Positions 1-64,000 of a stretch of DNA of 64,000 nucleotides are shown here, piece by piece. The stretch comes from Lachnospiraceae bacterium oral taxon 500. Its GTDB lineage: Bacteria; Bacillota; Clostridia; Lachnospirales; Vallitaleaceae. How positions within the stretch are numbered: the first letter of the stretch is position 1; each line of letters begins with the position of its first letter. The notes beneath the pieces are model-generated. The model was not told the origin of the DNA, made no database searches, and saw only the letters and a list, made by a program, of their open reading frames with translations. The DNA lies in the NCBI GenBank assembly GCA_002999035.1, contig CP027241.1, positions 2,494,195 through 2,558,194 of the forward strand, given 5' to 3'. A program made the translations under genes and the position numbers.

Positions 1-15
1 CAGTCTGCCTGCTCT

Positions 16-1566
16 TTAAAACAGTCCTAAAGAAGAAAGCACCTGCATCGCGTTGGCTTGTACTTCCTCCATCAGTTCCTCCATGTCTTCGGGTGTTGCC
101 TTGGCATAATCCCAAGCCTTATCTGGCTCAAAGGCCGAAAACTTAACATTATCGCCGGTTGCCAGCACTCCGGTCGCGACATGATATTTTATCGACTGTA
201 TCGGACTTTCCTCTTGCAATATGGTTTCCGCCGCCTTTTGCAGATCCATCTTAACCCCTGCGTAAGCATAGATAACCTGCTGTTTATCAACCACAAAAAT
301 CATGTCCAAAGTTGCCGAATCTTTCAAAGCCGAAATCATGTGTGCGGCCTCTGCGTCTGCATGAGGCTTGTCCATATTTTCCACGGCTTTATCCAGAACA
401 TCCAAAATCAGTTCCTTGGCATAGACCAATTCCGATTTTACTTCGTCGTCCCAGGCTGACTTCAAATGATACGAACCGCTGATCAGCTGAAAATAATTAT
501 ACACCAGCAAATCCTGATTCGCTTCGATTTCCGCAATCAGGCGTTCAAGGTAAGCTTCCATAAAGGGCTTAAAGTTTTCATCCGCCAGTAAATCCTTAGT
601 CAACTGAAGATAAAACTCCGCCGCTTCCGCCACGTTTTCATGGATTTCGTAAACTTCGCCTTTAAACTCCTTTTCTTCCTCGCCAACCGTCAGCTTGCGG
701 CTGCCTTTTTCCGATTTAATCTTGGCATCGTAATAATCCCGAACCCGTTCCAGATACTTCTTTTGGTTTAATTTCTTAAACTCGGGCAAAGTTACCGGAT
801 TCAGAGCCGTCCGCAGATACTTCATTGACTTTTGCACATTTTCATATGTAAAAGTATCGGCTGCGGACTCCATCGCTTGACTATCCATTACTCCATTGTC
901 TTCCAGCAGGCTATTTAAGCCTTCTTTTGAAAGATAAACTGACTTGCTCAGCAGTTTGGGGATCAAAAAAATCTGATCCTGATTTTGCTGTTGATAAGCA
1001 ATATCAAGCAGTTCCATGCTTTTCAGATAAATTCGAAAATCGGCTTCTATCTTACTTGCAGCTAAGTCCGACTTGGTACGCAGCTTCAAACCGGCTCCGC
1101 TTAGCAGCTCTGTGTACATCTCACTTTCCGGCTGACCCTCGCCTCCCTTCAGTTCATCCAAAATCCATTCCTGATAGGTATCCGATTTTGTGACTTCACC
1201 GCTTTTGAGGATAGCCGACCACAGTTTCTCAGCCTTGGTTTTACTGCTGATGACACCGGACACAAACAGGATTCCGATTACCAAAGCCGCTACAACAACT
1301 ACGCCGCCGATCCCGAGACCGACCCACAAACCGGTCTTTTTCTTAGCGGCCGGCTGCGGCTGATAGGGAAAAGGCTGCGCATACGGCTGCGGATTATTGT
1401 AATTTTGATAGGACCCTTCCGTCGGCATCCCCTGATTCGGCTGCGGCGGATAAGGCTGCGAATATCCCTGCATATTATTCGGCATCTGCCCCTGCGGCAT
1501 ATTCGGCTGCGGCTGATTTCCTGCCCCTGTATTCCATCCGTTATTGGTTTGATTTTGTTCGTTCAT
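16..1566 (-). CDS. Membrane-anchored protein of unknown function, Pro/Gln/Asn-rich N-terminus
   Basis: I do not recognise this 516-residue protein. Residues 1-75 are low complexity, rich in Pro, Gln, Asn, Gly and Tyr. A Lys triplet precedes one hydrophobic segment (about 78-103, Gly/Val/Ala/Ile-rich), followed by roughly 410 residues of mostly charged, helical-looking sequence with no cysteines. That predicts a cytosolic disordered tail, one membrane helix and an extracellular domain. The layout resembles the many clostridial Pro/Gln-rich tail proteins of unknown role; no catalytic motif is visible. An AGGAGT Shine-Dalgarno lies just upstream of the ATG. It sits 74 bases downstream of the S1-domain gene in the same direction, so the two may be cotranscribed. 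The stop codon lies inside the window, so the gene is complete. Confidence 0.8.
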   Translation of the reverse strand: MNEQNQTNNGWNTGAGNQPQPNMPQGQMPNNMQGYSQPYPPQPNQGMPTEGSYQNYNNPQPYAQPFPYQPQPAAKKKTGLWVGLGIGGVVVVAALVIGILFVSGVISSKTKAEKLWSAILKSGEVTKSDTYQEWILDELKGGEGQPESEMYTELLSGAGLKLRTKSDLAASKIEADFRIYLKSMELLDIAYQQQNQDQIFLIPKLLSKSVYLSKEGLNSLLEDNGVMDSQAMESAADTFTYENVQKSMKYLRTALNPVTLPEFKKLNQKKYLERVRDYYDAKIKSEKGSRKLTVGEEEKEFKGEVYEIHENVAEAAEFYLQLTKDLLADENFKPFMEAYLERLIAEIEANQDLLVYNYFQLISGSYHLKSAWDDEVKSELVYAKELILDVLDKAVENMDKPHADAEAAHMISALKDSATLDMIFVVDKQQVIYAYAGVKMDLQKAAETILQEESPIQSIKYHVATGVLATGDNVKFSAFEPDKAWDYAKATPEDMEELMEEVQANAMQVLSSLGLF

Positions 1567-1640
1567 TCTGCACTCCTATTTTTTACTCATCATCTTAAAC
1601 CGCTGTATCTGCGGTTGCCTTCCCGCTTCCGTCTGGCCGT

Positions 1641-2915
1641 TTAATTGAAATCCTTTAAGTCAATATTATCAAAGGCCGACTGCAGAGAGGTCATTGCTTC
1701 CGTGCTGGAAGCAGCCGGTATTTCAACTTCCTTCTTCTGCGGCGCATGGTTTCTGCGCGGTTCTCTCGGCTGTCTGGGTGCGGATGCTTCTGCGCTCTTC
1801 ATCGTCAGGCGAATCCGTTTTTCCGGCTTATTGACTTCCAGCACCCGGACATTGACCGTATCGCCTACCTTTAATACTTCGTCCGGTGATTTGATGTGCT
1901 TATCCGAAATCTGAGACAAATGAATCAGGCCTTCCACTCCGGTCGGCAGCGCCACAAATGCACCGAAATCTTTAATCCGCATCACTTTGCCTTCATAGGT
2001 TTCACCGGCGGTATAATCTTTTTCCACTGAATTCCAAGGATCCTGCGACCGGTCTTTCATGCCCAGACGAATCTTCTTTTTCGCCCGGTCTACTTCGATT
2101 ACATAAACCGATACTTCCTGTCCTTCTTTCACTACTTCTTCCGCCTTGGTCACCCGATCCCAGCTGAGATCTTCCAGCCGCACCAATCCGTCAACCGGGC
2201 CGATATTGACAAACACGCCAAAATCCATAATCTTTTTAACGACGCCGTTAAACTCATCGTCTGGACTCACCGTTTCAAACATTTTGGCTCTTTCGGCTTG
2301 AACTTTTTCTCTTTCTAATTCTTTCCGGGTAAAGACGGCCCGACCGGCTCTCTTGTCCAGTTCCAGCACCTGTACGTCAAATGCTTTGCCAACCAGTTCA
2401 TTTAAATCTTCAATATAAAATGCAGAAGCCAACGATGCCGGCATAAAGCCCCTTACACCCATGAAATCACACAGCACACCGCCCTTAATGGCCTGCGCTA
2501 CCGTAACCTCAATCGGCTGTTTATCCGTAAATGCCTTTTCAATCAGCTGCCAGCCTTCCAGCGCTGATGCCTTGGTTATCGACAATTCAACATTCCCTGT
2601 CCCGTCGTCGGTTCTTAAAATCTCTGCTTTGATTTTATCACCGACCTTGTACTTTTCATTTGGCTTTTGCTCCGGCTCCAAAGGCATTTCACTTGCAGGA
2701 ACAATTCCGTCGGAAGCATACCCGAAATTAACCAAAGCTTCTTTGTCGTTAACGCCGATGATCTCGCCTTCAACTAAATCGCCATTCTTGATTTTTTTCA
2801 AAGATGCGTTAATCTCAGCTTCATAATCCGCCATGGTTTCTGTCGGCTCCCCAGCCTTAACTTCTGTTACATTTTCTGTTACTGTTTCCTGCATTGAGTT
2901 CTTCATCTCGTCCAT
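1641..2915 (-). CDS. S1-domain RNA-binding protein (30S ribosomal protein S1 homologue, four S1 domains)
   Basis: This 424-residue protein has an acidic N-terminus followed by four S1 (OB-fold) repeats at about 46-118, 134-200, 220-290 and 305-378. Repeats 3 and 4 carry the typical patterns DFGVFVNIGPVDGLV and DFGAFVALPTGVEGLIH; repeat 2 is more divergent (GVRGFMPASL). The C-terminal tail is basic and Pro-rich, then acidic. Four-repeat S1 homologues are the normal Bacillota form, where they bind mRNA or ribosomes but are less central than in E. coli. A second S1 protein starts beyond the right window edge (63491-64000), so this genome has at least two paralogues and I cannot say which one is the ribosomal S1. 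A promoter candidate lies at 3028-3056. Confidence 0.9.
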   Translation of the reverse strand: MDEMKNSMQETVTENVTEVKAGEPTETMADYEAEINASLKKIKNGDLVEGEIIGVNDKEALVNFGYASDGIVPASEMPLEPEQKPNEKYKVGDKIKAEILRTDDGTGNVELSITKASALEGWQLIEKAFTDKQPIEVTVAQAIKGGVLCDFMGVRGFMPASLASAFYIEDLNELVGKAFDVQVLELDKRAGRAVFTRKELEREKVQAERAKMFETVSPDDEFNGVVKKIMDFGVFVNIGPVDGLVRLEDLSWDRVTKAEEVVKEGQEVSVYVIEVDRAKKKIRLGMKDRSQDPWNSVEKDYTAGETYEGKVMRIKDFGAFVALPTGVEGLIHLSQISDKHIKSPDEVLKVGDTVNVRVLEVNKPEKRIRLTMKSAEASAPRQPREPRRNHAPQKKEVEIPAASSTEAMTSLQSAFDNIDLKDFN

Positions 2916-3027
2916 AACTAAACCTCACTTTTTCTTTCGTTGACTTTCTACGCATTGTGCGAACCGTAAAACTTCAATATTCGCGGAAGACTCCCCTCTA
3001 TAAAAGTTTACAATCCCCCCAATTATT

Positions 3028-3056
3028 ATTGTACCATACCTTGCGCCAATTGAAAA
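3028..3056 (-). promoter_or_regulatory. Candidate sigma-A promoter for the S1-domain gene
   Basis: On the minus strand a TACAAT -10 box (3028-3033) and a TTTTCA -35 box (3051-3056) are separated by 17 bases. It lies about 110 bases ahead of the S1 gene start and inside a 68-codon open frame (2925-3131), which argues that the frame is not a gene. Confidence 0.5.
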
Positions 3057-3089
3057 GAGAATTTTAAAAAATTTTAAGAATTGAGCACG

Positions 3090-3107
3090 GTTCCGGCAAG
3101 CTGATAT
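3090..3107. repeat. Copy of the GTTC(A/C)GGCAAGC intergenic repeat
   Basis: The segment begins GTTCCGGCAAGC and continues TGATAT, close to six other intergenic copies in the window (44.8, 47.84, 47.97, 55.39, 57.86 and 62.57 kb). Just downstream GCCCGAAC can pair with GTTCCGGC to form a small imperfect hairpin. Confidence 0.5.
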
Positions 3108-3131
3108 TATGCCCGAACGATACCGATACAC

Positions 3132-5036
3132 TTACTTTGACTGAAAACCGGCTCGGCCTCTGCGCGCATTTTGCACCAGATGCGCCACAAACTTTTGAAT
3201 CGTTTCCATAAAAATCTCCGGCTTTAGTTCACCGCGATTGATTTTACTTAACCCTCTTTCCCATTTTCCGGTGGTTTCCGGTGAACGGAGCGATTTCGGC
3301 ACCATTCGGATCAGAGTCTTGCCTTTTTCGGTCGGCCGCAGGGTTTTCCCCTGACGCTGAATATAACCGACTTTCAACAGCCGTTCAATAATTCCGGCTC
3401 TGGTCGCCGGCGTGCCGAAACTGGATTCTTTCAGCTGCTCTTTTAATTCTTCATCTTCCACAAAGCGCCCGGCATTTTCCATGGCGCTGAGAAGCGTGGC
3501 CTCGGTATAGGGTTTGGGTGGTGTAGTCTGCTTTTTCAAAATCCGGCAATCCGTAACGGCCGCCGCCTGTCCCTTGCGGAGCGGAGGCAGGTTTCCGGTC
3601 ATTTCTTCCGCTTCGCCATCCTCACCGGTATCCGCCTCATTTTTTCCGTCCGGCGGCTGCGCTTCTCCCAGTGCTGCTTCCGCTTCCGGCTTGGCCCGGT
3701 TTTCCGGTTTTTGATAAAGCCATTTCCAGCCCTCGGCTTTGATGGTTTTTCCTTTGGACACAAAGGTCTCACCTTCAATCAGGGTAATCACCTTAATCGT
3801 TTGAAATTCATGATCCGGGTAAAAAACCGCCAAAAAGCGCTTCACCACCATTTGATAAATCCGCCGTTCTCTTTCATTCAGACTCTTTAGCACCGGTACC
3901 TTCTTAGTCGGAATAATCGCATGATGGTCGGTAATTTTTTTATTATCAATAATTCTTTTGGTAAAGTTCAGCTTGATCTCGCCGCCCTCTTTTAATTTGG
4001 CGATTGCTCCCTGAAAAGGCGGCACATCAATGCTGCGCATCGTATCACAAACCGTCGGCTTCATATCCTCGCTTAAGTAACGGCTGTCTGTCCGCGGATA
4101 GGTCAGCAGCTTATGTTTCTCATACAAAAGCTGGGCGGTATCAAGCACTTCCTGCGCAGTCAGGCCAAACTCCTTATTGGCTTGGCGCTGCAGTTCGGTC
4201 AAATCATATAGGAGCGGCGGCTTTTGCTTTTGGTTCTTTTTTTCAATCTCGGTGATCTTGCCGCTTTTCCCCTTGACCTTGGCGGCAATTGCCTCGGCTT
4301 TTTCCGCCGCCATGATTTTCGTTTCCGAAATCTGATCTTCAAACCATATGCCCTCATAGCTGCCGGCCTGGGATTCCAAATCTGCCGCTACCTCAAAATA
4401 ATCCTTGGGCACAAAATTGGTCAGTTCTTCTTCCCGGTCAACAATCAGTGCCAGAGTCGGGGTCTGTACCCGGCCGACGCTGAACAGATCCGAATACAGC
4501 GTGGTATAAGCTCTGGTCGCATTGATCCCGACCAGCCAGTCGGCTTCTGACCGGCACTTGGCCGAGTAATAAAGGTTGTTGTATTCCCGGCTGTCCTTTA
4601 ATTTTTGAAAGCCCTCAGAAATGGCTTCATCCGTCATAGACGAAATCCACAGCCGCTTAACCGGCTTTTGACAGTTGATATAATGATAAATATAACGAAA
4701 AATCAATTCGCCTTCCCGTCCGCTGTCAGTAGCGCAAATCAGTTCGCCGACATCTGCCCGCTCCGCCAAAGTGCGCAGGATATTGAGCTGAGCCTCTGTC
4801 TGCGGATAGGGCTTTAACCCCATTTCCCGCGGCATAATCGGCAAATCGGCGTACTGCCATTTTTTATAGCGGGGATCATAATCCTCCGGTTCTTTTAAAT
4901 TAATCAAATGGCCGACCGCCCAAGTAATCACATACGGATCGCCTTCGATATAACCGTTTCTCCGCTGCCGGACACCCAAAACTCTGGCGATATCGGCAGC
5001 AACCGACGGTTTTTCTGCTATGATTAAAGACTTCAA
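3132..5036 (-). CDS. topB: DNA topoisomerase III (type IA)
   Basis: Type IA topoisomerase that relaxes negative supercoils and decatenates replication intermediates through a 5'-phosphotyrosine link. The N-terminal Toprim domain starts KSLIIAEKPSVAADIARVLG and carries the acidic metal-binding motif in CATDSGREGE. The core has SVGRVQTPTLALIVDREEE and the catalytic tyrosine (about Tyr313) in LLTYPRTDSRYLS. No C-terminal zinc fingers are present, as usual for TopB. The frame stays open to an ATG at 5105, but I prefer the TTG at 5036: it gives the canonical N-terminus, is preceded by GAGGGAA, and a good promoter (5077-5105) lies inside the longer frame. The resulting 634 residues are normal for the family. 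Confidence 0.95.
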   Translation of the reverse strand: MKSLIIAEKPSVAADIARVLGVRQRRNGYIEGDPYVITWAVGHLINLKEPEDYDPRYKKWQYADLPIMPREMGLKPYPQTEAQLNILRTLAERADVGELICATDSGREGELIFRYIYHYINCQKPVKRLWISSMTDEAISEGFQKLKDSREYNNLYYSAKCRSEADWLVGINATRAYTTLYSDLFSVGRVQTPTLALIVDREEELTNFVPKDYFEVAADLESQAGSYEGIWFEDQISETKIMAAEKAEAIAAKVKGKSGKITEIEKKNQKQKPPLLYDLTELQRQANKEFGLTAQEVLDTAQLLYEKHKLLTYPRTDSRYLSEDMKPTVCDTMRSIDVPPFQGAIAKLKEGGEIKLNFTKRIIDNKKITDHHAIIPTKKVPVLKSLNERERRIYQMVVKRFLAVFYPDHEFQTIKVITLIEGETFVSKGKTIKAEGWKWLYQKPENRAKPEAEAALGEAQPPDGKNEADTGEDGEAEEMTGNLPPLRKGQAAAVTDCRILKKQTTPPKPYTEATLLSAMENAGRFVEDEELKEQLKESSFGTPATRAGIIERLLKVGYIQRQGKTLRPTEKGKTLIRMVPKSLRSPETTGKWERGLSKINRGELKPEIFMETIQKFVAHLVQNARRGRAGFQSK

Positions 5037-5076
5037 TCCATTCCCTCGCTCTTTTGCCGTATTGGTTGCAGTGTTT

Positions 5077-5105
5077 ATCATACCATTTTTCAGTAAAAAA
5101 AACAA
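5077..5105 (-). promoter_or_regulatory. Candidate promoter of topB
   Basis: Minus-strand -35 TTGTTT (5100-5105) and -10 TATGAT (5077-5082) with a 17-base spacer. Transcription would begin near 5070, about 35 bases before the TTG start at 5036 and downstream of the alternative ATG at 5105. Confidence 0.55.
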
Positions 5106-5177
5106 GACTGCCTGCCGTCTTGCCGCTCACATAGGCTGTCCGCCAAACGCGCTGCTCCATACCAAACCATCAAATGA

Positions 5178-5206
5178 TTGATTGTGGCTGATAAAAATGG
5201 TATAAT
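5178..5206 (+). promoter_or_regulatory. Candidate promoter of the DUF1275 gene
   Basis: TTGATT (5178-5183), 17 bases, then a perfect TATAAT (5201-5206). The DUF1275 gene starts 75 bases downstream with an AAGGAG Shine-Dalgarno at 5264-5269. It diverges from topB. Confidence 0.65.
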
Positions 5207-5281
5207 TTGATAGTGATAGGTGAATTTAAAATTTATCATACCTTAGATATCCTTCAAAAAATTAAGGAGAAATAGAAATCT

Positions 5282-5944
5282 ATGAAAGATTTGATTTTTT
5301 CGTTTGCCAACTGGTGGAACTGGCTGCTGACTTTTACCAGCGGCTTTGCTAATATTGGCTGTCTGTTTCTTTTCAGTCATTCCGCCACTCACCATACCGG
5401 CAATATCAGCCGGATTGCCATAGCACTGGAAAAGGGGAACTGGACGGAACTTGGAGTGCTCTTTTTCATTGTTCTTTGCTTTTTTGCCGGTTCTGTTCTG
5501 TGTGGCCTTTTGTTTCATTCGCAGACGATGACGCCCAAAAAGCGCTACGGCATTCTGTTAATCTTTTTAGGCATTCTTTTGTTGGCCGTTTATTATCTTC
5601 AGCCGGGCAATATGGTACTTTATGCCATCGCTTTCTTATCCGGCGCCCAAAACGCAATGTTTATTTATATCAAATCCTTTTTGGCGCGCAGCACGCATCT
5701 GACCGGATATCTGACCGACAGCGGCTTTGCTCTCGGCCGGATTTTAGCCGGCTATATGGAGGATCTACCGAAACTGTTTTTTAATTTGTCACAAATCGTC
5801 TTCTTTCTGCTGGGCGGCCTGGCCGCCTCCGCCTTTGGCCGGCATTTTCCGGCCGGACTGGTGCCGCTGATTGCCGGTCTTTATATCTTAGGCGGGCTGA
5901 TTTATTTTATCGCCCGGCGCGGACATTTATTCGGGGTCAAGTAA
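5282..5944 (+). CDS. DUF1275 (YoaK-type) membrane protein
   Basis: A 220-residue, very hydrophobic protein with about six predicted membrane helices. The first helix ends in a patch containing HTGNIS near residue 40, matching the conserved TGN turn of DUF1275/YoaK proteins, and the overall helix layout and length fit. The function of the family is not established; a transport role is usually assumed. It is the only plus-strand gene in this stretch, with its own promoter, and its stop lies only three bases from the stop of the convergent MATE gene, with no terminator hairpin between them. Family assignment is by motif and topology only. Confidence 0.8.
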   Translation: MKDLIFSFANWWNWLLTFTSGFANIGCLFLFSHSATHHTGNISRIAIALEKGNWTELGVLFFIVLCFFAGSVLCGLLFHSQTMTPKKRYGILLIFLGILLLAVYYLQPGNMVLYAIAFLSGAQNAMFIYIKSFLARSTHLTGYLTDSGFALGRILAGYMEDLPKLFFNLSQIVFFLLGGLAASAFGRHFPAGLVPLIAGLYILGGLIYFIARRGHLFGVK

Positions 5945-5947
5945 AAC

Positions 5948-7333
5948 TCACTCTGCCCTGCCGGACTGTCCGCTGAGCAAAGAACCTTGCTCAAATATTT
6001 TTGCATATCTCCTGCCAACTACCGCCACTGCCAAAATAAATGATAAAAAATCCGAAACCGGCTGAATCAGGCAAATGCCTAACTGCCCATACAGTGCCGG
6101 CAAAAGATATAAAAGCGGAATATAAAATATCCCCTGCCGGGAGGACGAGATTAGCAATGCCCAAAAATATTGGCCGGTATTTTGCATAAACATACTGCTG
6201 ACCGCCAAAAATCCCAAAAGCGGCATGGTCAGGCATTGCAACCGGAGAATCCGAATCCCGATAAACACTACCTCCGAATCCTTTGACAGCATTTGAATAA
6301 ATCGCCCGGCAAAAACATACAAAACTGCCGAAGCCAGAATTAAAAAAACCGTGCCCGACCAAACCGTCAGCTGAAACGCCTTTTTTACCCGATCATACTG
6401 CCCGGCTCCGTAATTCATAGCGCAGATCGGCTGAAAGCCCTGCCCCCAGCCAATCATAATCATATAAGCTAAAGCCGCCGCTTTGGCGCTGACGGTTAAA
6501 GCCGCTATCATACTTTCTCCGTACTGCGCCGCTATGGCGTTGAGCAGCACCAGTGCCGCGCTGGTAATTGCCTGCCTGGAAAAATTAGGCATTCCGCCAG
6601 CCAGAATATGATAAATCAGCTCTCGCTTGTACTTCGCTTTTCCCGGCCGAACCGGAATGTTTCCGTTTTTTTCAGCCAGCCAAGTCAAAACCATACAGCC
6701 GATCACCTGTCCGGCCAGTGTCGCATAGCCGGCTCCTAAAAAACCCATGCCCAAACCAAACATCAAAATCGGGTCGAGCGCCATATTACTCAGCATCCCG
6801 GCCAGCAAACCCAGCATCCCGTCTTTGACATTTCCGCACAGCCGCAGCTGATTATAAAGCGTGATGCCGTATAAACTAAACGGAATACTGATGATAATCA
6901 GCCTTAAATATTGGCTGGTATAGGTCAATACATTTTCCGAGGCATTTCCGCCAATCAGCCCAGCCAGCGGCACAATAAAAACCTGAGCAAAAATCATGAT
7001 CACCAGCCCGCTGACAGCCGCCAGCCCGATTCCGACCGCCGAAACGATTTCCGCTTCTTTATAATTTTTCTCCCCGATTCGTTTGGCCATAACATTACCA
7101 CTGCCATAGCCATACCAAAAACCAATTGCCTGGATAAGGCTGACCAAGCTAAAAACAACGCCAACAGCCGCCGTCATGGAGCGATTATTTAAAAGCCCGA
7201 CAAAAAATGTATCCGTCAGATTATAAATGACGCTGACTAACATGCCGATAATCGTCGGCACGGAAGTTTTGATAAGCAGCGGCATCAGCGGCTCTGTTAA
7301 AATTTTCCGGCGCCTTGCTTCTTTAGCATTCAT
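5948..7333 (-). CDS. MATE family multidrug efflux transporter
   Basis: A 461-residue, roughly 12-helix transporter of the MATE superfamily (MepA/DinF-like), which exports cationic or aromatic drugs in exchange for Na+ or H+. The start is typical: LLIKTSVPTIIGMLVSVIYN then LTDTFFVGLLNNRSMTAAVG. The two pseudo-symmetric six-helix halves are visible. The start was set at the ATG at 7333 rather than 7414 because an AGGGGGG ribosome-binding site sits seven bases upstream and the first helix then begins at the usual distance. The upstream gene stops at 7335, one base before this start, so translation is probably coupled. It is the last gene of a tetR - antibiotic-phosphotransferase-like - MATE operon, which suggests a drug-resistance role. 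Confidence 0.9.
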   Translation of the reverse strand: MNAKEARRRKILTEPLMPLLIKTSVPTIIGMLVSVIYNLTDTFFVGLLNNRSMTAAVGVVFSLVSLIQAIGFWYGYGSGNVMAKRIGEKNYKEAEIVSAVGIGLAAVSGLVIMIFAQVFIVPLAGLIGGNASENVLTYTSQYLRLIIISIPFSLYGITLYNQLRLCGNVKDGMLGLLAGMLSNMALDPILMFGLGMGFLGAGYATLAGQVIGCMVLTWLAEKNGNIPVRPGKAKYKRELIYHILAGGMPNFSRQAITSAALVLLNAIAAQYGESMIAALTVSAKAAALAYMIMIGWGQGFQPICAMNYGAGQYDRVKKAFQLTVWSGTVFLILASAVLYVFAGRFIQMLSKDSEVVFIGIRILRLQCLTMPLLGFLAVSSMFMQNTGQYFWALLISSSRQGIFYIPLLYLLPALYGQLGICLIQPVSDFLSFILAVAVVGRRYAKIFEQGSLLSGQSGRAE

Positions 7334-7334
7334 T

Positions 7335-9803
7335 TCATTCCCCCCTGACCTCACCTTTTTCTCCGTCCACCCATATCCTGTCGCCGTCCTTAAATCTGGC
7401 CGTGGCAAAACCAACGCCCAAAACCGCCGGGATATTATATTCTCTGGCCACGATAGCCGCGTGACTTAAAGCCGAACCGGTATCGGCCACCACCGCACCG
7501 GCCAGCTTAAATAGTGGCGTCCACTCTGGATCCGTCAGATGGCAAACCAGAATATCTCCTTTTTTCATTTTATAAAACTCTTTCGGGCCGCGGATGACAC
7601 AGGCTTTGCCCACAGCACTGCCGCCGCTGCCGCTTACGCCTTTCAGCACAGGGCCGTTCCTGTCAAAAACCAAGAGCTTGGAGGCTTCCCAAACCTTGGC
7701 CGCTAGGGCAGACTTTTCATCCCGCCGGCGGATTATTTCCTGGCAGTCCGCATTTAAATATCCGGCTTCCAGACTGGGCATTAATTCCCGATGAAAAAGA
7801 TTGGCCACTCCATGCCGGTAATCTTCGCTGCCGAGTAATAGCTGATTGATCCTTCTGACGCACTGCCTGACATAATAAAATACGGTTTCCCACAAGTACT
7901 GACTTTCCTCCCGAACCACATGAAAATAGCGGAAAAAGTTTATATTCTTTTCCAGTGCCGGGTACTGGTTGCCATAAATATGCTTCAGTTTCTCCATCAG
8001 CTCGGCATAATCCCTGTTTTCTGCCTTGCCGGCAGCAGGTTCCTCTGTTTCTAAAATCGGCCTGATAATATTTACGATTCTGTCCGGATCCTCCCTAAAG
8101 GTTTTGGCTTCCAGACAATAACAATTATAATCCGATTTAAAGCCATTCTTTTTAAGAAAATCATCGGTCAGGCGCTTAAATTCCGGAAAGCTTTCCCATA
8201 ACCCATCAAACTTCGCGCCGGATAGGATGGCATCTTTTAAAGTACTGTCAGTTTTGAACTTCTCCGCCATAGCTGAAATATCCTTCGCCACCACCGCCGT
8301 TTTATTGTTCAATCCCCAATAAAAATCAAAGGCGGAATAATTTTTATCGACCCGCTTGATTATTTTGGTAAATCGGCGGCTGGCCAGCCCCGCCGGAAAC
8401 AGCGCATATTTAAACCGATCATAAGCCAGGCTTTGGATTAAAGCATAGCTATGTTCCATAAATACTTGGCACTCCGATAATTCCATACTTTCAAAGCGCA
8501 AAGACTTGATTGCCTCTATTTCCCGCTCATATCGAGCCATAAATTCCGTACAGACCTGACAGCAATATTCAAGATTCTTAAACATTTTCAGCAATTTAAA
8601 AATATGAAAAATCTTCCGATTGACCCCTGTTTTTCTGTCCGAAAAGGTTTGGATTCCGTCCGCGTCCATTTTCGGACTGCTGTCCAGAATAATACCGCCC
8701 TCGGCAAATATCCTGGCCTTTTGCTCATTGATTGCTATAATATAGTCAAAATCCAATGCTCTGTATGCAAACGGCATTTTTTCCAACTGAAATGCCATGA
8801 TTTTTTTCATGCTTCCTGTTAATTTTATTCCTTTGATATATTTCTGAACAATTTTCTCCTGATCATCAGTTTTTAAAGCAGTAACGGCTCTGGCCTGCAA
8901 AATATAAACTTCATTCTCTTTCATCGCCCATTCAATATCCATCGGCCTGCCATAATGCTGTTCTATCTCCAGTCCGATCTTGACCAGTCTGTCAATCTCA
9001 TCCTCATTTAGCACCCTTTCTTTGCTTTTGGCAGCGCTGACCGCTTCCGTTCTTACGCCGCTAGGAGCATACACGATTTGGCTGGCCTTGCTGCCAATCC
9101 TGATGTCAAGCAGTTTTCCCAATTTACTGATAATATAACTGTCAGCCGTTACCTGACCGCTGACCACACTTTCACCCAAGCCGTAACTGGCATTAATCTG
9201 CATTTCGTTTGTGTTTTGGCTGACCGGATTAATAGTAAATAGTACTCCCGCTTTTTCACTCTCGACCATTTCCTGAATCACTACCGCAATGGCAACCGCC
9301 GCCTGAGCATAGCCCTGATGAAAGCGATAGCTGACCGCTCTGTCCCCCCACAGCGAGGCATAGCAATGGCGGATTTGTGCCAGCACATCTTCTATCCCTC
9401 TGACATTTAAATAAGTTTCCTGCTGCCCGGCAAAACTGGCCTCCGGTAAGTCTTCCGCCGTTGCCGAAGAACGGACAGCCACCCTGACATTTACTCCTAA
9501 GCTGGCATATTTTTTCCTGATTTCTTTTTCTGTTTCAACCGGAAAGCCGCCGCTTTTTATTTTTGCCCTGATATCAGCCGCCAGCGCCAGTAATTTATCC
9601 TCGTCCGCTCCCGCTTCCTGCGCTCCGGTAGAAATCATTTCCGCTATCTTGTTTTGCCTGATAAATTCCCGATAAGCCTCCGCCGTAATCACAAATCCGG
9701 CCGGCACATTGATGCCGGCGGAAATCATTTCTCCCAGATTCGCTCCCTTGCCGCCTGCCGTCAAAACATCTTCTTTTTTTATATCCTTTAAATCCAGTAT
9801 CAT
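7335..9803 (-). CDS. PEP-synthase-related dikinase with rifampin phosphotransferase (RPH) architecture
   Basis: This 822-residue protein begins with a PPDK/PEP-synthase ATP-grasp domain (about 1-320): GGKGANLGEMISAG, then VRSSATAEDLPEASFAGQQE, ending DIEWAMKENEVYILQAR. A long helical middle region (about 330-720) matches nothing I know in PEP synthase. The swivelling phosphohistidine domain is at the very C-terminus, with the motif GSALSHAAIVAREY (His781). The PEP/pyruvate TIM barrel that ends true PEP synthases is absent. ATP-grasp, middle domain and terminal His domain is the order of rifampin phosphotransferase, which inactivates rifamycins by ATP-dependent phosphorylation. The tetR and MATE neighbours fit a detoxification role. 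The substrate is inference; automated tools would probably call it ppsA. Confidence 0.8.
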   Translation of the reverse strand: MILDLKDIKKEDVLTAGGKGANLGEMISAGINVPAGFVITAEAYREFIRQNKIAEMISTGAQEAGADEDKLLALAADIRAKIKSGGFPVETEKEIRKKYASLGVNVRVAVRSSATAEDLPEASFAGQQETYLNVRGIEDVLAQIRHCYASLWGDRAVSYRFHQGYAQAAVAIAVVIQEMVESEKAGVLFTINPVSQNTNEMQINASYGLGESVVSGQVTADSYIISKLGKLLDIRIGSKASQIVYAPSGVRTEAVSAAKSKERVLNEDEIDRLVKIGLEIEQHYGRPMDIEWAMKENEVYILQARAVTALKTDDQEKIVQKYIKGIKLTGSMKKIMAFQLEKMPFAYRALDFDYIIAINEQKARIFAEGGIILDSSPKMDADGIQTFSDRKTGVNRKIFHIFKLLKMFKNLEYCCQVCTEFMARYEREIEAIKSLRFESMELSECQVFMEHSYALIQSLAYDRFKYALFPAGLASRRFTKIIKRVDKNYSAFDFYWGLNNKTAVVAKDISAMAEKFKTDSTLKDAILSGAKFDGLWESFPEFKRLTDDFLKKNGFKSDYNCYCLEAKTFREDPDRIVNIIRPILETEEPAAGKAENRDYAELMEKLKHIYGNQYPALEKNINFFRYFHVVREESQYLWETVFYYVRQCVRRINQLLLGSEDYRHGVANLFHRELMPSLEAGYLNADCQEIIRRRDEKSALAAKVWEASKLLVFDRNGPVLKGVSGSGGSAVGKACVIRGPKEFYKMKKGDILVCHLTDPEWTPLFKLAGAVVADTGSALSHAAIVAREYNIPAVLGVGFATARFKDGDRIWVDGEKGEVRGE

Positions 9804-9828
9804 CCTTTTACTCCTTCAAACCTCAATC

Positions 9829-10425
9829 CTATATTTCTATATACTTATTTACTATTTGAAATATATAAATCCGCAGGACTTCATTAAAGTAATCTTCGCT
9901 GAAATGATACCAATTTGAGCATAATACAAAGCTGCCGATGAAAGCATTGGCTAAACCTTGCCGCTCTGTCCTCCGGACGACAGCGTTTTCCCGCCAATAA
10001 TTTATCAGTTTATCCAAAAACGGGCTATAAAGACACTCCATTTTATTTGCTTCGTCTTTCCCCTTTTCCGCCAATATCCGAAATGCCTCCCGATAAACCG
10101 GCTGAGCTTTGGCTTTCAGCATCAGGTCAATCGAATAATGGTAAATCACATCCGTTAAAAATATGACTGGATCGGTCAGAGAATTGGAAAATTCCTGTTC
10201 AATCTGATGTAATTTTTGGGTCGCGCGATAGGCAATGAGATCAATGATCAAAGCTTCCTTGTCTTGCCAAAAACTATAAAAACTGCCCTGAGCAATGCCC
10301 GCTCTCCTGGTCAGTTCGCTGATATTTAATGCTTTTGTGCCTTTATCATGAAATAAATCCAGCGCCGCTTCCATTATTTTTTCTTTGATTCTGCTCCGTT
10401 CTTCCTCAGTAAAAGCCTTAGCCAT
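9829..10425 (-). CDS. TetR/AcrR family transcriptional repressor
   Basis: A 198-residue regulator with an N-terminal TetR helix-turn-helix (about residues 10-55: IMEAALDLFHDKGTKALNIS, then RAGIAQGSFYSFWQDKEALI) and a variable helical ligand-binding C-terminus. The ATG at 10425 was chosen over 10440 because AGAGGA lies seven bases ahead of it. It is the first gene of an operon with the RPH-like enzyme (25-base gap) and the MATE pump. The promoter ahead of it carries an inverted repeat (10461-10473 and 10494-10506) positioned to block RNA polymerase, so autorepression of the whole cassette, relieved by a drug, is the likely mode. The ligand is unknown. Confidence 0.92.
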   Translation of the reverse strand: MAKAFTEEERSRIKEKIMEAALDLFHDKGTKALNISELTRRAGIAQGSFYSFWQDKEALIIDLIAYRATQKLHQIEQEFSNSLTDPVIFLTDVIYHYSIDLMLKAKAQPVYREAFRILAEKGKDEANKMECLYSPFLDKLINYWRENAVVRRTERQGLANAFIGSFVLCSNWYHFSEDYFNEVLRIYIFQIVNKYIEI

Positions 10426-10460
10426 AAAATTTCCTCTCATCCTATGAATTTTTTATATTA

Positions 10461-10525
10461 TATTCATTGATAGTGTAACAAATTTTTCTCTCGCTGTCAA
10501 TGAATATTTTTCTACTTATTCATTG
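10461..10525 (-). promoter_or_regulatory. tetR-operon promoter with palindromic operator
   Basis: Minus-strand promoter with TTGACA (10495-10500), a 17-base spacer and TACACT (10472-10477). Two 13-base arms, TATTCATTGATAG at 10461-10473 and CTGTCAATGAATA at 10494-10506, are inverted copies with 12 of 13 bases matching; one covers the -35 box and the other sits at the start-site side of the -10 box. A third half-site, TTATTCATTG, is at 10516-10525. This is a good candidate operator for the TetR protein. Confidence 0.7.
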
Positions 10526-10534
10526 CTTGACCAT

Positions 10535-10645
10535 AAAAAAAGAAGCCTTCTCCATTTCCCCTGTCGCCAAGCTGCTTTGGCGGTCATCCCGCGGGCAGCG
10601 CTTTGACAGGGGAAAGTTGAGTTTTTAATTCAGGCTTCTTTTAAA
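10535..10645 (-). terminator. Nested terminator hairpin after metQ, carrying an ACTCAACTTT-type repeat
   Basis: Outer arms AAAGAAGCCT (10539-10548) and AGGCTTCTTT (10632-10641) pair, and on the minus strand the distal arm runs into T residues, as a terminator for metQ. Inside is a second stem, TTTCCCCTGTC (10555-10565) with GACAGGGGAAA (10605-10615), followed by a sequence shared with elements at 46.85 and 50.24 kb. It looks as if a repeat element sits in the terminator loop. Confidence 0.55.
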
Positions 10646-10660
10646 AATTTCGGTTAGGGC

Positions 10661-11500
10661 TTAGAACGCCGGAACCACCGCGCCCTGGTACTTTTCTTCC
10701 AGGAACTTTTTCACTTCTTCGCTTTGCAGTGCTTTGACCAGCTTTTGAATGCCTTCGCTGTCCTTGTTATCCTGACGGGTAACTAAAATATTGGCATAAG
10801 CCGACTGGTCGCCCTCAATAAACAACGCGTCCTTGGTCGGGTTCAGTTTCGCTTCCAAAGCGTAATTGGTATTGATAACGGCAAAGTCGACATCTACCAG
10901 CACCCGCGGCAGGGAAGCGGCTTCCAGCTCCTGAAACTTTAAGTTTTTCGGATTCTCAACAATGTCCTTCGGCGTTTGGGTCAAGCCGTTTTCATCCTTT
11001 AACTTAATCAAACCCTCGGCCTGAAGCAAAAGCAACGCTCTGCCCTCATTGGTCGAATCATTCGGAATCGCAACGGTTGCGCCGTCAGCGATTTCATCCT
11101 TGGACTTAATCTTTTGAGAATACGCGCCCATCGGCTCAATGTGAATCTTGGCAACCGACACCAAATCCATCTTGTTTTCAGCGTTAAACTTTTCCAAATA
11201 CGGCAAATGTTGGAAGAAGTTAGCATCCAGCTTTTTGTCATTTAAGGAAACATTCGGCAGAACATAATCGGTAAACTCCTGAATTTCCAGATTAACACCT
11301 TCCGCCTCCAAAACCGGCTTAATCAGGTTCATGATCTCGGCATGCGGAACCGGTGAAACACCAACCTTCAGCGTGACCTTTTCCGTCGTCGCCGTCTGTC
11401 CCTGATTATAAGTATCATCCGTCGCTGTCTGCTTTTGGCATGCCGCCAGCGAAAAAGCCAAAAACAACGCTATTCCTAATGCTGCAACACTTCTTTTCAT
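10661..11500 (-). CDS. metQ: Methionine ABC transporter substrate-binding lipoprotein
   Basis: A 279-residue lipoprotein of the NlpA/MetQ family that binds D/L-methionine outside the membrane and delivers it to MetNI. A signal peptide ends in the lipobox SLAAC with Cys21 as the lipidation site. The mature part starts with the typical beta strand TLKVGVSPVPHAEIMNLIKP and includes the family patterns around VAIPNDSTNEGRALLLLQ and the final strands. It lies downstream of metN and metI but is separated from metI by 192 bases with its own promoter (11603-11631) and a terminator-like hairpin (11531-11568), so it can be expressed independently. The Shine-Dalgarno AGGAGGG is at 11507-11513. Confidence 0.95.
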   Translation of the reverse strand: MKRSVAALGIALFLAFSLAACQKQTATDDTYNQGQTATTEKVTLKVGVSPVPHAEIMNLIKPVLEAEGVNLEIQEFTDYVLPNVSLNDKKLDANFFQHLPYLEKFNAENKMDLVSVAKIHIEPMGAYSQKIKSKDEIADGATVAIPNDSTNEGRALLLLQAEGLIKLKDENGLTQTPKDIVENPKNLKFQELEAASLPRVLVDVDFAVINTNYALEAKLNPTKDALFIEGDQSAYANILVTRQDNKDSEGIQKLVKALQSEEVKKFLEEKYQGAVVPAF

Positions 11501-11530
11501 AAAATTCCCTCCTGTTAAAAACTATTATCA

Positions 11531-11568
11531 ATAAAAAAGAGAAATAACAGGCAAAGCCGCATTTCTCT
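11531..11568 (-). terminator. Terminator-like hairpin in the metQ leader
   Basis: Arms AGAGAAAT (11538-11545) and ATTTCTCT (11561-11568) with an inner GGC-AAA-GCC stem, followed on the minus strand by a run of six T. It lies downstream of the metQ promoter and about 30 bases before the gene, so it could attenuate metQ. TAACAGG at 11545-11551 can instead pair with CCTGTTA at 11511-11517, which overlaps the Shine-Dalgarno. Confidence 0.5.
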
Positions 11569-11602
11569 CGTCTTATGCTGCGCTTTCTCTTTATTGCACA
11601 AC

Positions 11603-11631
11603 ATTATATCTTTTTTTCTATGAATTGACAA
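11603..11631 (-). promoter_or_regulatory. Candidate metQ promoter
   Basis: Minus-strand TTGTCA (11626-11631), a 17-base spacer and a perfect TATAAT (11603-11608) between metI and metQ. The predicted leader is about 95 bases long and holds the hairpin at 11531-11568. I could not see a SAM-I riboswitch or T-box core in it. Confidence 0.65.
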
Positions 11632-11692
11632 TCGGTATATTTCATCAATTTATACAAAATCGACAAAATCTCTTGTATATTTTACCGGTTTT

Positions 11693-12352
11693 TCAGCCCT
11701 TCCGCTTATCTAACTTGCCGGCAATGAAATTGCCCAAGCTCTGAATGGCCTGAACCATCAAAATCAAAACAATTACCGTAATCCACAGCACATCGTCCCG
11801 GAAGCGCTGATAGCCGTAACGAATCGCCACGTCGCCGATACCACCCGCTCCGACCGCGCCGGCCATGGCGGTATAGCCCAAAATGTTAATCACTGTCAGC
11901 GTCAGCCCCAAAACCAAGGCTGATACCGATTCCGGCAAAAGCACCCGCCAAATAATCTGCCAATTATTCGCCCCCATCGACTTAGCGGCTTCAATCATGC
12001 CCCACGGTACTTCCCGCAGCGCCGATTCCGCCACCCGGGCGACAAAGGGCGCCGCCGCAATCGATAAAGGCACAATCGCCGCCGTTGAGCCAATCGCCGT
12101 ATCCACAATCAGCCGGGAAAGCGGGAACAAAATGATAATTAAAATAATAAACGGCAGGGATCGGAAAATATTTACCAGTGACGACAGCACCAGATTCAGG
12201 CTCTTCATCGGTAAAATATGATTTTCCTCGGTAATCAGGAGCAGCACGCCAATCGGCAGGCCCAAAAGCACCGCGAACACAGTCGAGAAAAAAACCATAT
12301 ACAACGTTTCCATAAAGCCCGGTATAATCAGGCTATTTAAGGTTTCATTCAT
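11693..12352 (-). CDS. metI: Methionine ABC transporter permease
   Basis: A 219-residue inner-membrane permease with about five helices, partner of MetN and MetQ. The cytoplasmic EAA loop that docks on the ATPase is visible: EVPWGMIEAAKSMGANNWQI followed by IWRVLLPES. The C-terminal part, MAGAVGAGGIGDVAIRYGYQ then RFRDDVLW, is highly characteristic of MetI. Its ATG overlaps the metN stop by one base (TAATG), a sign of translational coupling. Length and topology are normal. Confidence 0.95.
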   Translation of the reverse strand: MNETLNSLIIPGFMETLYMVFFSTVFAVLLGLPIGVLLLITEENHILPMKSLNLVLSSLVNIFRSLPFIILIIILFPLSRLIVDTAIGSTAAIVPLSIAAAPFVARVAESALREVPWGMIEAAKSMGANNWQIIWRVLLPESVSALVLGLTLTVINILGYTAMAGAVGAGGIGDVAIRYGYQRFRDDVLWITVIVLILMVQAIQSLGNFIAGKLDKRKG

Positions 12353-13365
12353 TACAGTACCTCCCAGCGCAAATCCTTGGAGTTTAAGTACTGATAGACC
12401 CGCTCCAAATCCGGCTGACTGCCCTGAATCTTAACGACCAAATAACCCAAATTAACCCCTTGGATTTCCTCAATATTTCCGGCTAAGATTGACACATCAA
12501 CCGGATAATTCTTAATCATATTGGATAAAATCGGCTCGTCCGCCGTATCGCCGCAGAAAGAAATCTTAAGCACCGACTCGGTTCGGGTATGCTCTTTGAC
12601 CTCGGCCTGTACTTTTTCCGATAAATGAAACAACTCGTTTTCCAGAAAGTTTCTGGCTGTCTGCGACTGCGGGTTGCTGAAAACATCCAGCACCAGGCCG
12701 ACTTCCGCCGGCGTTCCCTGTTCCATGACGGCCACCTTATTACAGATTTTCTTAATCACGTCCATTTCATGGGTAATCACTACAATCGTAATCCCATATT
12801 TTTGGTTGATTTCCTTCAAAAGCTGCAAAATTGCCTCGGTCGTCAGCGGATCCAAAGCTGATGTCGCCTCGTCTGATAAAAGGATCTTAGGCGCATTAGC
12901 CAAGGCTCTGGCAATGCCGACCCTTTGCTTTTGCCCGCCCGATAAAGTCGCCGGATAGGCTTTCTTTTTCTCAGTCAGGCCAACGACCTGCAAAAGTTCC
13001 TCGACCCGGCGGCTGATTTTATCCTTGGGATAGCCTGCCAGCCGCAACGGGAAGGCTATATTTTCTTCCACCGTCGAGTTCATCAGCAAATTAAAATGCT
13101 GAAAAATCATGCCGATTTCCTTGCGTTTTTCCCGCAGCTGGGACTCACTCAAAGTAGTCATGCCGACCTCGTCAATATAAATCTCGCCGCTGGTCGGCTC
13201 TTCCAAACGGTTGATGCAGCGAACCAAGGTCGATTTTCCGGCGCCGGAAAGCCCGATCACGCCGAAAATATCGCCTTGTTCAATTGTTAAGTTTACATCC
13301 GAAAGAGCATGCACCTCCCCGGCACCATTGCCGAAGGTCTTGGTCAAGCCTTCAATCCGAATCAT
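12352..13365 (-). CDS. metN: Methionine ABC transporter ATP-binding protein
   Basis: A 337-residue ATPase of the methionine uptake system. Walker A is GLSGAGKST (about residue 38-46), the signature is LSGGQKQR and Walker B is ILLSDEATSALDP, followed by the switch His in VVITHEMD. The last 70 or so residues form the NIL domain, which in the E. coli enzyme binds methionine and trans-inhibits transport. It follows secDF by 49 bases, and a short hairpin (CTGCCG/CGGCAG) lies in that gap. It overlaps metI by one base. Whether it depends on the secDF promoter or on another promoter is not visible. Confidence 0.96.
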   Translation of the reverse strand: MIRIEGLTKTFGNGAGEVHALSDVNLTIEQGDIFGVIGLSGAGKSTLVRCINRLEEPTSGEIYIDEVGMTTLSESQLREKRKEIGMIFQHFNLLMNSTVEENIAFPLRLAGYPKDKISRRVEELLQVVGLTEKKKAYPATLSGGQKQRVGIARALANAPKILLSDEATSALDPLTTEAILQLLKEINQKYGITIVVITHEMDVIKKICNKVAVMEQGTPAEVGLVLDVFSNPQSQTARNFLENELFHLSEKVQAEVKEHTRTESVLKISFCGDTADEPILSNMIKNYPVDVSILAGNIEEIQGVNLGYLVVKIQGSQPDLERVYQYLNSKDLRWEVL

Positions 13366-13414
13366 CTTTTCCTCTCTTTCCTGCCGTCTTTATTCGGCAG
13401 ATTCCCGTGAGGGC

Positions 13415-15577
13415 TTATTCTCCTGTCTCAGCCTCAATCTTATGCCGGCCTTTAAGCAGATACCACAGCGGGCTGGCTACAAAAATCGACGAATAGGTAC
13501 CGGAAATGATACCGACTAACAGCGGCAGCGTCAGCGCCTGCACAGAAGCATTGCCCATAACATGCAAGGCCAATACCATAATCAGCGTTGTCAGCGAAGT
13601 ATTGATCGACCGGCTGACTGTTTGGCTGACACTGGCGTTAATCATCGCCTTGTAGTTGCGGTGTTCCATCTTCTTCTGGTTTTCTCTGATCCGGTCAAAA
13701 ATAACAATCGTATCATTGATCGAATAACCGACAATCGTCAGCATTGCCGCCACAAAGGAATTGTTAATCGGCACAAACAGAACCGAATAGACCATAAAGA
13801 CTACGAAAACATCATGCAGCAGTGCAATAATCGCAGCCACACCAAAGGTAATATCCTTAAACCGGAACCAAATATAAATCAACATCAGCACCGATGCGAC
13901 CAACACCGACAGAACCGCGTTCCGGCGCATTTCCCCGCCGATGGTGGCACCGATGGTTGACGACTGAATCTCCTGCTCGGTAATACCATACTTGGCGATC
14001 AATGCCTCATTCAGCTTTTGTCTTTGTTCCCCGGTCAGTGTTCTGGTCTTAATAATGAACTGCGATTTGCCGTCCAATCCCTTAACCGTATTTAACTGCG
14101 CCGAAGTTTCGCCGGTTGCCTCCTGAATCAGCGGCAGAACATCGGCCTGAAGCTCGTCAATCGACTGATAGCTCTTGTCAACCGACACAACGGTTGAAGT
14201 ACCGCCGGCAAACTCAATATCATAATTGAGCGCTTCGCCCTTGCTGCTGCTGTTGACAGGCAGGAACACAAAGCCTAAAACAATCAGCACAATCGATAAA
14301 GCAAAAAATCTGACTCTGGTTTCCACAAAATGATATATCTTCCGCGGTTTTTGCTCCTCTTCGCTTCTGGCTTTCGGCTTCCAGCCCAAAGCTACCAGGC
14401 CGTCCAGCAAAGCTCTGGTAACAACTAACGAAGTAAACATCGACACAATGATACCAAGTGCCAGCGTAACGGCAAAGCCGCGAATCGTTCCGGTGCCCAT
14501 GACATACAGCACGGCTGCTGCAATCAAAGTAGTGATATTGCCGTCCACAATTGACGACAGCGCTTTGTTAAAGCCGGCCTTTAACGCCGCCTGAATATTC
14601 TTGCCTTCCCGCAATTCTTCCCGGATCCGGGCAAAAATGATAACATTGGCATCTACCGCCATACCAACCGATAGAATCATACCGGCGATTCCGCCCAAAG
14701 TTAAGGTAATATTACCCAAGCTCAAAATCACAATCACCAGTGCCGAATAAAAGACCAAAGCCACTGATGCTGCCAAACCCGGCACGCCGTAAAAAATAAT
14801 CATAAACAGGAAAATTAAAGCAATACCGATTGCGCCTGCTTTTAAGGAAGTTGCAATCACGTCCTGTCCCATTTTGGCACCGACGATATTGGAACGCAAC
14901 TCCTGCAATTCCAGAGGCAGCGCACCGATTCGAATAAAAGATGCCATCCGGTTAGCGACATCATGATTCTCCATATTGGTAATAACTGCCCGGCCGCCGG
15001 ATATTCTTTGCTGCACAGTCGGGGAAAGCAAAACCTGATTATTATACAGAATATGAATAACCTTACCGATATTGGCGGCGGTTGCTTCCTCAAACTTCTT
15101 AGCGCCTTCATCCGTCATTTCCAAAGCAATCTCATAAGAGCCGCTGACACTTTGGGTTGATTTTTGCGGCTGCGCATTTTTGATGTCTGCTCCGGTCAAA
15201 ATCACCTTACCGGTTTCATCGGCAAAAGCCAAACTACCCGGCGTTCCCAACTCCTGCAAAATCTTTTCCGGATCGTTGACATTGGGAATATCGACATTGA
15301 TCCGATTTTCACCTTCGCGATACACTTCGTATTCAGTGTAGCCGCTGTCGGTGATTCTGCGCTCTAATTTAAAAATCGTATCACTGATTGCTTCCTTACT
15401 GGGATTGGGAGTGACGGTTTCATAAGTAATACTGACACCGCCGGCCAGATCAAGACCCAGCTTGATATCCCTAATGCTGCCAATTTGCTTGCTGCCAAAT
15501 CCCATGGCGGCCGTGTATACGGCAATTGCCAGCACCAGCAGCGCCACTAAAAATTTGGTCATTTTCTGTTTTTTCAT
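13415..15577 (-). CDS. secDF: Protein translocase SecDF (fused SecD and SecF)
   Basis: A 720-residue fusion of SecD (about 1-400) and SecF (about 420-720), the proton-driven accessory that pulls preproteins out of SecYEG. The N-terminal helix is followed by the SecD signature GLDLAGGVSITYE and the large extracytoplasmic P1 domain; the helical half has SVGMAVDANVIIFARIREEL. The SecF half shows NYDIEFAGGTSTVVSV and the matching VGYSINDTIVIFDRIRENQK. About 12 membrane helices are expected. A single fused protein is common in Bacillota. The promoter at 15617-15645 is strong, and yajC, the usual partner, is at 18.4 kb rather than adjacent. Confidence 0.96.
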   Translation of the reverse strand: MKKQKMTKFLVALLVLAIAVYTAAMGFGSKQIGSIRDIKLGLDLAGGVSITYETVTPNPSKEAISDTIFKLERRITDSGYTEYEVYREGENRINVDIPNVNDPEKILQELGTPGSLAFADETGKVILTGADIKNAQPQKSTQSVSGSYEIALEMTDEGAKKFEEATAANIGKVIHILYNNQVLLSPTVQQRISGGRAVITNMENHDVANRMASFIRIGALPLELQELRSNIVGAKMGQDVIATSLKAGAIGIALIFLFMIIFYGVPGLAASVALVFYSALVIVILSLGNITLTLGGIAGMILSVGMAVDANVIIFARIREELREGKNIQAALKAGFNKALSSIVDGNITTLIAAAVLYVMGTGTIRGFAVTLALGIIVSMFTSLVVTRALLDGLVALGWKPKARSEEEQKPRKIYHFVETRVRFFALSIVLIVLGFVFLPVNSSSKGEALNYDIEFAGGTSTVVSVDKSYQSIDELQADVLPLIQEATGETSAQLNTVKGLDGKSQFIIKTRTLTGEQRQKLNEALIAKYGITEQEIQSSTIGATIGGEMRRNAVLSVLVASVLMLIYIWFRFKDITFGVAAIIALLHDVFVVFMVYSVLFVPINNSFVAAMLTIVGYSINDTIVIFDRIRENQKKMEHRNYKAMINASVSQTVSRSINTSLTTLIMVLALHVMGNASVQALTLPLLVGIISGTYSSIFVASPLWYLLKGRHKIEAETGE

Positions 15578-15616
15578 TCTTTTTTCTTCCTCCTGTCGGT
15601 AAAAATCTCAAACTCC

Positions 15617-15645
15617 ATTATAATCACTGCTCCCCGGATAGTCAA
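15617..15645 (-). promoter_or_regulatory. Candidate secDF promoter
   Basis: Minus-strand TTGACT (15640-15645), a 17-base spacer and a perfect TATAAT (15617-15622), about 40 bases ahead of the secDF ATG and directly after the terminator of the upstream gene. Confidence 0.75.
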
Positions 15646-15649
15646 GTAA

Positions 15650-15691
15650 AATTCCGCCCTCCATCTGGCTTCGCAAGCGGAAGGCGGAATT
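15650..15691 (-). terminator. Rho-independent terminator of the SLH/glucosaminidase gene
   Basis: AATTCCGCCCTCC (15650-15662) and GGAAGGCGGAATT (15679-15691) pair with one mismatch around an inner GCTT-CGC-AAGC hairpin; the minus-strand copy ends in TTTTACTT. It lies 47 bases after the stop at 15738. Confidence 0.8.
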
Positions 15692-15737
15692 GACTGAACT
15701 AAACTTTCCTGAAAGCGCCGTCGGTTTTATCCTGAAT

Positions 15738-17051
15738 TTATTTTCCGGCTGTACCGACCGCCTCAATTTCCTGCAGCATTTGATAAATTTTGCGGTGATA
15801 ATACCACGACGGTGCCCATTTACCGCTTAAATCGGAAAGCATTACCGCCGTACCTTTTAAAAACGGAAAATGTCTCGGATCAGGCGTATCGGCTTTGGGA
15901 TAACCCGCCAGACCGGCATACAGCGCGGTATGATCGGTATGCGCCTCAATCCCTTCCCGCCAATCGGCAAAGCGTTTATGCGAACCGGCAACAAAGCCGT
16001 CTCCGCCCTCGGTCACCTTTAAACCGCAGGGATTATGAAAAGAAGTATCCAAGCCCGCCATACTGGGTACCTGATACAAAAAGCCGGTTTCATGACACAT
16101 CTGCGCGTATTGAATCACGGGATTTAAACCTTTTCTCTGGCAAACCTCAAAATAAATATCAATCAGCGCCAAGCCCTCCTCCGACATGCCCTTACGCGCG
16201 GCCCACAAATAAAGCTGCTCCTTGCTCGCGGTAGCCGGCCCGGCTAAAGAATAAGGCTTTTCATCCGGAAATTCCGGTTTAACCTCTTCGCTGACTTCAG
16301 CCGGCGAAGATGGTTTTTGCCGGGTCAGCGGCAGAGCGGCATAATCTTCTTTTTTGACTGATTTTTCGACTGCCAGATCTGCCGATTTCGGCTCGGCCTG
16401 AGCATCTGTCAGCGCCAGTTCCGCTAAAAGCGCCTGCGCCCGGCTGAATACTCCTTTGGCCATCAGTTCTTCGGCCAGCATTTTGCCGCCGGCGGTCTTG
16501 GTGTTTAAAGCAGTATAAGCCACTCTGACCGCATCTTTCCGGTAAAAAGGATTGATTGACCAGTTAGACAACTGGCTTTCATTGACTAAGTTTTTAGACA
16601 TGGCAAACAGCTCCGGCTGATTCCAGACAAAATCAGCCGAATCGTCCATGCCGTCTCGATAGCCCATCGCCCGCAGCATATAGGTCAAAAATGCATACGA
16701 CTGGAGTGATACCTCCGGTGCAAACGTACTCTCGCTCACCCCCTTGGTAATCCCCTGCTGATAGGCATAATAAACATAGGGCTTGCCCCATTCCGGCACA
16801 TCGGTGAAAAACTCCGTTTCCGGCTGAAAGCGCAAAGCATTCTGCTCCTCGCCCAAAAGCCGGAGCATTATCACCAAGCCCTCTAATCTCGTCGGCTGAC
16901 GCTCCAACTCAAAGCCTTGTTCGGTTCCCCGAAAAACGCCCAAAAGTTTGAGTTTATTGGCGTATTCCTCCTCACCGGCCGCCGAAGCTGTCACCGAAAA
17001 CAACGCCAAAACGCTGATCAGCGCCATTACTTTGATCAAAAACTTATTCAT
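15738..17051 (-). CDS. Secreted SLH-domain protein with glucosaminidase domain (cell-wall hydrolase)
   Basis: A 437-residue exported protein. A signal peptide (residues 1-24, ending SVTASAA) is followed by S-layer-homology-type repeats (about 28-215), for instance TEFFTDVPEWGKPYVYYAYQ with ITKGVSESTFAPE. A Ser/Pro/Lys-rich linker leads to a C-terminal mannosyl-glycoprotein endo-beta-N-acetylglucosaminidase-type domain (about 280-430). Its likely catalytic Glu is in QYAQMCHETGFLY, and NPCGLK and the WAPSW stretch near the end are typical of this lysozyme-like fold. It probably binds secondary wall polymer through the SLH part and cleaves peptidoglycan glycan strands during growth or separation. 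It follows asd by 172 bases and ends in a clear terminator. Confidence 0.85.
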   Translation of the reverse strand: MNKFLIKVMALISVLALFSVTASAAGEEEYANKLKLLGVFRGTEQGFELERQPTRLEGLVIMLRLLGEEQNALRFQPETEFFTDVPEWGKPYVYYAYQQGITKGVSESTFAPEVSLQSYAFLTYMLRAMGYRDGMDDSADFVWNQPELFAMSKNLVNESQLSNWSINPFYRKDAVRVAYTALNTKTAGGKMLAEELMAKGVFSRAQALLAELALTDAQAEPKSADLAVEKSVKKEDYAALPLTRQKPSSPAEVSEEVKPEFPDEKPYSLAGPATASKEQLYLWAARKGMSEEGLALIDIYFEVCQRKGLNPVIQYAQMCHETGFLYQVPSMAGLDTSFHNPCGLKVTEGGDGFVAGSHKRFADWREGIEAHTDHTALYAGLAGYPKADTPDPRHFPFLKGTAVMLSDLSGKWAPSWYYHRKIYQMLQEIEAVGTAGK

Positions 17052-17223
17052 AACTTCCTTTCCTTTGTTTCAATTTTGTGCCCATGATACAAGACTGCTT
17101 CCGATTTTACCGGCGCGGTCCTTTGCCAAAGCCTGCGCCGGCTTTATATTGTCAGCACGTCAAAAGATGATAAATCCTTTTGCGCTAAGCCCCGCTCGAA
17201 TTTTCACCCTTTTTGTGCTTTCG

Positions 17224-18303
17224 CTATTTCAAGTATCCCTGCGCCTTCAAAAGCTCGGCAATCAGCACCGCCCCACCGGCTGCGCCGCGTAAAGTATTAT
17301 GCGATAAGCCGACAAAACGGTAATCAAAGATATTGTCTTCCCGCAGCCGGCCGGCCGATACCGCCATGCCTTTTTCCAGGTCCCGGTCCAAATGTGTCTG
17401 CGGCCGGTCATTTTCAGTAAAATAGTGAATAAACTGTTTCGGCGCCGACGGCAGCTCCAATTCCTGCGGCAGTCCTTTAAACTCAGCCAATGCTTTTACG
17501 ATTTCCTCTTTTCCCGGCTTTTGGCCAAAGCGGACGGAAAATGTAGCCAAATGTCCGTCTTCGACCGGCACCCGCACGCATTGCGCCGAAATAGTCAATG
17601 CATCCGTGTTTTCAATCCCGTTTTCAGAAACCCGGCCAAAGATCTTTAGCGGCTCCTGCTCCGACTTTTCTTCCTCACCGCCGATATAGGGAATAATATT
17701 ATCGGTCATTTCCGGCCAACCGGCCAAGGTTTTGCCCGCCCCGGAAACCGCCTGATAGGTACTGACAAAAACTTCTTTCGGTTCATACTGCCACAGCGCC
17801 GCCAAAACCGGCACATAGGACTGAATCGAACAATTCGGCTTAACCGCAATAAATCCTTTTTTGGTACCCAGCCGCTTTCTTTGCTGCTCAATCACCTGCA
17901 AATGCTGATGATTAATCTCCGGAATAACCATCGGCACATCAGCCGTCATTCGGTGAGCTGAATTATTGGACACTACCGGGATTTCAGCCTGCGCGTATTT
18001 TAATTCCAGCTCCTTGGTTTCCTGCTTATCCATATTGACAGCACAAAAAACAAAATCCACTTTTTCTTTAATTGCTGCCACATCCTCGGCATCTATGATG
18101 ATCATCTGACCGACAAACTCCGGCAGCACCGTTTTTTGCGTCCATCTGCCTGCCACTGCCGAGGCGTATTTTTTCCCGGCCGAACGGGCACTGGCTGCCA
18201 AACAACTGATTTCAAACCATGGATGCCGTGCCAGCAAAGTAATCAAGCGCTGGCCAACCATCCCGGTCGCGCCGACAATTCCCACTTTTAATTTTTCCGA
18301 CAT
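17224..18303 (-). CDS. asd: Aspartate-semialdehyde dehydrogenase
   Basis: A 359-residue NADP-dependent enzyme converting aspartyl phosphate to aspartate semialdehyde, the branch point to lysine/diaminopimelate, threonine and methionine. The N-terminal Rossmann motif is VGIVGATGMVGQRL. The nucleophile is Cys158 in VKPNCSIQSY, and the residues around STYQAVSGAGKTL and the C-terminal GLSHNTLRGAAGG are typical. The sequence has the longer archaeal/fungal-type form of Asd, which occurs in many Clostridia. Its neighbour metA uses homoserine made from this product, but there is no lysine or threonine gene nearby. It follows yajC by 116 bases, with a hairpin in between. Confidence 0.95.
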   Translation of the reverse strand: MSEKLKVGIVGATGMVGQRLITLLARHPWFEISCLAASARSAGKKYASAVAGRWTQKTVLPEFVGQMIIIDAEDVAAIKEKVDFVFCAVNMDKQETKELELKYAQAEIPVVSNNSAHRMTADVPMVIPEINHQHLQVIEQQRKRLGTKKGFIAVKPNCSIQSYVPVLAALWQYEPKEVFVSTYQAVSGAGKTLAGWPEMTDNIIPYIGGEEEKSEQEPLKIFGRVSENGIENTDALTISAQCVRVPVEDGHLATFSVRFGQKPGKEEIVKALAEFKGLPQELELPSAPKQFIHYFTENDRPQTHLDRDLEKGMAVSAGRLREDNIFDYRFVGLSHNTLRGAAGGAVLIAELLKAQGYLK

Positions 18304-18346
18304 GATATAACCTCTCTTTGCTTTTCTTATTCTCCGCGCCTGCCTT

Positions 18347-18378
18347 CACTGCCGTACATTTTTTCATAAACGGCAGTG
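18347..18378 (-). terminator. Hairpin between yajC and asd
   Basis: CACTGCCGT (18347-18355) and ACGGCAGTG (18370-18378) form a perfect 9-bp stem with an A/T-rich loop. No clear U-run follows on the minus strand, so it may be a weak terminator, an RNA-stability hairpin or a processing site. Confidence 0.4.
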
Positions 18379-18419
18379 TATGCTCTGTTTTTCCGCGGCA
18401 AAGTCAAAAATCATCCTCT

Positions 18420-18827
18420 TTAGGACTCTTTTTCTACCGTTTCTTCCGCTTTTTCTTCTTTTTTATCGGCTTTGCCGGCTTTCTTATCCTCCGGTTCTTC
18501 GTCTTTATGAATCGTCAAATCCGGTTCGGTTACTCCGGCAATAGCGCTTTTATGCACCGGAATCAAAACTGATTTGTTCTTGCCGAACTCAACCACCACC
18601 ACATCGTTAACCACATCAGCCACCTTGCCGTAAAGACCGGAACTGGTCATCACGCTGTCGCCCACTTTTAAATTATTTTGCATCATTTGGGTTTCTTTTT
18701 GTTTTTTCCGCTGCGGCCGAATCATAAAAAACCACAGGACCAAAAGCATACCGCCCCAAACGATGACCAGTTCCATCATGCCGCCGGCCGGTGCTGCGCC
18801 TGCGGTTAAGCTAAAAATTTGATTCAT
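18420..18827 (-). CDS. yajC: Preprotein translocase subunit YajC
   Basis: A 135-residue protein with one N-terminal membrane helix (about 17-38, VIVWGGMLLVLWFFMI) followed by the characteristic RPQRKKQKETQMMQNNLKVG and DSVMTSSGLYGKVADV, which define YajC. The C-terminal 40 residues are a highly charged Lys/Glu tail, common in clostridial YajC. YajC associates with SecDF and YidC and assists protein export. It lies 28 bases downstream of tgt, the conserved tgt-yajC order seen in many bacteria, although secDF is about 3 kb away with asd and the SLH gene in between. Confidence 0.95.
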   Translation of the reverse strand: MNQIFSLTAGAAPAGGMMELVIVWGGMLLVLWFFMIRPQRKKQKETQMMQNNLKVGDSVMTSSGLYGKVADVVNDVVVVEFGKNKSVLIPVHKSAIAGVTEPDLTIHKDEEPEDKKAGKADKKEEKAEETVEKES

Positions 18828-18855
18828 TTTAACTTCCTCCTAAGTTTGGTTAATT

Positions 18856-19989
18856 TTATTTTTGTACTTCCTGAAAGCTGCTCAGCTTTCTTTTTTTATA
18901 GGTTAAAAATTCACCGGCTTCGATTGCCGTCCGAATTTCCGCCATCATTTGATTGTAAAAATACAGATTATGCAGGACACACAAGCGCATTCCCAGCATT
19001 TCCCCGGCTTTCAGCAAATGGCGCAGATAGGCGCGCGAGTGATTGCGGCAGGCCGGACAGCCGCAGCCTTCCTCAATCGGCCGGTCATCGGTTTCATAGC
19101 AGGCATTGAATAAATTGCGCCGTCCCTGATTGGTATAAACATGGCCGTGCCGGCCGTTGCGGCTGGGATAAACACAGTCAAAAAAGTCAATTCCCCGCTC
19201 CACTGACTCCAAAATATTTTCCGGCGTCCCGACCCCCATCAGATAAGTCGGCTTCTCCAGCGGCAAATGGGGGACCGTCTTTTCCAGAATCTCATACATT
19301 TCGGCATGGGTTTCCCCCACCGCCAACCCGCCGACCGCATAGCCGTCCAGCTCCATCTGGCTGATTATTTTGGCGTGTTCAATCCGAATATCGGCATAAA
19401 TACCGCCCTGATTAATGCCAAACAGCATCTGCCGCCGATTGATTGTCCGCTCCTGCCGGTTAAGCACTGCCATTTCCGCCTGGCATCTGGCCAGCCAGCG
19501 GGTGGTGCGGGCAACCGAAGCCGTCACATATTCCTTAGAAGCCGGAATCGGCGGACATTCGTCAAAGGCCATGGCAATCGTTGAGGCTAAGTTCGACTGA
19601 ATCCGCATACTCTCCTCAGGTCCCATAAAAATCTTGCGGCCGTCGATATGCGAGCGAAAATGCACACCTTCTTCCTTGATCTTGCGGAGTGCTACCAGCG
19701 AAAAGACCTGAAAACCACCGGAATCGGTCAATATCGGCCGGTGCCAATTCATAAAACGATGCAGCCCGCCCATTTTGTGAACAACTTCGTCCCCCGGCCG
19801 CAAATGTAAATGATAGGTATTGCTCAGCTCCACCTGGCAGCCGATTTCCTCCAAATCCAAAGCCGATACTGCGCCTTTAATCGCTGCCGCCGTACCGACA
19901 TTCATAAAGACCGGCGTTTCAATCACGCCATGCGGCGTATGAAAGCGCCCTCGCTTGGCACTGCCGTCTCTTTTTAATAATTCATACAT
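18856..19989 (-). CDS. tgt: Queuine tRNA-guanine transglycosylase
   Basis: Exchanges guanine 34 of GUN-anticodon tRNAs for preQ1, the first tRNA-bound step of queuosine synthesis. It is a TIM barrel with conserved GVIETPVFMNVGTAAAIKG, the substrate loop LTDSGGFQVFSL, the nucleophile Asp region DCVYPSRNGRHG and the zinc site CGCPACRNHSRAYLRH. The open frame extends 30 codons upstream to 20079 in a Gly/Ser/Ala-rich stretch with no ribosome-binding site; I place the start at 19989, where AGCAGG lies upstream and the protein begins as the family does (377 residues). A TTG a few codons upstream cannot be excluded. No preQ1 riboswitch was recognised upstream. Confidence 0.93.
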   Translation of the reverse strand: MYELLKRDGSAKRGRFHTPHGVIETPVFMNVGTAAAIKGAVSALDLEEIGCQVELSNTYHLHLRPGDEVVHKMGGLHRFMNWHRPILTDSGGFQVFSLVALRKIKEEGVHFRSHIDGRKIFMGPEESMRIQSNLASTIAMAFDECPPIPASKEYVTASVARTTRWLARCQAEMAVLNRQERTINRRQMLFGINQGGIYADIRIEHAKIISQMELDGYAVGGLAVGETHAEMYEILEKTVPHLPLEKPTYLMGVGTPENILESVERGIDFFDCVYPSRNGRHGHVYTNQGRRNLFNACYETDDRPIEEGCGCPACRNHSRAYLRHLLKAGEMLGMRLCVLHNLYFYNQMMAEIRTAIEAGEFLTYKKRKLSSFQEVQK

Positions 19990-20170
19990 CTTAGCCTGCT
20001 TTCTTTCATTCAATAAAGTTCCATCTCCAGCAAAAGCTCCTGTGCCGCCAGCAGACGAACCATTTACTGCTCTGCGCATTAAAACAAATTCATCCGCTTA
20101 CTGATTTCAGTGAAATAATCCAACATGCGCCAACATTTTTATTCGCCGAAAATCAGATTTTCCATTTATT

Positions 20171-20602
20171 TTAAGCCCGCCGCTTGGTCACAGACATACT
20201 AAATACTTCATCCAAAACTACCATCACACAGCCGGCAAAGACCAGCAAATCAGCAATATTAAAGTAAAGCTTGCCGCCAATGCTGGCATAATCCGTGACA
20301 AATCCGTTCCAGGCCCGGTCATAAAGATTAGCCATGCCGCCGAGACTGGTTAAAAGCCAGCCGATCTGATATAACCCCGTTTTTTTTCGGACAATGATAT
20401 AAATGGTATACAAAACGCTGCACAGCACAAAAATCATCTGATATTTCAGCGCTTTCTTCGGCTGATTCTTAAGCAGCCCTTTATACACGCCGTAATTTTC
20501 CACATACCCCAGCCTGAGCGGCCCGATCCGTCGCGGCTGCTGTTTCCAGTCGGCTTTCGCCTTCAGCCGGAGATAAAAATCCAGTATCCATATCCCTATC
20601 AT
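20171..20602 (-). CDS. Signal peptidase II-like protein (LspA family), divergent
   Basis: A 143-residue membrane protein with about four helices. The core LspA signatures are present: an NYG motif near residue 36, LGGMANLYDRAWNGFVTDY around Asp95, and FNIADLLVFAG around Asp118, giving the catalytic Asp pair of the aspartyl protease that cleaves prolipoprotein signal peptides. The first helix is shorter and the usual DQxTK is replaced by LDFYLRLKAK, so it is a divergent member; another LspA may exist elsewhere. It lies 12 bases after metA, in the same direction. The window contains lipoproteins (MetQ, ThiY, the sugar-binding protein) that need such an enzyme. Confidence 0.8.
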   Translation of the reverse strand: MIGIWILDFYLRLKAKADWKQQPRRIGPLRLGYVENYGVYKGLLKNQPKKALKYQMIFVLCSVLYTIYIIVRKKTGLYQIGWLLTSLGGMANLYDRAWNGFVTDYASIGGKLYFNIADLLVFAGCVMVVLDEVFSMSVTKRRA

Positions 20603-20614
20603 TGCATTCTCCTT

Positions 20615-21538
20615 TTAATTTTTCCCGACCTGACTGATATCATACGGCGTCCGCTGATATACATAGTAATTCAGCCAATTCGAATAAAGCAGGTTTGCAT
20701 GCGAGTTCCACACCGATTTGGGCGTCAGATAAGGATTATCCTCAGGGAAATAATTTTTCGGCAATTCAATCGCCAATCCCTTGCCCCTGTCCCGGTCATA
20801 TTCCTGCTTCAAAGTCAGTGCGTCGTATTCGGAATGACCGGTCGCAAAAACATTGCGCCCATCCCTAGACATAATCAAGTACGGCCCGGCCTCATTGCTG
20901 ACAGCCACTAATTCCAGTTCCCCGACTGCAGCGATATCTTCAATATGAACCGTCGTATAGCGGGAATGCGGCACCAGAAACTCCGGATCAAAGCCCCGTG
21001 TCAGCGGACAAAATTCCTTAACTACCCGATGTGCAAAAATACCGGACAGCTTTTTTTCCAAAGGAAACTTCTTAATGCCGTATTTATGATAAAGCGCCGC
21101 CTGCGCTCCCCAGCAAATATAAAAAACCGAGGTGACATGGCTCTGCGTCCAGTCCATGATCTCTGTCAGCTCCGGCCAGTACTCGACTTCTTCAAACTCT
21201 AAGAGTTCAACCGGTGCGCCCGTAATAATCATGCCGTCAAACTTACTGTCCTTAACTTCGGCAAAGTTTTTATAAAAATTACTTAAATGAGCCTTGGCCG
21301 TATTCCGGCCGACATAGCTGGCAGTCGTTAAAAAGGTAATTTCCATTTGCAGCGGCGTATTGGACAGCATCCGCAAAAGCTGGGTTTCGGTCTGCTCTTT
21401 GAGCGGCATCAGGTTTAAGACCGCAATTTGCAAAGGCCGAATATCCTGGGTCATTGCCCTTTCTTCGTCCATTACGAAAATATTTTCCTTTTGCAGGATT
21501 TCTCCCGCCGGCAATCCTTTCGGTATCTTAATCGGCAT
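20615..21538 (-). CDS. metA: Homoserine O-acetyltransferase (MetA family)
   Basis: A 307-residue homoserine O-acyltransferase of the MetA type, the first committed step of methionine synthesis. The catalytic residues fall on the classical numbering: Cys142 in YICWGAQAALYHKYG, and His235 and Glu237 in GHSEYDALTLKQEYDRD. The conserved N-terminus MPIKIPKGLPAGEILQKENI is present. Residue 111 is Glu (GAPVELLEFEEV), which in characterised Bacillus enzymes directs the use of acetyl-CoA, whereas Gly111 gives succinyl-CoA use in E. coli; acetylation is therefore the expected chemistry. It lies between ligA (22-base gap) and the lspA-like gene (12 bases). No SAM riboswitch or T-box was visible upstream. 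Confidence 0.95.
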   Translation of the reverse strand: MPIKIPKGLPAGEILQKENIFVMDEERAMTQDIRPLQIAVLNLMPLKEQTETQLLRMLSNTPLQMEITFLTTASYVGRNTAKAHLSNFYKNFAEVKDSKFDGMIITGAPVELLEFEEVEYWPELTEIMDWTQSHVTSVFYICWGAQAALYHKYGIKKFPLEKKLSGIFAHRVVKEFCPLTRGFDPEFLVPHSRYTTVHIEDIAAVGELELVAVSNEAGPYLIMSRDGRNVFATGHSEYDALTLKQEYDRDRGKGLAIELPKNYFPEDNPYLTPKSVWNSHANLLYSNWLNYYVYQRTPYDISQVGKN

Positions 21539-21560
21539 TCTAACCTCCCGGAATTATATT

Positions 21561-23519
21561 TTAGTCAGCTTGGCCTGACTTTTCCCTAAACTCTGCTTCG
21601 GTAATGATGGGAATATTCAGTTCCTTGGCTTTTTTATTTTTAGAAGAAGCCGAACTGATGTCATTATTGATTAAATAATCGGTTTTGGCAGAAACGGAAC
21701 CGGTCACCTTGCCGCCGCTTTGCTCAATAAAGTCTTTCAATTCATCCCGATTGCCATAATGCTCAAGGCTGCCGGTAATAACAAAGGTTTTCCCCTGAAT
21801 AAAAGGATTTCCCGTTTCCTCTTCCGCTGCCGGATTGCTTTCCGGCAAGTGCAGCCGGCTTTGCAGTTTTTCCAGCAAGCACCGGTTTTCGCTGTCGGCA
21901 AAATAATCCTGCACCGACTGGGCAATCACCGGCCCGAAACCCGGCACCGCCTCAATTTGCGCTGCCTCCGCGTGCATGATGATATCTAAATCATTGCGAA
22001 AGCTTCTGGCCAGCAGTTTGGCATTGCTAAGACCGACATTCGGTATCCCCAGCGCATAAATAAAGTTACCCAGCTGCGGCGCTCTGGCCTTCTCAATTGC
22101 CGCTGCCAGCTTGGCATAGGATTTTTCGCCAAAGCCCTCCAGCCCGATAATTTCCGCTTTGTGTTCCGCCAATTTGAAAATATCAGCGGCATCCGTCAAA
22201 AAGCCTTTTTGAATAAACTTTTCCAGGGTGGCTTCACTCAAACCTTCAATATTCATGGCATTACGGCTGACAAAATGCTCCAGCCCCCGCAGTTTTTTGG
22301 TCGGACAAGCGGGATTAACGCACAGCAGGGTCTTAATGTCATTGACTTCCCTAAGCTCCGCTTTTTGTCCGCAGACCGGACAGGCCTCCGGCAGCGGCAG
22401 ACCGCCGCTTCTGGTCAGATTATCCGCCACCTGCGGAATAATCATATTGGCCTTATAGACCGCTAAAACATCCCCCAGGCCCAACTCCAGTTCTTCGACA
22501 ATACTGATATTGTGCAAAGAGGCTCGGCGCACCACCGTTCCTTCCAAATCGACCGGCTCAAAGACCGCAATCGGATTAATCAGCCCGGTACGGGACACCG
22601 ACCACTCCACCTTAACGAGAGGTGTTTCCCTAATCTCATCCTGCCATTTAAAAGCAATGGAGTCCCGCGGAAACTTGGACGTTTCTCCTAATCCGCGCGA
22701 ATAAAGGATGTCATCAATCGTCAGCACCAAACCGTCGGTTGTATACGGATTTTTAGCAATTTCCCGCTCAAACCAGGCAACCGTCTCCGGAATCGACGCC
22801 GGCGTCACCTTTTTAAAGAAAACCACTTCAAACCCGTTATCCTGTAAGAAAATAAGTTCTTCTGATTTTTTGGCAAACTCCCGACCGGCGGCCTCCACTA
22901 AGGTAAAGGCACAAAAATGAACCTTGCGGCCGGCGGTAATTTCGTTATTAAGCTGGCGAACCGTACCGCTGCATAAATTGCGCGGATTTTTATACTGAAC
23001 TTCCGGCGGCAGGTCGGCGTTAATCCGCTCAAAATCAGTATAGCGGATAACGGCTTCGCCCCGCAGCACCAGCCGTCCCCGGAACGGGATTTGATCCGGC
23101 AGATTCGCAAATACTCTGGCATTATTGGTCACAACCTCGCCAACCAGCCCGTTTCCTCTGGTCACAGCCTTGGTTAAACGACCATCTTCATAGGTCAGCA
23201 CCACCGTCAGTCCGTCCAGCTTCCAGGAAAGCAGACATTCCTGATCGGTAAAAGCCGCCAAGTCTTCCACACTCTTGGTTTTATCCAGGGACAGCATCGG
23301 CCGGTCATGTTCTTCCTTCGGCAAAAACGCCACCGCCTGATAGCCGACCTGCCGGGTGGGGCTGTCCGCATAGACAATGCCCGATTTTTTTTCCAAAGCC
23401 AGCAGCTCATCATACAGCTCGTCATACTGCTTATCGCTCATGATTTCCTGATTTTTGGCATAATACGCTTCATTAGCGTTTTTCAGCAAATCAATCAGAT
23501 CCCTCATTCGATTTTTCAT
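21561..23519 (-). CDS. ligA: NAD-dependent DNA ligase
   Basis: A 652-residue replicative ligase that seals Okazaki nicks with NAD. In order it has the N-terminal Ia domain (YDELYDELLALE), the adenylation domain with nucleophile Lys100 in LLSWKLDGLTVVL, an OB fold, the Cys4 zinc finger CPVCGQ to CVNPACPTKK, helix-hairpin-helix repeats (LGIPNVGLSNAKLLA, EAVPGFGPVIAQS) and a C-terminal BRCT domain (KTFVITGSLEHYGNRDELKD). The adenylation motif is KLDG rather than the common KIDG. It sits nine bases downstream of the yebC stop, so the two are probably one transcript, and metA follows 22 bases later. Confidence 0.97.
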   Translation of the reverse strand: MKNRMRDLIDLLKNANEAYYAKNQEIMSDKQYDELYDELLALEKKSGIVYADSPTRQVGYQAVAFLPKEEHDRPMLSLDKTKSVEDLAAFTDQECLLSWKLDGLTVVLTYEDGRLTKAVTRGNGLVGEVVTNNARVFANLPDQIPFRGRLVLRGEAVIRYTDFERINADLPPEVQYKNPRNLCSGTVRQLNNEITAGRKVHFCAFTLVEAAGREFAKKSEELIFLQDNGFEVVFFKKVTPASIPETVAWFEREIAKNPYTTDGLVLTIDDILYSRGLGETSKFPRDSIAFKWQDEIRETPLVKVEWSVSRTGLINPIAVFEPVDLEGTVVRRASLHNISIVEELELGLGDVLAVYKANMIIPQVADNLTRSGGLPLPEACPVCGQKAELREVNDIKTLLCVNPACPTKKLRGLEHFVSRNAMNIEGLSEATLEKFIQKGFLTDAADIFKLAEHKAEIIGLEGFGEKSYAKLAAAIEKARAPQLGNFIYALGIPNVGLSNAKLLARSFRNDLDIIMHAEAAQIEAVPGFGPVIAQSVQDYFADSENRCLLEKLQSRLHLPESNPAAEEETGNPFIQGKTFVITGSLEHYGNRDELKDFIEQSGGKVTGSVSAKTDYLINNDISSASSKNKKAKELNIPIITEAEFREKSGQAD

Positions 23520-23527
23520 CTTCTATC

Positions 23528-24268
23528 CTATTCTTCGTCCTGATTGCCCCAGTTATGATAAACGTTCTGCACATCGTCGTCGTCTTCCAGCATATCCAGC
23601 AGCCGGTTCATTGCCTTAATGCTGTCAGCATCGGTCAAATCGGTCGTTGTCTGCGGAAGCTGCGTTACCTCAGCCGAGATCGGCTGATAACCGGCTGCCA
23701 GTAAAGCATCATTGACTTCGCTGAAGGTTTCCGGGTCGGTAATGATTTCATAGCCGTCGTCGGCCGCACTAAAATCCTCTGCTCCCGAATCAAGTGCCAA
23801 CATCATCAGTTCATCTTCACTGACTTTGGAGCTTTTTTCAATAATAATCTGTCCTTTTTTATCGAACATAAAGGTAACGCTGCCGCTGGTGCCGAGGTTT
23901 CCCTTACCTTTGGTAAAAGCACTGCGGACATTGGCAGCCGTCCGGTTTTTGTTGTCGGTCAGACACTCGACAATCACCGCGATGCCCTCCGGCCCGTAGC
24001 CCTCATAAACAATTGCCTCATAATTCGCTCCGTCGTTATCGCCGGCCGCTTTTTTAATCGAGCGGTCAATCGTATCATTCGGCATGTTGCTGGCTTTGGC
24101 TTTGGCAATTACGTCCGCCAGTTTCCGGTTCAGGGACGGGTCAGCTCCGCCGCCGGTCTTAACCGCTACTGCCAGTTCCCGGCCGAGCTTGGTAAAAATC
24201 TTACCCTTTTGCGCGTCGTTTCTTGCCTTTTTGTGTTTAATGTTCGCGAATTTACTATGTCCTGACAT
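23528..24268 (-). CDS. yebC: YebC/TACO1 family protein
   Basis: A 246-residue member of the YebC/TACO1 family. The start SGHSKFANIKHKKARNDAQK and the NRTAANVRSAFTKGKGNLG region are near-invariant family signatures; the acidic C-terminus ends DMLEDDDDVQNVYHNW. The family was long annotated as a transcriptional regulator, but the mitochondrial homologue activates translation and bacterial members are now linked to ribosomes stalled on difficult peptides, so the role is best left open. It is the first gene of a run including ligA and metA, with a promoter candidate at 24330-24358. Confidence 0.95.
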   Translation of the reverse strand: MSGHSKFANIKHKKARNDAQKGKIFTKLGRELAVAVKTGGGADPSLNRKLADVIAKAKASNMPNDTIDRSIKKAAGDNDGANYEAIVYEGYGPEGIAVIVECLTDNKNRTAANVRSAFTKGKGNLGTSGSVTFMFDKKGQIIIEKSSKVSEDELMMLALDSGAEDFSAADDGYEIITDPETFSEVNDALLAAGYQPISAEVTQLPQTTTDLTDADSIKAMNRLLDMLEDDDDVQNVYHNWGNQDEE

Positions 24269-24329
24269 AATTTTACTCCTTTAATTTTCATTGTTCTGAC
24301 TTCACTTGCGTCGAGTCATACTTCTTTTT

Positions 24330-24358
24330 ATTTTACCATGAATTCTGTTAATCTACAA
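24330..24358 (-). promoter_or_regulatory. Candidate yebC promoter
   Basis: Minus-strand TTGTAG (24353-24358), a 17-base spacer and TAAAAT (24330-24335), about 60 bases ahead of the yebC start. It would drive the yebC-ligA-metA run. Confidence 0.55.
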
Positions 24359-24440
24359 GGGGAAAGTTATGAAAATGCCGGCCGGCGGCAACCGATAAGA
24401 AGCAAGAGATGAACTTCAATACCAAATGAGAAGAGGAATT

Positions 24441-24466
24441 TAAAAAAGTCCATTTGCATGGACTTC
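24441..24466 (-). terminator. Terminator of the tRNA-Leu gene
   Basis: On the minus strand AAGTCCAT, loop GCAA, ATGGACTT, then TTTT: an 8-bp perfect stem with a U-run, eight bases beyond the 3' end of the tRNA. Confidence 0.85.
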
Positions 24467-24473
24467 GTTAGGA

Positions 24474-24553
24474 TGCGGATAGTGGGAGTCGAACCCACAT
24501 GGTTTCCCGCTAGATTTTGAGTCTAGTGCGTCTGCCAATTCCGCCATATCCGC
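24474..24553 (-). tRNA. tRNA-Leu (anticodon CAA)
   Basis: The minus strand folds as a cloverleaf: acceptor GCGGATA/TATCCGC with discriminator A, a D arm with AATTGGCAGA, anticodon stem CTAGA/TCTAG with loop CTCAAAA (anticodon CAA, codon UUG), a variable arm of about 11 bases and a T arm GTGGG-TTCGACT-CCCAC. No CCA is encoded. It is the only tRNA gene seen in the window and has its own promoter and terminator. Confidence 0.95.
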
Positions 24554-24585
24554 TGATTGTCAGCCCTTTTTTTGCTGACTTGAAC

Positions 24586-24614
24586 ATAATATCATAACTT
24601 GTTTTAAAATGCAA
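24586..24614 (-). promoter_or_regulatory. Candidate tRNA-Leu promoter
   Basis: Minus-strand TTGCAT (24609-24614), a 17-base spacer and TATTAT (24586-24591), about 33 bases ahead of the tRNA. A GTCAGC/GCTGAC inverted repeat lies in the short 5' leader. Confidence 0.6.
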
Positions 24615-24679
24615 GTATTTTTTTTCAGGATTTTTCTCCCCTTTTTTTTGAGATTTTTTGAGATCTCACGGCAAAAGTT

Positions 24680-24727
24680 CGGAGTAAACATATACCCGTT
24701 GTTTATGCGGCGCATATATTTACTCCG
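24680..24727 (-). terminator. Inverted repeat after the carbohydrate operon
   Basis: CGGAGTAAACATATA (24680-24694) and TATATTTACTCCG (24715-24727) are near-perfect inverted copies around a 20-base loop, about 65 bases after the DUF5107 stop. There is no clear U-run, so it may be a weak terminator or a protein-binding site. Confidence 0.4.
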
Positions 24728-24790
24728 ATTGATTATCTTCCTTATCCGTGGCTACTGTACCGGCACGCCTGACAAGCCCGCCGGATTGAA

Positions 24791-26767
24791 TCAAACCTTT
24801 GACTTTGCCTCCCCGGAAATAAAACGCAGATTCTCGGGAATAACTCCTTCCCTGCCGAACAAGTCCTTATGAAGTCCCTGCCAAAGATCTTCTATCGAGC
24901 CCTCACACTCTCTCAAATCATCTAAAAACATATGATTTTTTCTATTGAGAAGCTCAAATGCTTCCATTTTCCTATCCGCTTTTGACATTGCAATAATACT
25001 GTCAAAATACAGCCGGGGGTCTTCTTTCACTTCCGCTTCAAGGCTGTCATATAAATTCAGCCACTCACTAAAAGCCTCTGCTTTTAATAAAATATAGGCA
25101 GCCGTTTTAAGATATTGAATATCTTTTTTACGTTGTTCCGCTCCTAAAACCATATATTTCGCAGCATCCAGCATATTATTTTCATTAATCGAAAGGACTG
25201 CCAGAGCTTCAAGCGTCCACGGATTCCTGCTAAGTTTATCCGCCTTATACAGCGCCTCTCTTGCAGCCCCAAGTCGCTCTCCCTTTATATCCTCGGCAAG
25301 CAGCATACACCCTATCTCATACCACGCCAGCCAGTTATTTTCATTTGCTTCTCCCTGTTTGGTACTATCCTCCAGTTTCTTAAAAAGCCATAGATTGCAC
25401 ACAAAATCTTCCGGCGGATTTTCCGGGTTTTGCAAAGGCAAAATACCCGTTTCGATAAATGCCTTCCACGCAGAAGAATTAAATGCGTCCTCGGCAAAAT
25501 CCAGATGCCGATATATCTCCCTTTCCCCTGAAGCGCGGGCAATACAATTATAACAAGCCCCGCCGTTGCTGCCCTTGTGTACCGTTTTACCGGGCCGATC
25601 GGCAAATGCTTTGCTGTTTACAAGGATATCGGATAAACTGCAGCTATGCCAATGCTCATCGACAATTCTCTGCACAGCGTCAAGGAACAAAGGATATTCT
25701 TTATCCATCATTTCCCGGGACACAGTAATCGGCCCATATTGCTCTAACCATTCCCACTCGGCATTTGCCGGCATACGAACACATCCATACTGTGTTTTAG
25801 GCACACCGGCCTGTATTTCAATATAATTTCCCGCTTTCTCGGTAAGAAATCTTTGCCAGTTTTGCGACCCGGTATCATGTCCCCAGGAGAATAGTTTTCT
25901 GGACTGCAGCCTATCTGTCGACAGATGGAGAAGGCCATTTCCGTCTTTATCTATATTGGCAATAAACTTATGTGCGTTCTCAGGAATGTCAAAGAAATAA
26001 TCCACCTGTGTCGGTATATGTTCGTACTTAGAAATATCAATCCCGCCAGCTATCGGTATATCCGTTTTCCAGACCCTCTCCTGATCGGCTGTAAATGCCT
26101 TGGAAGCCGGGACTGCAATCCTGCCGCCCGGGTACTCCGGAACTGCAATATTGCTCCACCAGTACATTTGTATTTCATGATTGGTCACATTGCGGATTCT
26201 CATTCTGCAATTCAAAAATCTGTCCTGTTCACCCAGCCAAAAATCCATCTGATAAACAGCCTCTCTCACCCGCTCAAACTCGTACATCCGCAGCACCGGC
26301 ACCTCATCATCCGTCATCAACTCAGCCGCAAATAACGGTCTGGCTGTAAACGGAGAATGCCCAATTAAAGATATATTCCATTCCACTCCGCCCGAAAACC
26401 AGGCATTGCAGATCGCCAGATTACTGAAACGAATCACATCATTATGATAAATCAGGTCTCTGTCATTTACTTTATCCTTAAGTCTCCACAGACGCCCTCC
26501 GAGAGTCGGAAGAAACTCCGCATATAAAAAATCATTTTCCAATATAGCCGTATCCAGCTCAATTTCTCGTAATTTTCTATTATATCCCGCCTGTTGTCTG
26601 TAGGGATAGGAAGTCTTTCTCATTCCGTATCCAACCTCAACTGACGGTTCCTGAATAAGGTCTAATTTTTCTTCATACCCAAAACCCAGCAAATCGGGCA
26701 GTGAACTTTCCTCTCCAAATTCTCCCGTCTTAAATATTTGTTTCTCAAACCGAATAATTGGTTTCAT
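24791..26767 (-). CDS. DUF5107-domain protein with C-terminal helical repeats
   Basis: About 658 residues. The N-terminal half matches the DUF5107 pattern: SYPYRQQAGYNRKLREIELD, LENDFLYAEFLPTLGGRLW, DLIYHNDVIRFSNL and GGVEWNISLIGHSPFTARP, a beta-rich fold resembling galactose-mutarotase-like sandwiches. The C-terminal 250 residues look like TPR helices (NPWTLEALAVLSINENNMLD; AAKYMVLGAEQRKKDIQYLK). No signal peptide, so it is cytosolic. DUF5107 proteins commonly occur beside sugar transporters and glycoside hydrolases; their activity is not something I can state. The start at 26767 has GGAGG seven bases upstream; the longer frame to 26854 has none. It is the last gene of the LacI-linked operon. 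Confidence 0.75.
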   Translation of the reverse strand: MKPIIRFEKQIFKTGEFGEESSLPDLLGFGYEEKLDLIQEPSVEVGYGMRKTSYPYRQQAGYNRKLREIELDTAILENDFLYAEFLPTLGGRLWRLKDKVNDRDLIYHNDVIRFSNLAICNAWFSGGVEWNISLIGHSPFTARPLFAAELMTDDEVPVLRMYEFERVREAVYQMDFWLGEQDRFLNCRMRIRNVTNHEIQMYWWSNIAVPEYPGGRIAVPASKAFTADQERVWKTDIPIAGGIDISKYEHIPTQVDYFFDIPENAHKFIANIDKDGNGLLHLSTDRLQSRKLFSWGHDTGSQNWQRFLTEKAGNYIEIQAGVPKTQYGCVRMPANAEWEWLEQYGPITVSREMMDKEYPLFLDAVQRIVDEHWHSCSLSDILVNSKAFADRPGKTVHKGSNGGACYNCIARASGEREIYRHLDFAEDAFNSSAWKAFIETGILPLQNPENPPEDFVCNLWLFKKLEDSTKQGEANENNWLAWYEIGCMLLAEDIKGERLGAAREALYKADKLSRNPWTLEALAVLSINENNMLDAAKYMVLGAEQRKKDIQYLKTAAYILLKAEAFSEWLNLYDSLEAEVKEDPRLYFDSIIAMSKADRKMEAFELLNRKNHMFLDDLRECEGSIEDLWQGLHKDLFGREGVIPENLRFISGEAKSKV

Positions 26768-26885
26768 TATCTGCCTCCAATCCAAAATGTTACGTTTATT
26801 TAAATCCGGAGGTTTCCCTGAATGCATGCTGCTTTCTGCGGCATTCCCCTCCATCCGTCCGCAATAGCCTGCTATCCCGCTCCAT

Positions 26886-27797
26886 CTATCCTTTAATCGC
26901 CCCGATCATAATACCTTTCACAAAATATTTCTGCAGGAACGGATAAATACAAAGAACCGGAATAGTAGAAACAATAATCGCACTATATTTAATCGTCTGA
27001 GCCAGATAAATCTTTTTCTGCAATGCCTCAGGGTCAAGACTTTGTGTTTGACTGACATTTCCGACGGTATTTGTGACCAGCAAATTACGCAAAAAAGTCT
27101 GTAACGGAAGCAAATTCCTGTTATTAATATAAATCAGTGCATTAAAGAAATCATTCCAATGTGCCACTACATAATAAAGGGCGATAACAGCCAATACCGA
27201 TTTGGACAGCGGCAAAACTACCCTGAACAAATATTGAACCGGGTTTGCCCCGTCAAGCACCGCCGCTTCCTCCAAGGTTTGCGGAATACTATTGACGAAA
27301 TAACTCCGCATAATAATCATATTGTAGACTGACAGACAGCCCGGAATCATCATCGCCCATATCGTGTCTACAAGATGCAATTTTTTAACTACCAAATAGT
27401 TGGGAATCAGACCTCCGGAAAAATACATCGTAATCATACAAAGCAACATAATAATGTTTTTGGGCATGAACTTTCGCCTTGACAGCGGATACGCCATGCA
27501 GATAGTCATTGCCATATTGATCAGCGTTCCCGCCACGGTATAGAACAGGGTATTTCTATACCCAAGCCAAATCTCCTTATATTTGAGAATTTCCCGATAG
27601 GACTCCAAAGAAAATCCCTGCGGCCATAATACCACCGAACCTCGCCATACCGCATAAGGATCGCTAAATGACGCAATAATCACAAACCACAACGGCCATA
27701 TAAAAATCACAAACAGCAAAATCATAATCCATAAATTGACCGCATCGAAAACCTGATCTGAATTGATTTTTTTCTTTTTATTCTTTAACACCGCCAT
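26886..27797 (-). CDS. Carbohydrate ABC transporter permease (LplC type)
   Basis: A 303-residue permease with six predicted helices, a MalG-like subunit of the LplABC/YtcP branch that handles complex or oligomeric sugars. The EAA loop is SIPQTLEEAAVLDGANPVQY, followed by LFRVVLPLSKSVLAVIALYY. The C-terminus FLQKYFVKGIMIGAIKG is typical of LplC. The ATG at 27797 was taken because AGGAGG precedes it; the frame is open to 27815. It starts 11 bases after the partner permease and lies 118 bases ahead of the DUF5107 gene. No ATPase gene is present, so a shared MsmK-type ATPase is presumably used. Confidence 0.9.
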   Translation of the reverse strand: MAVLKNKKKKINSDQVFDAVNLWIMILLFVIFIWPLWFVIIASFSDPYAVWRGSVVLWPQGFSLESYREILKYKEIWLGYRNTLFYTVAGTLINMAMTICMAYPLSRRKFMPKNIIMLLCMITMYFSGGLIPNYLVVKKLHLVDTIWAMMIPGCLSVYNMIIMRSYFVNSIPQTLEEAAVLDGANPVQYLFRVVLPLSKSVLAVIALYYVVAHWNDFFNALIYINNRNLLPLQTFLRNLLVTNTVGNVSQTQSLDPEALQKKIYLAQTIKYSAIIVSTIPVLCIYPFLQKYFVKGIMIGAIKG

Positions 27798-27808
27798 TGC
27801 AATTCCTC

Positions 27809-28771
27809 CTACCACAGGCTTTCTTTCACTGTCATTTTGGCGATTTTATTGGCTGAAACCAGCAGCAGCATATTGATGACCGAGTTAAACAGGCCTACTG
27901 CCGTGGAATATCCATAATCATTATCGACCAGACCCACCCGATACACATAGGTAGAGAGCACATCCGATGACGCGATATTCATCTGATTTTGCAATAAAAA
28001 TACTTTCTCAAAGCCTACACTCATCAGCGATCCGATTTGCAGAATCAGCAGCATGACAATCGTAGGCTTAATTGATGGCAGATCCACATGAAAAATACGC
28101 TGCACCTTTGAAGCTCCGTCAATAATCGCCGCTTCATGAAGTTGATAATCTACGCCCGACAGCGCTGCTATATAAATAATTGACGCCCAACCCATACCTT
28201 GCCAAACGCTGCTCCATACATAAATAGACTTAAAATATTTGGCCTCGCCCATGAACTGAACCGGATTCATCCCCACCAACTGCATCAGCTTATTGATAAT
28301 TCCGGTATCGGCATCCAAAAAAATAATAATCATGCCGCACATAACCACCGTCGAGATAAAGTAGGGCGCATAGGAAACCATCTGCAAAATCTTCTTAAAC
28401 CGTTTTCGCCGCAAATAATTAAGCAAAAGCGCAAAAATAATCGGAATCGGAAACCCTGCCACTAAGCTATACACATTAACCAGAATCGTATTTTTCAGCA
28501 GAAGTCCGAATTTGTAACTTCTGAAAAAACGTTCAAAATTATACAGTCCTATCCACGGACTGCCCCAAATCCCTTGACTGACCCGATAATCCTTAAACGC
28601 CAGCTGTACTCCCGCCATCGGAACATAACAGAAAATAATAAGGTATAAAAGCGGCAGAGAGACCATAATATACAGTGTCCAATTTGCCTTAAAATCTTTT
28701 TTTAACCGCTTGCAAAACATCCCTCGCGGAGCGGACACACTGCTGTTTTGTTTTTTTCTCGTATGATCCAT
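27809..28771 (-). CDS. Carbohydrate ABC transporter permease (LplB type)
   Basis: A 320-residue permease with six helices after a basic cytosolic tail. The conserved start YIMVSLPLLYLIIFCYVPMA with GVQLAFKDYR and the EAA loop QLHEAAIIDGASKVQRIFHV are typical of LplB-like subunits. The C-terminus mentions VLSTYVYRVGLVDNDYGYST with AVGLFNSV, the usual signature. It pairs with the LplC-type permease downstream (11-base gap) and with the binding protein upstream (78-base gap). Substrate cannot be read from the permease, but this class normally takes up oligosaccharides or substituted sugars. Confidence 0.9.
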   Translation of the reverse strand: MDHTRKKQNSSVSAPRGMFCKRLKKDFKANWTLYIMVSLPLLYLIIFCYVPMAGVQLAFKDYRVSQGIWGSPWIGLYNFERFFRSYKFGLLLKNTILVNVYSLVAGFPIPIIFALLLNYLRRKRFKKILQMVSYAPYFISTVVMCGMIIIFLDADTGIINKLMQLVGMNPVQFMGEAKYFKSIYVWSSVWQGMGWASIIYIAALSGVDYQLHEAAIIDGASKVQRIFHVDLPSIKPTIVMLLILQIGSLMSVGFEKVFLLQNQMNIASSDVLSTYVYRVGLVDNDYGYSTAVGLFNSVINMLLLVSANKIAKMTVKESLW

Positions 28772-28849
28772 ATTGCCTCTTCCTCTCTTTGCCTGATCGA
28801 TAGATTTTGTGCGGAGAGCATGCCGCTCCCCGCACAGGCCGATATTTTC

Positions 28850-30484
28850 TTATTTCATGCTTTGGTATGCATTGTTGTAAATATCCTCATACTCCTTACC
28901 GCCCATTACATCCAGCTGTTTCAGATAGGAATCCCAGCTTTCCTCAATGGTCGTCTTTCCGGTCACTACCTGAGCCATATACTCGTTGATGTAATCGGAA
29001 ATATCCGTAGTAATCTCAGCCGTTCTCTTGGAATCTTTTTCTGTAAGCTGAATTGCCGGGAACGGTTTTCCACAGGTTTCAGAAATACGGTCTTCCTCTA
29101 AACTTCCCGAAACGTTTGTGGCATCATGATATTCTTCTTTAAAGTACACTTGCGGCCATGCCATCGGTGCATATGCCGAACCCTGCAGTGTTGTGTTGTC
29201 ACGAACCGTGGATTCGTCCTCACCGTATTCGGTGCCAACCATGTACTCCCATTTTCCGTCTTCGCGCCACCGCCACGTTTTGCCCTCTATGCCCATGACT
29301 GCAAGGATTCCTCCCTCCTCACTGTAAAACTGATCCGCCCACGCTGCCGCAATTTCCGGTGTCTTACACTTGTCCGTTATCGCCATTCCGCCTTCCGAAA
29401 ATCCGGATGTTGCACTAACGCTGTTCTTTCCCCACGGACTCAGCACCGTATAATCATAGCCTTGGCTAAGCGTTGCTCCTACCGTTTCGCTCGGTGACCA
29501 GCTGTAAAAGTAACCATAAACATCCGACGGTCCCTGCGCATACTGCTGATCAATTGTCTGGGAAAAGCAGTTCTTATCCAGCAGTCCTTCTTTATAAAAT
29601 TTGCTAAGCCAAGAAAGAAATTCTTTATACGTTTCTGTCCGCGGTACATAAACGATCTGATCATTGTCATCTACCGCACAGAATGTGTTAAAATCCATCG
29701 CCTGCAGATACTGATAGAGATAAATCGGCGGGACGGAATTATTCGCTTCAAACGGAATCTCATCTGCAATACCGTTGCCGTTCGGATCTTTCTCCTTAAA
29801 GGCTTTAAGCACTTCATAAAACTCTTCCATATTGGTCGGCTCTTTCATTCCGACCGCTTCAAGCCAGCGGTTATTCTGCCAAAACAGAATCGTTGCAATG
29901 CCCTTCTTCTTAAGTTCCGGCAGCGCATAAATATTTCCGTCTCCCGAAGTGATATACTGCCAGCCGTCTTTCTCATCCAGCAGTTTTTTCAAGTTCGGCA
30001 TATACTGATCAATTAAATTGTTTAACGGAATCAGCACGCCTTGCTGCCCGTATTTTTCTATTTCTTTATGCGTCAAAAACGATTTAAACAGTACATCTGG
30101 ATAATCTCCCGAAGAGAGAAGCAAACCGCGCTTATCGCCCAAATCCGCCGGCAGGCACGACGTTACTTCCCAATGTACATTTGTATTCTTTTCCGCCTCC
30201 TGAAAAGCCAGTACAGTCGGCAATTCCGCTCCGGTATATCCGGCCGCGACAGCAAACATACTCATCGTGACCGGCTCTGCCAACGGAAAAGTAATCCCCT
30301 CGGCAGTAACACCCTCGTTCACAGCATCCGTACCCTTCTTCTCATCCTCCTTTGTTTCCTCTTTCTGCACAGGCTTATCGGTCGAAGTTTCTTTCGGCTG
30401 CGTGCTTCCGCAGCTTGCCAGCATGCCCATCAGTATTACCGTTGACAGTATCGCTGCAATTCCTTTACTATACCTTTCTCTCAT
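28850..30484 (-). CDS. Extracellular sugar-binding lipoprotein (LplA type)
   Basis: A 544-residue solute-binding protein. The signal peptide ends in the lipobox LASC with Cys25. An acidic/Lys-rich linker follows, then a large type 1 extracellular binding fold: GYTGAELPTVLAFQEAEKNT, YTSGDGNIYALPELKKKG, and a calcium-site-like DPNGNGIADEIPFEA. Proteins of this length with two LplB/LplC permeases are typical Firmicutes importers of complex glycan fragments. The start was set at 30484, with AAGGAGG upstream; the frame extends to 30613 within the preceding gene. It follows the GH39 gene by 61 bases. Confidence 0.9.
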   Translation of the reverse strand: MRERYSKGIAAILSTVILMGMLASCGSTQPKETSTDKPVQKEETKEDEKKGTDAVNEGVTAEGITFPLAEPVTMSMFAVAAGYTGAELPTVLAFQEAEKNTNVHWEVTSCLPADLGDKRGLLLSSGDYPDVLFKSFLTHKEIEKYGQQGVLIPLNNLIDQYMPNLKKLLDEKDGWQYITSGDGNIYALPELKKKGIATILFWQNNRWLEAVGMKEPTNMEEFYEVLKAFKEKDPNGNGIADEIPFEANNSVPPIYLYQYLQAMDFNTFCAVDDNDQIVYVPRTETYKEFLSWLSKFYKEGLLDKNCFSQTIDQQYAQGPSDVYGYFYSWSPSETVGATLSQGYDYTVLSPWGKNSVSATSGFSEGGMAITDKCKTPEIAAAWADQFYSEEGGILAVMGIEGKTWRWREDGKWEYMVGTEYGEDESTVRDNTTLQGSAYAPMAWPQVYFKEEYHDATNVSGSLEEDRISETCGKPFPAIQLTEKDSKRTAEITTDISDYINEYMAQVVTGKTTIEESWDSYLKQLDVMGGKEYEDIYNNAYQSMK

Positions 30485-30545
30485 AGTTCCTATCCTCCTT
30501 CCTTTTATTTGCAGCTGCCCTTTCAATAAGGCAGCCAGTTGCCTC

Positions 30546-31892
30546 TTAATACCGCAGTAAATAAATTCCGTGCGGGGCGGCTGTAAATGTATAAGTTCCA
30601 TCCGATTCGGCACATATTTCTATCTCCTCATACTCATGACTTGCATCCACAGCTGCCAATACCGCTTGCTTTCTTGCTTCATCCGTTATTTGCAGCAACT
30701 CCAGCCTTATGTTTTCTTCCTGTCCGCGAAGATTTACTAAAAGCGCTGCTCCCTCATGACCGTTCCAAGTCGCTAAGCCGTAGATCTTATCATCCAATCC
30801 CGACATACCTGCCTGTTCCTGCAGCCGGTACAGCTCATTAAAAGCTTTAAACGCATAATATGCCTTAAATATTTTCCGCCCGACCGGATTAAATAAACCG
30901 CAATAGCTTGAACCGACCTGAGCATCATAGTACATGCAGGCATCGATTGCCGTATTCTGCAAGGCACACATCATCGCTGCAATTCTGGCTGCGTCCTCAC
31001 AGGTTCCCCTCATATTATAACCGGCGTTCCATTCATTAAAAATCAGTTCCGTTGCCTGCAATCCCGCTTTATCCAATTCGGCCCGCGCATAAGCTGCATA
31101 TTGTACATTTTCCTCAATATCGGCATAACTGTGAAAAGAGAAGAAATCCAGCGGCGCCCTGTGCTCAGTCGAAGTAATATGTTCCAGAAACTTATGGAAA
31201 AACTCCACAAAATACCCGACACGCGATGAAGAATGCGCGCTTTCCGAATAGTCCGAACTGCTCAGGTAATAGAAACCGCAGCTGCTGTATCCTCCTATTT
31301 TCAACTCCGGGAATCTCTTTTTCAGATAGCAGGATGCCGTTTCATACAGTTCAAAATACTGCTCCATCGTCCCCCGCCACATTGGGTTCTCCATCGGCTC
31401 CGGCATATTATCCGGTTCGTTCCAAATCTCCCAATAGCGGATCTTATAGTAATATCCATTGCCCCAGCCCTGCGTATAATGCCGAATAATTCCTTCACAA
31501 ATTCTGGCCCACTGCAAATTATCCTCCGGCGGATAAATATTGTATGCCTTGATTTGATGCAGGTTTTCAATTGAACATCCCAATCGATAAAAAGGCTCCA
31601 TCCCATGCTTGACAATTTCTTCCATCAGCTTGTCCGTAAAAGCAAAATCATAGTTCTCGATTCGATCCGGATTAGCGTTAAAATCAGGAAAAACATTGGC
31701 AATATCCACATAATGCGCGCCGCCCCAATCACCGCCGGTATCATGCAATCGGGAAAAAGGGATTCCCGCTTCCTGCAGCTTGCGGAATAATCCAGAATCT
31801 CCATAATCCTGCGGTGTAAACGGCACATTATTGACACCATGCATCGGCTTAATCCTGCCGCATTTTTCTTTACCGTTTATTGTGATTATCAT
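30546..31892 (-). CDS. Glycoside hydrolase family 39-like enzyme
   Basis: A 448-residue (beta/alpha)8 glycosidase of clan GH-A, closest by pattern to GH39 (beta-xylosidases and alpha-L-iduronidases). The start IKPMHGVNNVPFTPQDYG and SRLHDTGGDWGGAHYVDI carry the sugar-binding R/H region. The acid/base Glu is Glu159 in YWEIWNEPDN and the nucleophile Glu is Glu287 in LIFNEWNAG. No signal peptide, so it acts on imported fragments in the cytosol. The ATG at 31892 has AAGGAG upstream. It starts 11 bases after the ceramidase-like gene. Which sugar it removes is unknown. Confidence 0.85.
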   Translation of the reverse strand: MIITINGKEKCGRIKPMHGVNNVPFTPQDYGDSGLFRKLQEAGIPFSRLHDTGGDWGGAHYVDIANVFPDFNANPDRIENYDFAFTDKLMEEIVKHGMEPFYRLGCSIENLHQIKAYNIYPPEDNLQWARICEGIIRHYTQGWGNGYYYKIRYWEIWNEPDNMPEPMENPMWRGTMEQYFELYETASCYLKKRFPELKIGGYSSCGFYYLSSSDYSESAHSSSRVGYFVEFFHKFLEHITSTEHRAPLDFFSFHSYADIEENVQYAAYARAELDKAGLQATELIFNEWNAGYNMRGTCEDAARIAAMMCALQNTAIDACMYYDAQVGSSYCGLFNPVGRKIFKAYYAFKAFNELYRLQEQAGMSGLDDKIYGLATWNGHEGAALLVNLRGQEENIRLELLQITDEARKQAVLAAVDASHEYEEIEICAESDGTYTFTAAPHGIYLLRY

Positions 31893-31903
31893 ATTTTCTC
31901 CTT

Positions 31904-33370
31904 TCAATCCCTTCCTGTCCACAACATTTTACTCTCTTTTACTACCTCTTCAACAAGAAGATTCCCTCCATCCGGTCCCACAAAAGTAGATGCCGGGTCG
32001 CTGCTGTAAGAGCCGCCGCGTACGGCCGCCAATGTCGGTAAATATCCTAAATAACCATCGCACAGCTGGATCTGAAAGGTAATATCCGCAGGTAACTGTG
32101 CCCGGATACGCAATCCATACTCCACAAACAGCTCAAACGGAGTGGTAATAATCGCCGCCCGCCCCAATCGCATTATGTGCGTTCTGACCGTAATCTGCCT
32201 GGATTGTTCCTGCTGCCGGTACCGGTCCAGAATCCCGACAGGCTGATACAGCACCAGTTCATCCTCTATCGTCATTCGATGATCAGCGTCAAAGCGCGCT
32301 CGATATTCTTCTACCACCTGGAATGCCCGGCAATACATATCCTTGCTCACAGTCCGCAGCGGCAGTGATAAGTCACTGACATGATGAATAAAAACAGGAT
32401 CGCTCCATTTCTCATTTCTTGCACTCTCAAAGCCGCGTACCACCGCCTCGGTAATCCGCTTTCCGATTGCCTCACACTCCTCGGTCATATCCAAATTGCG
32501 GAAAACCTCTCCCGTCTGTTTTCCCCATTCCTGCAATTCTTTCCGGTTTTTTTTGCTGATTCTTACCAAATCAAGCGGATTCTGATCTCCGGCAGCACCG
32601 CACAGCGGCAGTACAAAAATATCACCTAACCTGTCACGAATGCTCCGACGTGTATAATGCCAATAGTCGGCCGAAATAAAAGAATGCAGTTCCATCACTT
32701 GTGCCGGACACGCCACATTTACTGCCGTCCCGGTAAGCCGTCCCTGCTCATTCCATGTGTAGAGTAACTGTACGGACGGATCGGTTCCTCCCTCCATCCG
32801 CAAAAACATTTCGCTCGCACAGTCTCCGTACATCCGGGTTTGCTCTGCATCTCCCGCCGCAAAGACCGGTCTGCGGTTAAATCCCACCACCGCATATTCA
32901 CTCGCCGTACCGATATATCCCTCTCTGCGATCAGCCCATGCTGCTTCAATCACACCGGCTATTTTATCCGTCAGAAAACTCTCTGCTTCTTCTCCCCAAA
33001 GGATGTCACCCGGTAATTCCGGCTCTATCAATCTTTCTTTTCCTAAATAGGAGGCAATCAGTTCATTTCCTTTCACACTAAACCGACTGGAAGTATGACT
33101 ATGGGTAGCACATAAAAGAATATGATCCATCGATAACTCCGATTTCCCGCGCAGACGTTCTGCTACCGCCTGTCGTAAAAAATCCGGCACTGCAACCGTA
33201 TCCATCGACACAATTACTGCTATGTTCTCCCCCTGCTCCAGCGCCAGAGCTGTCGCCGTAATCGGATCATGTACATACCGGCTGACCCGCAGGTATAACT
33301 GTCCTGCCAAAAATACCGGTCGTGAAGGTGTAATGTCCGTGCTGCTCCATCCGATTCTAATTCTTTCCAT
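31904..33370 (-). CDS. Neutral ceramidase N-terminal-domain-like hydrolase
   Basis: A 488-residue protein with the pattern of the neutral/alkaline non-lysosomal ceramidase N-terminal domain: IGWSSTDITPSRPVFLAGQL at the start and the metal-binding CATHSHTSS motif (His90, His92). Later, SADYWHYTRRSIRDRLGD and PLCGAAGDQNPLDLVR also fit. True ceramidases are longer and secreted; this protein lacks a signal peptide and the C-terminal domain. Such short members often accompany sugar operons, so amide or ester hydrolysis on an imported substituted sugar is a plausible but unproven role. The ATG at 33370 is used because GGGGGCGG precedes it; upstream codons fall in a repeat-rich leader. Confidence 0.75.
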   Translation of the reverse strand: MERIRIGWSSTDITPSRPVFLAGQLYLRVSRYVHDPITATALALEQGENIAVIVSMDTVAVPDFLRQAVAERLRGKSELSMDHILLCATHSHTSSRFSVKGNELIASYLGKERLIEPELPGDILWGEEAESFLTDKIAGVIEAAWADRREGYIGTASEYAVVGFNRRPVFAAGDAEQTRMYGDCASEMFLRMEGGTDPSVQLLYTWNEQGRLTGTAVNVACPAQVMELHSFISADYWHYTRRSIRDRLGDIFVLPLCGAAGDQNPLDLVRISKKNRKELQEWGKQTGEVFRNLDMTEECEAIGKRITEAVVRGFESARNEKWSDPVFIHHVSDLSLPLRTVSKDMYCRAFQVVEEYRARFDADHRMTIEDELVLYQPVGILDRYRQQEQSRQITVRTHIMRLGRAAIITTPFELFVEYGLRIRAQLPADITFQIQLCDGYLGYLPTLAAVRGGSYSSDPASTFVGPDGGNLLVEEVVKESKMLWTGRD

Positions 33371-33395
33371 AGCCGCCCCCATTTCATTCGCTTTA

Positions 33396-33607
33396 ATGCA
33401 ATTTTTTATGCAATTTTGTATCGCTTCATTTTCATTATTGCAAATTTTGTCCGAATCCACATCTACGTTTTATTGTTCATTTATATTATTATATTTATAA
33501 TCATACGATATTTTTTGTGAAATGTCAATATTTCCTTCTTCCTATTCTTTCGATTTTAATGCAATTTTTATTTATTTTTTGCATTATCGCTAGTGACATT
33601 TATGCAA
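33396..33607. repeat. ATGCAATTTT repeats in the divergent regulatory region
   Basis: ATGCAATTTT occurs at 33396-33405, 33408-33417 and 33559-33568 on the plus strand; TTGCAT at 33579-33584 and ATGCAA at 33602-33607 add inverted half-sites. They surround both promoters and could be regulator-binding sites. The 319-base gap 33371-33689 holds only these and the two promoters. Confidence 0.5.
33500..33528 (-). promoter_or_regulatory. Candidate promoter of the carbohydrate operon
   Basis: Minus-strand TTGACA (33523-33528), a 17-base spacer and TATGAT (33500-33505). It would transcribe the ceramidase-like, GH39, binding protein, permease and DUF5107 genes, leaving a leader of about 125 bases. Confidence 0.7.
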
Positions 33608-33621
33608 CAATCAGATATAAT
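33593..33621 (+). promoter_or_regulatory. Candidate lacI-type promoter
   Basis: GTGACA (33593-33598), a 17-base spacer and a perfect TATAAT (33616-33621). An ATGCAA half-site (33602-33607) lies in the spacer and TTGCAT (33579-33584) just upstream, which suggests autoregulation. Confidence 0.6.
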
Positions 33622-33689
33622 ATTTTTATTGAATAAAGATATCCATGCTCTGCCAAATAACATATCGGAAACTATATAAGGGGGCTTCT

Positions 33690-34697
33690 ATGATTACCTT
33701 AAAAGAAATCGCTCAATTTGCCGGTGTCAGTACCTCCACGGTATCACGAGCATTAAACAACGATTTGCGCATCAGTTTTTCACAAAGACAACGGATTCAT
33801 CAAATTGCCGATGAGCATCATTACACTAAGCACATTGTGAAAGCTGTTCCGGCTTCTGCGCCATGCGGGTTTCCTCTCCGAAACATAGGCATGATCGTGC
33901 CTGAAATCAATTCCGGTTACTATTCCCGACTGGTTGATACCGCAGCGGCTTATTTTGCTAAATATTCCTACTCAATTTTACTTCGCCTCAGCTGCTTTGA
34001 TCTGCAAACACTTCTGCTTCATATAGTCGGCTTTTCTCATCTTGAAATCGATGGTCTCCTTATCGTCATTGATGATGCGGAAGCCATCACGGACGAGGTC
34101 TATCAGGCTATCGAAAAAACACGACTGCCCGTTATTCTTATTACGGCACAGTACCAACCGCATATGGACTATGATTCGATCTATGTGGATGAAAAACGCG
34201 GCATCCGTGAAGGTTTGGAACACTTACGCGATCGGGGCTATCGGCGAATCGGCTTTGTCGGTGAAAAAATGACACATGGACGTTTATCAGCCTTCCGCGA
34301 CATATTGCAGGAGCTATCTCTCCCCCTCTGCGAAGAACTGGTGCTTATCAACTCAAGCCGCGCGGAAGAATGCGGCTATGAAGGGATGAAAGCCTTATTG
34401 CGCGCAAACACCCACCCGGATGCCGTTTTTGCCGGCTATGATCAAATTGCCATCGGCGCTCTCAAGGCTATTGATGAAGCCGGCCTGCGCATCCCCGATG
34501 ACATAGCTGTTATCGGTTTTGACAATATTGTTCTTTCGGGCTATATCCACGGCGGACTTACTACGATTGATCCGGCTTTGGAAGATATGATCTCCATTGG
34601 CGTCCGCATATTGCTGAACCGAATCAACCGGGAACTGGAAACCGTTCCCCAACAAATTGCCTTAAAACCGGAATTGATTATTCGCCGGACAACATAA
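33690..34697 (+). CDS. LacI family transcriptional regulator
   Basis: A 335-residue repressor with the LacI helix-turn-helix at residues 1-50 (LKEIAQFAGVSTSTVSRALN), a hinge, and a periplasmic-binding-protein-like sensor domain (IGMIVPEINSGYYSRLVDTA through IPDDIAVIGFDNI near the C-terminus). The ATG at 33690 follows AGGGGGC; the frame opens at 33645 without a ribosome-binding site. It is divergent from the carbohydrate operon and is its likely regulator, with a sugar as effector. The gene ends in a perfect terminator. The sensor domain lacks obvious truncation. Confidence 0.93.
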   Translation: MITLKEIAQFAGVSTSTVSRALNNDLRISFSQRQRIHQIADEHHYTKHIVKAVPASAPCGFPLRNIGMIVPEINSGYYSRLVDTAAAYFAKYSYSILLRLSCFDLQTLLLHIVGFSHLEIDGLLIVIDDAEAITDEVYQAIEKTRLPVILITAQYQPHMDYDSIYVDEKRGIREGLEHLRDRGYRRIGFVGEKMTHGRLSAFRDILQELSLPLCEELVLINSSRAEECGYEGMKALLRANTHPDAVFAGYDQIAIGALKAIDEAGLRIPDDIAVIGFDNIVLSGYIHGGLTTIDPALEDMISIGVRILLNRINRELETVPQQIALKPELIIRRTT

Positions 34698-34739
34698 AAA
34701 ACTCCGGTCAAATGGGATCCCATTTGACCGGAGTTTTTT
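34696..34739 (+). terminator. Perfect bidirectional terminator after the LacI gene
   Basis: A 22-bp perfect inverted repeat centred on GGATCC, with an A-run on the left and a T-run on the right, so it can end plus- and minus-strand transcripts. It overlaps the last bases of the LacI stop codon. Confidence 0.92.
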
Positions 34740-34813
34740 ATATCTTTTCAGCTTAACTGTTTTTACCAATCCTCTGCCGCTTCGCGAAACTGCATTAGAA
34801 AGGCAAAACTTTT

Positions 34814-35482
34814 TTATTTATTCAGCGGCTTGTGGACAAACCACCAATCCTTTAAGGTCACTTCGCCCTTAGCGGCAGCGTCTTTTCTTTCCTGCATTTG
34901 CGCTTCCGTCTTGGCCGGCGGTACGATAACATCGCTTCCGATCCAAGTATTTTCCGGATAATTTTCCGGTGCGGCTACACCGTATTTATCGGCAGTCTGC
35001 AAAGCATTCAGCGCTCTGACGATCTCCAGTACATTTCTGCCTGCTTCCTGCGGATAGTACATCATCAAGCGCAGGATTCCCTTCGGGTCAACGATAAAGA
35101 CTGCCCGAACGGTATTGGTTCCCTTAGCGGAATGAATCATGCCCAATTTGTTGGAAACCAGACCCAGCTCATCGCCGATGACCGGGAACGGAATCGTAAT
35201 ATCCGAATTGTCATTGATCCATTCTACCCACTTCAAATGGGATACTACCTGATCCACTGACAGGCCAATCAGTTCTGTATTTAATTCCTTAAACTTATCC
35301 GCATATCTGGCAAAGCTTACAAACTCCGTCGTGCAGACCGGGGTAAAATCGCCGGGATGACTAAACAGCACGAACCATTTTCCGGCATACGCATCCGGCA
35401 GCTTCATAGCTCCTTTGGTTGTTTGTACTTCCATTTCCGGGAACCTTGCTCCCAATAAAGGCATTGCTACTACTTGTTCCAT
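34814..35482 (-). CDS. 1-Cys peroxiredoxin (Prx6 type)
   Basis: A 222-residue peroxiredoxin reducing H2O2, organic peroxides or peroxynitrite. The peroxidatic cysteine is Cys50 in [15 protein letters not shown], and the family Arg/Thr/Pro environment is present ([14 protein letters not shown]). Cys50 is the only cysteine in the protein from this start, so it belongs to the Prx6-like 1-Cys class that needs an external thiol or partner to reset. The C-terminal extension ([20 protein letters not shown], ending [10 protein letters not shown]) is typical of the archaeal/clostridial Prx6 forms. The ATG at 35482 follows AGGAGG; a longer frame to 35572 is not needed. It stands alone between the ribF operon and the LacI terminator. 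Confidence 0.95.
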
Positions 35483-35591
35483 ATTATAAATCCTCCTGTA
35501 TTGTCGGCAATGAATAGTTACATTTGTCTTATCATACCCTGTCCGGCTGTTTTTATCAAGCAAAATTTGCAAATCTCGCCTGAATTCTTCG

Positions 35592-36509
35592 TTATAAAAT
35601 CAACATATTTTTTACCGCTGCCGCATCTCTCTGAATCTGAGCCTTTAACTCCTCGACCGAAGCAAAAGTCATTTCCGGCCGGAGATAGCGAAGCAGGCGA
35701 ATCTCAACGGGTTGACCGTAAATCGTGTCCGTAAAATCAAAAATATAAGTTTCCACCGAATACGGCTTACCGGGAACGCTGGGGCTAATGCCGACATTGC
35801 TGACGGCCCGATAGCATCTGCCCTGATAAATAACCTCAGCGGCATAAACGCCGTTCGGCGGCAGCAGTTTTTCCGCCGGCGGAATCACGTTAATCGTCGG
35901 AAAACCGATCGTCCGCCCCAGCTGCCGGCCGGTACTGACCCGCCCAAGCAAATGAAAGCGGCGTCCGGTCAAATCCTCAAACCGCTCCAAATCGCCCTGC
36001 ATCACCGCCGCCCGCAACCGGGTCGAACTGACATCCTCACCCTGCATTTGCAGCTTTTCCAAAATAGTAACCCGCACCGCCAAAGGCTCCAATTTTTCCA
36101 TTAGCAGGCCGGCATCACCCGCCGCTTTTTGGCCGAAACGATAATCGCTGCCGGCAATCACTGCCCTTGCGCCCAAACGGCGAAGCAGGATCTCCTCAAT
36201 AAACTCCGTCGGCGCCATATTCTTGTTTTTTTCAGTAAAAGGCAGCAAAATATAATTTTCTATCCCGGCGGCCGCAAAAATCGCTTCCTTTTCTTCCTCG
36301 GTATAAATCAGGCGAAAGTCTTTGCCCAGCAATAATTTGGCCGGATGCGGCAAAAAAGTCAAAACCGATGTCTGCAGCCCCTTAGCCGCCGCAATCTCCC
36401 GGGCTCTGGCAATCAAAAGCTGATGCCCCTTATGCACTCCGTCAAAATTACCCAAGATAACGGCCGTACCCGCTATTTGCCAATCTTCCGACAAATTTCT
36501 AACAATCAT
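35592..36509 (-). CDS. ribF: Bifunctional riboflavin kinase / FAD synthetase
   Basis: A 305-residue enzyme that phosphorylates riboflavin to FMN and adenylates FMN to FAD. The N-terminal nucleotidyltransferase domain has [14 protein letters not shown] and [20 protein letters not shown]. The C-terminal flavokinase domain has [20 protein letters not shown] and GFPTINV. It is the last gene of the rimP-nusA operon and overlaps the truB 3' end by 11 bases, the usual truB-ribF order. No rpsO follows; the next gene in this direction is the peroxiredoxin after about 110 bases. Confidence 0.96.
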
Positions 36510-37437
36510 AATCTGCCTCGCCTGCCTGATAAAAAAACTTCAAAACCTTAAACTTCTCTTTTTCCTGTTTATAAATCCCCATCAATTCCCGCCGGTAATC
36601 GTAAAGATAAACCAGCTCGCCCGCCTTCAGCGCTGCCGGCACTTGATTTTCGCCTGCCGCCGATCTTTCTATGTGCGCAAATGGCACGGGATTACCGGCA
36701 TACAGCCATTTGCTGAAAGCCGCATCCACCTGAAAGCGGGGAAAGTCAAAGGCCTGATCTACGGGCAGCAAATACCGCTCCAATTCTCCGGCCTGCTGCA
36801 AACGCTCCACTTCTGCCAGTTTAAGCGCCGTATCCAGTAAAAACCGGCCGGACTGCAGCCGGGCAAGCCGGGTCATATGAGCCCCGCAGCCCAGTTTTTG
36901 ACCGATATCATGGCACAGCGTCCGAATATAAGTGCCTTTGGAGCAACACACGGTAAAGCGATAACTGTCGCCGCTCAGCGCCGCAAAATCCTCAATCCCG
37001 TGAATCGTCACCGGCCGCTGCGGCCGCTCCACTTCAATCCCGGCTCTGGCCAGCTCATACAGCTTTTTGCCGCCTTGTTTGACGGCCGAATACATCGGCG
37101 GCTGCTGCCAAATATTACCGACAAAGGAAAACACCGCCGCTTTAACCGCATCCGCAGCGGCAGTTACTTCCTTTTCCGCCGTTACCTGACCCCAGGCATC
37201 CTGCGTATCGGTCGAAATTCCCAGCCGCAGCTCGGTCAAATAAGTCTTTTCCTTTTCAGTCAGCAGCTCCGCCAGTTTCGTCGCCTGACCGATGCAAACC
37301 GGCAGCACTCCCTCGGCATTGGGGTCAAGCGTGCCGGTATGGCCGATCCGCCTGGTTTTTAAAATTCGGCGGAGTTTAGCCACCACATCATGCGAGGTTT
37401 GCCCCTGCTCCTTATATATATTTAAAATTCCGTTCAT
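36499..37437 (-). CDS. truB: tRNA pseudouridine-55 synthase
   Basis: A 312-residue enzyme making pseudouridine 55 in the T loop of tRNAs. The catalytic Asp38 lies in IGHTGTLDPNAEGVLPVC, and the N-terminus GILNIYKEQGQTSHDVVAKL and the KQGGKKLYELARAG motif are diagnostic. The C-terminal part carries a PUA-like domain. It overlaps nrnA by four bases at its start and ribF by 11 at its end. Length is slightly above the E. coli protein and normal for Clostridia. Confidence 0.96.
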   Translation of the reverse strand: MNGILNIYKEQGQTSHDVVAKLRRILKTRRIGHTGTLDPNAEGVLPVCIGQATKLAELLTEKEKTYLTELRLGISTDTQDAWGQVTAEKEVTAAADAVKAAVFSFVGNIWQQPPMYSAVKQGGKKLYELARAGIEVERPQRPVTIHGIEDFAALSGDSYRFTVCCSKGTYIRTLCHDIGQKLGCGAHMTRLARLQSGRFLLDTALKLAEVERLQQAGELERYLLPVDQAFDFPRFQVDAAFSKWLYAGNPVPFAHIERSAAGENQVPAALKAGELVYLYDYRRELMGIYKQEKEKFKVLKFFYQAGEADYDC

Positions 37438-38390
37438 AAGCGCTGGCTGATTTCCTTTTCCACCGCAGCCAGCAGCTCCGGCAGCGGCAGTTCGGAACTG
37501 GCTCCAGCCGCCTTTTTATGCCCGCCGCCGCCAAATACCTTAGCAATCTCACACACGTCAAGCTCGCCCTGGCTGCGAAAACTTAATTTATAGACTCCGG
37601 GCTGAAACTCCGCCAGAAAAACCGCCGCTTCCGTTTCTTCCAGCTGTGCCAGCAAATGAACAATGTCTTCGGTATCTTCCTTGTCCAGCTGATTTTCCGC
37701 CAGCTCCTGATTGGTTAAAAAGGCCGCCGCTATCTTCTGCTCGCCCAACAGACGGAAGTTTTGCAGCGCCGCTTTCTTGGCCAGCAGCTTATGGATCGTC
37801 TGCCGATGAAACAAACGTTTCATCATATAGCCAAAGTCAATCTCTTCCTCCATCAACCGGCCGGCGGCACTCATCGTTGACGGCTGTGTATTGGAATGCA
37901 TAAAGCCGCCGGTATCAAAAATGATGCCGGTATATAAATCTTCAGCCGCTGCCTTGGTGAAAGGCGTACCGCTTTGAACAAATAAATCATAAATCATTTC
38001 CGAAGTCGAACTGGCCTCAGTCTTAATCCAGCAGCGCTCCGGCACCGTAATCAACTCTTTCGGCAGCTCATGATGATCAATGTTAATCACCACTTTTGCC
38101 TGTTCATAGCTGGCCGCAAACGGCGCAAACCGCCCCGGATCATTGCAGTCCACCACCAGCAGCACTTCAACTTGATCCGGATTTTGAGTCAGGATTTCGG
38201 AAAAACCCTTTAAAAAAGAATAGGTATCCGGCGGCGTCTCCAGCATGACCTTGGCCGCCACTCCGTGCACCGCCAAAAGTTCCTGCAATCCCAAAGCCGC
38301 TCCGATACAGTCGCCGTCCGGGTGAACATGGCCGGTAATATAAACCGCCGAATAATCGCCGATCCAGCTTTTTATTTGCTCAATTGTCAT
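37434..38390 (-). CDS. nrnA: Oligoribonuclease / pAp phosphatase NrnA (DHH family)
   Basis: A 318-residue DHH/DHHA1 phosphoesterase that degrades short RNA fragments and 3'-phosphoadenosine-5'-phosphate in bacteria lacking Orn. The metal motifs are visible: GHVHPDGDCIGAALGLQ near residue 20, VVDCNDPGRF, and the DHH triad in NIDHHELPK. The DHHA1 domain ends with FGGGGHKKAAGASSELP. It sits between rbfA and truB, its standard place in the Bacillota operon, and overlaps the truB start by four bases. Confidence 0.95.
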   Translation of the reverse strand: MTIEQIKSWIGDYSAVYITGHVHPDGDCIGAALGLQELLAVHGVAAKVMLETPPDTYSFLKGFSEILTQNPDQVEVLLVVDCNDPGRFAPFAASYEQAKVVINIDHHELPKELITVPERCWIKTEASSTSEMIYDLFVQSGTPFTKAAAEDLYTGIIFDTGGFMHSNTQPSTMSAAGRLMEEEIDFGYMMKRLFHRQTIHKLLAKKAALQNFRLLGEQKIAAAFLTNQELAENQLDKEDTEDIVHLLAQLEETEAAVFLAEFQPGVYKLSFRSQGELDVCEIAKVFGGGGHKKAAGASSELPLPELLAAVEKEISQRL

Positions 38391-38460
38391 TTTTTATCCT
38401 CTGCCTTTCTCGAAAAATGCCTCAGCATCAGCCTTTGACCGGCTTTTTGCTGCCGCTTTT

Positions 38461-38841
38461 TTATTCTTCGCCTGTGCTATGAAGCTCATCCTCTAAGCGG
38501 ACGTCCCGGATCAGCCTTGACATTTCCACGCCTCGTTCAATCGAAGTATCCAGCATAAAATGAAGATTCGGCGTATTCCGCAAGTTTAAGCGGTGCGCCA
38601 GTTCCCGGCGGATAAACCCGGCCGAGCTTTTTAAGCCTTCCATGGTCTGGGCTCTCTTTTCTTCATCACCCAGCACACTGATATAAACCTTGCATTCCTT
38701 CAAATCGCCGGTCGTATCGACCGCTACCACGCTGACCAGCGAATCGATCCGCGGATCTTTGACTTCCCTTTGGATGATCGCCGACAACTCCATTTTGACT
38801 TCTTCATTGACTCTTGTCATTCGATGACTGTTCTTTCGCAT
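38461..38841 (-). CDS. rbfA: Ribosome-binding factor A
   Basis: A 126-residue small KH-like protein that helps the 30S subunit mature 16S rRNA. The start RMTRVNEEVKMELSAIIQRE with VKDPRIDSLVSVVAVD and LHFMLDTSIERGVEMSRLI are typical. It lies between infB (191-base gap) and nrnA (70-base gap). The gap towards infB is GC-rich with no recognised gene. Length is normal. Confidence 0.94.
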   Translation of the reverse strand: MRKNSHRMTRVNEEVKMELSAIIQREVKDPRIDSLVSVVAVDTTGDLKECKVYISVLGDEEKRAQTMEGLKSSAGFIRRELAHRLNLRNTPNLHFMLDTSIERGVEMSRLIRDVRLEDELHSTGEE

Positions 38842-39032
38842 ACTTTATCCTTTCCCTGACTTTTCCGGCCGCGCATTGCTTTTATTCCCGATTTTCTCCG
38901 CCGGCAAGCCGCCGCTCCGCTTTCCCTTGCCTAAGTTCACGCTTCGCACGGGCGCACCGGTCGCTTCGGCTTTCTTATTTTTCTTCCGCTGCACAACAAA
39001 TGCGCGCCGCCAGTCTCCGCTGTCAGATCCGG

Positions 39033-41249
39033 CTACCGCTCGATCTCTTTCATAATATATGCTTCCGCAATATCACCGACTTTGATATCGTTAAACTTCT
39101 CCAGCATGATACCGCAGTCAAAGCCGGTCTGCACTTCCTTGGCATCGTCCTTAAAGCGTTTGAGCGAAGCCAAACCGCCGTCATAAATGACCACATTATC
39201 CCGGAGCAGCCGAACCTTAGCCGAGCGTTGAATCTTGCCGTCGGTAACATGGGCGCCGCCGATGACACCCAGCCCGGAAACCTTGTAAATTTCCCGGATT
39301 TCGCAGTGTCCCAAAATCTCCTCTTTAAAGACCGGATCCAGCATGCCCTTCATGGCCAGTTCAATATCTTCGATCGCATTGTAAATAACCCGGTACAGGC
39401 GGATATCAATTCCCTCCTGCTCGGCCGTTGCCAAAGCACTGTTTTCCGGCCGAACGTTAAAACCGATAATAATCGCATTGGAAGCCGAAGCCAGCATGAC
39501 ATCCGATTCATTGATCGCGCCGACACCGCCGTGAATAATGCGAATCAACACTTCTTCATTGGACAGCTTTTCCAAACTCTGCCGCACCGCTTCCACCGAG
39601 CCCTGCACATCGGCTTTGACAATCAGCTTCAGTTCCTTCATTTCGCCTTCCTGAATCTGCTGGAACAAATCATCCAAGGTCACTTTCTGCGGCGTAGCCT
39701 GAATCATTTTTTCCCGCAAGTTCTTTTTAACCTTTTCCGAAATATAGCGGGCATCTTTTTCGTTTTTAGCCACATAAAAGCCTTCGCCGGCCAGCGGCAC
39801 TTCATTTAAGCCCAAAATCTCTACCGGCGTGGACGGCCCGGCTTTTTTAATCGGCTTGCCCTTATCGTCCATCATTGCCCGTACCCGGCCATGCGCCGCA
39901 CCGATAACCACACTGTCGCCGACCTTTAAGGTACCTCTTTGCACCAGCATGGTTGCTACCGCACCACGGCCCTTATCCAGTCTGGCTTCTATCACTACGC
40001 CTCTGGCCGCAGCGTTGGGATTGGCTTTCAGCTCCGCCATCTCCGCAACCAGCACAATCATATCCAGCAGTTCGTCCAGTCCCTGCTTGGTCGCCGCCGA
40101 AACCGGCACCATAATCGTACTGCCGCCCCAATCTTCCGCAATCAGGCCGTGTTCAGTTAATTCCTGCTTCACCCGGTCTAAGTTGGCGCTGGGCTTATCA
40201 ATTTTGTTAATTGCGACAATGATTTGCACACCGGCCGCTTTGGCATGGTTAATCGCCTCAATCGTCTGCGGCATAACACCGTCATCGGCTGCCACCACCA
40301 ATATGGCAATATCAGTCGCCATAGCCCCCCGCAGCCGCATAGCGGTAAAGGCTTCATGCCCCGGGGTGTCTAAGAAAGTAACTTTTTCGCCGTGCACATC
40401 AATCGAATACGCACCGATATGCTGGGTAATGCCGCCCTGCTCGGTTGCCGTCACATTGGTTTTTTTAATCGCATCCAGCAGCGAAGTTTTGCCATGGTCA
40501 ACATGACCCATAACCACAACTACCGGCGGCCGTTTGACCAGATTTCCTTCCTGATCGGCTTCTTCCGCAAAAAAGCTGTCCACAATATCCACTTCCGCTT
40601 CCTGCTCCACCAGACAGTCATAGCCCAGTGCCAGTTCTTCGGCCAATTTAAAATCCATTTCCTGATTAGCTGTCATCATCTTACCCTGCCGCATCAATTT
40701 CTGCACAATCTCCGAAACCGGCTTATCCAGTGCCTTAGCAAAGTCCTTAACTGTGATCGTTGCCGGCAGCCGGATTACCTTATCCTCCTCCGGTTCCGGT
40801 TTTGACGGCTTAGGCATTTGATTTTCGAATGGCTCCTGCTTTTTATTCCATTTCTTTTTATCGTTCTTTTTAGAATGAAACTTTTCAGCGCCGGCGGCCG
40901 GTTGTTCACTGTCTAAGCTGTCATCGTCATCGTCATAGTCATAGCCGGACACCCTTTCGCCCTTGCCGGGCTTGCCCTTTTTCAGCTTTTTGCTTTCCTC
41001 GGGATCAATATCTTCTTCTTTTTTAGCCGGTTTTCCCTCTTTTTTGTCTTTGCGGACATTCTCAGCCGCTGCATTTTGTTTCGCATATTCCAGCTGCAGG
41101 TAATATTCCTGCACCTGATCAACCTGCTCATCGGTCAGCGTACTGGCATGACTTTTGGCGTCAATCCCCAGCTCTTTGACAATTCTGAGCAATTCCTTAT
41201 TATCCAAATCCATATCTTTTGCCAGATTATATAATCTAATTTTTGACAT
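39033..41249 (-). CDS. infB: Translation initiation factor IF-2
   Basis: A 738-residue GTPase that brings fMet-tRNA to the 30S subunit. The N-terminal IF2-N domain ([20 protein letters not shown]) is followed by a Lys/Glu-rich linker (about 60-160) and the second IF2-N module. The G domain has [14 protein letters not shown] near residue 248, DTPGHEAF, and [13 protein letters not shown]. The C-terminal domains II-IV end with [20 protein letters not shown]. The gene starts one base from the stop of the ylxQ gene, suggesting coupling. The linker is shorter than in E. coli IF2 but normal for Clostridia. Confidence 0.97.
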
Positions 41250-41555
41250 CTATCCGATTTCCTCCATTTTTTTCCGAATCGACTCCGCAAAGCCTTGATC
41301 AATCACTGCCGCGCTTGTTCTGTTTCCCTTGCCGATGGCCTGTCCTAATTCCTGCCGGCTGCCGGCTTCAATCACCGGAATGCCCCGGTATCCGGCCTTA
41401 TCGCCAAACTTTTTTTTGGTACCGGCCGAAGCGTCTGCCGCTAAAAGCACTAAAAATGCTTTCCCGGCTTTGATTGCCTCCATCGTGGCATACTCACCGC
41501 TGACTAAGGCTCCGGCCTTTTGGCACAGAGAAACTAAGCCCCATTTTTTATCCAA
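41250..41555 (-). CDS. ylxQ: L7Ae-family ribosomal protein (YlxQ)
   Basis: A 101-residue L7Ae/L30e/Gadd45-fold protein, the small RNA-binding protein found between ylxR and infB in Bacillota. The start LVSLCQKAGALVSGEYATME and LVLLAADASAGTKKKFGDKA match the kink-turn-binding fold. Its precise role is unknown. It overlaps ylxR by eight bases and ends one base before infB. Confidence 0.92.
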   Translation of the reverse strand: MDKKWGLVSLCQKAGALVSGEYATMEAIKAGKAFLVLLAADASAGTKKKFGDKAGYRGIPVIEAGSRQELGQAIGKGNRTSAAVIDQGFAESIRKKMEEIG

Positions 41556-41814
41556 GTTTTGTCAACGCCTCCTTCAGCTCTGCGTAAACCTCCGCTGAAA
41601 TATCACAGTCCAGGGAACGAGCCAGCGCTTTCGTTTTTTCCGCTTTTTCAAAGCATTCCTGTTTTCGGCAAATATAGGCTCCCCGGCCGTTTTGCCTGCC
41701 GCCCTCATCAATCATGATTCCGCCTTCCGGTGTCCTGACAATGCGCAGCAGTTCTTTTTTGGCAAACATTTCCTGGCAAGCCACACATTTGCGCAGAGGT
41801 ATCTTTTTCGCCAT
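41548..41814 (-). CDS. ylxR: YlxR family RNA-binding protein (RnpM)
   Basis: An 88-residue protein of the YlxR/DUF448 family. The signature RKCVACQEMFAKKELLRIVR and the GRQNGRGAYICRKQECFEKA motif, with two Cys pairs, are clear. In B. subtilis the protein binds RNase P and has been named RnpM. The ATG at 41814 follows AGGAGG; the longer frame to 41856 has no such site. It sits between nusA and ylxQ as expected. Confidence 0.94.
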   Translation of the reverse strand: MAKKIPLRKCVACQEMFAKKELLRIVRTPEGGIMIDEGGRQNGRGAYICRKQECFEKAEKTKALARSLDCDISAEVYAELKEALTKLG

Positions 41815-41905
41815 GTTCTTTCCTCCTGTGCTCTCTTTCCCGCCGGCCGCCTGCATGAAGTTTTCACCCCGTACCGGCCCTTGTCCTTTTCCGATACTAT
41901 CTGCG

Positions 41906-43006
41906 TTAATCTTTCAGCGTCCGGTTTTCTTCGTAAATTGTCGGTTCCTCTTCCGCAGTAATAAAATTCAGTTCCTTATCCTGCGACTCCGATTTGATAT
42001 CGATCCGATAACCGGTCAGTTTGGCCGCCAGCCGGACATTTTGACCGACCTTGCCGATGGCCAGCGACAGCTGATAATCGGGCACTACCACCTTGGCTGA
42101 TTTTTCCTCTTTACTGACCGCAACTTTAACCACCTTGGACGGACTGAGCGAAGCGGCAATGAACTCAACCGGATCCTCGCTCCAGGGAATAATATCTATT
42201 TTTTCGCCGTTTAATTCTTCCACTATACCATTGACCCGAATCCCATTATGGCCGACACAGGCTCCAATCGGGTCAATTTCCGGGCTTTTGGCGTATACCG
42301 CAATCTTGGTGCGGGAACCGGCTTCCCGAGAAATGGATTTAATCTCGACCTGACCGTTGTAAATCTCCGGCACTTCTCTTTCAAACAAGCGCTTAACCAG
42401 CTCCGGATGCGAGCGGGAAACCATGACCCGCGGGCTTTTTGTGCCTTGCTTAACTTCCAGCACATAAACCTTGATGCTCTGGTTCGGGGTATAAACTTCG
42501 CCCGGCACCTGCTCATTTTCCGCCAAAATGGCTTCAACCTTGTCATACTCGACGATGACCATGCCTTTGACCACCCGCTGCACCGTACCGGTTACCAATT
42601 CGTTTTGCTTTTCCTGATAATCATTATACAAAATATTTTTTTCGGCTTCCCGAATTTTTTGAATGACCAGCTGCTTGGCTTTCTGCGCGGCAATCCGGCC
42701 GAAGTCTTTCGGCGTCACCTCAATCTGTACCTTATCGCCGGGATTGACATTGACATTATACTTCATCGCATCGGCCAGCGAGATTTGCAGTTCAGGGTCT
42801 TCCACCTTGTCCACCACTTCTTTTTCAGCCAGCACCTTCAGATCACCTTTTTCCCGGTCAAAGTTAACCGTAATGTTCTGCGCCGAGCCGAAGTTTTTTT
42901 TGCAGGCCGTCAGCAAGGAATTCTCCAGGGCCTCGATGATTACATCTTTCTTAATATTCTTTTCTCTTTCAATTTGATTTAGTGCGTCAATAAATTCTGC
43001 GTTCAA
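41906..43006 (-). CDS. nusA: Transcription termination/antitermination protein NusA
   Basis: A 366-residue RNA polymerase-binding factor that modulates pausing, termination and antitermination. The N-terminal domain starts NAEFIDALNQIEREKNIKKD, followed by an S1 domain (about 130-200: VTGTVQRVVKGMVIVEYD) and two KH domains (AVYAKSPEIDPIGACVGHNG; PDYQLSLAIGKVGQNVRLAA). The start is a TTG at 43006: AGGAGG lies six bases upstream and the protein then begins as the family does; the frame opens at 43054. No extra C-terminal acidic repeats are present, as usual in Bacillota. It follows rimP by about 50 bases. Confidence 0.96.
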   Translation of the reverse strand: MNAEFIDALNQIEREKNIKKDVIIEALENSLLTACKKNFGSAQNITVNFDREKGDLKVLAEKEVVDKVEDPELQISLADAMKYNVNVNPGDKVQIEVTPKDFGRIAAQKAKQLVIQKIREAEKNILYNDYQEKQNELVTGTVQRVVKGMVIVEYDKVEAILAENEQVPGEVYTPNQSIKVYVLEVKQGTKSPRVMVSRSHPELVKRLFEREVPEIYNGQVEIKSISREAGSRTKIAVYAKSPEIDPIGACVGHNGIRVNGIVEELNGEKIDIIPWSEDPVEFIAASLSPSKVVKVAVSKEEKSAKVVVPDYQLSLAIGKVGQNVRLAAKLTGYRIDIKSESQDKELNFITAEEEPTIYEENRTLKD

Positions 43007-43057
43007 TTTTATCCTCCTGCATTCGTTTTTTATATATAAAATCCTTAAATACAATCT

Positions 43058-43516
43058 TTAAATGAAAACTGTTAACCGAACCTGAGCAATCTGACTGCGA
43101 TCAAAGACCATTTCCCGACCGTCGCAGTCAATCGTAACCGTATCGGCCGTGTAGCCGGTCAATTCGCCGGTAAATTCCTTTTTCTTCTCCAGCGCCTTAT
43201 ACAGCTTGACATCCACGGAGTAGCCCATATAGCGTTTAAAATCCTTTTCCTTCTTTAAAACCCTGTCCAAGCCCGGCGAGCTGACTTCCAAAATATAAGC
43301 TTCTTCAATCGGGTCGGCTTTGTCCAGTTCTTCCTCCAACTCCCGGCTGATGACCTCGCAGTCATTAATCGTAATGCCGCCCTCTTTGTCGGCGTAGACC
43401 CGAAGGTACCACTGGCCGTTTTCTTTGAGATATTCCACATCCACCAATTCATACCGATGCTTTTGCATAATCGGCTCCAGCATTTTCTCCGTCAATTCAA
43501 CAATATCTTTTTTCAC
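43058..43516 (-). CDS. rimP: Ribosome maturation factor RimP
   Basis: A 152-residue protein needed for late 30S assembly. The pattern YELVDVEYLKENGQWYLRVY with INDCEVISRELEEELD and SSPGLDRVLKKEKDFKRYMG is typical. I take the GTG at 43516 as the start because AAGGAGG lies six bases upstream and the protein then begins like other RimP; the ATG at 43594 would place the leader terminator inside the coding sequence. It is the first gene of the translation/transcription operon, with a promoter at 43604-43632 and a hairpin terminator in between. Confidence 0.94.
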   Translation of the reverse strand: MKKDIVELTEKMLEPIMQKHRYELVDVEYLKENGQWYLRVYADKEGGITINDCEVISRELEEELDKADPIEEAYILEVSSPGLDRVLKKEKDFKRYMGYSVDVKLYKALEKKKEFTGELTGYTADTVTIDCDGREMVFDRSQIAQVRLTVFI

Positions 43517-43554
43517 CTTTTCCTCCTTGCGCCCGGGAAACCCCCATACACACA

Positions 43555-43580
43555 AAAGAGTGAGCCGCTGCTCACTCTTT
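43555..43580 (-). terminator. Leader terminator ahead of rimP-nusA
   Basis: AAAGAGTGAGC and GCTCACTCTTT form an 11-bp perfect stem with a 4-base loop, followed on the minus strand by TTTTGTGTGT. It lies between the promoter (43604-43632) and the GTG start (43516), so it may attenuate the operon, possibly under NusA feedback. Confidence 0.65.
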
Positions 43581-43603
43581 GTCCGTTCCTTCATTCTTTA
43601 CCC

Positions 43604-43632
43604 ATTTTAGCATACTTTCTCCCATTATGCAA
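43604..43632 (-). promoter_or_regulatory. Candidate promoter of the rimP-nusA-infB operon
   Basis: Minus-strand TTGCAT (43627-43632), a 17-base spacer ending TGC, and TAAAAT (43604-43609), i.e. with an extended -10 element. About 85 bases ahead of the GTG. Confidence 0.7.
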
Positions 43633-43724
43633 GAGGGTTTTTTTATTGTCTGCGGTTTTTCTGGTTTTTCCGTTGTTTCGTTTAAACCGGTTACATCCCC
43701 TTCACCGGGAGACAGTTTAAGACC

Positions 43725-44600
43725 CTAAGATATAATCTCAATCTCCCAATGATTTTCATAAACCTTGTCAGCCGCCAACGCAATTAAATCGGCTTTCTTT
43801 TCCAAATCCTCAACCACTCCCTGCTCGGCCGGCAGCGAGCTCCACGGCTCAATGCAGACAAAACCGGCTTCCGTATGCGGCCGATGCCAAACCGCCAAAT
43901 AGGTCATATCCGGAAAAGCAACCCGGATTTTAGCCGTCGCTTTTTCGCTTTGAATAAAAATCTCTTGCCCCATTTCACTTAAAATCAAGGCATCCTTATC
44001 GAACAAATCATGACGCAGTGCCATGCGACCGTTTTTAACCGCCGGACAAATCACTTTTTCCTTTGTCATAAAATATTCCGGCGAAAGCAGGATTTGATTG
44101 ACTTCCGCCTTGGCAAAGCGTACTTCATAGTCCTCAAAAGAAAGCCCTTTTTCAACCGGCACCTGAAATCCGGGATGTCCGCCAACCGCAAAATACATGG
44201 TTTTTTCATCTTTATTTTCAACGATATAGCTGTACTTGATGGTTTGACCGGATAATTCATAGCGAACCAAAAAACGAAAACGAAACGGATACGCCGCATA
44301 TGTTTTCGAATTATCCTCAATCGCCAATGTCAAACCATCCGGCTTTTGCTCGACTGCCGCAAACTCCATGCCCTTGGCAAAACCGTGAATCTCCATCGAA
44401 TAGCTTTGCCCCTGATAAGTATAAACGCCGCCCGTCATCCGGCCGCAAAAAGGAAATAAGTTCGTTGCCCGGTTTTTCCAGGTGCTTTCTTCGCCCTGCC
44501 ACAAATATTCCTTGCCCGCCCGGTCCCGAATCGACCACAGCTCCGCTCCCAGCGAATTAATCTCCACTTGCAGTTCATCGTTTTTAATTTGATAAATCAT
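43725..44600 (-). CDS. Aldose 1-epimerase family protein (LacX-like)
   Basis: A 291-residue galactose-mutarotase-like beta sandwich. The start VEINSLGAELWSIRDRAGKE with YLWQGEE, the NLFPFCGRMTGGVYTYQG and MEIHGFAKGMEF segments, and FAVGGHPGFQVPVEKGL are typical of the LacX/YeaD-like branch. It interconverts sugar anomers or binds a sugar or sugar phosphate; the exact substrate is unknown. It is monocistronic, with a GAGGAG ribosome-binding site and a promoter at 44693-44721, divergent from argS. Confidence 0.88.
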   Translation of the reverse strand: MIYQIKNDELQVEINSLGAELWSIRDRAGKEYLWQGEESTWKNRATNLFPFCGRMTGGVYTYQGQSYSMEIHGFAKGMEFAAVEQKPDGLTLAIEDNSKTYAAYPFRFRFLVRYELSGQTIKYSYIVENKDEKTMYFAVGGHPGFQVPVEKGLSFEDYEVRFAKAEVNQILLSPEYFMTKEKVICPAVKNGRMALRHDLFDKDALILSEMGQEIFIQSEKATAKIRVAFPDMTYLAVWHRPHTEAGFVCIEPWSSLPAEQGVVEDLEKKADLIALAADKVYENHWEIEIIS

Positions 44601-44692
44601 TGCTTTTCTCCTCGTATAATTTTTATCAGATGCTAAAGTTTGACATTCATAATCGGATTGCTTCGGCTTTCGCCTCCGCAGGTTCTTGTATT

Positions 44693-44721
44693 ATTATATA
44701 AAAGAATCTTCTGTTTTTCAA
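44693..44721 (-). promoter_or_regulatory. Candidate promoter of the epimerase gene
   Basis: Minus-strand TTGAAA (44716-44721), a 17-base spacer and a perfect TATAAT (44693-44698). Confidence 0.65.
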
Positions 44722-44771
44722 TTCCCTTTTTGACTTTCTGCCGAAAACTTCTCTTTTATCGTTGCAGTTGA

Positions 44772-44838
44772 CTTGATATGCCTTTAGAAAGCAAGCTTTC
44801 CTTCGTCATATCAAGGATAACTTTCTGCTTGCCTGAAC
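44772..44838. repeat. Palindromic intergenic repeat with GCTTGCCTGAAC core
   Basis: CTTGATATG (44772-44780) pairs with CATATCAAG (44807-44815) around an inner GAAAGC-AA-GCTTTC palindrome; the shared core GCTTGCCTGAAC follows at 44827-44838. Same arrangement as at 47917-47990 and, inverted, 62541-62647. Confidence 0.6.
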
Positions 44839-45030
44839 TGTTGCCGACTAAAAGCCAAAAATCCGGTTAGTAACAAATTAGGGCTGTTAAATCCAGTTAA
44901 AATGTTGTATAATAATTGCCGAAGTCAATCGTTCCGTCATCGGCAAAACCAAAAAACGGCAGCACCGCTGTTCCGATGTGCTCCCGCTTGGGCTTGCCGA
45001 AACGCGAAATAATTATTTAAAGGAGGATGT

Positions 45031-45114
45031 ATGCCTTGGCGCATACAAGGACGTTATGCTAACTCAAATCTTAACCCAGCAAATGGAAAAGGCGTTTACC
45101 GCCTTAAATTATGA
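45031..45114 (+). CDS. Possible short leader ORF overlapping the argS start
   Basis: A 27-codon frame with an ATG at 45031 placed five bases after AAAGGAGG, the best ribosome-binding site in the region. It encodes a basic peptide starting MPWRIQGRYANS, with three Arg codons, and overlaps the argS start (45056) in another frame. It could be a regulatory leader for argS or a fortuitous frame; translation is not shown. Confidence 0.3.
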   Translation: MPWRIQGRYANSNLNPANGKGVYRLKL

Positions 45115-46843
45115 TACCGACTATGCCGCCGTCGGACTTTCCGCCCGGCCGGATCTCTGCCAGTTTCAGTGCAACGGTGCGATGCCGCTGGCCAAAACTC
45201 TGCGTCAGGCGCCGCTGGCGATTAGTCAGGCCATTGTCCAAAGTCTGATGGCACTGCCTGAATCGGCTGACATTTTTGCCTCGGCCGAAGCCGTTCAGCC
45301 GGGCTTTATCAATTTGAACTTAAAAGACAGCTTTTTGGCCAAGCATATCAATCAATTGGCTCTGTCTGACAACTTGATGGTCGAAAAATCAGCTTCCCCC
45401 AAAAAAGTAATCATTGACTACGGCGGACCAAACATTGCCAAACCCCTTCATATCGGACATCTGCGCACCGCTATCATCGGTGAGGCCTTAAAGCGGCTGC
45501 TCCGCTATCTGGGCTATGAAGTCATCGGCGATATTCATACCGGCGACTGGGGACTGCAAATGGGCATGATTATTTCGGAACTGCAGCGGACACAGCCTGA
45601 CCTTCCCTATTTTGATCCCGACTTTACCGGCCAGTACCCGGCCGAAGCCCCCTTTACCTTAGATGATTTATCCGAAGTTTATCCCCGTATTTCGGCAATG
45701 ATTAAGGAAAAGAATGAAAATGGCAACCCGACTGCCAGAGCTATAGAAATGGAAACTGCTGCCAAAGAAGCCACCTACGCCCTGCAAAACGGTCATCCCG
45801 GCTACCGGGCACTGTGGCAGCATATTGTCCGGCTGTCAACTGCTGATTTAAAAGCCAACTACCAAAGACTTTTGGTTGATTTTGATTTGTGGTACGGGGA
45901 AAGTGACAGCCATAACGCTATTCCGATTGTACTGGATATCCTCAGGCAAAAAAATGCGCTGATTGAAAGCGACGGCGCCATCATTGCCGATGTCAGCCAG
46001 CCGGATGATAAAAAAGAAGTGCCGCCGATTATTTTAGTAAAAAGCGACGGCTCGTATTTATACGGAACAACCGACTTAGCCACTCTGTACCAGCGGGAAC
46101 AAGAGTTTCACCCGGACGAAATTTTATATGTAGTTGACGCCCGGCAGGCGCTGCACTTTACCCAGGTTTTCCGAACCGCCAAAAAATACGGAATCACACC
46201 GGAACACACCGCCCTTGAGTTCATCGGCTTCGGCACGATGAACGGCAAAGACGGCCGGCCGTTCAAAACCCGGGAAGGCGGTATCTTGCGTTTGGCTGAC
46301 CTGATTGCGATGGTGGTTAACAGTGCCGCTGATAAAGTTCAAAACAAAGAGGAAGTCAACGTCGCCGATGTGGCCGAAATGGTCGGCATTTCCGTTTTAA
46401 AGTTCGCGGACTTATCCAATTACCGGATGAAGGATTATGTCTTTGACCTGGAAAAGTTTTCCGCCTTTGAAGGCAAGACCGGCCCGTATTTGCTTTACTC
46501 AATCGTTCGGATTAAAAACATCCTCCGCAAGCTGGCCGAGGAAAACAATCAACCCGGCGAGCTGCTGCCGGCTATCAGTCCGATTGAACGGGATTTACAG
46601 CTGAAACTGGATGAGTTTAACTCCGTTCTGTGGCAGTCAGCCAAGGATAAAGCACCGAACTATCTGTGCGAGTATTTATACGAGCTGTCTACCCTGATGA
46701 ACTCGTTTTACCATAATCATCATATTATCAATGAAGAATCCGCCGAGCGGAAAGCTTCCTGGCACAGACTCCTGCAAACTGTCCTTCGGGTACTGACAAC
46801 AGGACTGGATATTCTGGCCATCCCGGTGCCGGATAAAATGTAA
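45056..46843 (+). CDS. argS: Arginyl-tRNA synthetase
   Basis: About 595 residues; charges tRNA-Arg with arginine. The N-terminal Add-1 domain (QFQCNGAMPLAKTLRQAP) is followed by the class I catalytic core with the HIGH motif KPLHIGHLRTAIIGEALKRL, the YVVDARQALHFTQVF region and the degenerate KMSKS element MNGKDGRPFKTREGG. The C-terminal anticodon-binding domain contains ENNQPGELLPAISPIERDLQ. I start at the ATG at 45056, after AAGGA; the frame is open to 44978. The strong Shine-Dalgarno at 45018-45026 instead serves a short overlapping frame. Catalytic motifs are intact. Confidence 0.95.
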   Translation: MLTQILTQQMEKAFTALNYDTDYAAVGLSARPDLCQFQCNGAMPLAKTLRQAPLAISQAIVQSLMALPESADIFASAEAVQPGFINLNLKDSFLAKHINQLALSDNLMVEKSASPKKVIIDYGGPNIAKPLHIGHLRTAIIGEALKRLLRYLGYEVIGDIHTGDWGLQMGMIISELQRTQPDLPYFDPDFTGQYPAEAPFTLDDLSEVYPRISAMIKEKNENGNPTARAIEMETAAKEATYALQNGHPGYRALWQHIVRLSTADLKANYQRLLVDFDLWYGESDSHNAIPIVLDILRQKNALIESDGAIIADVSQPDDKKEVPPIILVKSDGSYLYGTTDLATLYQREQEFHPDEILYVVDARQALHFTQVFRTAKKYGITPEHTALEFIGFGTMNGKDGRPFKTREGGILRLADLIAMVVNSAADKVQNKEEVNVADVAEMVGISVLKFADLSNYRMKDYVFDLEKFSAFEGKTGPYLLYSIVRIKNILRKLAEENNQPGELLPAISPIERDLQLKLDEFNSVLWQSAKDKAPNYLCEYLYELSTLMNSFYHNHHIINEESAERKASWHRLLQTVLRVLTTGLDILAIPVPDKM

Positions 46844-46850
46844 GGTCATA

Positions 46851-47072
46851 AACTCAACTTTGCCATGTTCGTCAGAACAGTCTTTTTTAGGCTCGTTGCT
46901 TCCAGAAAGGCTACGCCTTTCGGCGGCGGGCGGGAACGATAGGCAAATTGCGATGTCGTCGGCCGAAAGTGGAGTCCATGCGCCCGCTCTCCGAGCGGGA
47001 TAGAGTCAAAAAAGACTATGGCAGACCGCCCGCCCGGGCAGAAGTGCGAAGCACTTCGACCGGGGCAAAGTT
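46851..47072. repeat. Highly structured intergenic element with ACTCAACTTT end
   Basis: Outer arms AACTTTGCC (46856-46864) and GGCAAAGTT (47064-47072) bracket 217 bp. Inside, AGTCTTTTTT (46879-46888) pairs with AAAAAAGACT (47008-47017), TGCCAT with ATGGCA, and several perfect hairpins follow (GTTC-GTCA-GAAC, AAAGGC-TAC-GCCTTT around 46907-46920, CCCGCTC/GAGCGGG around 46984-47000, GAAGTGC/GCACTTC at 47041-47057). The left end is shared with 50222-50260. It could be an argS/thiZ bidirectional terminator, a structured RNA or a MITE-like repeat. Confidence 0.5.
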
Positions 47073-47073
47073 A

Positions 47074-47811
47074 TCAGAGATATTCTTCCTTAAGCCTGCG
47101 CTTTAACCGCAGAACACCCTCACTTAACGGATCGCGCGGCCGGGGCAAATCATTTACAATTCCGGCCGACAAATTCGCCGGTCGGCCTTTTAATACATAA
47201 ATCCGGTCGGATAAAAGAATTGCTTCTTCCATATCATGTGTAATAAAAAGGGTGGTTAAGTTCAGCTGTGTCATAATCTCCAAATACCATTGATGAATAT
47301 TTTCCTTGGTAATGGCATCCAGCGCCGAAAATGGCTCATCCAAAAGCGCCACCTCGCGGCCGAAAAGGTAGGTGCGCAGTAGGGCCGCTCTTTGCCGCAT
47401 CCCGCCGGACAGCATTTGCGGATATTTATCCTCTGTTCCGGCCAGACCAAACTCCTTGAAATAAGCTGCCGCTTCCGCCCGGGCGGCTTTTTTGTCTTTC
47501 CCCTTAATGATTTGCGGTAAGGCAACATTATCCAGCACCGTTTTAAACGGCAGAAGCAAATCTTTTTGCAGCATATAACTGACATGCCCGCTTTGCCCGG
47601 TAATCTCCCGGCCGTCAAGATAGACCCGGCCGGCAGTCGGCCGCAAAAGCCCGGCTGCGATATGAAAAAGCGTAGTCTTGCCGCCGCCGGACGGGCCGAT
47701 GATACTGACAATTTCCCCCTCATTGACATGCAGGGAAACATCCTTTAAAATCTCTATCTCGGGCGCATCGGCAAATGCGTGCGAGATCTTTTTTAATTCC
47801 AGTTTCGACAT
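47074..47811 (-). CDS. thiZ: Thiamine-precursor ABC transporter ATP-binding protein
   Basis: A 245-residue ABC ATPase. Walker A is GPSGGGKTTLFH, the signature LSGGMRQRAAL, Walker B EVALLDEPFSALDA and the switch His in LFITHDMEEAIL. It is the third gene of a riboswitch-controlled thiX-thiY-thiZ set and energises uptake of the hydroxymethylpyrimidine-type thiamine precursor. It lies after thiY, separated by 148 bases holding two intergenic repeats. Confidence 0.9.
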   Translation of the reverse strand: MSKLELKKISHAFADAPEIEILKDVSLHVNEGEIVSIIGPSGGGKTTLFHIAAGLLRPTAGRVYLDGREITGQSGHVSYMLQKDLLLPFKTVLDNVALPQIIKGKDKKAARAEAAAYFKEFGLAGTEDKYPQMLSGGMRQRAALLRTYLFGREVALLDEPFSALDAITKENIHQWYLEIMTQLNLTTLFITHDMEEAILLSDRIYVLKGRPANLSAGIVNDLPRPRDPLSEGVLRLKRRLKEEYL

Positions 47812-47837
47812 ATTTTACTCCTAATGCTGTTACAACC

Positions 47838-47893
47838 GTTCCGGCAAGCTGCACCCATATTTCAGCAAAATATCGGCAAATTATGAGTGCAGC
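47838..47893. repeat. Copy of the GTTC(A/C)GGCAAGC repeat with hairpin
   Basis: GTTCCGGCAAGCTG at 47838-47851, then GCTGCAC (47848-47854) pairs with GTGCAGC (47887-47893) around an A/T-rich loop. Lies between thiY and thiZ. Confidence 0.5.
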
Positions 47894-47916
47894 CGTTAAG
47901 CCAATCCATATTAATG

Positions 47917-47990
47917 CTTGTTATGCTTCCGGAGAGCAGCTCTCCACCGGCATAATATATCAATGTCCGCTTGCCTGAACCGTCGGCAAG
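47917..47990. repeat. Palindromic intergenic repeat overlapping the thiY 3' end
   Basis: TTATGC (47921-47926) pairs with GCATAA (47950-47955) around GGAGAGC-A-GCTCTCC; the core GCTTGCCTGAAC is at 47969-47980, and CTTGCC pairs with GGCAAG (47985-47990). The core supplies the last thiY codons and its stop. Confidence 0.65.
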
Positions 47991-49078
47991 TATTCATTGC
48001 TAAAGCCCTTGTCGGTCAAAGGTTCGGTAATCAGTTTCTGCTCGTACAGCCAATCATAAAAGCGGTTCCACCGCTCCCGGTCAATCATCCCCCAGCTTTC
48101 GGCATCAGCGATATACTGAGTTGATAAATATTCCTGACTGGCCCGAATCAAATCGGCATCGCCTTCCGGCGCGTTGCGGATTAAAATCTCGGCTGCTTCC
48201 GCCGGGTTATCCGCCGCAAACTCATAGCCCTTTTTAATGGCGCGCAAAGCCCGCCTGGCTACTTCCGGCTGCTTCGCCAAAAAGTCATCATTGGCAATCA
48301 GCACCGGCGTATAGTAGTCAAATTCCGGCGCATAATCGGTCAGCCGAAAGAAATTAGTATCGACCTGTTTCGTTTGGGCGTGAATATAATCCCAGCCCTG
48401 ATACACAAAAATCGCATCAAACATCTTCATTTGCAGAGCAGTCGTCGCATCGGTTGACTCGCCCGGCACCAGCTTAACCTTCGACCAATCGCCGCCGTCT
48501 TTTTCAGTGATAAACTGAACCGTAGCATCGTCAATCGGATCCTCCCAAGTAGAATATTTTTTACCGGTCAATTCCTTGGGTGAGGAAATACCGCTGTCCT
48601 TCAGGCTCATGATTCCGCCGGTATTATGCTGCAAGATGGCGGCCACCGCCGTAATCGGCGTTTTCGCCAAAAGCCGCTTCACCATATTCGGCTGAAAATG
48701 AATGCCAAACTCGGCCCGGCCCATGCCGACAATAACCGATGCGCTGTCTTCGGCCGGCTGAACGATATCAACCTCCAAGCCCTCCTCGGCAAAATAACCT
48801 TTATCCTTCGCTGCAAAAAGACCGGTATGATTGGTATTCGGTACCCAGTCCAACACAACTGTCAGTTTTTGCAGCTCCGCTTCGGATTTTTTTCCGGTTT
48901 CATCACTCTTGTCTTCTTCTTTTTTGTCGGCGGCTTTGCTGTCCGCCTCTTTCTTTTCTTCCGTTTCCTTAGACTTTTGTTCCTGCGCCGCCGGTTTTCC
49001 TTCCTCCCCGGTCTGACCGCAGGCCACCAGCGCCATACTCAGGATTATCGTTAAAATTAAATATTTTAGCTTTTTCAT
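47960..49078 (-). CDS. thiY: Thiamine-precursor-binding lipoprotein (NMT1/THI5-like)
   Basis: A 372-residue lipoprotein. A signal peptide ends in the lipobox LVAC (Cys20), followed by about 45 residues of Lys/Glu/Asp linker. The NMT1/THI5-like binding domain begins LTVVLDWVPNTNHTGLFAAK with GYFAEEGLEVDIVQP, the pattern of hydroxymethylpyrimidine-binding ThiY. TPP riboswitch control of the operon supports the substrate class. The last ten residues, ending VQASGH, come from an intergenic repeat, so the C-terminus is probably variable among relatives. The 200-base gap to thiX shows no convincing gene. Confidence 0.9.
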   Translation of the reverse strand: MKKLKYLILTIILSMALVACGQTGEEGKPAAQEQKSKETEEKKEADSKAADKKEEDKSDETGKKSEAELQKLTVVLDWVPNTNHTGLFAAKDKGYFAEEGLEVDIVQPAEDSASVIVGMGRAEFGIHFQPNMVKRLLAKTPITAVAAILQHNTGGIMSLKDSGISSPKELTGKKYSTWEDPIDDATVQFITEKDGGDWSKVKLVPGESTDATTALQMKMFDAIFVYQGWDYIHAQTKQVDTNFFRLTDYAPEFDYYTPVLIANDDFLAKQPEVARRALRAIKKGYEFAADNPAEAAEILIRNAPEGDADLIRASQEYLSTQYIADAESWGMIDRERWNRFYDWLYEQKLITEPLTDKGFSNEYLPTVQASGH

Positions 49079-49280
49079 ATTATCTTATCTCCTTTTCCAT
49101 CCAATCGGTCTAATTTCAAACTTAATTTTCTCTTTTTTCGCCGGCAGCCTACTGCCTTAAAAACAAAAAATATTTTCCGCGCCGGCACCCAAAATAAAAC
49201 TTTCGCATTTGCTGACCGCCCAAAACCGCGCCTGTCTGCCATTGCCAAAGCTTGATCCGTTTTCCGCACTTAGGCAGCCG

Positions 49281-50078
49281 TCAATATTTCACCACTTTTT
49301 TATGCAGCCAGTCAACCGCCGCCATTAAGAGCAAACTTAAACCGGATACAAAAAAAACAACGGCAAACATTTTATCCAGAGCCACCGCCTTACGCACCCG
49401 GGTCATATAGACACCCAGACCGGAATAACCGCCCAGCCATTCGGACACAACCGCCGAAATCAAAGCATACGAAACCGACACCCGCAGTCCGGCAAAAAAA
49501 TAGCCGATGCTGGCCGGCAGCTTGCCATGCCGGTATATCTGCCACCGGCTTGCGCCCATGCTTTGCAGCAGCCGGATACAGTCAGGATCAACCGACCGGT
49601 AGCCGTCAAGCAGCGCAATTAAAATCGGGAAAAAACCCGTCATCACCACCAGCACGATTTTGGGGGCCATATAATAGCCCAGCCAAATAATCAACAACGG
49701 CGCCACCGCCACCGTCGGAATCGTCTGGCTGATGATAATCGGCGAATACAGCAGGTCATAGCAGCGCTTGGACAAATCCATCAAGAGCGACAGGCCAAAT
49801 GCCAGCACAATCGCAATCAGCATGCCAATCAGCGCCTCCAGCAGCGTATACCGGGTATGATACAAAATCAGACGGATATCTTGGACAAAGGCCCGCGCTA
49901 CTGCATAGGGTGAGGGCAGGAAAAACTCAGGCAAAACCTTCAGCCATGCCAGTCCCTGCCACAGCAGCAATATCACGATGACAATGCTGTACCGGTAAAA
50001 AAAATCAATCACTTTTTTGGTGTTTTTAATGTTTTTATTGTTTGCGGTGTTTTTGGTATTTTGCTGTTTTTTCTTCAA
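49281..50078 (-). CDS. thiX: Thiamine-precursor ABC transporter permease
   Basis: A 265-residue permease with about six helices (YSIVIVILLLWQGLAWLKVL at the first) and the EAA loop DPDCIRLLQSMGASRWQIYR. It resembles ThiX/SsuC-type permeases that work with NMT1-like binding proteins. The start is uncertain: I use the TTG at 50078, with GAGGG eight bases upstream; the ATG at 50093 and a frame to 50186 are alternatives, but the longest places a terminator hairpin inside the coding sequence. A Lys/Asn/Thr-rich N-terminal tail is unusual. Confidence 0.85.
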   Translation of the reverse strand: MKKKQQNTKNTANNKNIKNTKKVIDFFYRYSIVIVILLLWQGLAWLKVLPEFFLPSPYAVARAFVQDIRLILYHTRYTLLEALIGMLIAIVLAFGLSLLMDLSKRCYDLLYSPIIISQTIPTVAVAPLLIIWLGYYMAPKIVLVVMTGFFPILIALLDGYRSVDPDCIRLLQSMGASRWQIYRHGKLPASIGYFFAGLRVSVSYALISAVVSEWLGGYSGLGVYMTRVRKAVALDKMFAVVFFVSGLSLLLMAAVDWLHKKVVKY

Positions 50079-50146
50079 TGCTAAGTCCCTCATCCTTTGG
50101 GTGATAACTGATACAGAACCCGAATTGCCATACTTGCATTTCCCAT

Positions 50147-50167
50147 AAAAAAACTCCCTTCCGGGAG
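50147..50167 (-). terminator. Second terminator-like hairpin in the thiX leader
   Basis: CTCCC-GGAA-GGGAG followed by seven T on the minus strand, about 70 bases ahead of the likely thiX start and well downstream of the riboswitch terminator. A transcript escaping the first terminator would meet this one too. Confidence 0.6.
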
Positions 50168-50221
50168 CGCTTAAACAAAAAGTCAAAGAAGATCGGCTTT
50201 CGTGCCGAAGTTTTTAAACTT

Positions 50222-50255
50222 AACTTTCTCATGTTCTGACGAACATGGAAAAGTT
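50222..50255. repeat. Third ACTCAACTTT-type hairpin
   Basis: AACTTTCTCATGTTC (50222-50236) pairs with GAACATGGAAAAGTT (50241-50255) around TGAC, flanked by AACTCAA-type sequence. The minus-strand copy matches the left end of the element at 46851 over about 29 bases. A second stem, TTAACATAAC/GTTATGTTAA, covers 50262-50303. Confidence 0.6.
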
Positions 50256-50301
50256 GAGTTTTTAACATAACAATCATCCCGAAGGATTTCTCCGTTATGT
50301 T

Positions 50302-50330
50302 AAAAAAGACTTGCCCCAAGGGGCAAGTCT
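50302..50330 (-). terminator. Riboswitch-controlled terminator of thiXYZ
   Basis: Minus-strand AGACTTGCCCC/GGGGCAAGTCT stem followed by six T, about 16 bases after the TPP aptamer. This is the expected expression platform: TPP binding would favour it and stop transcription. Confidence 0.85.
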
Positions 50331-50346
50331 TCTCTTCTTTGTGATC

Positions 50347-50421
50347 ATATCTTCCCTACGCCGGCATTATCCGAACAGGTCATACGGGTATAATCTCAGC
50401 CTTTTAAGCACCCCACGATAT
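50347..50421 (-). promoter_or_regulatory. TPP riboswitch (THI element)
   Basis: The minus strand carries the THI-box hallmarks in order: GGGGTGC, GGCTGAGATTATACCC, GACCTG, GGATAATGCCGGCGTAGGGAA, with ATATC/GATAT (50417-50421 and 50347-50351) closing the P1 stem. It controls the thiXYZ transporter; a terminator follows. This identifies the transporter substrate as a thiamine-related compound. Confidence 0.95.
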
Positions 50422-50559
50422 AAAATTATCCGGCCTTCCGGCCGCTGACAACAAGTCTATTATACGCTGTTTTTCCAAAATGTCAAACTTTATTTTTAGC
50501 TTAGCCTTGCTCCGCCGATATTCCCTGCTCCGCAGGCTCAAAGTTCCGAAAGTCTGTTA

Positions 50560-52548
50560 TTACACCCTGAACTTGGCAATCATTTCGGTCAGCTCCTGCG
50601 CCATTTCCGCCAAATGCGTGCTGGCCGCCGAGATTCCGGCAGAAGATGCCGTCTGCTGCTGCAGCGAAGCACTTACTTCCTGCGCCGATGCGGCATTTTC
50701 CTGCGACAGTGCCGACAAGTTCTCAATAATCTCAGACAAATTATCTCTGGTTTCGGCTAATTTTTCTCCGGAGCGGTTCAAATTATCAACCGTCGTCCGG
50801 TTCTTATCCAGTTCCATCGAAATAACATCAAACTGCCGCTTGGTTTGATCAACTTTCTCCGACTGCTGCACCATGATGCCGCCGACTTCATTCATGATAT
50901 CAACGGCCTCGGCGGTTTTACCGGTTAAGTCGCTGACAACCCCTTTAATCTCCTCGGCAAAGGTATTGGACTGTTCCGCCAGTTTCCGGATTTCATCAGC
51001 TACCACGGCAAAACCCTTCCCAGCTTCACCTACTCTGGCGGCTTCGATTGCCGCATTCAGCGCCAACAGATTGGTTTGCTCGGCAATTGACTTAATCATA
51101 TCACTGGCCGATTCAATTTGGATCGCACTGGTATTGGTATTTTCAATTACTTCCTTAACGTTGCCGGCTGCCTGCTCCGACTGCCGGGTTACATCAACCA
51201 ATTCGGCAATAGCAATCTTACCGTTTTCATTAGCCTGAAAAACCTCCTTGGTAATGGCATTCAAGTCATCTACCACTTGTGTGTTTTCGCCTAAGGCGCC
51301 CTGCATTACATCCATCGCTTCGGCGCCTCTCTGCATATCCTCGGCCTGAGAAACCGCACCCTGCGAAATATCTTCAAATGCTCTGGCAATGTTATCGGCC
51401 GAACGGGAAGCCTGCTCGCTGGTTGCACTGAGTTCCTCCGATGAAGCGGAAACACGGCTGGCGACATCGTTAGCCTGAGTCATCAGTTCACGGATTGTTC
51501 TTTTTACCTGCAGCAAAGCCTGCGTAATCTGACCGATTTCATCCCGATTCTTGGAATACACCAAAAGCGGCGATTGCGGATTATACACAAAATCACAATC
51601 AGCCATGCCCTGAACCTCGGTACTTAAGCGGGAAATCGGTTTAACGACCGACATCGCAATCACATAAATAATGACGGCAACCAGTAAAACCGCAGCCAGG
51701 CCGATAATCAGCATAAATATACCTAATCCGGTTGAGGACGCTAAAATCTCATCCTTCGGCACCCATAAAATCAGCAGCCAATCGGTTGACCCGATTTTTT
51801 GAGGCACAAAAAAGTAATTTTCATTGTTAAAACGATATTCAAAAAGCCGGCCGACATTGCTCATCAGCTTTTCAGCCAGGGGTCTGAGCGCACCGCTTTC
51901 CACTTCATAAATATTATCGCCGGTCTTATACAGCCTATGTGCCACAAAATTCCCTGACTGGCTGATTACTTCAGCCTTACCGGTTTCTTCGACTTTAACG
52001 CTGCTTACCAGCTCTTCAATCTCGGATAATAAAATATCCGCTGCCAATACCCCTACTTTTTTGCCGTTTGTTTTGATTTCGGTGCTGATTGTCACTACCG
52101 CCATATTAGAAGCCGTGTCGTAATAGGGAGCCGAGATAACAATTCCCTGTTTTCCGGCAGCGTCCGTATACCACGATCTTTTTCGGGCATCAAAGCCCGC
52201 ATCCGGCACCCAGCCCTCACCATCCAAATAATGACCGTCCTCAAACCCCATATAAAAGGTTTTGGCCGCTTTTACACTTCGGGTCAAATGACTTAAAGTT
52301 TCCAGCAATTCCCGGTCATTAGGTACCTTTCTTTCCAGATTTTGCTTGAGCAGTTCCACATAAGTAATCTCTTTAGAAACAATGGTTTCCACATCGGAAG
52401 CGTATTTAGCCGCTTCAATCTGCAGATTTTTTTCGTTTTCTTCCAATAATAGGCTTCTCGAGTATTGATACGATGCAAAAGCCAGAATAATTACGGTCAG
52501 CAGTACCGGTACCCCGATGAATATCAGCATTCTTTTTTTTAAGCTCAT
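50560..52548 (-). CDS. Methyl-accepting chemotaxis protein with dCache sensor
   Basis: A 662-residue transmembrane receptor. A helix at about 7-29, an extracellular double-Cache domain (about 35-270) with RKRSWYTDA and [17 protein letters not shown], a second helix (about 280-303), a HAMP domain and a cytoplasmic signalling domain whose hairpin tip is [20 protein letters not shown] with [18 protein letters not shown]. The Arg-Trp-Tyr and Tyr-Asp pattern in the Cache pocket resembles amino-acid-sensing dCache_1AA domains, so amino-acid taxis is plausible. Upstream lies a candidate sigma-28 promoter. CheR is encoded at 62.7 kb, so a chemotaxis system exists in this organism. Confidence 0.93.
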
Positions 52549-52674
52549 TTTCTCCTCCTTGATCTTGGCTGTACCAATCTATGTCATTTTCGCCTGCATT
52601 TTCTGATCGACGCTACTATCCTTTTGTCCATACACAGACCAGTGCATAAAATAAATCATTAATTTCCAAAAGCT

Positions 52675-52702
52675 TTATCGGTTCTTTTGGGTTTATTCTT
52701 TA
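52675..52702 (-). promoter_or_regulatory. Possible sigma-28 promoter of the chemoreceptor gene
   Basis: Minus-strand TAAA (52699-52702), 17 bases, then CCGATAA (52675-52681), one base more than the consensus spacing. Flagellar sigma factor control is common for chemoreceptors. It lies about 130 bases from the gene. Confidence 0.4.
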
Positions 52703-52720
52703 TCTTTTTTTATAATTTTA

Positions 52721-52762
52721 TCAATCTTTTTTATCAAAATCCATTTTTCGCAGTTTCATCAT
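52721..52762 (-). CDS. Possible 13-residue ORF with a strong Shine-Dalgarno
   Basis: ATG at 52762, stop at 52721, preceded by GGGAGGTGA, close to the full anti-16S complement. The peptide would be MMKLRKMDFDKKD. It lies in the 391-base gap 52549-52939 between the chemoreceptor and nadE, which otherwise shows only promoters. No homologue is known to me; it may be a leader peptide or fortuitous. Confidence 0.3.
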   Translation of the reverse strand: MMKLRKMDFDKKD

Positions 52763-52801
52763 GTGACAGTCACCTCCCTTGTTTCGGCTGCCGAAAAGCG
52801 C

Positions 52802-52830
52802 TTGAACTTTTCAGCGGCTTGCCTTATAAT
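52802..52830 (+). promoter_or_regulatory. Candidate nadE promoter
   Basis: TTGAAC (52802-52807), a 17-base spacer and a perfect TATAAT (52825-52830), 110 bases ahead of the nadE ATG. Drives nadE-dgkA. Confidence 0.7.
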
Positions 52831-52939
52831 AATAGAAAAGTCAGTTCGGACTTAATTGCGTCATAAGTCAGCCCGCTTTTTGCCCGGATTAACTCCAATC
52901 GTATCATTCGTTACTATCAGAAAGGACTGAAATATAACT

Positions 52940-54892
52940 ATGCTTCATCAATATGGTTATTATAAAATTGCTGCCGCCGTCCCGGCAGTTAAAATCGGCA
53001 ATGTCCAGCACAATCAGGCCGAAATCATCCGTTTCATCCGTCAGGCTGCGGAAAGTCAAATCTCTTTGTTGGCCTTTCCCGAGTTATGCCTGACCGGCGC
53101 CACCTGCGGTCAGCTTTTTAATCAAAAACTATTGCAGGATGCCTGTCATGCGGCGCTGACGGAAATCGCGGCCGTAACCGAGAATCTTTTTTTCCCGGTT
53201 ATTATCGGCAGCCCGGTCATGCATCAAGGCAAATTATTTAACTGCGCCGTCGTGTTCAGCGGCGGACAAGTTCGCGGCATTATCCCCAAGCTGATCTTAA
53301 ATCCGGAAGAAAAGCGGTATTTTTCTGCTCCGGCCGATGATTTTTCAGTTTCCGGCGAAGCCATGCTAACCGGCTGCTCCGCTCCGTTCGGCAATTCTCT
53401 GCTTTTTGCACCTGAAAGAAACCGCGATTTTTGCTTTGCCGTGGAAATGGGCGAGGATTATAAAAGCATCTTTTCGCCATCAGCACTCAGTCTTTATACT
53501 CCGGCAACGGTCATTGTCAATCCGGCGGCACTCCCGGCCAAGGTCGGCTTTTTAGAGCAAACCGAACAAAGATTGAGCGCGATTTCCCGCAATAACCATC
53601 TTGCTTATTTGCATATCGGCAGCAACTTAGGGGAATCCAGTACCTACCACGCTTTCGCGGGACAGGCATATCTTGCGGAAAACGGAAAAATCCTCAGCCG
53701 AAGTACGCCTTATTCTCAGTCGGGACAGCTCATTACCGGCCTAATTGACGCGGAAAAAGCTTCTTTTTTAAAGCGTTCCGAAGTCATGGCCGTCCGGGCC
53801 ATCCCCGGCAGCGCCGGTGTTTTTCTGTCCTGTCAAAATATTTTGGAATATCCGGCTAAGCCTGCGGCAGCAGAAAACGGCCTACCGCTTCTGCCGCTCC
53901 TGCCACGCTTTCCCTTTATTCCGGACGATGCCGCCCGGCTGGAAAGAAACTGCCGGGAAGTGATTGATATTACCGTTTCCGCTTGTATTCGGCGTTTTCG
54001 CCATGTGCAAAACCGCACGGCCGTGATCGGTATTTCCGGGGGGCTCGATTCCACTTTGGCTCTGCTGTTTTTAGCCGAGGCCTATCGGCGCATGGAAAAG
54101 CCTTTAACCGAAATTGTCGGTGTGCGGATGCCGGGCTTTGGCACCAGCGGCCAAACCTATGAAAACTCCTGTCAGCTGATGCAGCTGCTTGGCATCAGCC
54201 AGCGGGAAATCAATATTAAAGCCGCTGTCCTTCAGCATTTACAGGATATCGAGCATCCGGCTAATCAGCAGGATACCACCTATGAAAATGCGCAGGCTCG
54301 CGAACGCACCCAAATCTTAATGGATATCGCCAACCAAACCGGCGGACTGGTCATCGGGACCGGTGACTTATCGGAACTGGCGCTGGGTTTTTGCACCTAT
54401 AACGGCGATCACATGAGTATGTACTCCCTGAACGCTTCCATCCCCAAAACCTTGATTCCCTATATCATCCGTTCCCTGGGCCGAAGCTACGCCGATTCGG
54501 ATTTGCGGGCAGTTCTGGAAAGCATTATTGATACACCGATCAGCCCCGAACTCCTGCCGCCGACCGCCAATCAGCAAATTCTGCAAAAAACCGAAGAACT
54601 GATCGGGCCTTACGCCCTGCACGATTTCTTCCTATATTATATGATAAAGTACGGCTTTTCCCCGAAAAAAATCCGGGCACTGGCAGTGAAAACCTTTGCC
54701 GGTGATTTCGACGCAGAAACAGTGAATAAATGGCTGAAAGTTTTTTACCACCGCTTCTTTGCGCAGCAGTTTAAGCGCAACTGTCTGCCGGATGGCCCAT
54801 CAGTCAGTGATGTTTCCCTGGCGGCCGCTTTTTCTATGCCGAGTGATGCCAGCGCTGCTCTGTGGCTGACGGATTTAGAGGAAGCCTTATGA
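52940..54892 (+). CDS. nadE: NAD synthetase, glutamine-type architecture, with Gly at the glutaminase nucleophile
   Basis: A 650-residue protein with an N-terminal nitrilase-like glutaminase domain (about 1-290) and a C-terminal NAD synthetase domain with the ATP P-loop VIGISGGLDSTLALLF. The synthetase part (VGVRMPGFGTSGQTYENSCQ, VIGTGDLSELALGFCTYNGD) looks intact. In the glutaminase part, Glu48 (FPELCLTG) and Lys117 (IIPKLIL) are in place, but the nucleophile position expected in an EICED-type motif reads VEMGEDY, with Gly171 (codon GGC). Glutamine cleavage is therefore doubtful and the enzyme may rely on free ammonia. It overlaps dgkA by four bases. Confidence 0.92.
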   Translation: MLHQYGYYKIAAAVPAVKIGNVQHNQAEIIRFIRQAAESQISLLAFPELCLTGATCGQLFNQKLLQDACHAALTEIAAVTENLFFPVIIGSPVMHQGKLFNCAVVFSGGQVRGIIPKLILNPEEKRYFSAPADDFSVSGEAMLTGCSAPFGNSLLFAPERNRDFCFAVEMGEDYKSIFSPSALSLYTPATVIVNPAALPAKVGFLEQTEQRLSAISRNNHLAYLHIGSNLGESSTYHAFAGQAYLAENGKILSRSTPYSQSGQLITGLIDAEKASFLKRSEVMAVRAIPGSAGVFLSCQNILEYPAKPAAAENGLPLLPLLPRFPFIPDDAARLERNCREVIDITVSACIRRFRHVQNRTAVIGISGGLDSTLALLFLAEAYRRMEKPLTEIVGVRMPGFGTSGQTYENSCQLMQLLGISQREINIKAAVLQHLQDIEHPANQQDTTYENAQARERTQILMDIANQTGGLVIGTGDLSELALGFCTYNGDHMSMYSLNASIPKTLIPYIIRSLGRSYADSDLRAVLESIIDTPISPELLPPTANQQILQKTEELIGPYALHDFFLYYMIKYGFSPKKIRALAVKTFAGDFDAETVNKWLKVFYHRFFAQQFKRNCLPDGPSVSDVSLAAAFSMPSDASAALWLTDLEEAL

Positions 54893-55278
54893 GTAAAAAA
54901 GTAAGACGCCTCATTGACAGCTTTCACTATGCCATTTCCGGTATTTTGATTGCCTTTCGGGAAGAACGGAACTTTAAAATTCATACGATTCTGGCCGTTT
55001 GCGCCATTTTCTTGGCCACGCTTTTAACCTGCAGCCTGACAGAGTGGATGATTATTCTTTTGTGCATCGGCGTTGTCATGTCGGCTGAAATTTTTAATAC
55101 CGCTTTGGAAAATACAATGGACTGGCTGGATCCGCAGTACAATAAATATGTAAAAAGAGTAAAAGACCTGGCGGCCGGTGCCGTCCTGATTATCTCTCTG
55201 GCCGTCGCCGCCATTGGTCTCTTGATTTTTGTGCCTAAACTCTGGCCGCTGTTGATGAAGTTTTTGGGAATTCAATAA
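54889..55278 (+). CDS. dgkA: Undecaprenol/diacylglycerol kinase
   Basis: A 129-residue, three-helix membrane kinase of the DgkA family. In Gram-positives it phosphorylates undecaprenol and so recycles the cell-wall lipid carrier. The conserved EIFNTALENTMDWLDPQYNK region with the catalytic Glu, and RVKDLAAGAVLI, are clear; the N-terminus SFHYAISGILIAFREERNFK also matches. The ATG at 54889 overlaps the nadE stop (ATGA), giving translational coupling. A strong hairpin terminator follows. Confidence 0.95.
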   Translation: MSKKVRRLIDSFHYAISGILIAFREERNFKIHTILAVCAIFLATLLTCSLTEWMIILLCIGVVMSAEIFNTALENTMDWLDPQYNKYVKRVKDLAAGAVLIISLAVAAIGLLIFVPKLWPLLMKFLGIQ

Positions 55279-55325
55279 AATAATTGCTTTTCGGCACTTT
55301 AATTTGTTTTTCAGCGCTTTAACAA

Positions 55326-55377
55326 AAGCGGCCTTGCCCAAATATCATGCACACGCAGTATTTCGGCAAGGCCGCTT
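55326..55377. terminator. Terminator between dgkA and nfnB
   Basis: AAGCGGCCTTGCC (55326-55338) and GGCAAGGCCGCTT (55365-55377) pair perfectly, with an extra AAATA/TATTT pair inside. It separates the convergent dgkA and nfnB genes and may serve both. Confidence 0.75.
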
Positions 55378-55387
55378 ATTTGTAACC

Positions 55388-55405
55388 GTTCAGGCAAGCG
55401 GATAT
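55388..55405. repeat. Copy of the GTTC(A/C)GGCAAGC repeat
   Basis: GTTCAGGCAAGC followed by GGATAT, in the short gap before the nfnB stop. Its reverse complement matches the thiY copy over about 20 bases. Confidence 0.55.
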
Positions 55406-55443
55406 TGACATTTCAACGAATTAGCAATGACTTACCTAAACTG

Positions 55444-56838
55444 TTAATTACTTTTGTTCGATAATTTCTTATCAATCTCGGCCGCCGCTTTTTTACCGGC
55501 ACCCATCGCTAAAATAACTGTCGCCGCGCCGGTAACCACATCACCGCCGGCATAGACATTTTCCATGCTGGTCATGCAGCTGGCTTCATCAATTACAATA
55601 CAGCCATGACGGTTCGTGACAATATCCGGTTCGGCTCGCTTAATAATCGGGTTCGGTGTCTGGCCGATGGCAATAACCACGCTGTCCACCGCCAGTATTT
55701 CCTCGGAACCGGCGATTTCCACCGGACTGCGCCGGCCGCTGGCATCCGGCTCACCCAGCTGCATATGAATGATTTCCATGCCGCTGACCCGGCCGCTTTC
55801 GCCTAAGATCCGAGTGGGATTGGCTAGCAGACGGAACTCAATTCCTTCTTCCTTAGCGTGATGAACTTCCTCCAATCTGGCGGGCAACTCCTGCTCCGAG
55901 CGCCGATAGACAATTGACACCTGCCCTGCGCCCAGCCGCTTGGCTGTTCTGGCTGCATCCATCGCCACATTGCCGCCGCCGACCACCGCGACCTTATCAC
56001 CGGTTTTAATCGGCGTTCCGATGGCATTTTTCCGATAGGCTTTCATTAAATTAACTCTTGTTAAAAACTCATTGGCTGAATAGACACCGTTTAAGGATTC
56101 CCCCGGAATATTCATAAACCGGGGCAGCCCTGCTCCGCTGCCGATAAAAACAGCCCGATAGCCTTGTGCAAACAAATCTTCAAACAGAACGGACTGACCG
56201 ACAATTACATTTTTATGCACCGTCACCCCCAGCTCCAGCACCTGATCAATTTCCGCTTTTACCAGCTGCTTGGGCAAGCGGAACTCCGGAATACCATAAA
56301 CCAGCACGCCGCCCAGTTCATGCAGCGCTTCAAAAATCGTAACCTCATAGCCCCGCTGTGCCAGTTCATTGGCGCATGTAATCCCGGCCGGACCGGAACC
56401 GACCACCGCTACCTTAATGCCGTTTTTGACCGGCTGCTCGATTCGAATTAAATTATTGGTCCGAACATAGTCCGCCACAAACCGCTCCAATCGACCGATT
56501 GCCACCGATTCACCGTTTTTCCCCCGGACACAGACCCGCTCACATTGATTTTCCTGCGGGCAAACCCGACCGGTAATACCGGGTAAACGGTTTTGAGCGG
56601 CAATCACTTCATACGCCCGCAAAACCTCACCGGCCGCCAGTGCCTCAATAAACTCCGGAATCGGTACATTGACCGGACAGCCGCCGACACAGGGTTTGTG
56701 CTTGCAGTTCAGACAGCGCTCAGCTTCTTCTCTGGCCATTTCCAAGGTATAGCCCAAGGTCACTTCGGCAAAGTTTTGATTTCTGACCTCCGGCGCCTGT
56801 TCCGGCATCGGCACCTTTGTTTTTGCCCGATTTACCAT
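55444..56838 (-). CDS. nfnB: NADPH-dependent ferredoxin:NADP oxidoreductase large subunit (GltA/NfnB type)
   Basis: A 464-residue flavoprotein with two N-terminal iron-sulfur motifs (CLNCKHKPCVGGCPVNVPIP and CPQENQCERVCV) and two Rossmann domains (VAVVGSGPAGITCANELAQR; VAVVGGGNVAMDAARTAKRL). It resembles the glutamate synthase small subunit, but next to the NfnA-type gene it is better read as the large subunit of NfnAB, which bifurcates electrons between NADH, NADPH and ferredoxin in anaerobes. The ATG at 56838 follows GGAGGG. It overlaps nfnA by seven bases. Confidence 0.88.
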   Translation of the reverse strand: MVNRAKTKVPMPEQAPEVRNQNFAEVTLGYTLEMAREEAERCLNCKHKPCVGGCPVNVPIPEFIEALAAGEVLRAYEVIAAQNRLPGITGRVCPQENQCERVCVRGKNGESVAIGRLERFVADYVRTNNLIRIEQPVKNGIKVAVVGSGPAGITCANELAQRGYEVTIFEALHELGGVLVYGIPEFRLPKQLVKAEIDQVLELGVTVHKNVIVGQSVLFEDLFAQGYRAVFIGSGAGLPRFMNIPGESLNGVYSANEFLTRVNLMKAYRKNAIGTPIKTGDKVAVVGGGNVAMDAARTAKRLGAGQVSIVYRRSEQELPARLEEVHHAKEEGIEFRLLANPTRILGESGRVSGMEIIHMQLGEPDASGRRSPVEIAGSEEILAVDSVVIAIGQTPNPIIKRAEPDIVTNRHGCIVIDEASCMTSMENVYAGGDVVTGAATVILAMGAGKKAAAEIDKKLSNKSN

Positions 56839-57656
56839 GTTTTTCCCTCCAGCCTGCACTTATGCTCTTCTTCTTTAAAAAAGCCCTGTCTTTGCATTAA
56901 CTCATCAAACTCCACCAGAAAACCGTCAAAATCCGGCCCGTCAACACAGGAAAACTTCGTTTGACCACCGACTTTCACCCGACAGCAGCCGCACATACCG
57001 GTTCCGTCAATCATAATCGGATTGAGCGACACGGCTGTCCGCAGTCCAATCGGTTTCGTCACTTCCACCACCGCCCGCATCATAACCACCGGACCGATGG
57101 CAATAACTTCATCATAATTTTCGCCTTGCCGCAAAAGCTCTTTCAGCACATCGGTCACAAAGCCGGTCCGCCCGGCTGAACCATCATTGGTCACCAGATA
57201 AACATGATCGGCAAACTCGGCAAAATCCTGTTCCAGCAGGATCAGTTCTTTTGACCGGGCACCGATAATTACGTCGACTTTCACTCCCCGCTTTTTTAAC
57301 TCCCGCAGTTGCGGATAAAGGGGGGCTGCTCCTACTCCGCCGGCAATGCCAAGCACCCTTTCCTTAGCATGGAAAACCGCAGGCTGTCCCATCGGCCCCG
57401 CGACTTCAGGAATAAAATCGCCGGCCTCAAGCCGCGCCAGCTCCTGCGTGGAACGGCCGACAATCTGATAAATCAAAGTAATACTGCCCATTTCCCGGTC
57501 GGCATCAACAATCGTCAGCGGAACCCGTTCCCCATCCTGTCTCGGAATCACTATCACAAACTGCCCCGGCCGGCAGCGGGCGGCGACAAAAGGCGCTTCC
57601 ACCTGAATCTGCTCTACCAACTCGCTTTTCTTTTGTTTCTTTAAAATTTTATACAT
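56832..57656 (-). CDS. nfnA: Ferredoxin:NADP oxidoreductase small subunit (NfnA type)
   Basis: A 274-residue FAD/NAD-binding protein of the dihydroorotate dehydrogenase electron-transfer type: RVPLTIVDADREMGSITLIY, the NAD-binding VLGIAGGVGAAPLYPQLREL and a C-terminal [2Fe-2S] motif GTGMCGCCRVKVGGQTKFSC with a Cys cluster. It pairs with the large subunit downstream, overlapping by seven bases. NfnAB couples NADPH and ferredoxin pools and is typical of fermenting Clostridia. The Shine-Dalgarno AAGGAG is close to the ATG. Confidence 0.9.
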   Translation of the reverse strand: MYKILKKQKKSELVEQIQVEAPFVAARCRPGQFVIVIPRQDGERVPLTIVDADREMGSITLIYQIVGRSTQELARLEAGDFIPEVAGPMGQPAVFHAKERVLGIAGGVGAAPLYPQLRELKKRGVKVDVIIGARSKELILLEQDFAEFADHVYLVTNDGSAGRTGFVTDVLKELLRQGENYDEVIAIGPVVMMRAVVEVTKPIGLRTAVSLNPIMIDGTGMCGCCRVKVGGQTKFSCVDGPDFDGFLVEFDELMQRQGFFKEEEHKCRLEGKTW

Positions 57657-57817
57657 GCTCTCTCCTTAATTGCCTTCCATTTCCGTAAGTATATCACACC
57701 CTCTCTTATAAGGAAAGAATAAATTTCATTTATGCTTGCGCGCTTCAAATTGGAAGTTATCGGACATCTTTCACCAGCAGACCAAATGCTTCGCATTTGC
57801 TAAAATAAGAGTTTTTA

Positions 57818-57846
57818 TTGAAAACCGGTTTCAAATCTGATAAAAT
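57818..57846 (+). promoter_or_regulatory. Candidate cls promoter
   Basis: TTGAAA (57818-57823), a 17-base spacer and TAAAAT (57841-57846) in the 307-base gap 57657-57963. The gap also holds an AAATGC-TTC-GCATTT hairpin near 57784 and a repeat copy. Confidence 0.6.
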
Positions 57847-57856
57847 GGTTACAATC

Positions 57857-57885
57857 CAGGCAAGCGGATATTTCGCCGGCTTGCC
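57857..57885. repeat. Copy of the GGCAAGC repeat with hairpin
   Basis: CAGGCAAGCGGATAT begins at 57857; GGCAAGC (57859-57865) pairs with GCTTGCC (57879-57885). It lies in the transcribed leader of cls, about 80 bases ahead of the start. Confidence 0.5.
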
Positions 57886-57963
57886 CGAAGGTAACATAAA
57901 ATGAATAGGAAGTAAAAACGGCAGCCGTTTCTGCATCCTCTGAGATAATACACGGAGAACCAT

Positions 57964-59418
57964 ATGCATCGAATATTTTTTGATCTTACTTTTAATTTTT
58001 CAATCTGGATTATTATCAATTTGATTTTATCTTCCGTCGTTGTTTTGCTGGAAAATAAAAAACCGACCTCGGCTCTGGCTTGGCTCTTTTTTCTGAACCT
58101 GTTTCCGATCATCGGTTTTCTCTTTTATATTCTGCTTTCGGAAAATATTGCCCGCCGCAAAATTTTTTCCTACACCTCCCATGAAATGGATATTTTCAAT
58201 AAAATCTTAACAATTCAGTATCAGGACTTTAAATTGGGTACTTTCCCCTTTGCTGATAAAAGTACCGATCAATACCGGGAAATGATTTTATTCCATAACC
58301 GGCTGAGCGAAGCGTTTTATTCACAAAATAACAAGCTTGAATTTTTTTATGAGGGTCAAACCAAGTTTGACCGGCTGTTTGCCGATATTAAAAACGCCCG
58401 GCATCACATTCATCTGCTGTACTATATTGTTAAATCCGATCATATCAGCCGGCAATTGATTGATCTGCTTTGCCAAAAAGCGACGGAAGGTGTTGAAGTC
58501 CGCTTCCTGATCGACCATATCGGCGGCCGCCAGCTTTCCGGCCAACTGATTCGGAAAATGAAAGCAGCCGGTATCCGGCTCAGCTTCTTCTTCCCGTCCA
58601 AATTAAAATACATTAATTTCAAGGCAAATTACCGCAATCACCGTAAATTAGCCATTATTGACGGTGACATCGGTTATTTGGGCGGCATGAATGTCGGTGA
58701 TGAATATATTTATTCCAAGCGCTTTGGCCGGTGGCGGGACACGCATATGCGAATCTGCGGCGATGCCGTTATCGCTATGCAAATGCGCTTTATCCTGGAT
58801 TGGCGGGCAGCCAGCAAAGAATATATTTTAATTGATGAAAAATATATTCATTCCTCCGCTTCCAAGGATAAAGTCGGGATTCAGATTGTCAGTTCCGGCC
58901 CCGATGATATCAACGACCAAATCAAGCAGGGTTATTTGAAAATCATTAACGAAGCCAAAGAATATATTTATATTCAAACCCCTTATTTTATCCCGGATTC
59001 CAGTATTGTTGACGCACTCAGCATCGCCGCAGTATCCGGCGTTGACGTTCGGATCATGATTCCCGACCGCCCCGATCATCCCTTTGTCCATACCGCAACC
59101 AAGGCCTACTGCATGGATATGCTGGAATACGGAATCAAGGCTTATACCTATAACGGCGGCTTTTTGCATACCAAAGCCATTGTCAGCGATAATGCCATCG
59201 CTTCGGTCGGTACCTGCAATTTCGATATCCGGAGTTTTCGTCTGAACTTTGAAGTCAATGCTTTTATTTATAACAGCAATGCCGCCGTCGAACTGTGCCG
59301 CCAATTTGAACGAGACATGGAAAACTCCACCGAGATACTGGCGGAAGATGTTAAAAAACGTAGTTATTTCACCCGTTTTCGTGCCGCTGTCGCCCGTTTG
59401 TTCAGCCCGGTACTATAA
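57964..59418 (+). CDS. cls: Cardiolipin synthase
   Basis: A 484-residue phospholipase D-superfamily enzyme joining two phosphatidylglycerol molecules into cardiolipin. Two N-terminal membrane helices (PLDc_N type, about 5-60) precede two HKD motifs: NHRKLAIIDGDIGYLGGMN (His226) and LHTKAIVSDNAIASVGTCNF (His402). The length and spacing fit bacterial Cls. GGAG lies upstream of the ATG. The exonuclease gene follows after about 24 bases and may be cotranscribed. Confidence 0.95.
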   Translation: MHRIFFDLTFNFSIWIIINLILSSVVVLLENKKPTSALAWLFFLNLFPIIGFLFYILLSENIARRKIFSYTSHEMDIFNKILTIQYQDFKLGTFPFADKSTDQYREMILFHNRLSEAFYSQNNKLEFFYEGQTKFDRLFADIKNARHHIHLLYYIVKSDHISRQLIDLLCQKATEGVEVRFLIDHIGGRQLSGQLIRKMKAAGIRLSFFFPSKLKYINFKANYRNHRKLAIIDGDIGYLGGMNVGDEYIYSKRFGRWRDTHMRICGDAVIAMQMRFILDWRAASKEYILIDEKYIHSSASKDKVGIQIVSSGPDDINDQIKQGYLKIINEAKEYIYIQTPYFIPDSSIVDALSIAAVSGVDVRIMIPDRPDHPFVHTATKAYCMDMLEYGIKAYTYNGGFLHTKAIVSDNAIASVGTCNFDIRSFRLNFEVNAFIYNSNAAVELCRQFERDMENSTEILAEDVKKRSYFTRFRAAVARLFSPVL

Positions 59419-59442
59419 GTGACGCATAAAAGGATAAACACT

Positions 59443-60525
59443 ATGATTGAAAATCGAAAAAAAATGACCGCCTTAGCTGCCCGCTATCCTGATATTTCAC
59501 TGCCGGCGCTGACCTATCCGGCTCAAAATCCTTTGTTTCTGGATATTGAAACAACCGGCTTTTCGCCGCAAAACGCAATGATTTATGCGATTGGCTGTGT
59601 TTACCGGCATGAGGGGGAGTTTTATTTTCACCAGCTTCTGGCCGAACAAATGTATGAGGAAGATCAGCTCCTGATTACACTGGAAAAAATCATTCAAACC
59701 AATGCCATTGACCTATTGGTTCATTTTAACGGCAAAAACTTTGATATCCCCTTTTTAATCGGCCGCTATGGAAATGCCTGCCTGTCGACTTCACTGGGCG
59801 AGCTGCCGCAGCTGGATTTTTACTTGGAGTGGAAAAAATGCCGGCCGTATTTTGATTTGCCCAATGCCAAGCTGAAAACCATAGAACAGGCAGTCAAGCT
59901 CCATCGCCACGATGAAAAGAGCGGCGGCGAGTTGATTGCTGTTTACCAGCGCTATTTACAGGGAGAAACCGGACTTCTGCCGCTGCTGCTCCTTCACAAT
60001 GAGGATGATCTGCTGGCTACCTTTTTACTGGGTCATTTCCTGCCTTTTTTGGAAACGCCCCGGTTAAAGCATTTTCTGTTCCCTTATTTTGACGCTTTCC
60101 CCCATGTGGAAAAGGCGGATCAAGTCGAGCCGCTTACCTTTTACAATCCGGCCTGGCAGGATTATTTAAACCGCTGCTTTGACAGCCGCTGCTTTTCTCC
60201 GCTCATGACCGGCAGCTTTCTGCGCCGTTATCCGGTGCGGCAGACGATACTTTATCATTTTTTGCCTGACCCGGAAAACTATTACTATCTGCCGCAGGAA
60301 GACACAGCCGTTCACAGCAGCGTTGCTCAATTTGTTGAACCGGCTTTCCGGCGCAAAGCCACCAGGAAAACCGCCTACATTAAAAAGGCGGATGCCTTTT
60401 TAGAACTGCCGGCGGCTGCCCTGCCCTTTTTATCGGAAGAACCGCTGTTTCAAACTGGCTATTCTGATAAAAAAAGATATCTGCCTCTGTCGGCATTGAC
60501 AAAGTATTATTCAGATTACATATAA
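59443..60525 (+). CDS. YprB-like RNase H-fold exonuclease domain protein
   Basis: A 360-residue protein whose N-terminal 200 residues match the YprB RNase H-like/3'-5' exonuclease fold: PLFLDIETTGFSPQNAMIYA with the Asp-Glu pair, LVHFNGKNFDIPFLIGRYGN with the second Asp, and HNEDDLLATFLLGHFLPFL as the third motif. This is a DEDD-type set; the substrate (DNA or RNA) is unknown. The C-terminal half has no recognised domain. The ATG at 59443 follows AAAGGA; the frame opens at 59419. It ends in a long hairpin shared with the convergent GH20 gene. Confidence 0.85.
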   Translation: MIENRKKMTALAARYPDISLPALTYPAQNPLFLDIETTGFSPQNAMIYAIGCVYRHEGEFYFHQLLAEQMYEEDQLLITLEKIIQTNAIDLLVHFNGKNFDIPFLIGRYGNACLSTSLGELPQLDFYLEWKKCRPYFDLPNAKLKTIEQAVKLHRHDEKSGGELIAVYQRYLQGETGLLPLLLLHNEDDLLATFLLGHFLPFLETPRLKHFLFPYFDAFPHVEKADQVEPLTFYNPAWQDYLNRCFDSRCFSPLMTGSFLRRYPVRQTILYHFLPDPENYYYLPQEDTAVHSSVAQFVEPAFRRKATRKTAYIKKADAFLELPAAALPFLSEEPLFQTGYSDKKRYLPLSALTKYYSDYI

Positions 60526-60628
60526 GCAAAAGGGCGTTGTTTTCATTCATTGTGCAAGATATTGAAAAATTTGTCTGTAACAACACGATATCTTGATATC
60601 AATGCTTATGAAACAACAGCCCTTTTGC
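60526..60628. terminator. Long hairpin between the exonuclease and GH20 genes
   Basis: GCAAAAGGGC (60526-60535) and GCCCTTTTGC (60619-60628) pair perfectly and the stem continues with breaks (TTGTTT/AAACAA, CATTG/CAATG, AAGATAT at 60556 with ATATCTT at 60588). It is a plausible bidirectional terminator, but unusually long. Confidence 0.6.
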
Positions 60629-60662
60629 CGGTTTAATAAACCCAGCAAACGGCATCCCGCCG

Positions 60663-62516
60663 CTATTTCCCGCTGCGCAGCCGGTCACTGTAGAAAATCA
60701 TCAGCTCCTGCATCCGGTACAGTTCCGCTTCCCGGCTGATACTCCGATAAACTTGCTTATAATGATAAAACCAAATATCCAACTCTTTGGCCAGCACCCG
60801 GCCGTCCGGCATAGCCGCATCCTTAATGCGGCCGTCTTTTGCCATCACATATTGGCCGATTTGATTGATCAGCCGAATCCCGTCAACCGCCACCAAATAA
60901 GGATACAGCTGCTCTCTCTTTTCGACCGGCAATTCTTTTTGCAGCCGGTAAAGCGCCTGTTTGATGTCCGCTAATTTTCGGCATTTTTCCTCGGTATCTG
61001 CTAACTGCGATAAATTCTCCTCAATATGCTTTTGCTGAAAATCCGGATTAGACGCGGTTTGTCTTGCCAGCTCGGCATAATGGCAAAAGTCCTGCCAGGA
61101 AAAAGCAGTATTGACTCTGACCTTTTCAACCAGCGCCAGCAAACTTTCCGAACGGTCCTCATATTCGAGCTTCGAAATTTGCCGGTTCAATTCCTCATAT
61201 TCACCAGCCGCCGGATTCCAGGAAAAAGCTGCACCGTAAATCATTCCGGCAATACTGAAATCGGGATGATTGACATGCAAAAAGTCGCCCCAATCCGTAT
61301 TTAAAAATCCCACTGCTCCATATTTAGCGGCGTGTCCGGCCATCTGCTTAATATTATGATATGAATTCCAATTCACATTGATCAGTTCATTCCAACCACA
61401 GCAGCCCGGGCAGCAATACTGAGTTGCTCCTGCCTCAGCCATTTTCATGGTTTCATAATCCCTTTGCTCCGGAGCGTATCCCCAGGTCAGGCAAATCGTT
61501 TCCGGCGGCAGTTCCTTTATCAGCTCCGGGAAGCCGACAATGACATCGCCCCAAAACATCGGCCTGCGTCCGCGGGCGACAATAAATTCCGCTAATTCCT
61601 TAACATAATTGATATACAGCCGGCTTTTGCCCAACTTTTTCACCTCAGCCTTACTTCGCCCGGTGCCCAAATCAAAAGTTTCATCGGCACAGAGATTAAA
61701 CTGCCGGGATTGAAACAGCTCCATAAACTCGGCCAGCATCGACTGAATCAGTTTAAGGCTGTCGGGATTGGTTACATCAATGGTATGATGCTGCATCCGG
61801 CCAAATACCGAAAACAGCTGATCATCTGTGTTTTCCAATTCACACAAATGCCGGTATTCTCTGGTTGACAGCAGCTTATATAAATGGCCAAAACTGGACA
61901 GTGACGGCACCAGTTCAATTCCTCTGACCCGGCAGTAAGCGTCCAGTTCCAAAATATCCGCCGCCGTATAGGGCGTATCATCTCGCCACAGCTCGGTCAA
62001 ATCCCGAAACAGATAGGTATGCTCAATATATAGTTGAAACTGGTTAATCTTATAATACGCCAGCCGATCAATCCATTGCTTGAGCCACTTTACTTTCGGA
62101 ATCCGGCCGCGGGTCACATCCAAATAATGTCCGCGGTTTAACAGCTTCGGCGCATCCTCAATCCGCAGCCGGGGAAAATCCGCCCCGCACTGCGCCGTAA
62201 TCTGCAAAATTGTCTGCATCCCATGCCAAAGCCCCTCGCTGCCGCCGGTTAAAACAATATTCTCTCCCCTGCTGTCGATGGTATAGGCCTGCCCCTTTTC
62301 CTGTTCTAAAATCAACTTGATATCGCCCGCTTGACTTTTGCCTTTGGTTAAAAGCAGCGGAAAGCCTAAGTTTTTTCCTAATTTTTCCAAAAACAGCAAA
62401 ACCTGCTGATTCAACAGCCTGCCGCCGGCTTTGTCCACCTGCACATAGCTCTCGTAACCGAGTATAAAGCTGCCTGCCTGCATCTCCAATTGCTGCGGTT
62501 TCGGTATTAAATACAT
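60663..62516 (-). CDS. Glycoside hydrolase family 20 (beta-N-acetylhexosaminidase-type) enzyme
   Basis: A 617-residue enzyme with the GH20 layout: an N-terminal beta domain (PKPQQLEMQAGSFILGYES), a central TIM barrel with DVTRGRIPKVKWLKQWIDRL and the catalytic Asp278-Glu279 pair in FNLCADETFDLGTGRSK, and WGDVIVGFPELIKELP. The enzyme family removes terminal GlcNAc or GalNAc through substrate-assisted catalysis. There is no signal peptide, so it acts on imported glycans or recycled wall fragments. The Shine-Dalgarno AAAGGGG precedes the ATG. Specificity within GH20 cannot be read here. Confidence 0.88.
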   Translation of the reverse strand: MYLIPKPQQLEMQAGSFILGYESYVQVDKAGGRLLNQQVLLFLEKLGKNLGFPLLLTKGKSQAGDIKLILEQEKGQAYTIDSRGENIVLTGGSEGLWHGMQTILQITAQCGADFPRLRIEDAPKLLNRGHYLDVTRGRIPKVKWLKQWIDRLAYYKINQFQLYIEHTYLFRDLTELWRDDTPYTAADILELDAYCRVRGIELVPSLSSFGHLYKLLSTREYRHLCELENTDDQLFSVFGRMQHHTIDVTNPDSLKLIQSMLAEFMELFQSRQFNLCADETFDLGTGRSKAEVKKLGKSRLYINYVKELAEFIVARGRRPMFWGDVIVGFPELIKELPPETICLTWGYAPEQRDYETMKMAEAGATQYCCPGCCGWNELINVNWNSYHNIKQMAGHAAKYGAVGFLNTDWGDFLHVNHPDFSIAGMIYGAAFSWNPAAGEYEELNRQISKLEYEDRSESLLALVEKVRVNTAFSWQDFCHYAELARQTASNPDFQQKHIEENLSQLADTEEKCRKLADIKQALYRLQKELPVEKREQLYPYLVAVDGIRLINQIGQYVMAKDGRIKDAAMPDGRVLAKELDIWFYHYKQVYRSISREAELYRMQELMIFYSDRLRSGK

Positions 62517-62540
62517 ATTTTCCCCTTTCTGATGCCGTTG

Positions 62541-62647
62541 AGCCCCTGCTTGCCCTAAAGTTTGCTAACAGTTCAGACAAATAGGGGCTTATAGTTGCTA
62601 TGTCTTTGGAGAACAAGCTCTCCCCAGCATAGCAACCATAAGCCCCT
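62541..62647. repeat. Long palindromic intergenic repeat
   Basis: AGGGGCTTATAGTTGCTATG (62583-62602) pairs with CATAGCAACCATAAGCCCCT (62628-62647), 19 of 20 bases, around an inner GGAGA/TCTCC stem. AGCCCCT at 62541-62547 offers an alternative partner. Inverted, it matches the arrangement at 44772 and 47917, with GTTCAGACAA as the core copy. Confidence 0.65.
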
Positions 62648-62671
62648 GCTCTCTCATCGCTAAAATGAGAG

Positions 62672-63472
62672 TTACGCTTTGGCAAAAGTCGATTCGCCTT
62701 CTTTTTTATAAAAGAAAGTCTGCTCGGAACTGAAATTAAACTTCTGATAACCGATAATCTGCTCAGTACTGCCGACAAACAGTACGCCGCCCGGCTTTAA
62801 AGCCAAATTGAACTTATGATAAATTTCATCCTTAGCTTCATTGGTGAAATAAATCAGCACATTCCGGCATACAATCAAATCCATACCCTTCGGATAAGGA
62901 TCCTTCAACAGATTATGCTGCTTAAAGGTCACGCATTTTTTAATTTCATCGGAAATCTTATACGATTTACCGACCACCTCCAAATACTTTGCCTTTAAAT
63001 CGGCCGGCACCCCGACAATGCTCTTGGGCGCATACAAGCCTACCTGTGCCTGCTCTAAAATCTGCTTATCAATGTCGGTCGCCAAAATACTGATTTGCTT
63101 GAGCGGTATAAACTTACTCATCAGCATCGCCAAAGAGTAAGGCTCATCGCCGGTCGAACAAGCCGCCGACCAAATCTTGATATTCTTGCTGCCCGCTTTT
63201 TGAAACAAATACGGCAAAACCTTCTCTTCCAGTATTTTCCACTGCGGCGGATTACGATAGAACTCGGAAACGTTGATGGTCATGTAGGTAACGAATTCTT
63301 CGTAAATCTCCCCTTTTAAGCGCAATGCTTTCACATAAGGTTCATAGCCATCATAATTATGCTTACTGATCAAAGCATCCAAACGTCTTTTCATCTGCTT
63401 TTCTTTATATGCAGACAAATCAATCGTTGATATTTTATAAACTTCTTCCTTAAACTTCTCATAATCCATCAT
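62672..63472 (-). CDS. cheR: Chemotaxis protein methyltransferase CheR
   Basis: A 266-residue methyltransferase that methylates glutamates of chemoreceptors using S-adenosylmethionine. The N-terminal helical domain (YDGYEPYVKALRLKGEIYEE) is followed by the SAM-binding fold with IKIWSAACSTGDEPYSLAML and DLIVCRNVLIYFTNEAKDEI. It lies 18 bases after the S1 gene with an AGGAGA site. A CTCTCAT/ATGAGAG hairpin lies just past its 3' end. It is the methyltransferase partner expected for the receptor at 50.5 kb. Confidence 0.95.
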   Translation of the reverse strand: MMDYEKFKEEVYKISTIDLSAYKEKQMKRRLDALISKHNYDGYEPYVKALRLKGEIYEEFVTYMTINVSEFYRNPPQWKILEEKVLPYLFQKAGSKNIKIWSAACSTGDEPYSLAMLMSKFIPLKQISILATDIDKQILEQAQVGLYAPKSIVGVPADLKAKYLEVVGKSYKISDEIKKCVTFKQHNLLKDPYPKGMDLIVCRNVLIYFTNEAKDEIYHKFNLALKPGGVLFVGSTEQIIGYQKFNFSSEQTFFYKKEGESTFAKA

Positions 63473-63490
63473 CCGTTTATCTCTCCTAGA

Positions 63491-64000
63491 CTATTCCGCA
63501 GATTCTTCCGCCGATGCCGCAGTATTTTCTGCCTGCTTAGCGGCCTCTTCCTTCTCCAGTTCCTTAACGGAAAGTGAAATCTTTTTATCTGCTAAGTTCA
63601 AATCGGTTACCTTGGCAGTTACCGTCTGGCCGACACTTAACACATCGGACGGCTTCTCCACATGCTTCATCGAAATCTGGGATACATGCAGTAAGGCATC
63701 AACACCCTTTTCCAATTCGACAAATGCACCGAAATCAGTCATTCTGGCCACCCGACCGCTGACCGTATTTCCGACCGCATATTTGACTTCGGCACCGTTC
63801 CACGGATTTTCATCATCAAACTTCATCGACAAGGAAACCTTTTGCTTATCTTTATCAATTTCCAAAATACGAACCTTGACTTCTTCACCAACCTTGACAA
63901 CATCCTTCGGCGACCGGATTCTGCCCCACGACAGTTCAGAAATATGAACCAAGCCGTCAATTCCGTTGATATTGACAAATGCGCCGTATTCGGTAATATT
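63491..64000 (-). CDS. S1-domain protein, partial (3' part)
   Basis: The frame is open from the right window edge; its real start lies outside. The visible 169 residues hold the end of one S1 repeat (ITEYGAFVNINGIDGLVHIS), one full repeat (GNTVSGRVARMTDFGAFVEL with VDALLHVSQISMKHVEKPSD) and an acidic Ala/Glu tail. It is a paralogue of the S1 protein at 1641-2915 and is followed by cheR after 18 bases. The shape resembles the ribosomal S1 homologue of Bacillota, but only part is visible. Confidence 0.9.
   Translation of the reverse strand, partial: NITEYGAFVNINGIDGLVHISELSWGRIRSPKDVVKVGEEVKVRILEIDKDKQKVSLSMKFDDENPWNGAEVKYAVGNTVSGRVARMTDFGAFVELEKGVDALLHVSQISMKHVEKPSDVLSVGQTVTAKVTDLNLADKKISLSVKELEKEEAAKQAENTAASAEESAE

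Follow-up and report, generated by a model that had tools for sequence, protein, structure and literature searches.

Fused two-domain NAD synthetases are treated as glutamine users in the main text of PMC3376133, in which the use of ammonia is taken as ancestral and the loss of whole forms of the enzyme is described in lineages. In the glutamine-dependent enzymes, an extended C-terminal loop contacts the glutaminase domain (PMC3376133). Roles have been assigned to Tyr58, the YRE loop, Glu132, Trp179/Phe180 and Lys644 in the human and M. tuberculosis (tbNadE) enzymes (PMC6946656), and Asp497 is the last ammonia-transfer site in tbNadE. Human NadE is an octamer with a core of double layers of glutaminase tetramers, tbNadE is also an octamer, and two-domain NadEs also take free ammonia as a substrate (PMC6946656). 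In Thermus thermophilus, the glutaminase subunit of NADS is active (PMC3376133). A glutaminase-like domain with its nucleophile replaced is found in human CPS1, where Ser294 stands in place of Cys, the old tunnel is blocked, and external ammonia is used (PMC4655335). For NadE, a word search of the main text of PMC3376133 returned no wording on inactivation, degeneration or cysteine, and no report of a natural loss of the nucleophile was found in the literature searched, which included few subscription papers.

The window, a stretch of 64,000 nucleotides from Lachnospiraceae bacterium oral taxon 500, contains a nadE gene (Table 1) that begins with ATG and forms a single open frame. The product scores 666.6 bits against NF002730, "NAD(+) synthase" (PRK02628), for which the curated cut-off is 473, and has Pfam matches to PF00795 (CN_hydrolase, residues 12-121) and PF02540 (NAD_synthase). 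Its identity as a two-domain NadE of the M. tuberculosis type is firm, and the fused nitrilase-like domain is present, which is not the case in type N NadE. The synthetase domain keeps 95 of 107 near-invariant columns, as against 31 of 44 in the glutaminase domain; the sequence-only reading, in which the former looked intact, is borne out in this respect. In the linker at residues 284-294, the first alignment has a gap fraction of 1.0 (rounded) over its 100 Cys-bearing rows.

Table 1. Features of the two-domain NadE and its gene, in window positions.
Feature	Position	Strand	Basis or remark
nadE, two-domain NAD(+) synthase, 650 aa	52940..54892	+	NF002730, 666.6 bits; only NadE found in the genome
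Nitrilase-like (CN hydrolase) domain, predicted non-catalytic	52952..53764	+	Residues ~5-275; PF00795, AF2, VIA-align
Glu48, equivalent of catalytic Glu52 of tbNadE, kept	53081..53083	+	Alignment
Ala54, Tyr58 of tbNadE (constriction 1)	53099..53101	+	Tyr in 136/136 Cys-bearing rows
Lys117, equivalent of catalytic Lys121 of tbNadE, kept	53288..53290	+	Alignment
Shortened YRE loop	53291..53317	+	8 residues between Lys117 and Arg126 vs 12
Cys165, closest cysteine to Gly171	53432..53434	+	Alignment; Thr and Ser in two congeners
Gly171 (GGC), nucleophile position, Cys176 of tbNadE	53450..53452	+	HMMER alignment
Lys175, Trp179 of human NadE / Phe180 of tbNadE, glutamine-tunnel gate	53462..53464	+	Trp in 134/136 Cys-bearing rows
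Linker stretch, residues 284-294	53789..53821	+	Filled in 3/3 genus members; gap in Cys-bearing rows
NAD synthetase domain with SGGLDST, residues 325-648	53912..54883	+	95/107 near-invariant columns kept
Extended C-terminal loop	54788..54841	+	17 residues counted vs 19 in 136/137 Cys-bearing rows

The glutaminase domain lacks the nucleophilic Cys of its Cys-Glu-Lys triad. HMMER aligns the motif VEMGED, whose first residue is 168, with VEICED of tbNadE (3dla) and also with VEIAED of 3sdb and 6ofc, entries that are described as, or with, the C176A mutant (entry titles; PMC6946656). The sequence-only reading had placed a Gly at this position, and alignment with the characterised enzymes confirms it: the nucleophile column holds Gly171 and not the nearby Cys. 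The other two members of the triad are retained, as had also been claimed, and align with a Glu and a Lys that are invariant over the 109 rows compared in the first alignment. Because the nucleophilic Cys is Gly, the nitrilase-like domain would be unable to attack glutamine. The protein is classed as a two-domain NadE by family and, from its predicted function, not as a glutamine-dependent NAD synthetase.

The nucleophile is not the only part of the glutamine machinery to be missing. With the residue numbers of tbNadE carried over through the alignments, the window enzyme and its congeners have lost the nucleophile, part of the YRE loop, and residues of both gate and pocket. Across the genus, Tyr54 is replaced by Ala or Ser, Trp175 by Lys or Tyr, Ser196 by Ala or Cys, and Lys204 by Phe, Tyr or Ser; residue 198, which is Ser203 of tbNadE by offset, is Leu. 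Instead of a complete YRE coupling loop, the window enzyme has one from which the Tyr is gone and in which the second Glu (Glu124 by alignment) is retained. Its C-terminal loop is without the lysine equated with the tunnel residue Lys644 of tbNadE (Lys621, which is Ser, Ile or Leu in the genus), and the single Cys-bearing row that departs from the usual length of this loop is cut by a contig end. On the other hand, Glu48, Lys117, Glu124 and Glu172 are retained in the genus, and the Asp equated with Asp497 is present in every row covering that position. This pattern favors the ammonia-dependent alternative that had been raised beside the missing Cys.

The predicted structure agrees with the alignment. 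An AlphaFold2 monomer model built with 63 sequences has a mean pLDDT of 87.3 and a pTM of 0.88, and the nitrilase-like domain is its better predicted half, with 10-residue blocks mostly at 92-98 and one at 79. In VIA-align, the best matches are tbNadE entries, at Z 45.0 and rmsd 2.7 over 606 residues of the entire chain, and 3dla, 3sdb, 3seq, 3sez and 3szg together span Z 44.7-45.0, rmsd 2.7-2.8 and 597-606 residues; Foldseek also places tbNadE entries first, with a TM of 0.86. Around the 160-175 loop, where a structure prediction had been proposed, a strand at residues 166-168 is followed by a helix that begins at Gly171, and Cys165 lies just before the strand. This bears on the idea that glutamine is still used by way of another nucleophile, be it Cys165 or some other group. 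The closeness of Cys165 to Gly171 in sequence, and the four glutamate and lysine residues that the genus retains, speak for it; however, Cys165 is Thr or Ser in the two congeners, it precedes the strand leading to the nucleophile elbow, and the gate and pocket residues are lost, so that this explanation is very unlikely. The cysteine had been numbered 166 and counted as five residues before the glycine, which has to be corrected to Cys165, six residues before it; its suggested service as a substitute nucleophile is disfavored.

Gly occupies the nucleophile position in all three genomes of the genus that were examined, the window's included, with the motifs VEIGEDS and IELGEDY in the two congeners. 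Gly171 is no sequencing slip, because both congeners also have Gly. One congener NadE (G002) is 57% identical to that of the window, and the other (G001) is 46% identical over residues 2-279 and 74% over residues 315-648. The three form one clade with a support of 100/100 in a 60-row tree of the synthetase domain. A sequencing error or a decaying pseudogene therefore has a negligible probability: the same Gly stands in three genomes, the gene is one open frame, the synthetase domain is conserved, no other NadE was found, and nothing was found in support. Elsewhere in the family, the members with a NadE that were examined (G004-G021) all have Cys, and one (G003) gave no NadE match in the homology search.

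Beyond the genus, 96 genomes chosen by kinship were searched, 82 of which had a NadE match; seven of these matches are short and weak (frames of 241-279 aa) and are probably single-domain NadE or another enzyme. Among the remaining 75 genomes, which include the window's, 62 have Cys, seven have Gly, five have a degenerate site, and one (G040) is cut by a contig end. A sequence search (best 80 matches) adds L038 (Gly), L046 (Gln), L076 (Ser) and L097 (Gly), while L099 (Gly) and L026 of G049 are one and the same region of sequence. One genome (G046; L018, L138) has two full-length NadE copies, both with Cys, and the NadE matches of G091, G083 and G092 each have one internal stop codon in the matched stretch (TGA, TAG and TAA, respectively).

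The fewest Cys changes required are seven on the 60-row tree, which has 10 non-Cys rows and was made without the degenerate rows L121-L125 and L127; eight on a 154-row quick tree; and four on a 74-row sample of the relatives alone. A single event for the window genus and L099/L118 is not rejected (p-AU 0.155), so six to seven events are counted and not seven. Three non-Cys rows are on starred branches: L161 next to L160/L163, L038 next to two Paenibacillus rows, and L076 next to L147. L097 and L046 are not. Five named cases outside the genome sample are all metagenome assemblies, in which base errors are unlikely because pocket residues are lost together. At least six to seven independent losses of the Cys are counted among the two-domain NadEs sampled.

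Each of these losses comes with an additional loss in the same pocket. For the comparison, 16 distinct non-Cys rows were used, with L026 omitted as a duplicate and L118 and L126 as rows without the domain. Tyr54 is kept in 3/16 non-Cys as against 136/136 Cys rows, Trp175 in 2/16 against 134/136, Ser196 in 2/16 against 133/136, Lys204 in 1/16 against 136/136, Glu124 in 9/16 against 133/136, and Tyr123, whose column lies in a gapped loop, in 0/16 against 130/136. All but one of the 137 Cys rows have a YRE loop spacing of 12; 13 of the 16 non-Cys rows have a shorter one, which in the window genus is 8. One Cys-bearing row, L083, has a loop shortened to 8, perhaps as an intermediate or through an alignment effect. 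Glu48 and Lys117 are each kept in 15/16 non-Cys and 136/136 Cys rows, and they persist even in L122 and L123, in which the nucleophile strand falls in alignment gaps. Their retention in enzymes without the Cys is therefore no sign of activity by itself.

Some of the changes go further. L121-L125 and L127 are two-domain NadEs with shrunken frames of 570-619 aa; the nucleophile site is degenerate in five of them (L121-L124 and L127, for which the alignment near the nucleophile is uncertain), and L125 has Gly in VEIGED. In G028 (L118, C55:15200-19100), nadE is split into a 271-residue glutaminase ORF with Gly and, after it in a different frame, a synthetase ORF of 378 residues, whose own score of 541.2 bits exceeds the NF002730 cut-off. 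The NadE of its congener (G049, L099) is a fused protein, also with Gly, and the split in G028 may be real or an assembly error.

The glutaminase domain of the window genus has also diverged faster. At equal synthetase identity, and with the pairs being non-independent, the three genus pairs have glutaminase identities of 42.4% and 45.9%, against a mean of 55.0% in Cys-bearing pairs (1/310 and 10/310 as low, respectively), and of 45.7% against 66.6% (0/41 as low). Rows L118, L126, L121-L125 and L127 were dropped beforehand. Among the other losses, L046 also falls below all Cys-bearing pairs (0/222 as low), whereas L161 (1766/4145), L038 (1477/1817), L097 (148/337) and L076 (2193/3426) are ordinary, and faster glutaminase divergence is thus not general among the losses. 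In the three genus pairs, dN (NG86) in the glutaminase domain is about three times that in the synthetase domain, compared with 0.9-1.9 times in four Cys-bearing pairs. With a glutaminase dN of 0.48-0.57 and a saturated dS, the domain is evolving faster in the genus but is under a weaker, real constraint.

No second NadE was found in the window genome, a single contig of 3.2 Mb that is 99.98% complete, in which the window protein matches only one place. The NAD_synthase model has six matches there: nadE, two within one frame read as GuaA, and three weaker ones in an MnmA-like protein, a ThiI-like protein and a 277-aa frame. It is conceivable that glutamine-derived ammonia reaches the synthetase in trans from a separate glutaminase subunit, as in types C and R, and Thermus thermophilus provides an example of an enzyme built from two subunits in this way (PMC3376133). 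However, the complete genome has no other CN-hydrolase (nitrilase-family) match at E 0.001, and its only class I glutamine amidotransferase matches are the two read as GuaA and PyrG, which makes a supply in trans most improbable. There is no CarA-, TrpG- or HisH-type match among these class I matches, and this therefore hints at auxotrophies. A general loss of glutamine use is rejected: four other glutamine amidotransferases examined, which from their sequences we take to be GuaA, PyrG, AsnB and PurF, retain the Cys of the motifs we presume for them. A nicotinate phosphoribosyltransferase is present as the sole match of the NAPRT/NAMPT family and points to the NaAD route.

A loss of the Cys following from a missing glutamine synthetase is not supported, the window genome having a PF00120 match in a 720-aa frame, presumably a type III glutamine synthetase from its length. 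Matches at E 1e-20 occur in 9/13 non-Cys and 54/62 Cys genomes, which are lower bounds, the threshold lying near the scores of the long form. Strong matches (E < 1e-40, taken as type I) occur in 2/13 and 49/62, respectively (Fisher p 2.6e-5), where the 13 include G040, which is uninformative on the Cys. In a tree-aware test with only 3-4 independent pairs, this association is not significant.

Taken together, the enzyme is very probably a glutaminase-dead, ammonia-dependent NAD(+) synthetase that retains a pseudo-glutaminase as its structural core, a reading that is based on sequence comparison. Judging from the residues kept and from knowledge of the family, the synthetase domain would adenylate NaAD, supplied via the nicotinate phosphoribosyltransferase route, and then amidate it with free ammonia. 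The nitrilase-like domain is probably retained because glutaminase layers form the core of the octamer in the human enzyme, and service as such a core would be its most likely task here. Two points count against this reading: Glu48 and Lys117 are retained, which would not be required of a freely decaying site, and the pocket might still bind something; and in the genus the glutaminase domain does not evolve neutrally and is confidently modeled.

An overlapping explanation, which differs only in the job of the dead domain, is that it has a new non-hydrolytic task, for example that it binds a small molecule (glutamine, glutamate or some other) and regulates the synthetase. The persistence of Glu48 and Lys117 across independent losses and the continuing constraint are in line with this idea; the retained residues are equally explicable as structural, the domain is a separate ORF in G028, and six rows have a degenerate site or a shrunken frame. 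Such a task is accordingly unlikely. A wider reading is offered only tentatively and is rather doubtful: two-domain NadEs may have reverted to ammonia repeatedly along a stereotyped path, in which the Cys, the YRE Tyr and the glutamine gate and pocket are taken apart. The Glu-Lys pair and the nitrilase fold would be kept because the domain now serves as a scaffold, as a way in for ammonia, or as a non-catalytic sensor that still controls the synthetase. If this were true, a whole class of bacterial pseudo-glutaminases would exist as a bacterial counterpart of CPS1.

Downstream of nadE lies a prokaryotic diacylglycerol kinase gene (54889-55278, + strand; DAGK_prokar, 114.8 bits), which has a possible start codon overlapping the stop codon of nadE (ATGA), an arrangement that suggests translational coupling. 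Also beside nadE, at 55444-57656 on the - strand, are a GltA-type protein (TIGR01316, above the cut-off) and a sulfide/dihydroorotate dehydrogenase-like FAD/NAD-binding protein, a pair that we presume may be an NfnAB-type transhydrogenase. ABC permease and substrate-binding proteins are encoded at 47960-50186 (- strand), with SaoP and SsuA as their nearest models, far below the curated cut-offs.

These results argue that fused NadEs have given up glutamine several times over. NF002730 names the window protein in the same way as a Cys-bearing one, and annotation by family score thus carries no information on the nitrogen donor. Such lineages would be natural separation-of-function enzymes, from which it may be learned what the glutaminase core does beyond hydrolysis and which donor feeds NAD.

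Compared with known systems, the window enzyme has the same two-domain architecture and fold as tbNadE (3dla). The C176A mutants of tbNadE (3sdb, 3seq, 3sez, 3szg) have a laboratory Ala where the window enzyme has Gly171; in contrast to these mutants, the loss in the window is natural and extends to part of the YRE loop and to the residues that correspond to Tyr58, Ser203 and Lys644. With single-domain, type N NadE it has free ammonia as a common presumed donor (PMC3376133), but it keeps a complete fused nitrilase-like domain and belongs to NF002730. In Thermus thermophilus NADS, the glutaminase and synthetase are on separate polypeptides, seemingly as in G028. The nearest functional parallel is human CPS1, which also retains a glutaminase-like domain with its nucleophilic Cys replaced; the two differ in glutaminase class and in synthetase, and in NadE the change is to Gly in the window and recurs in bacteria.
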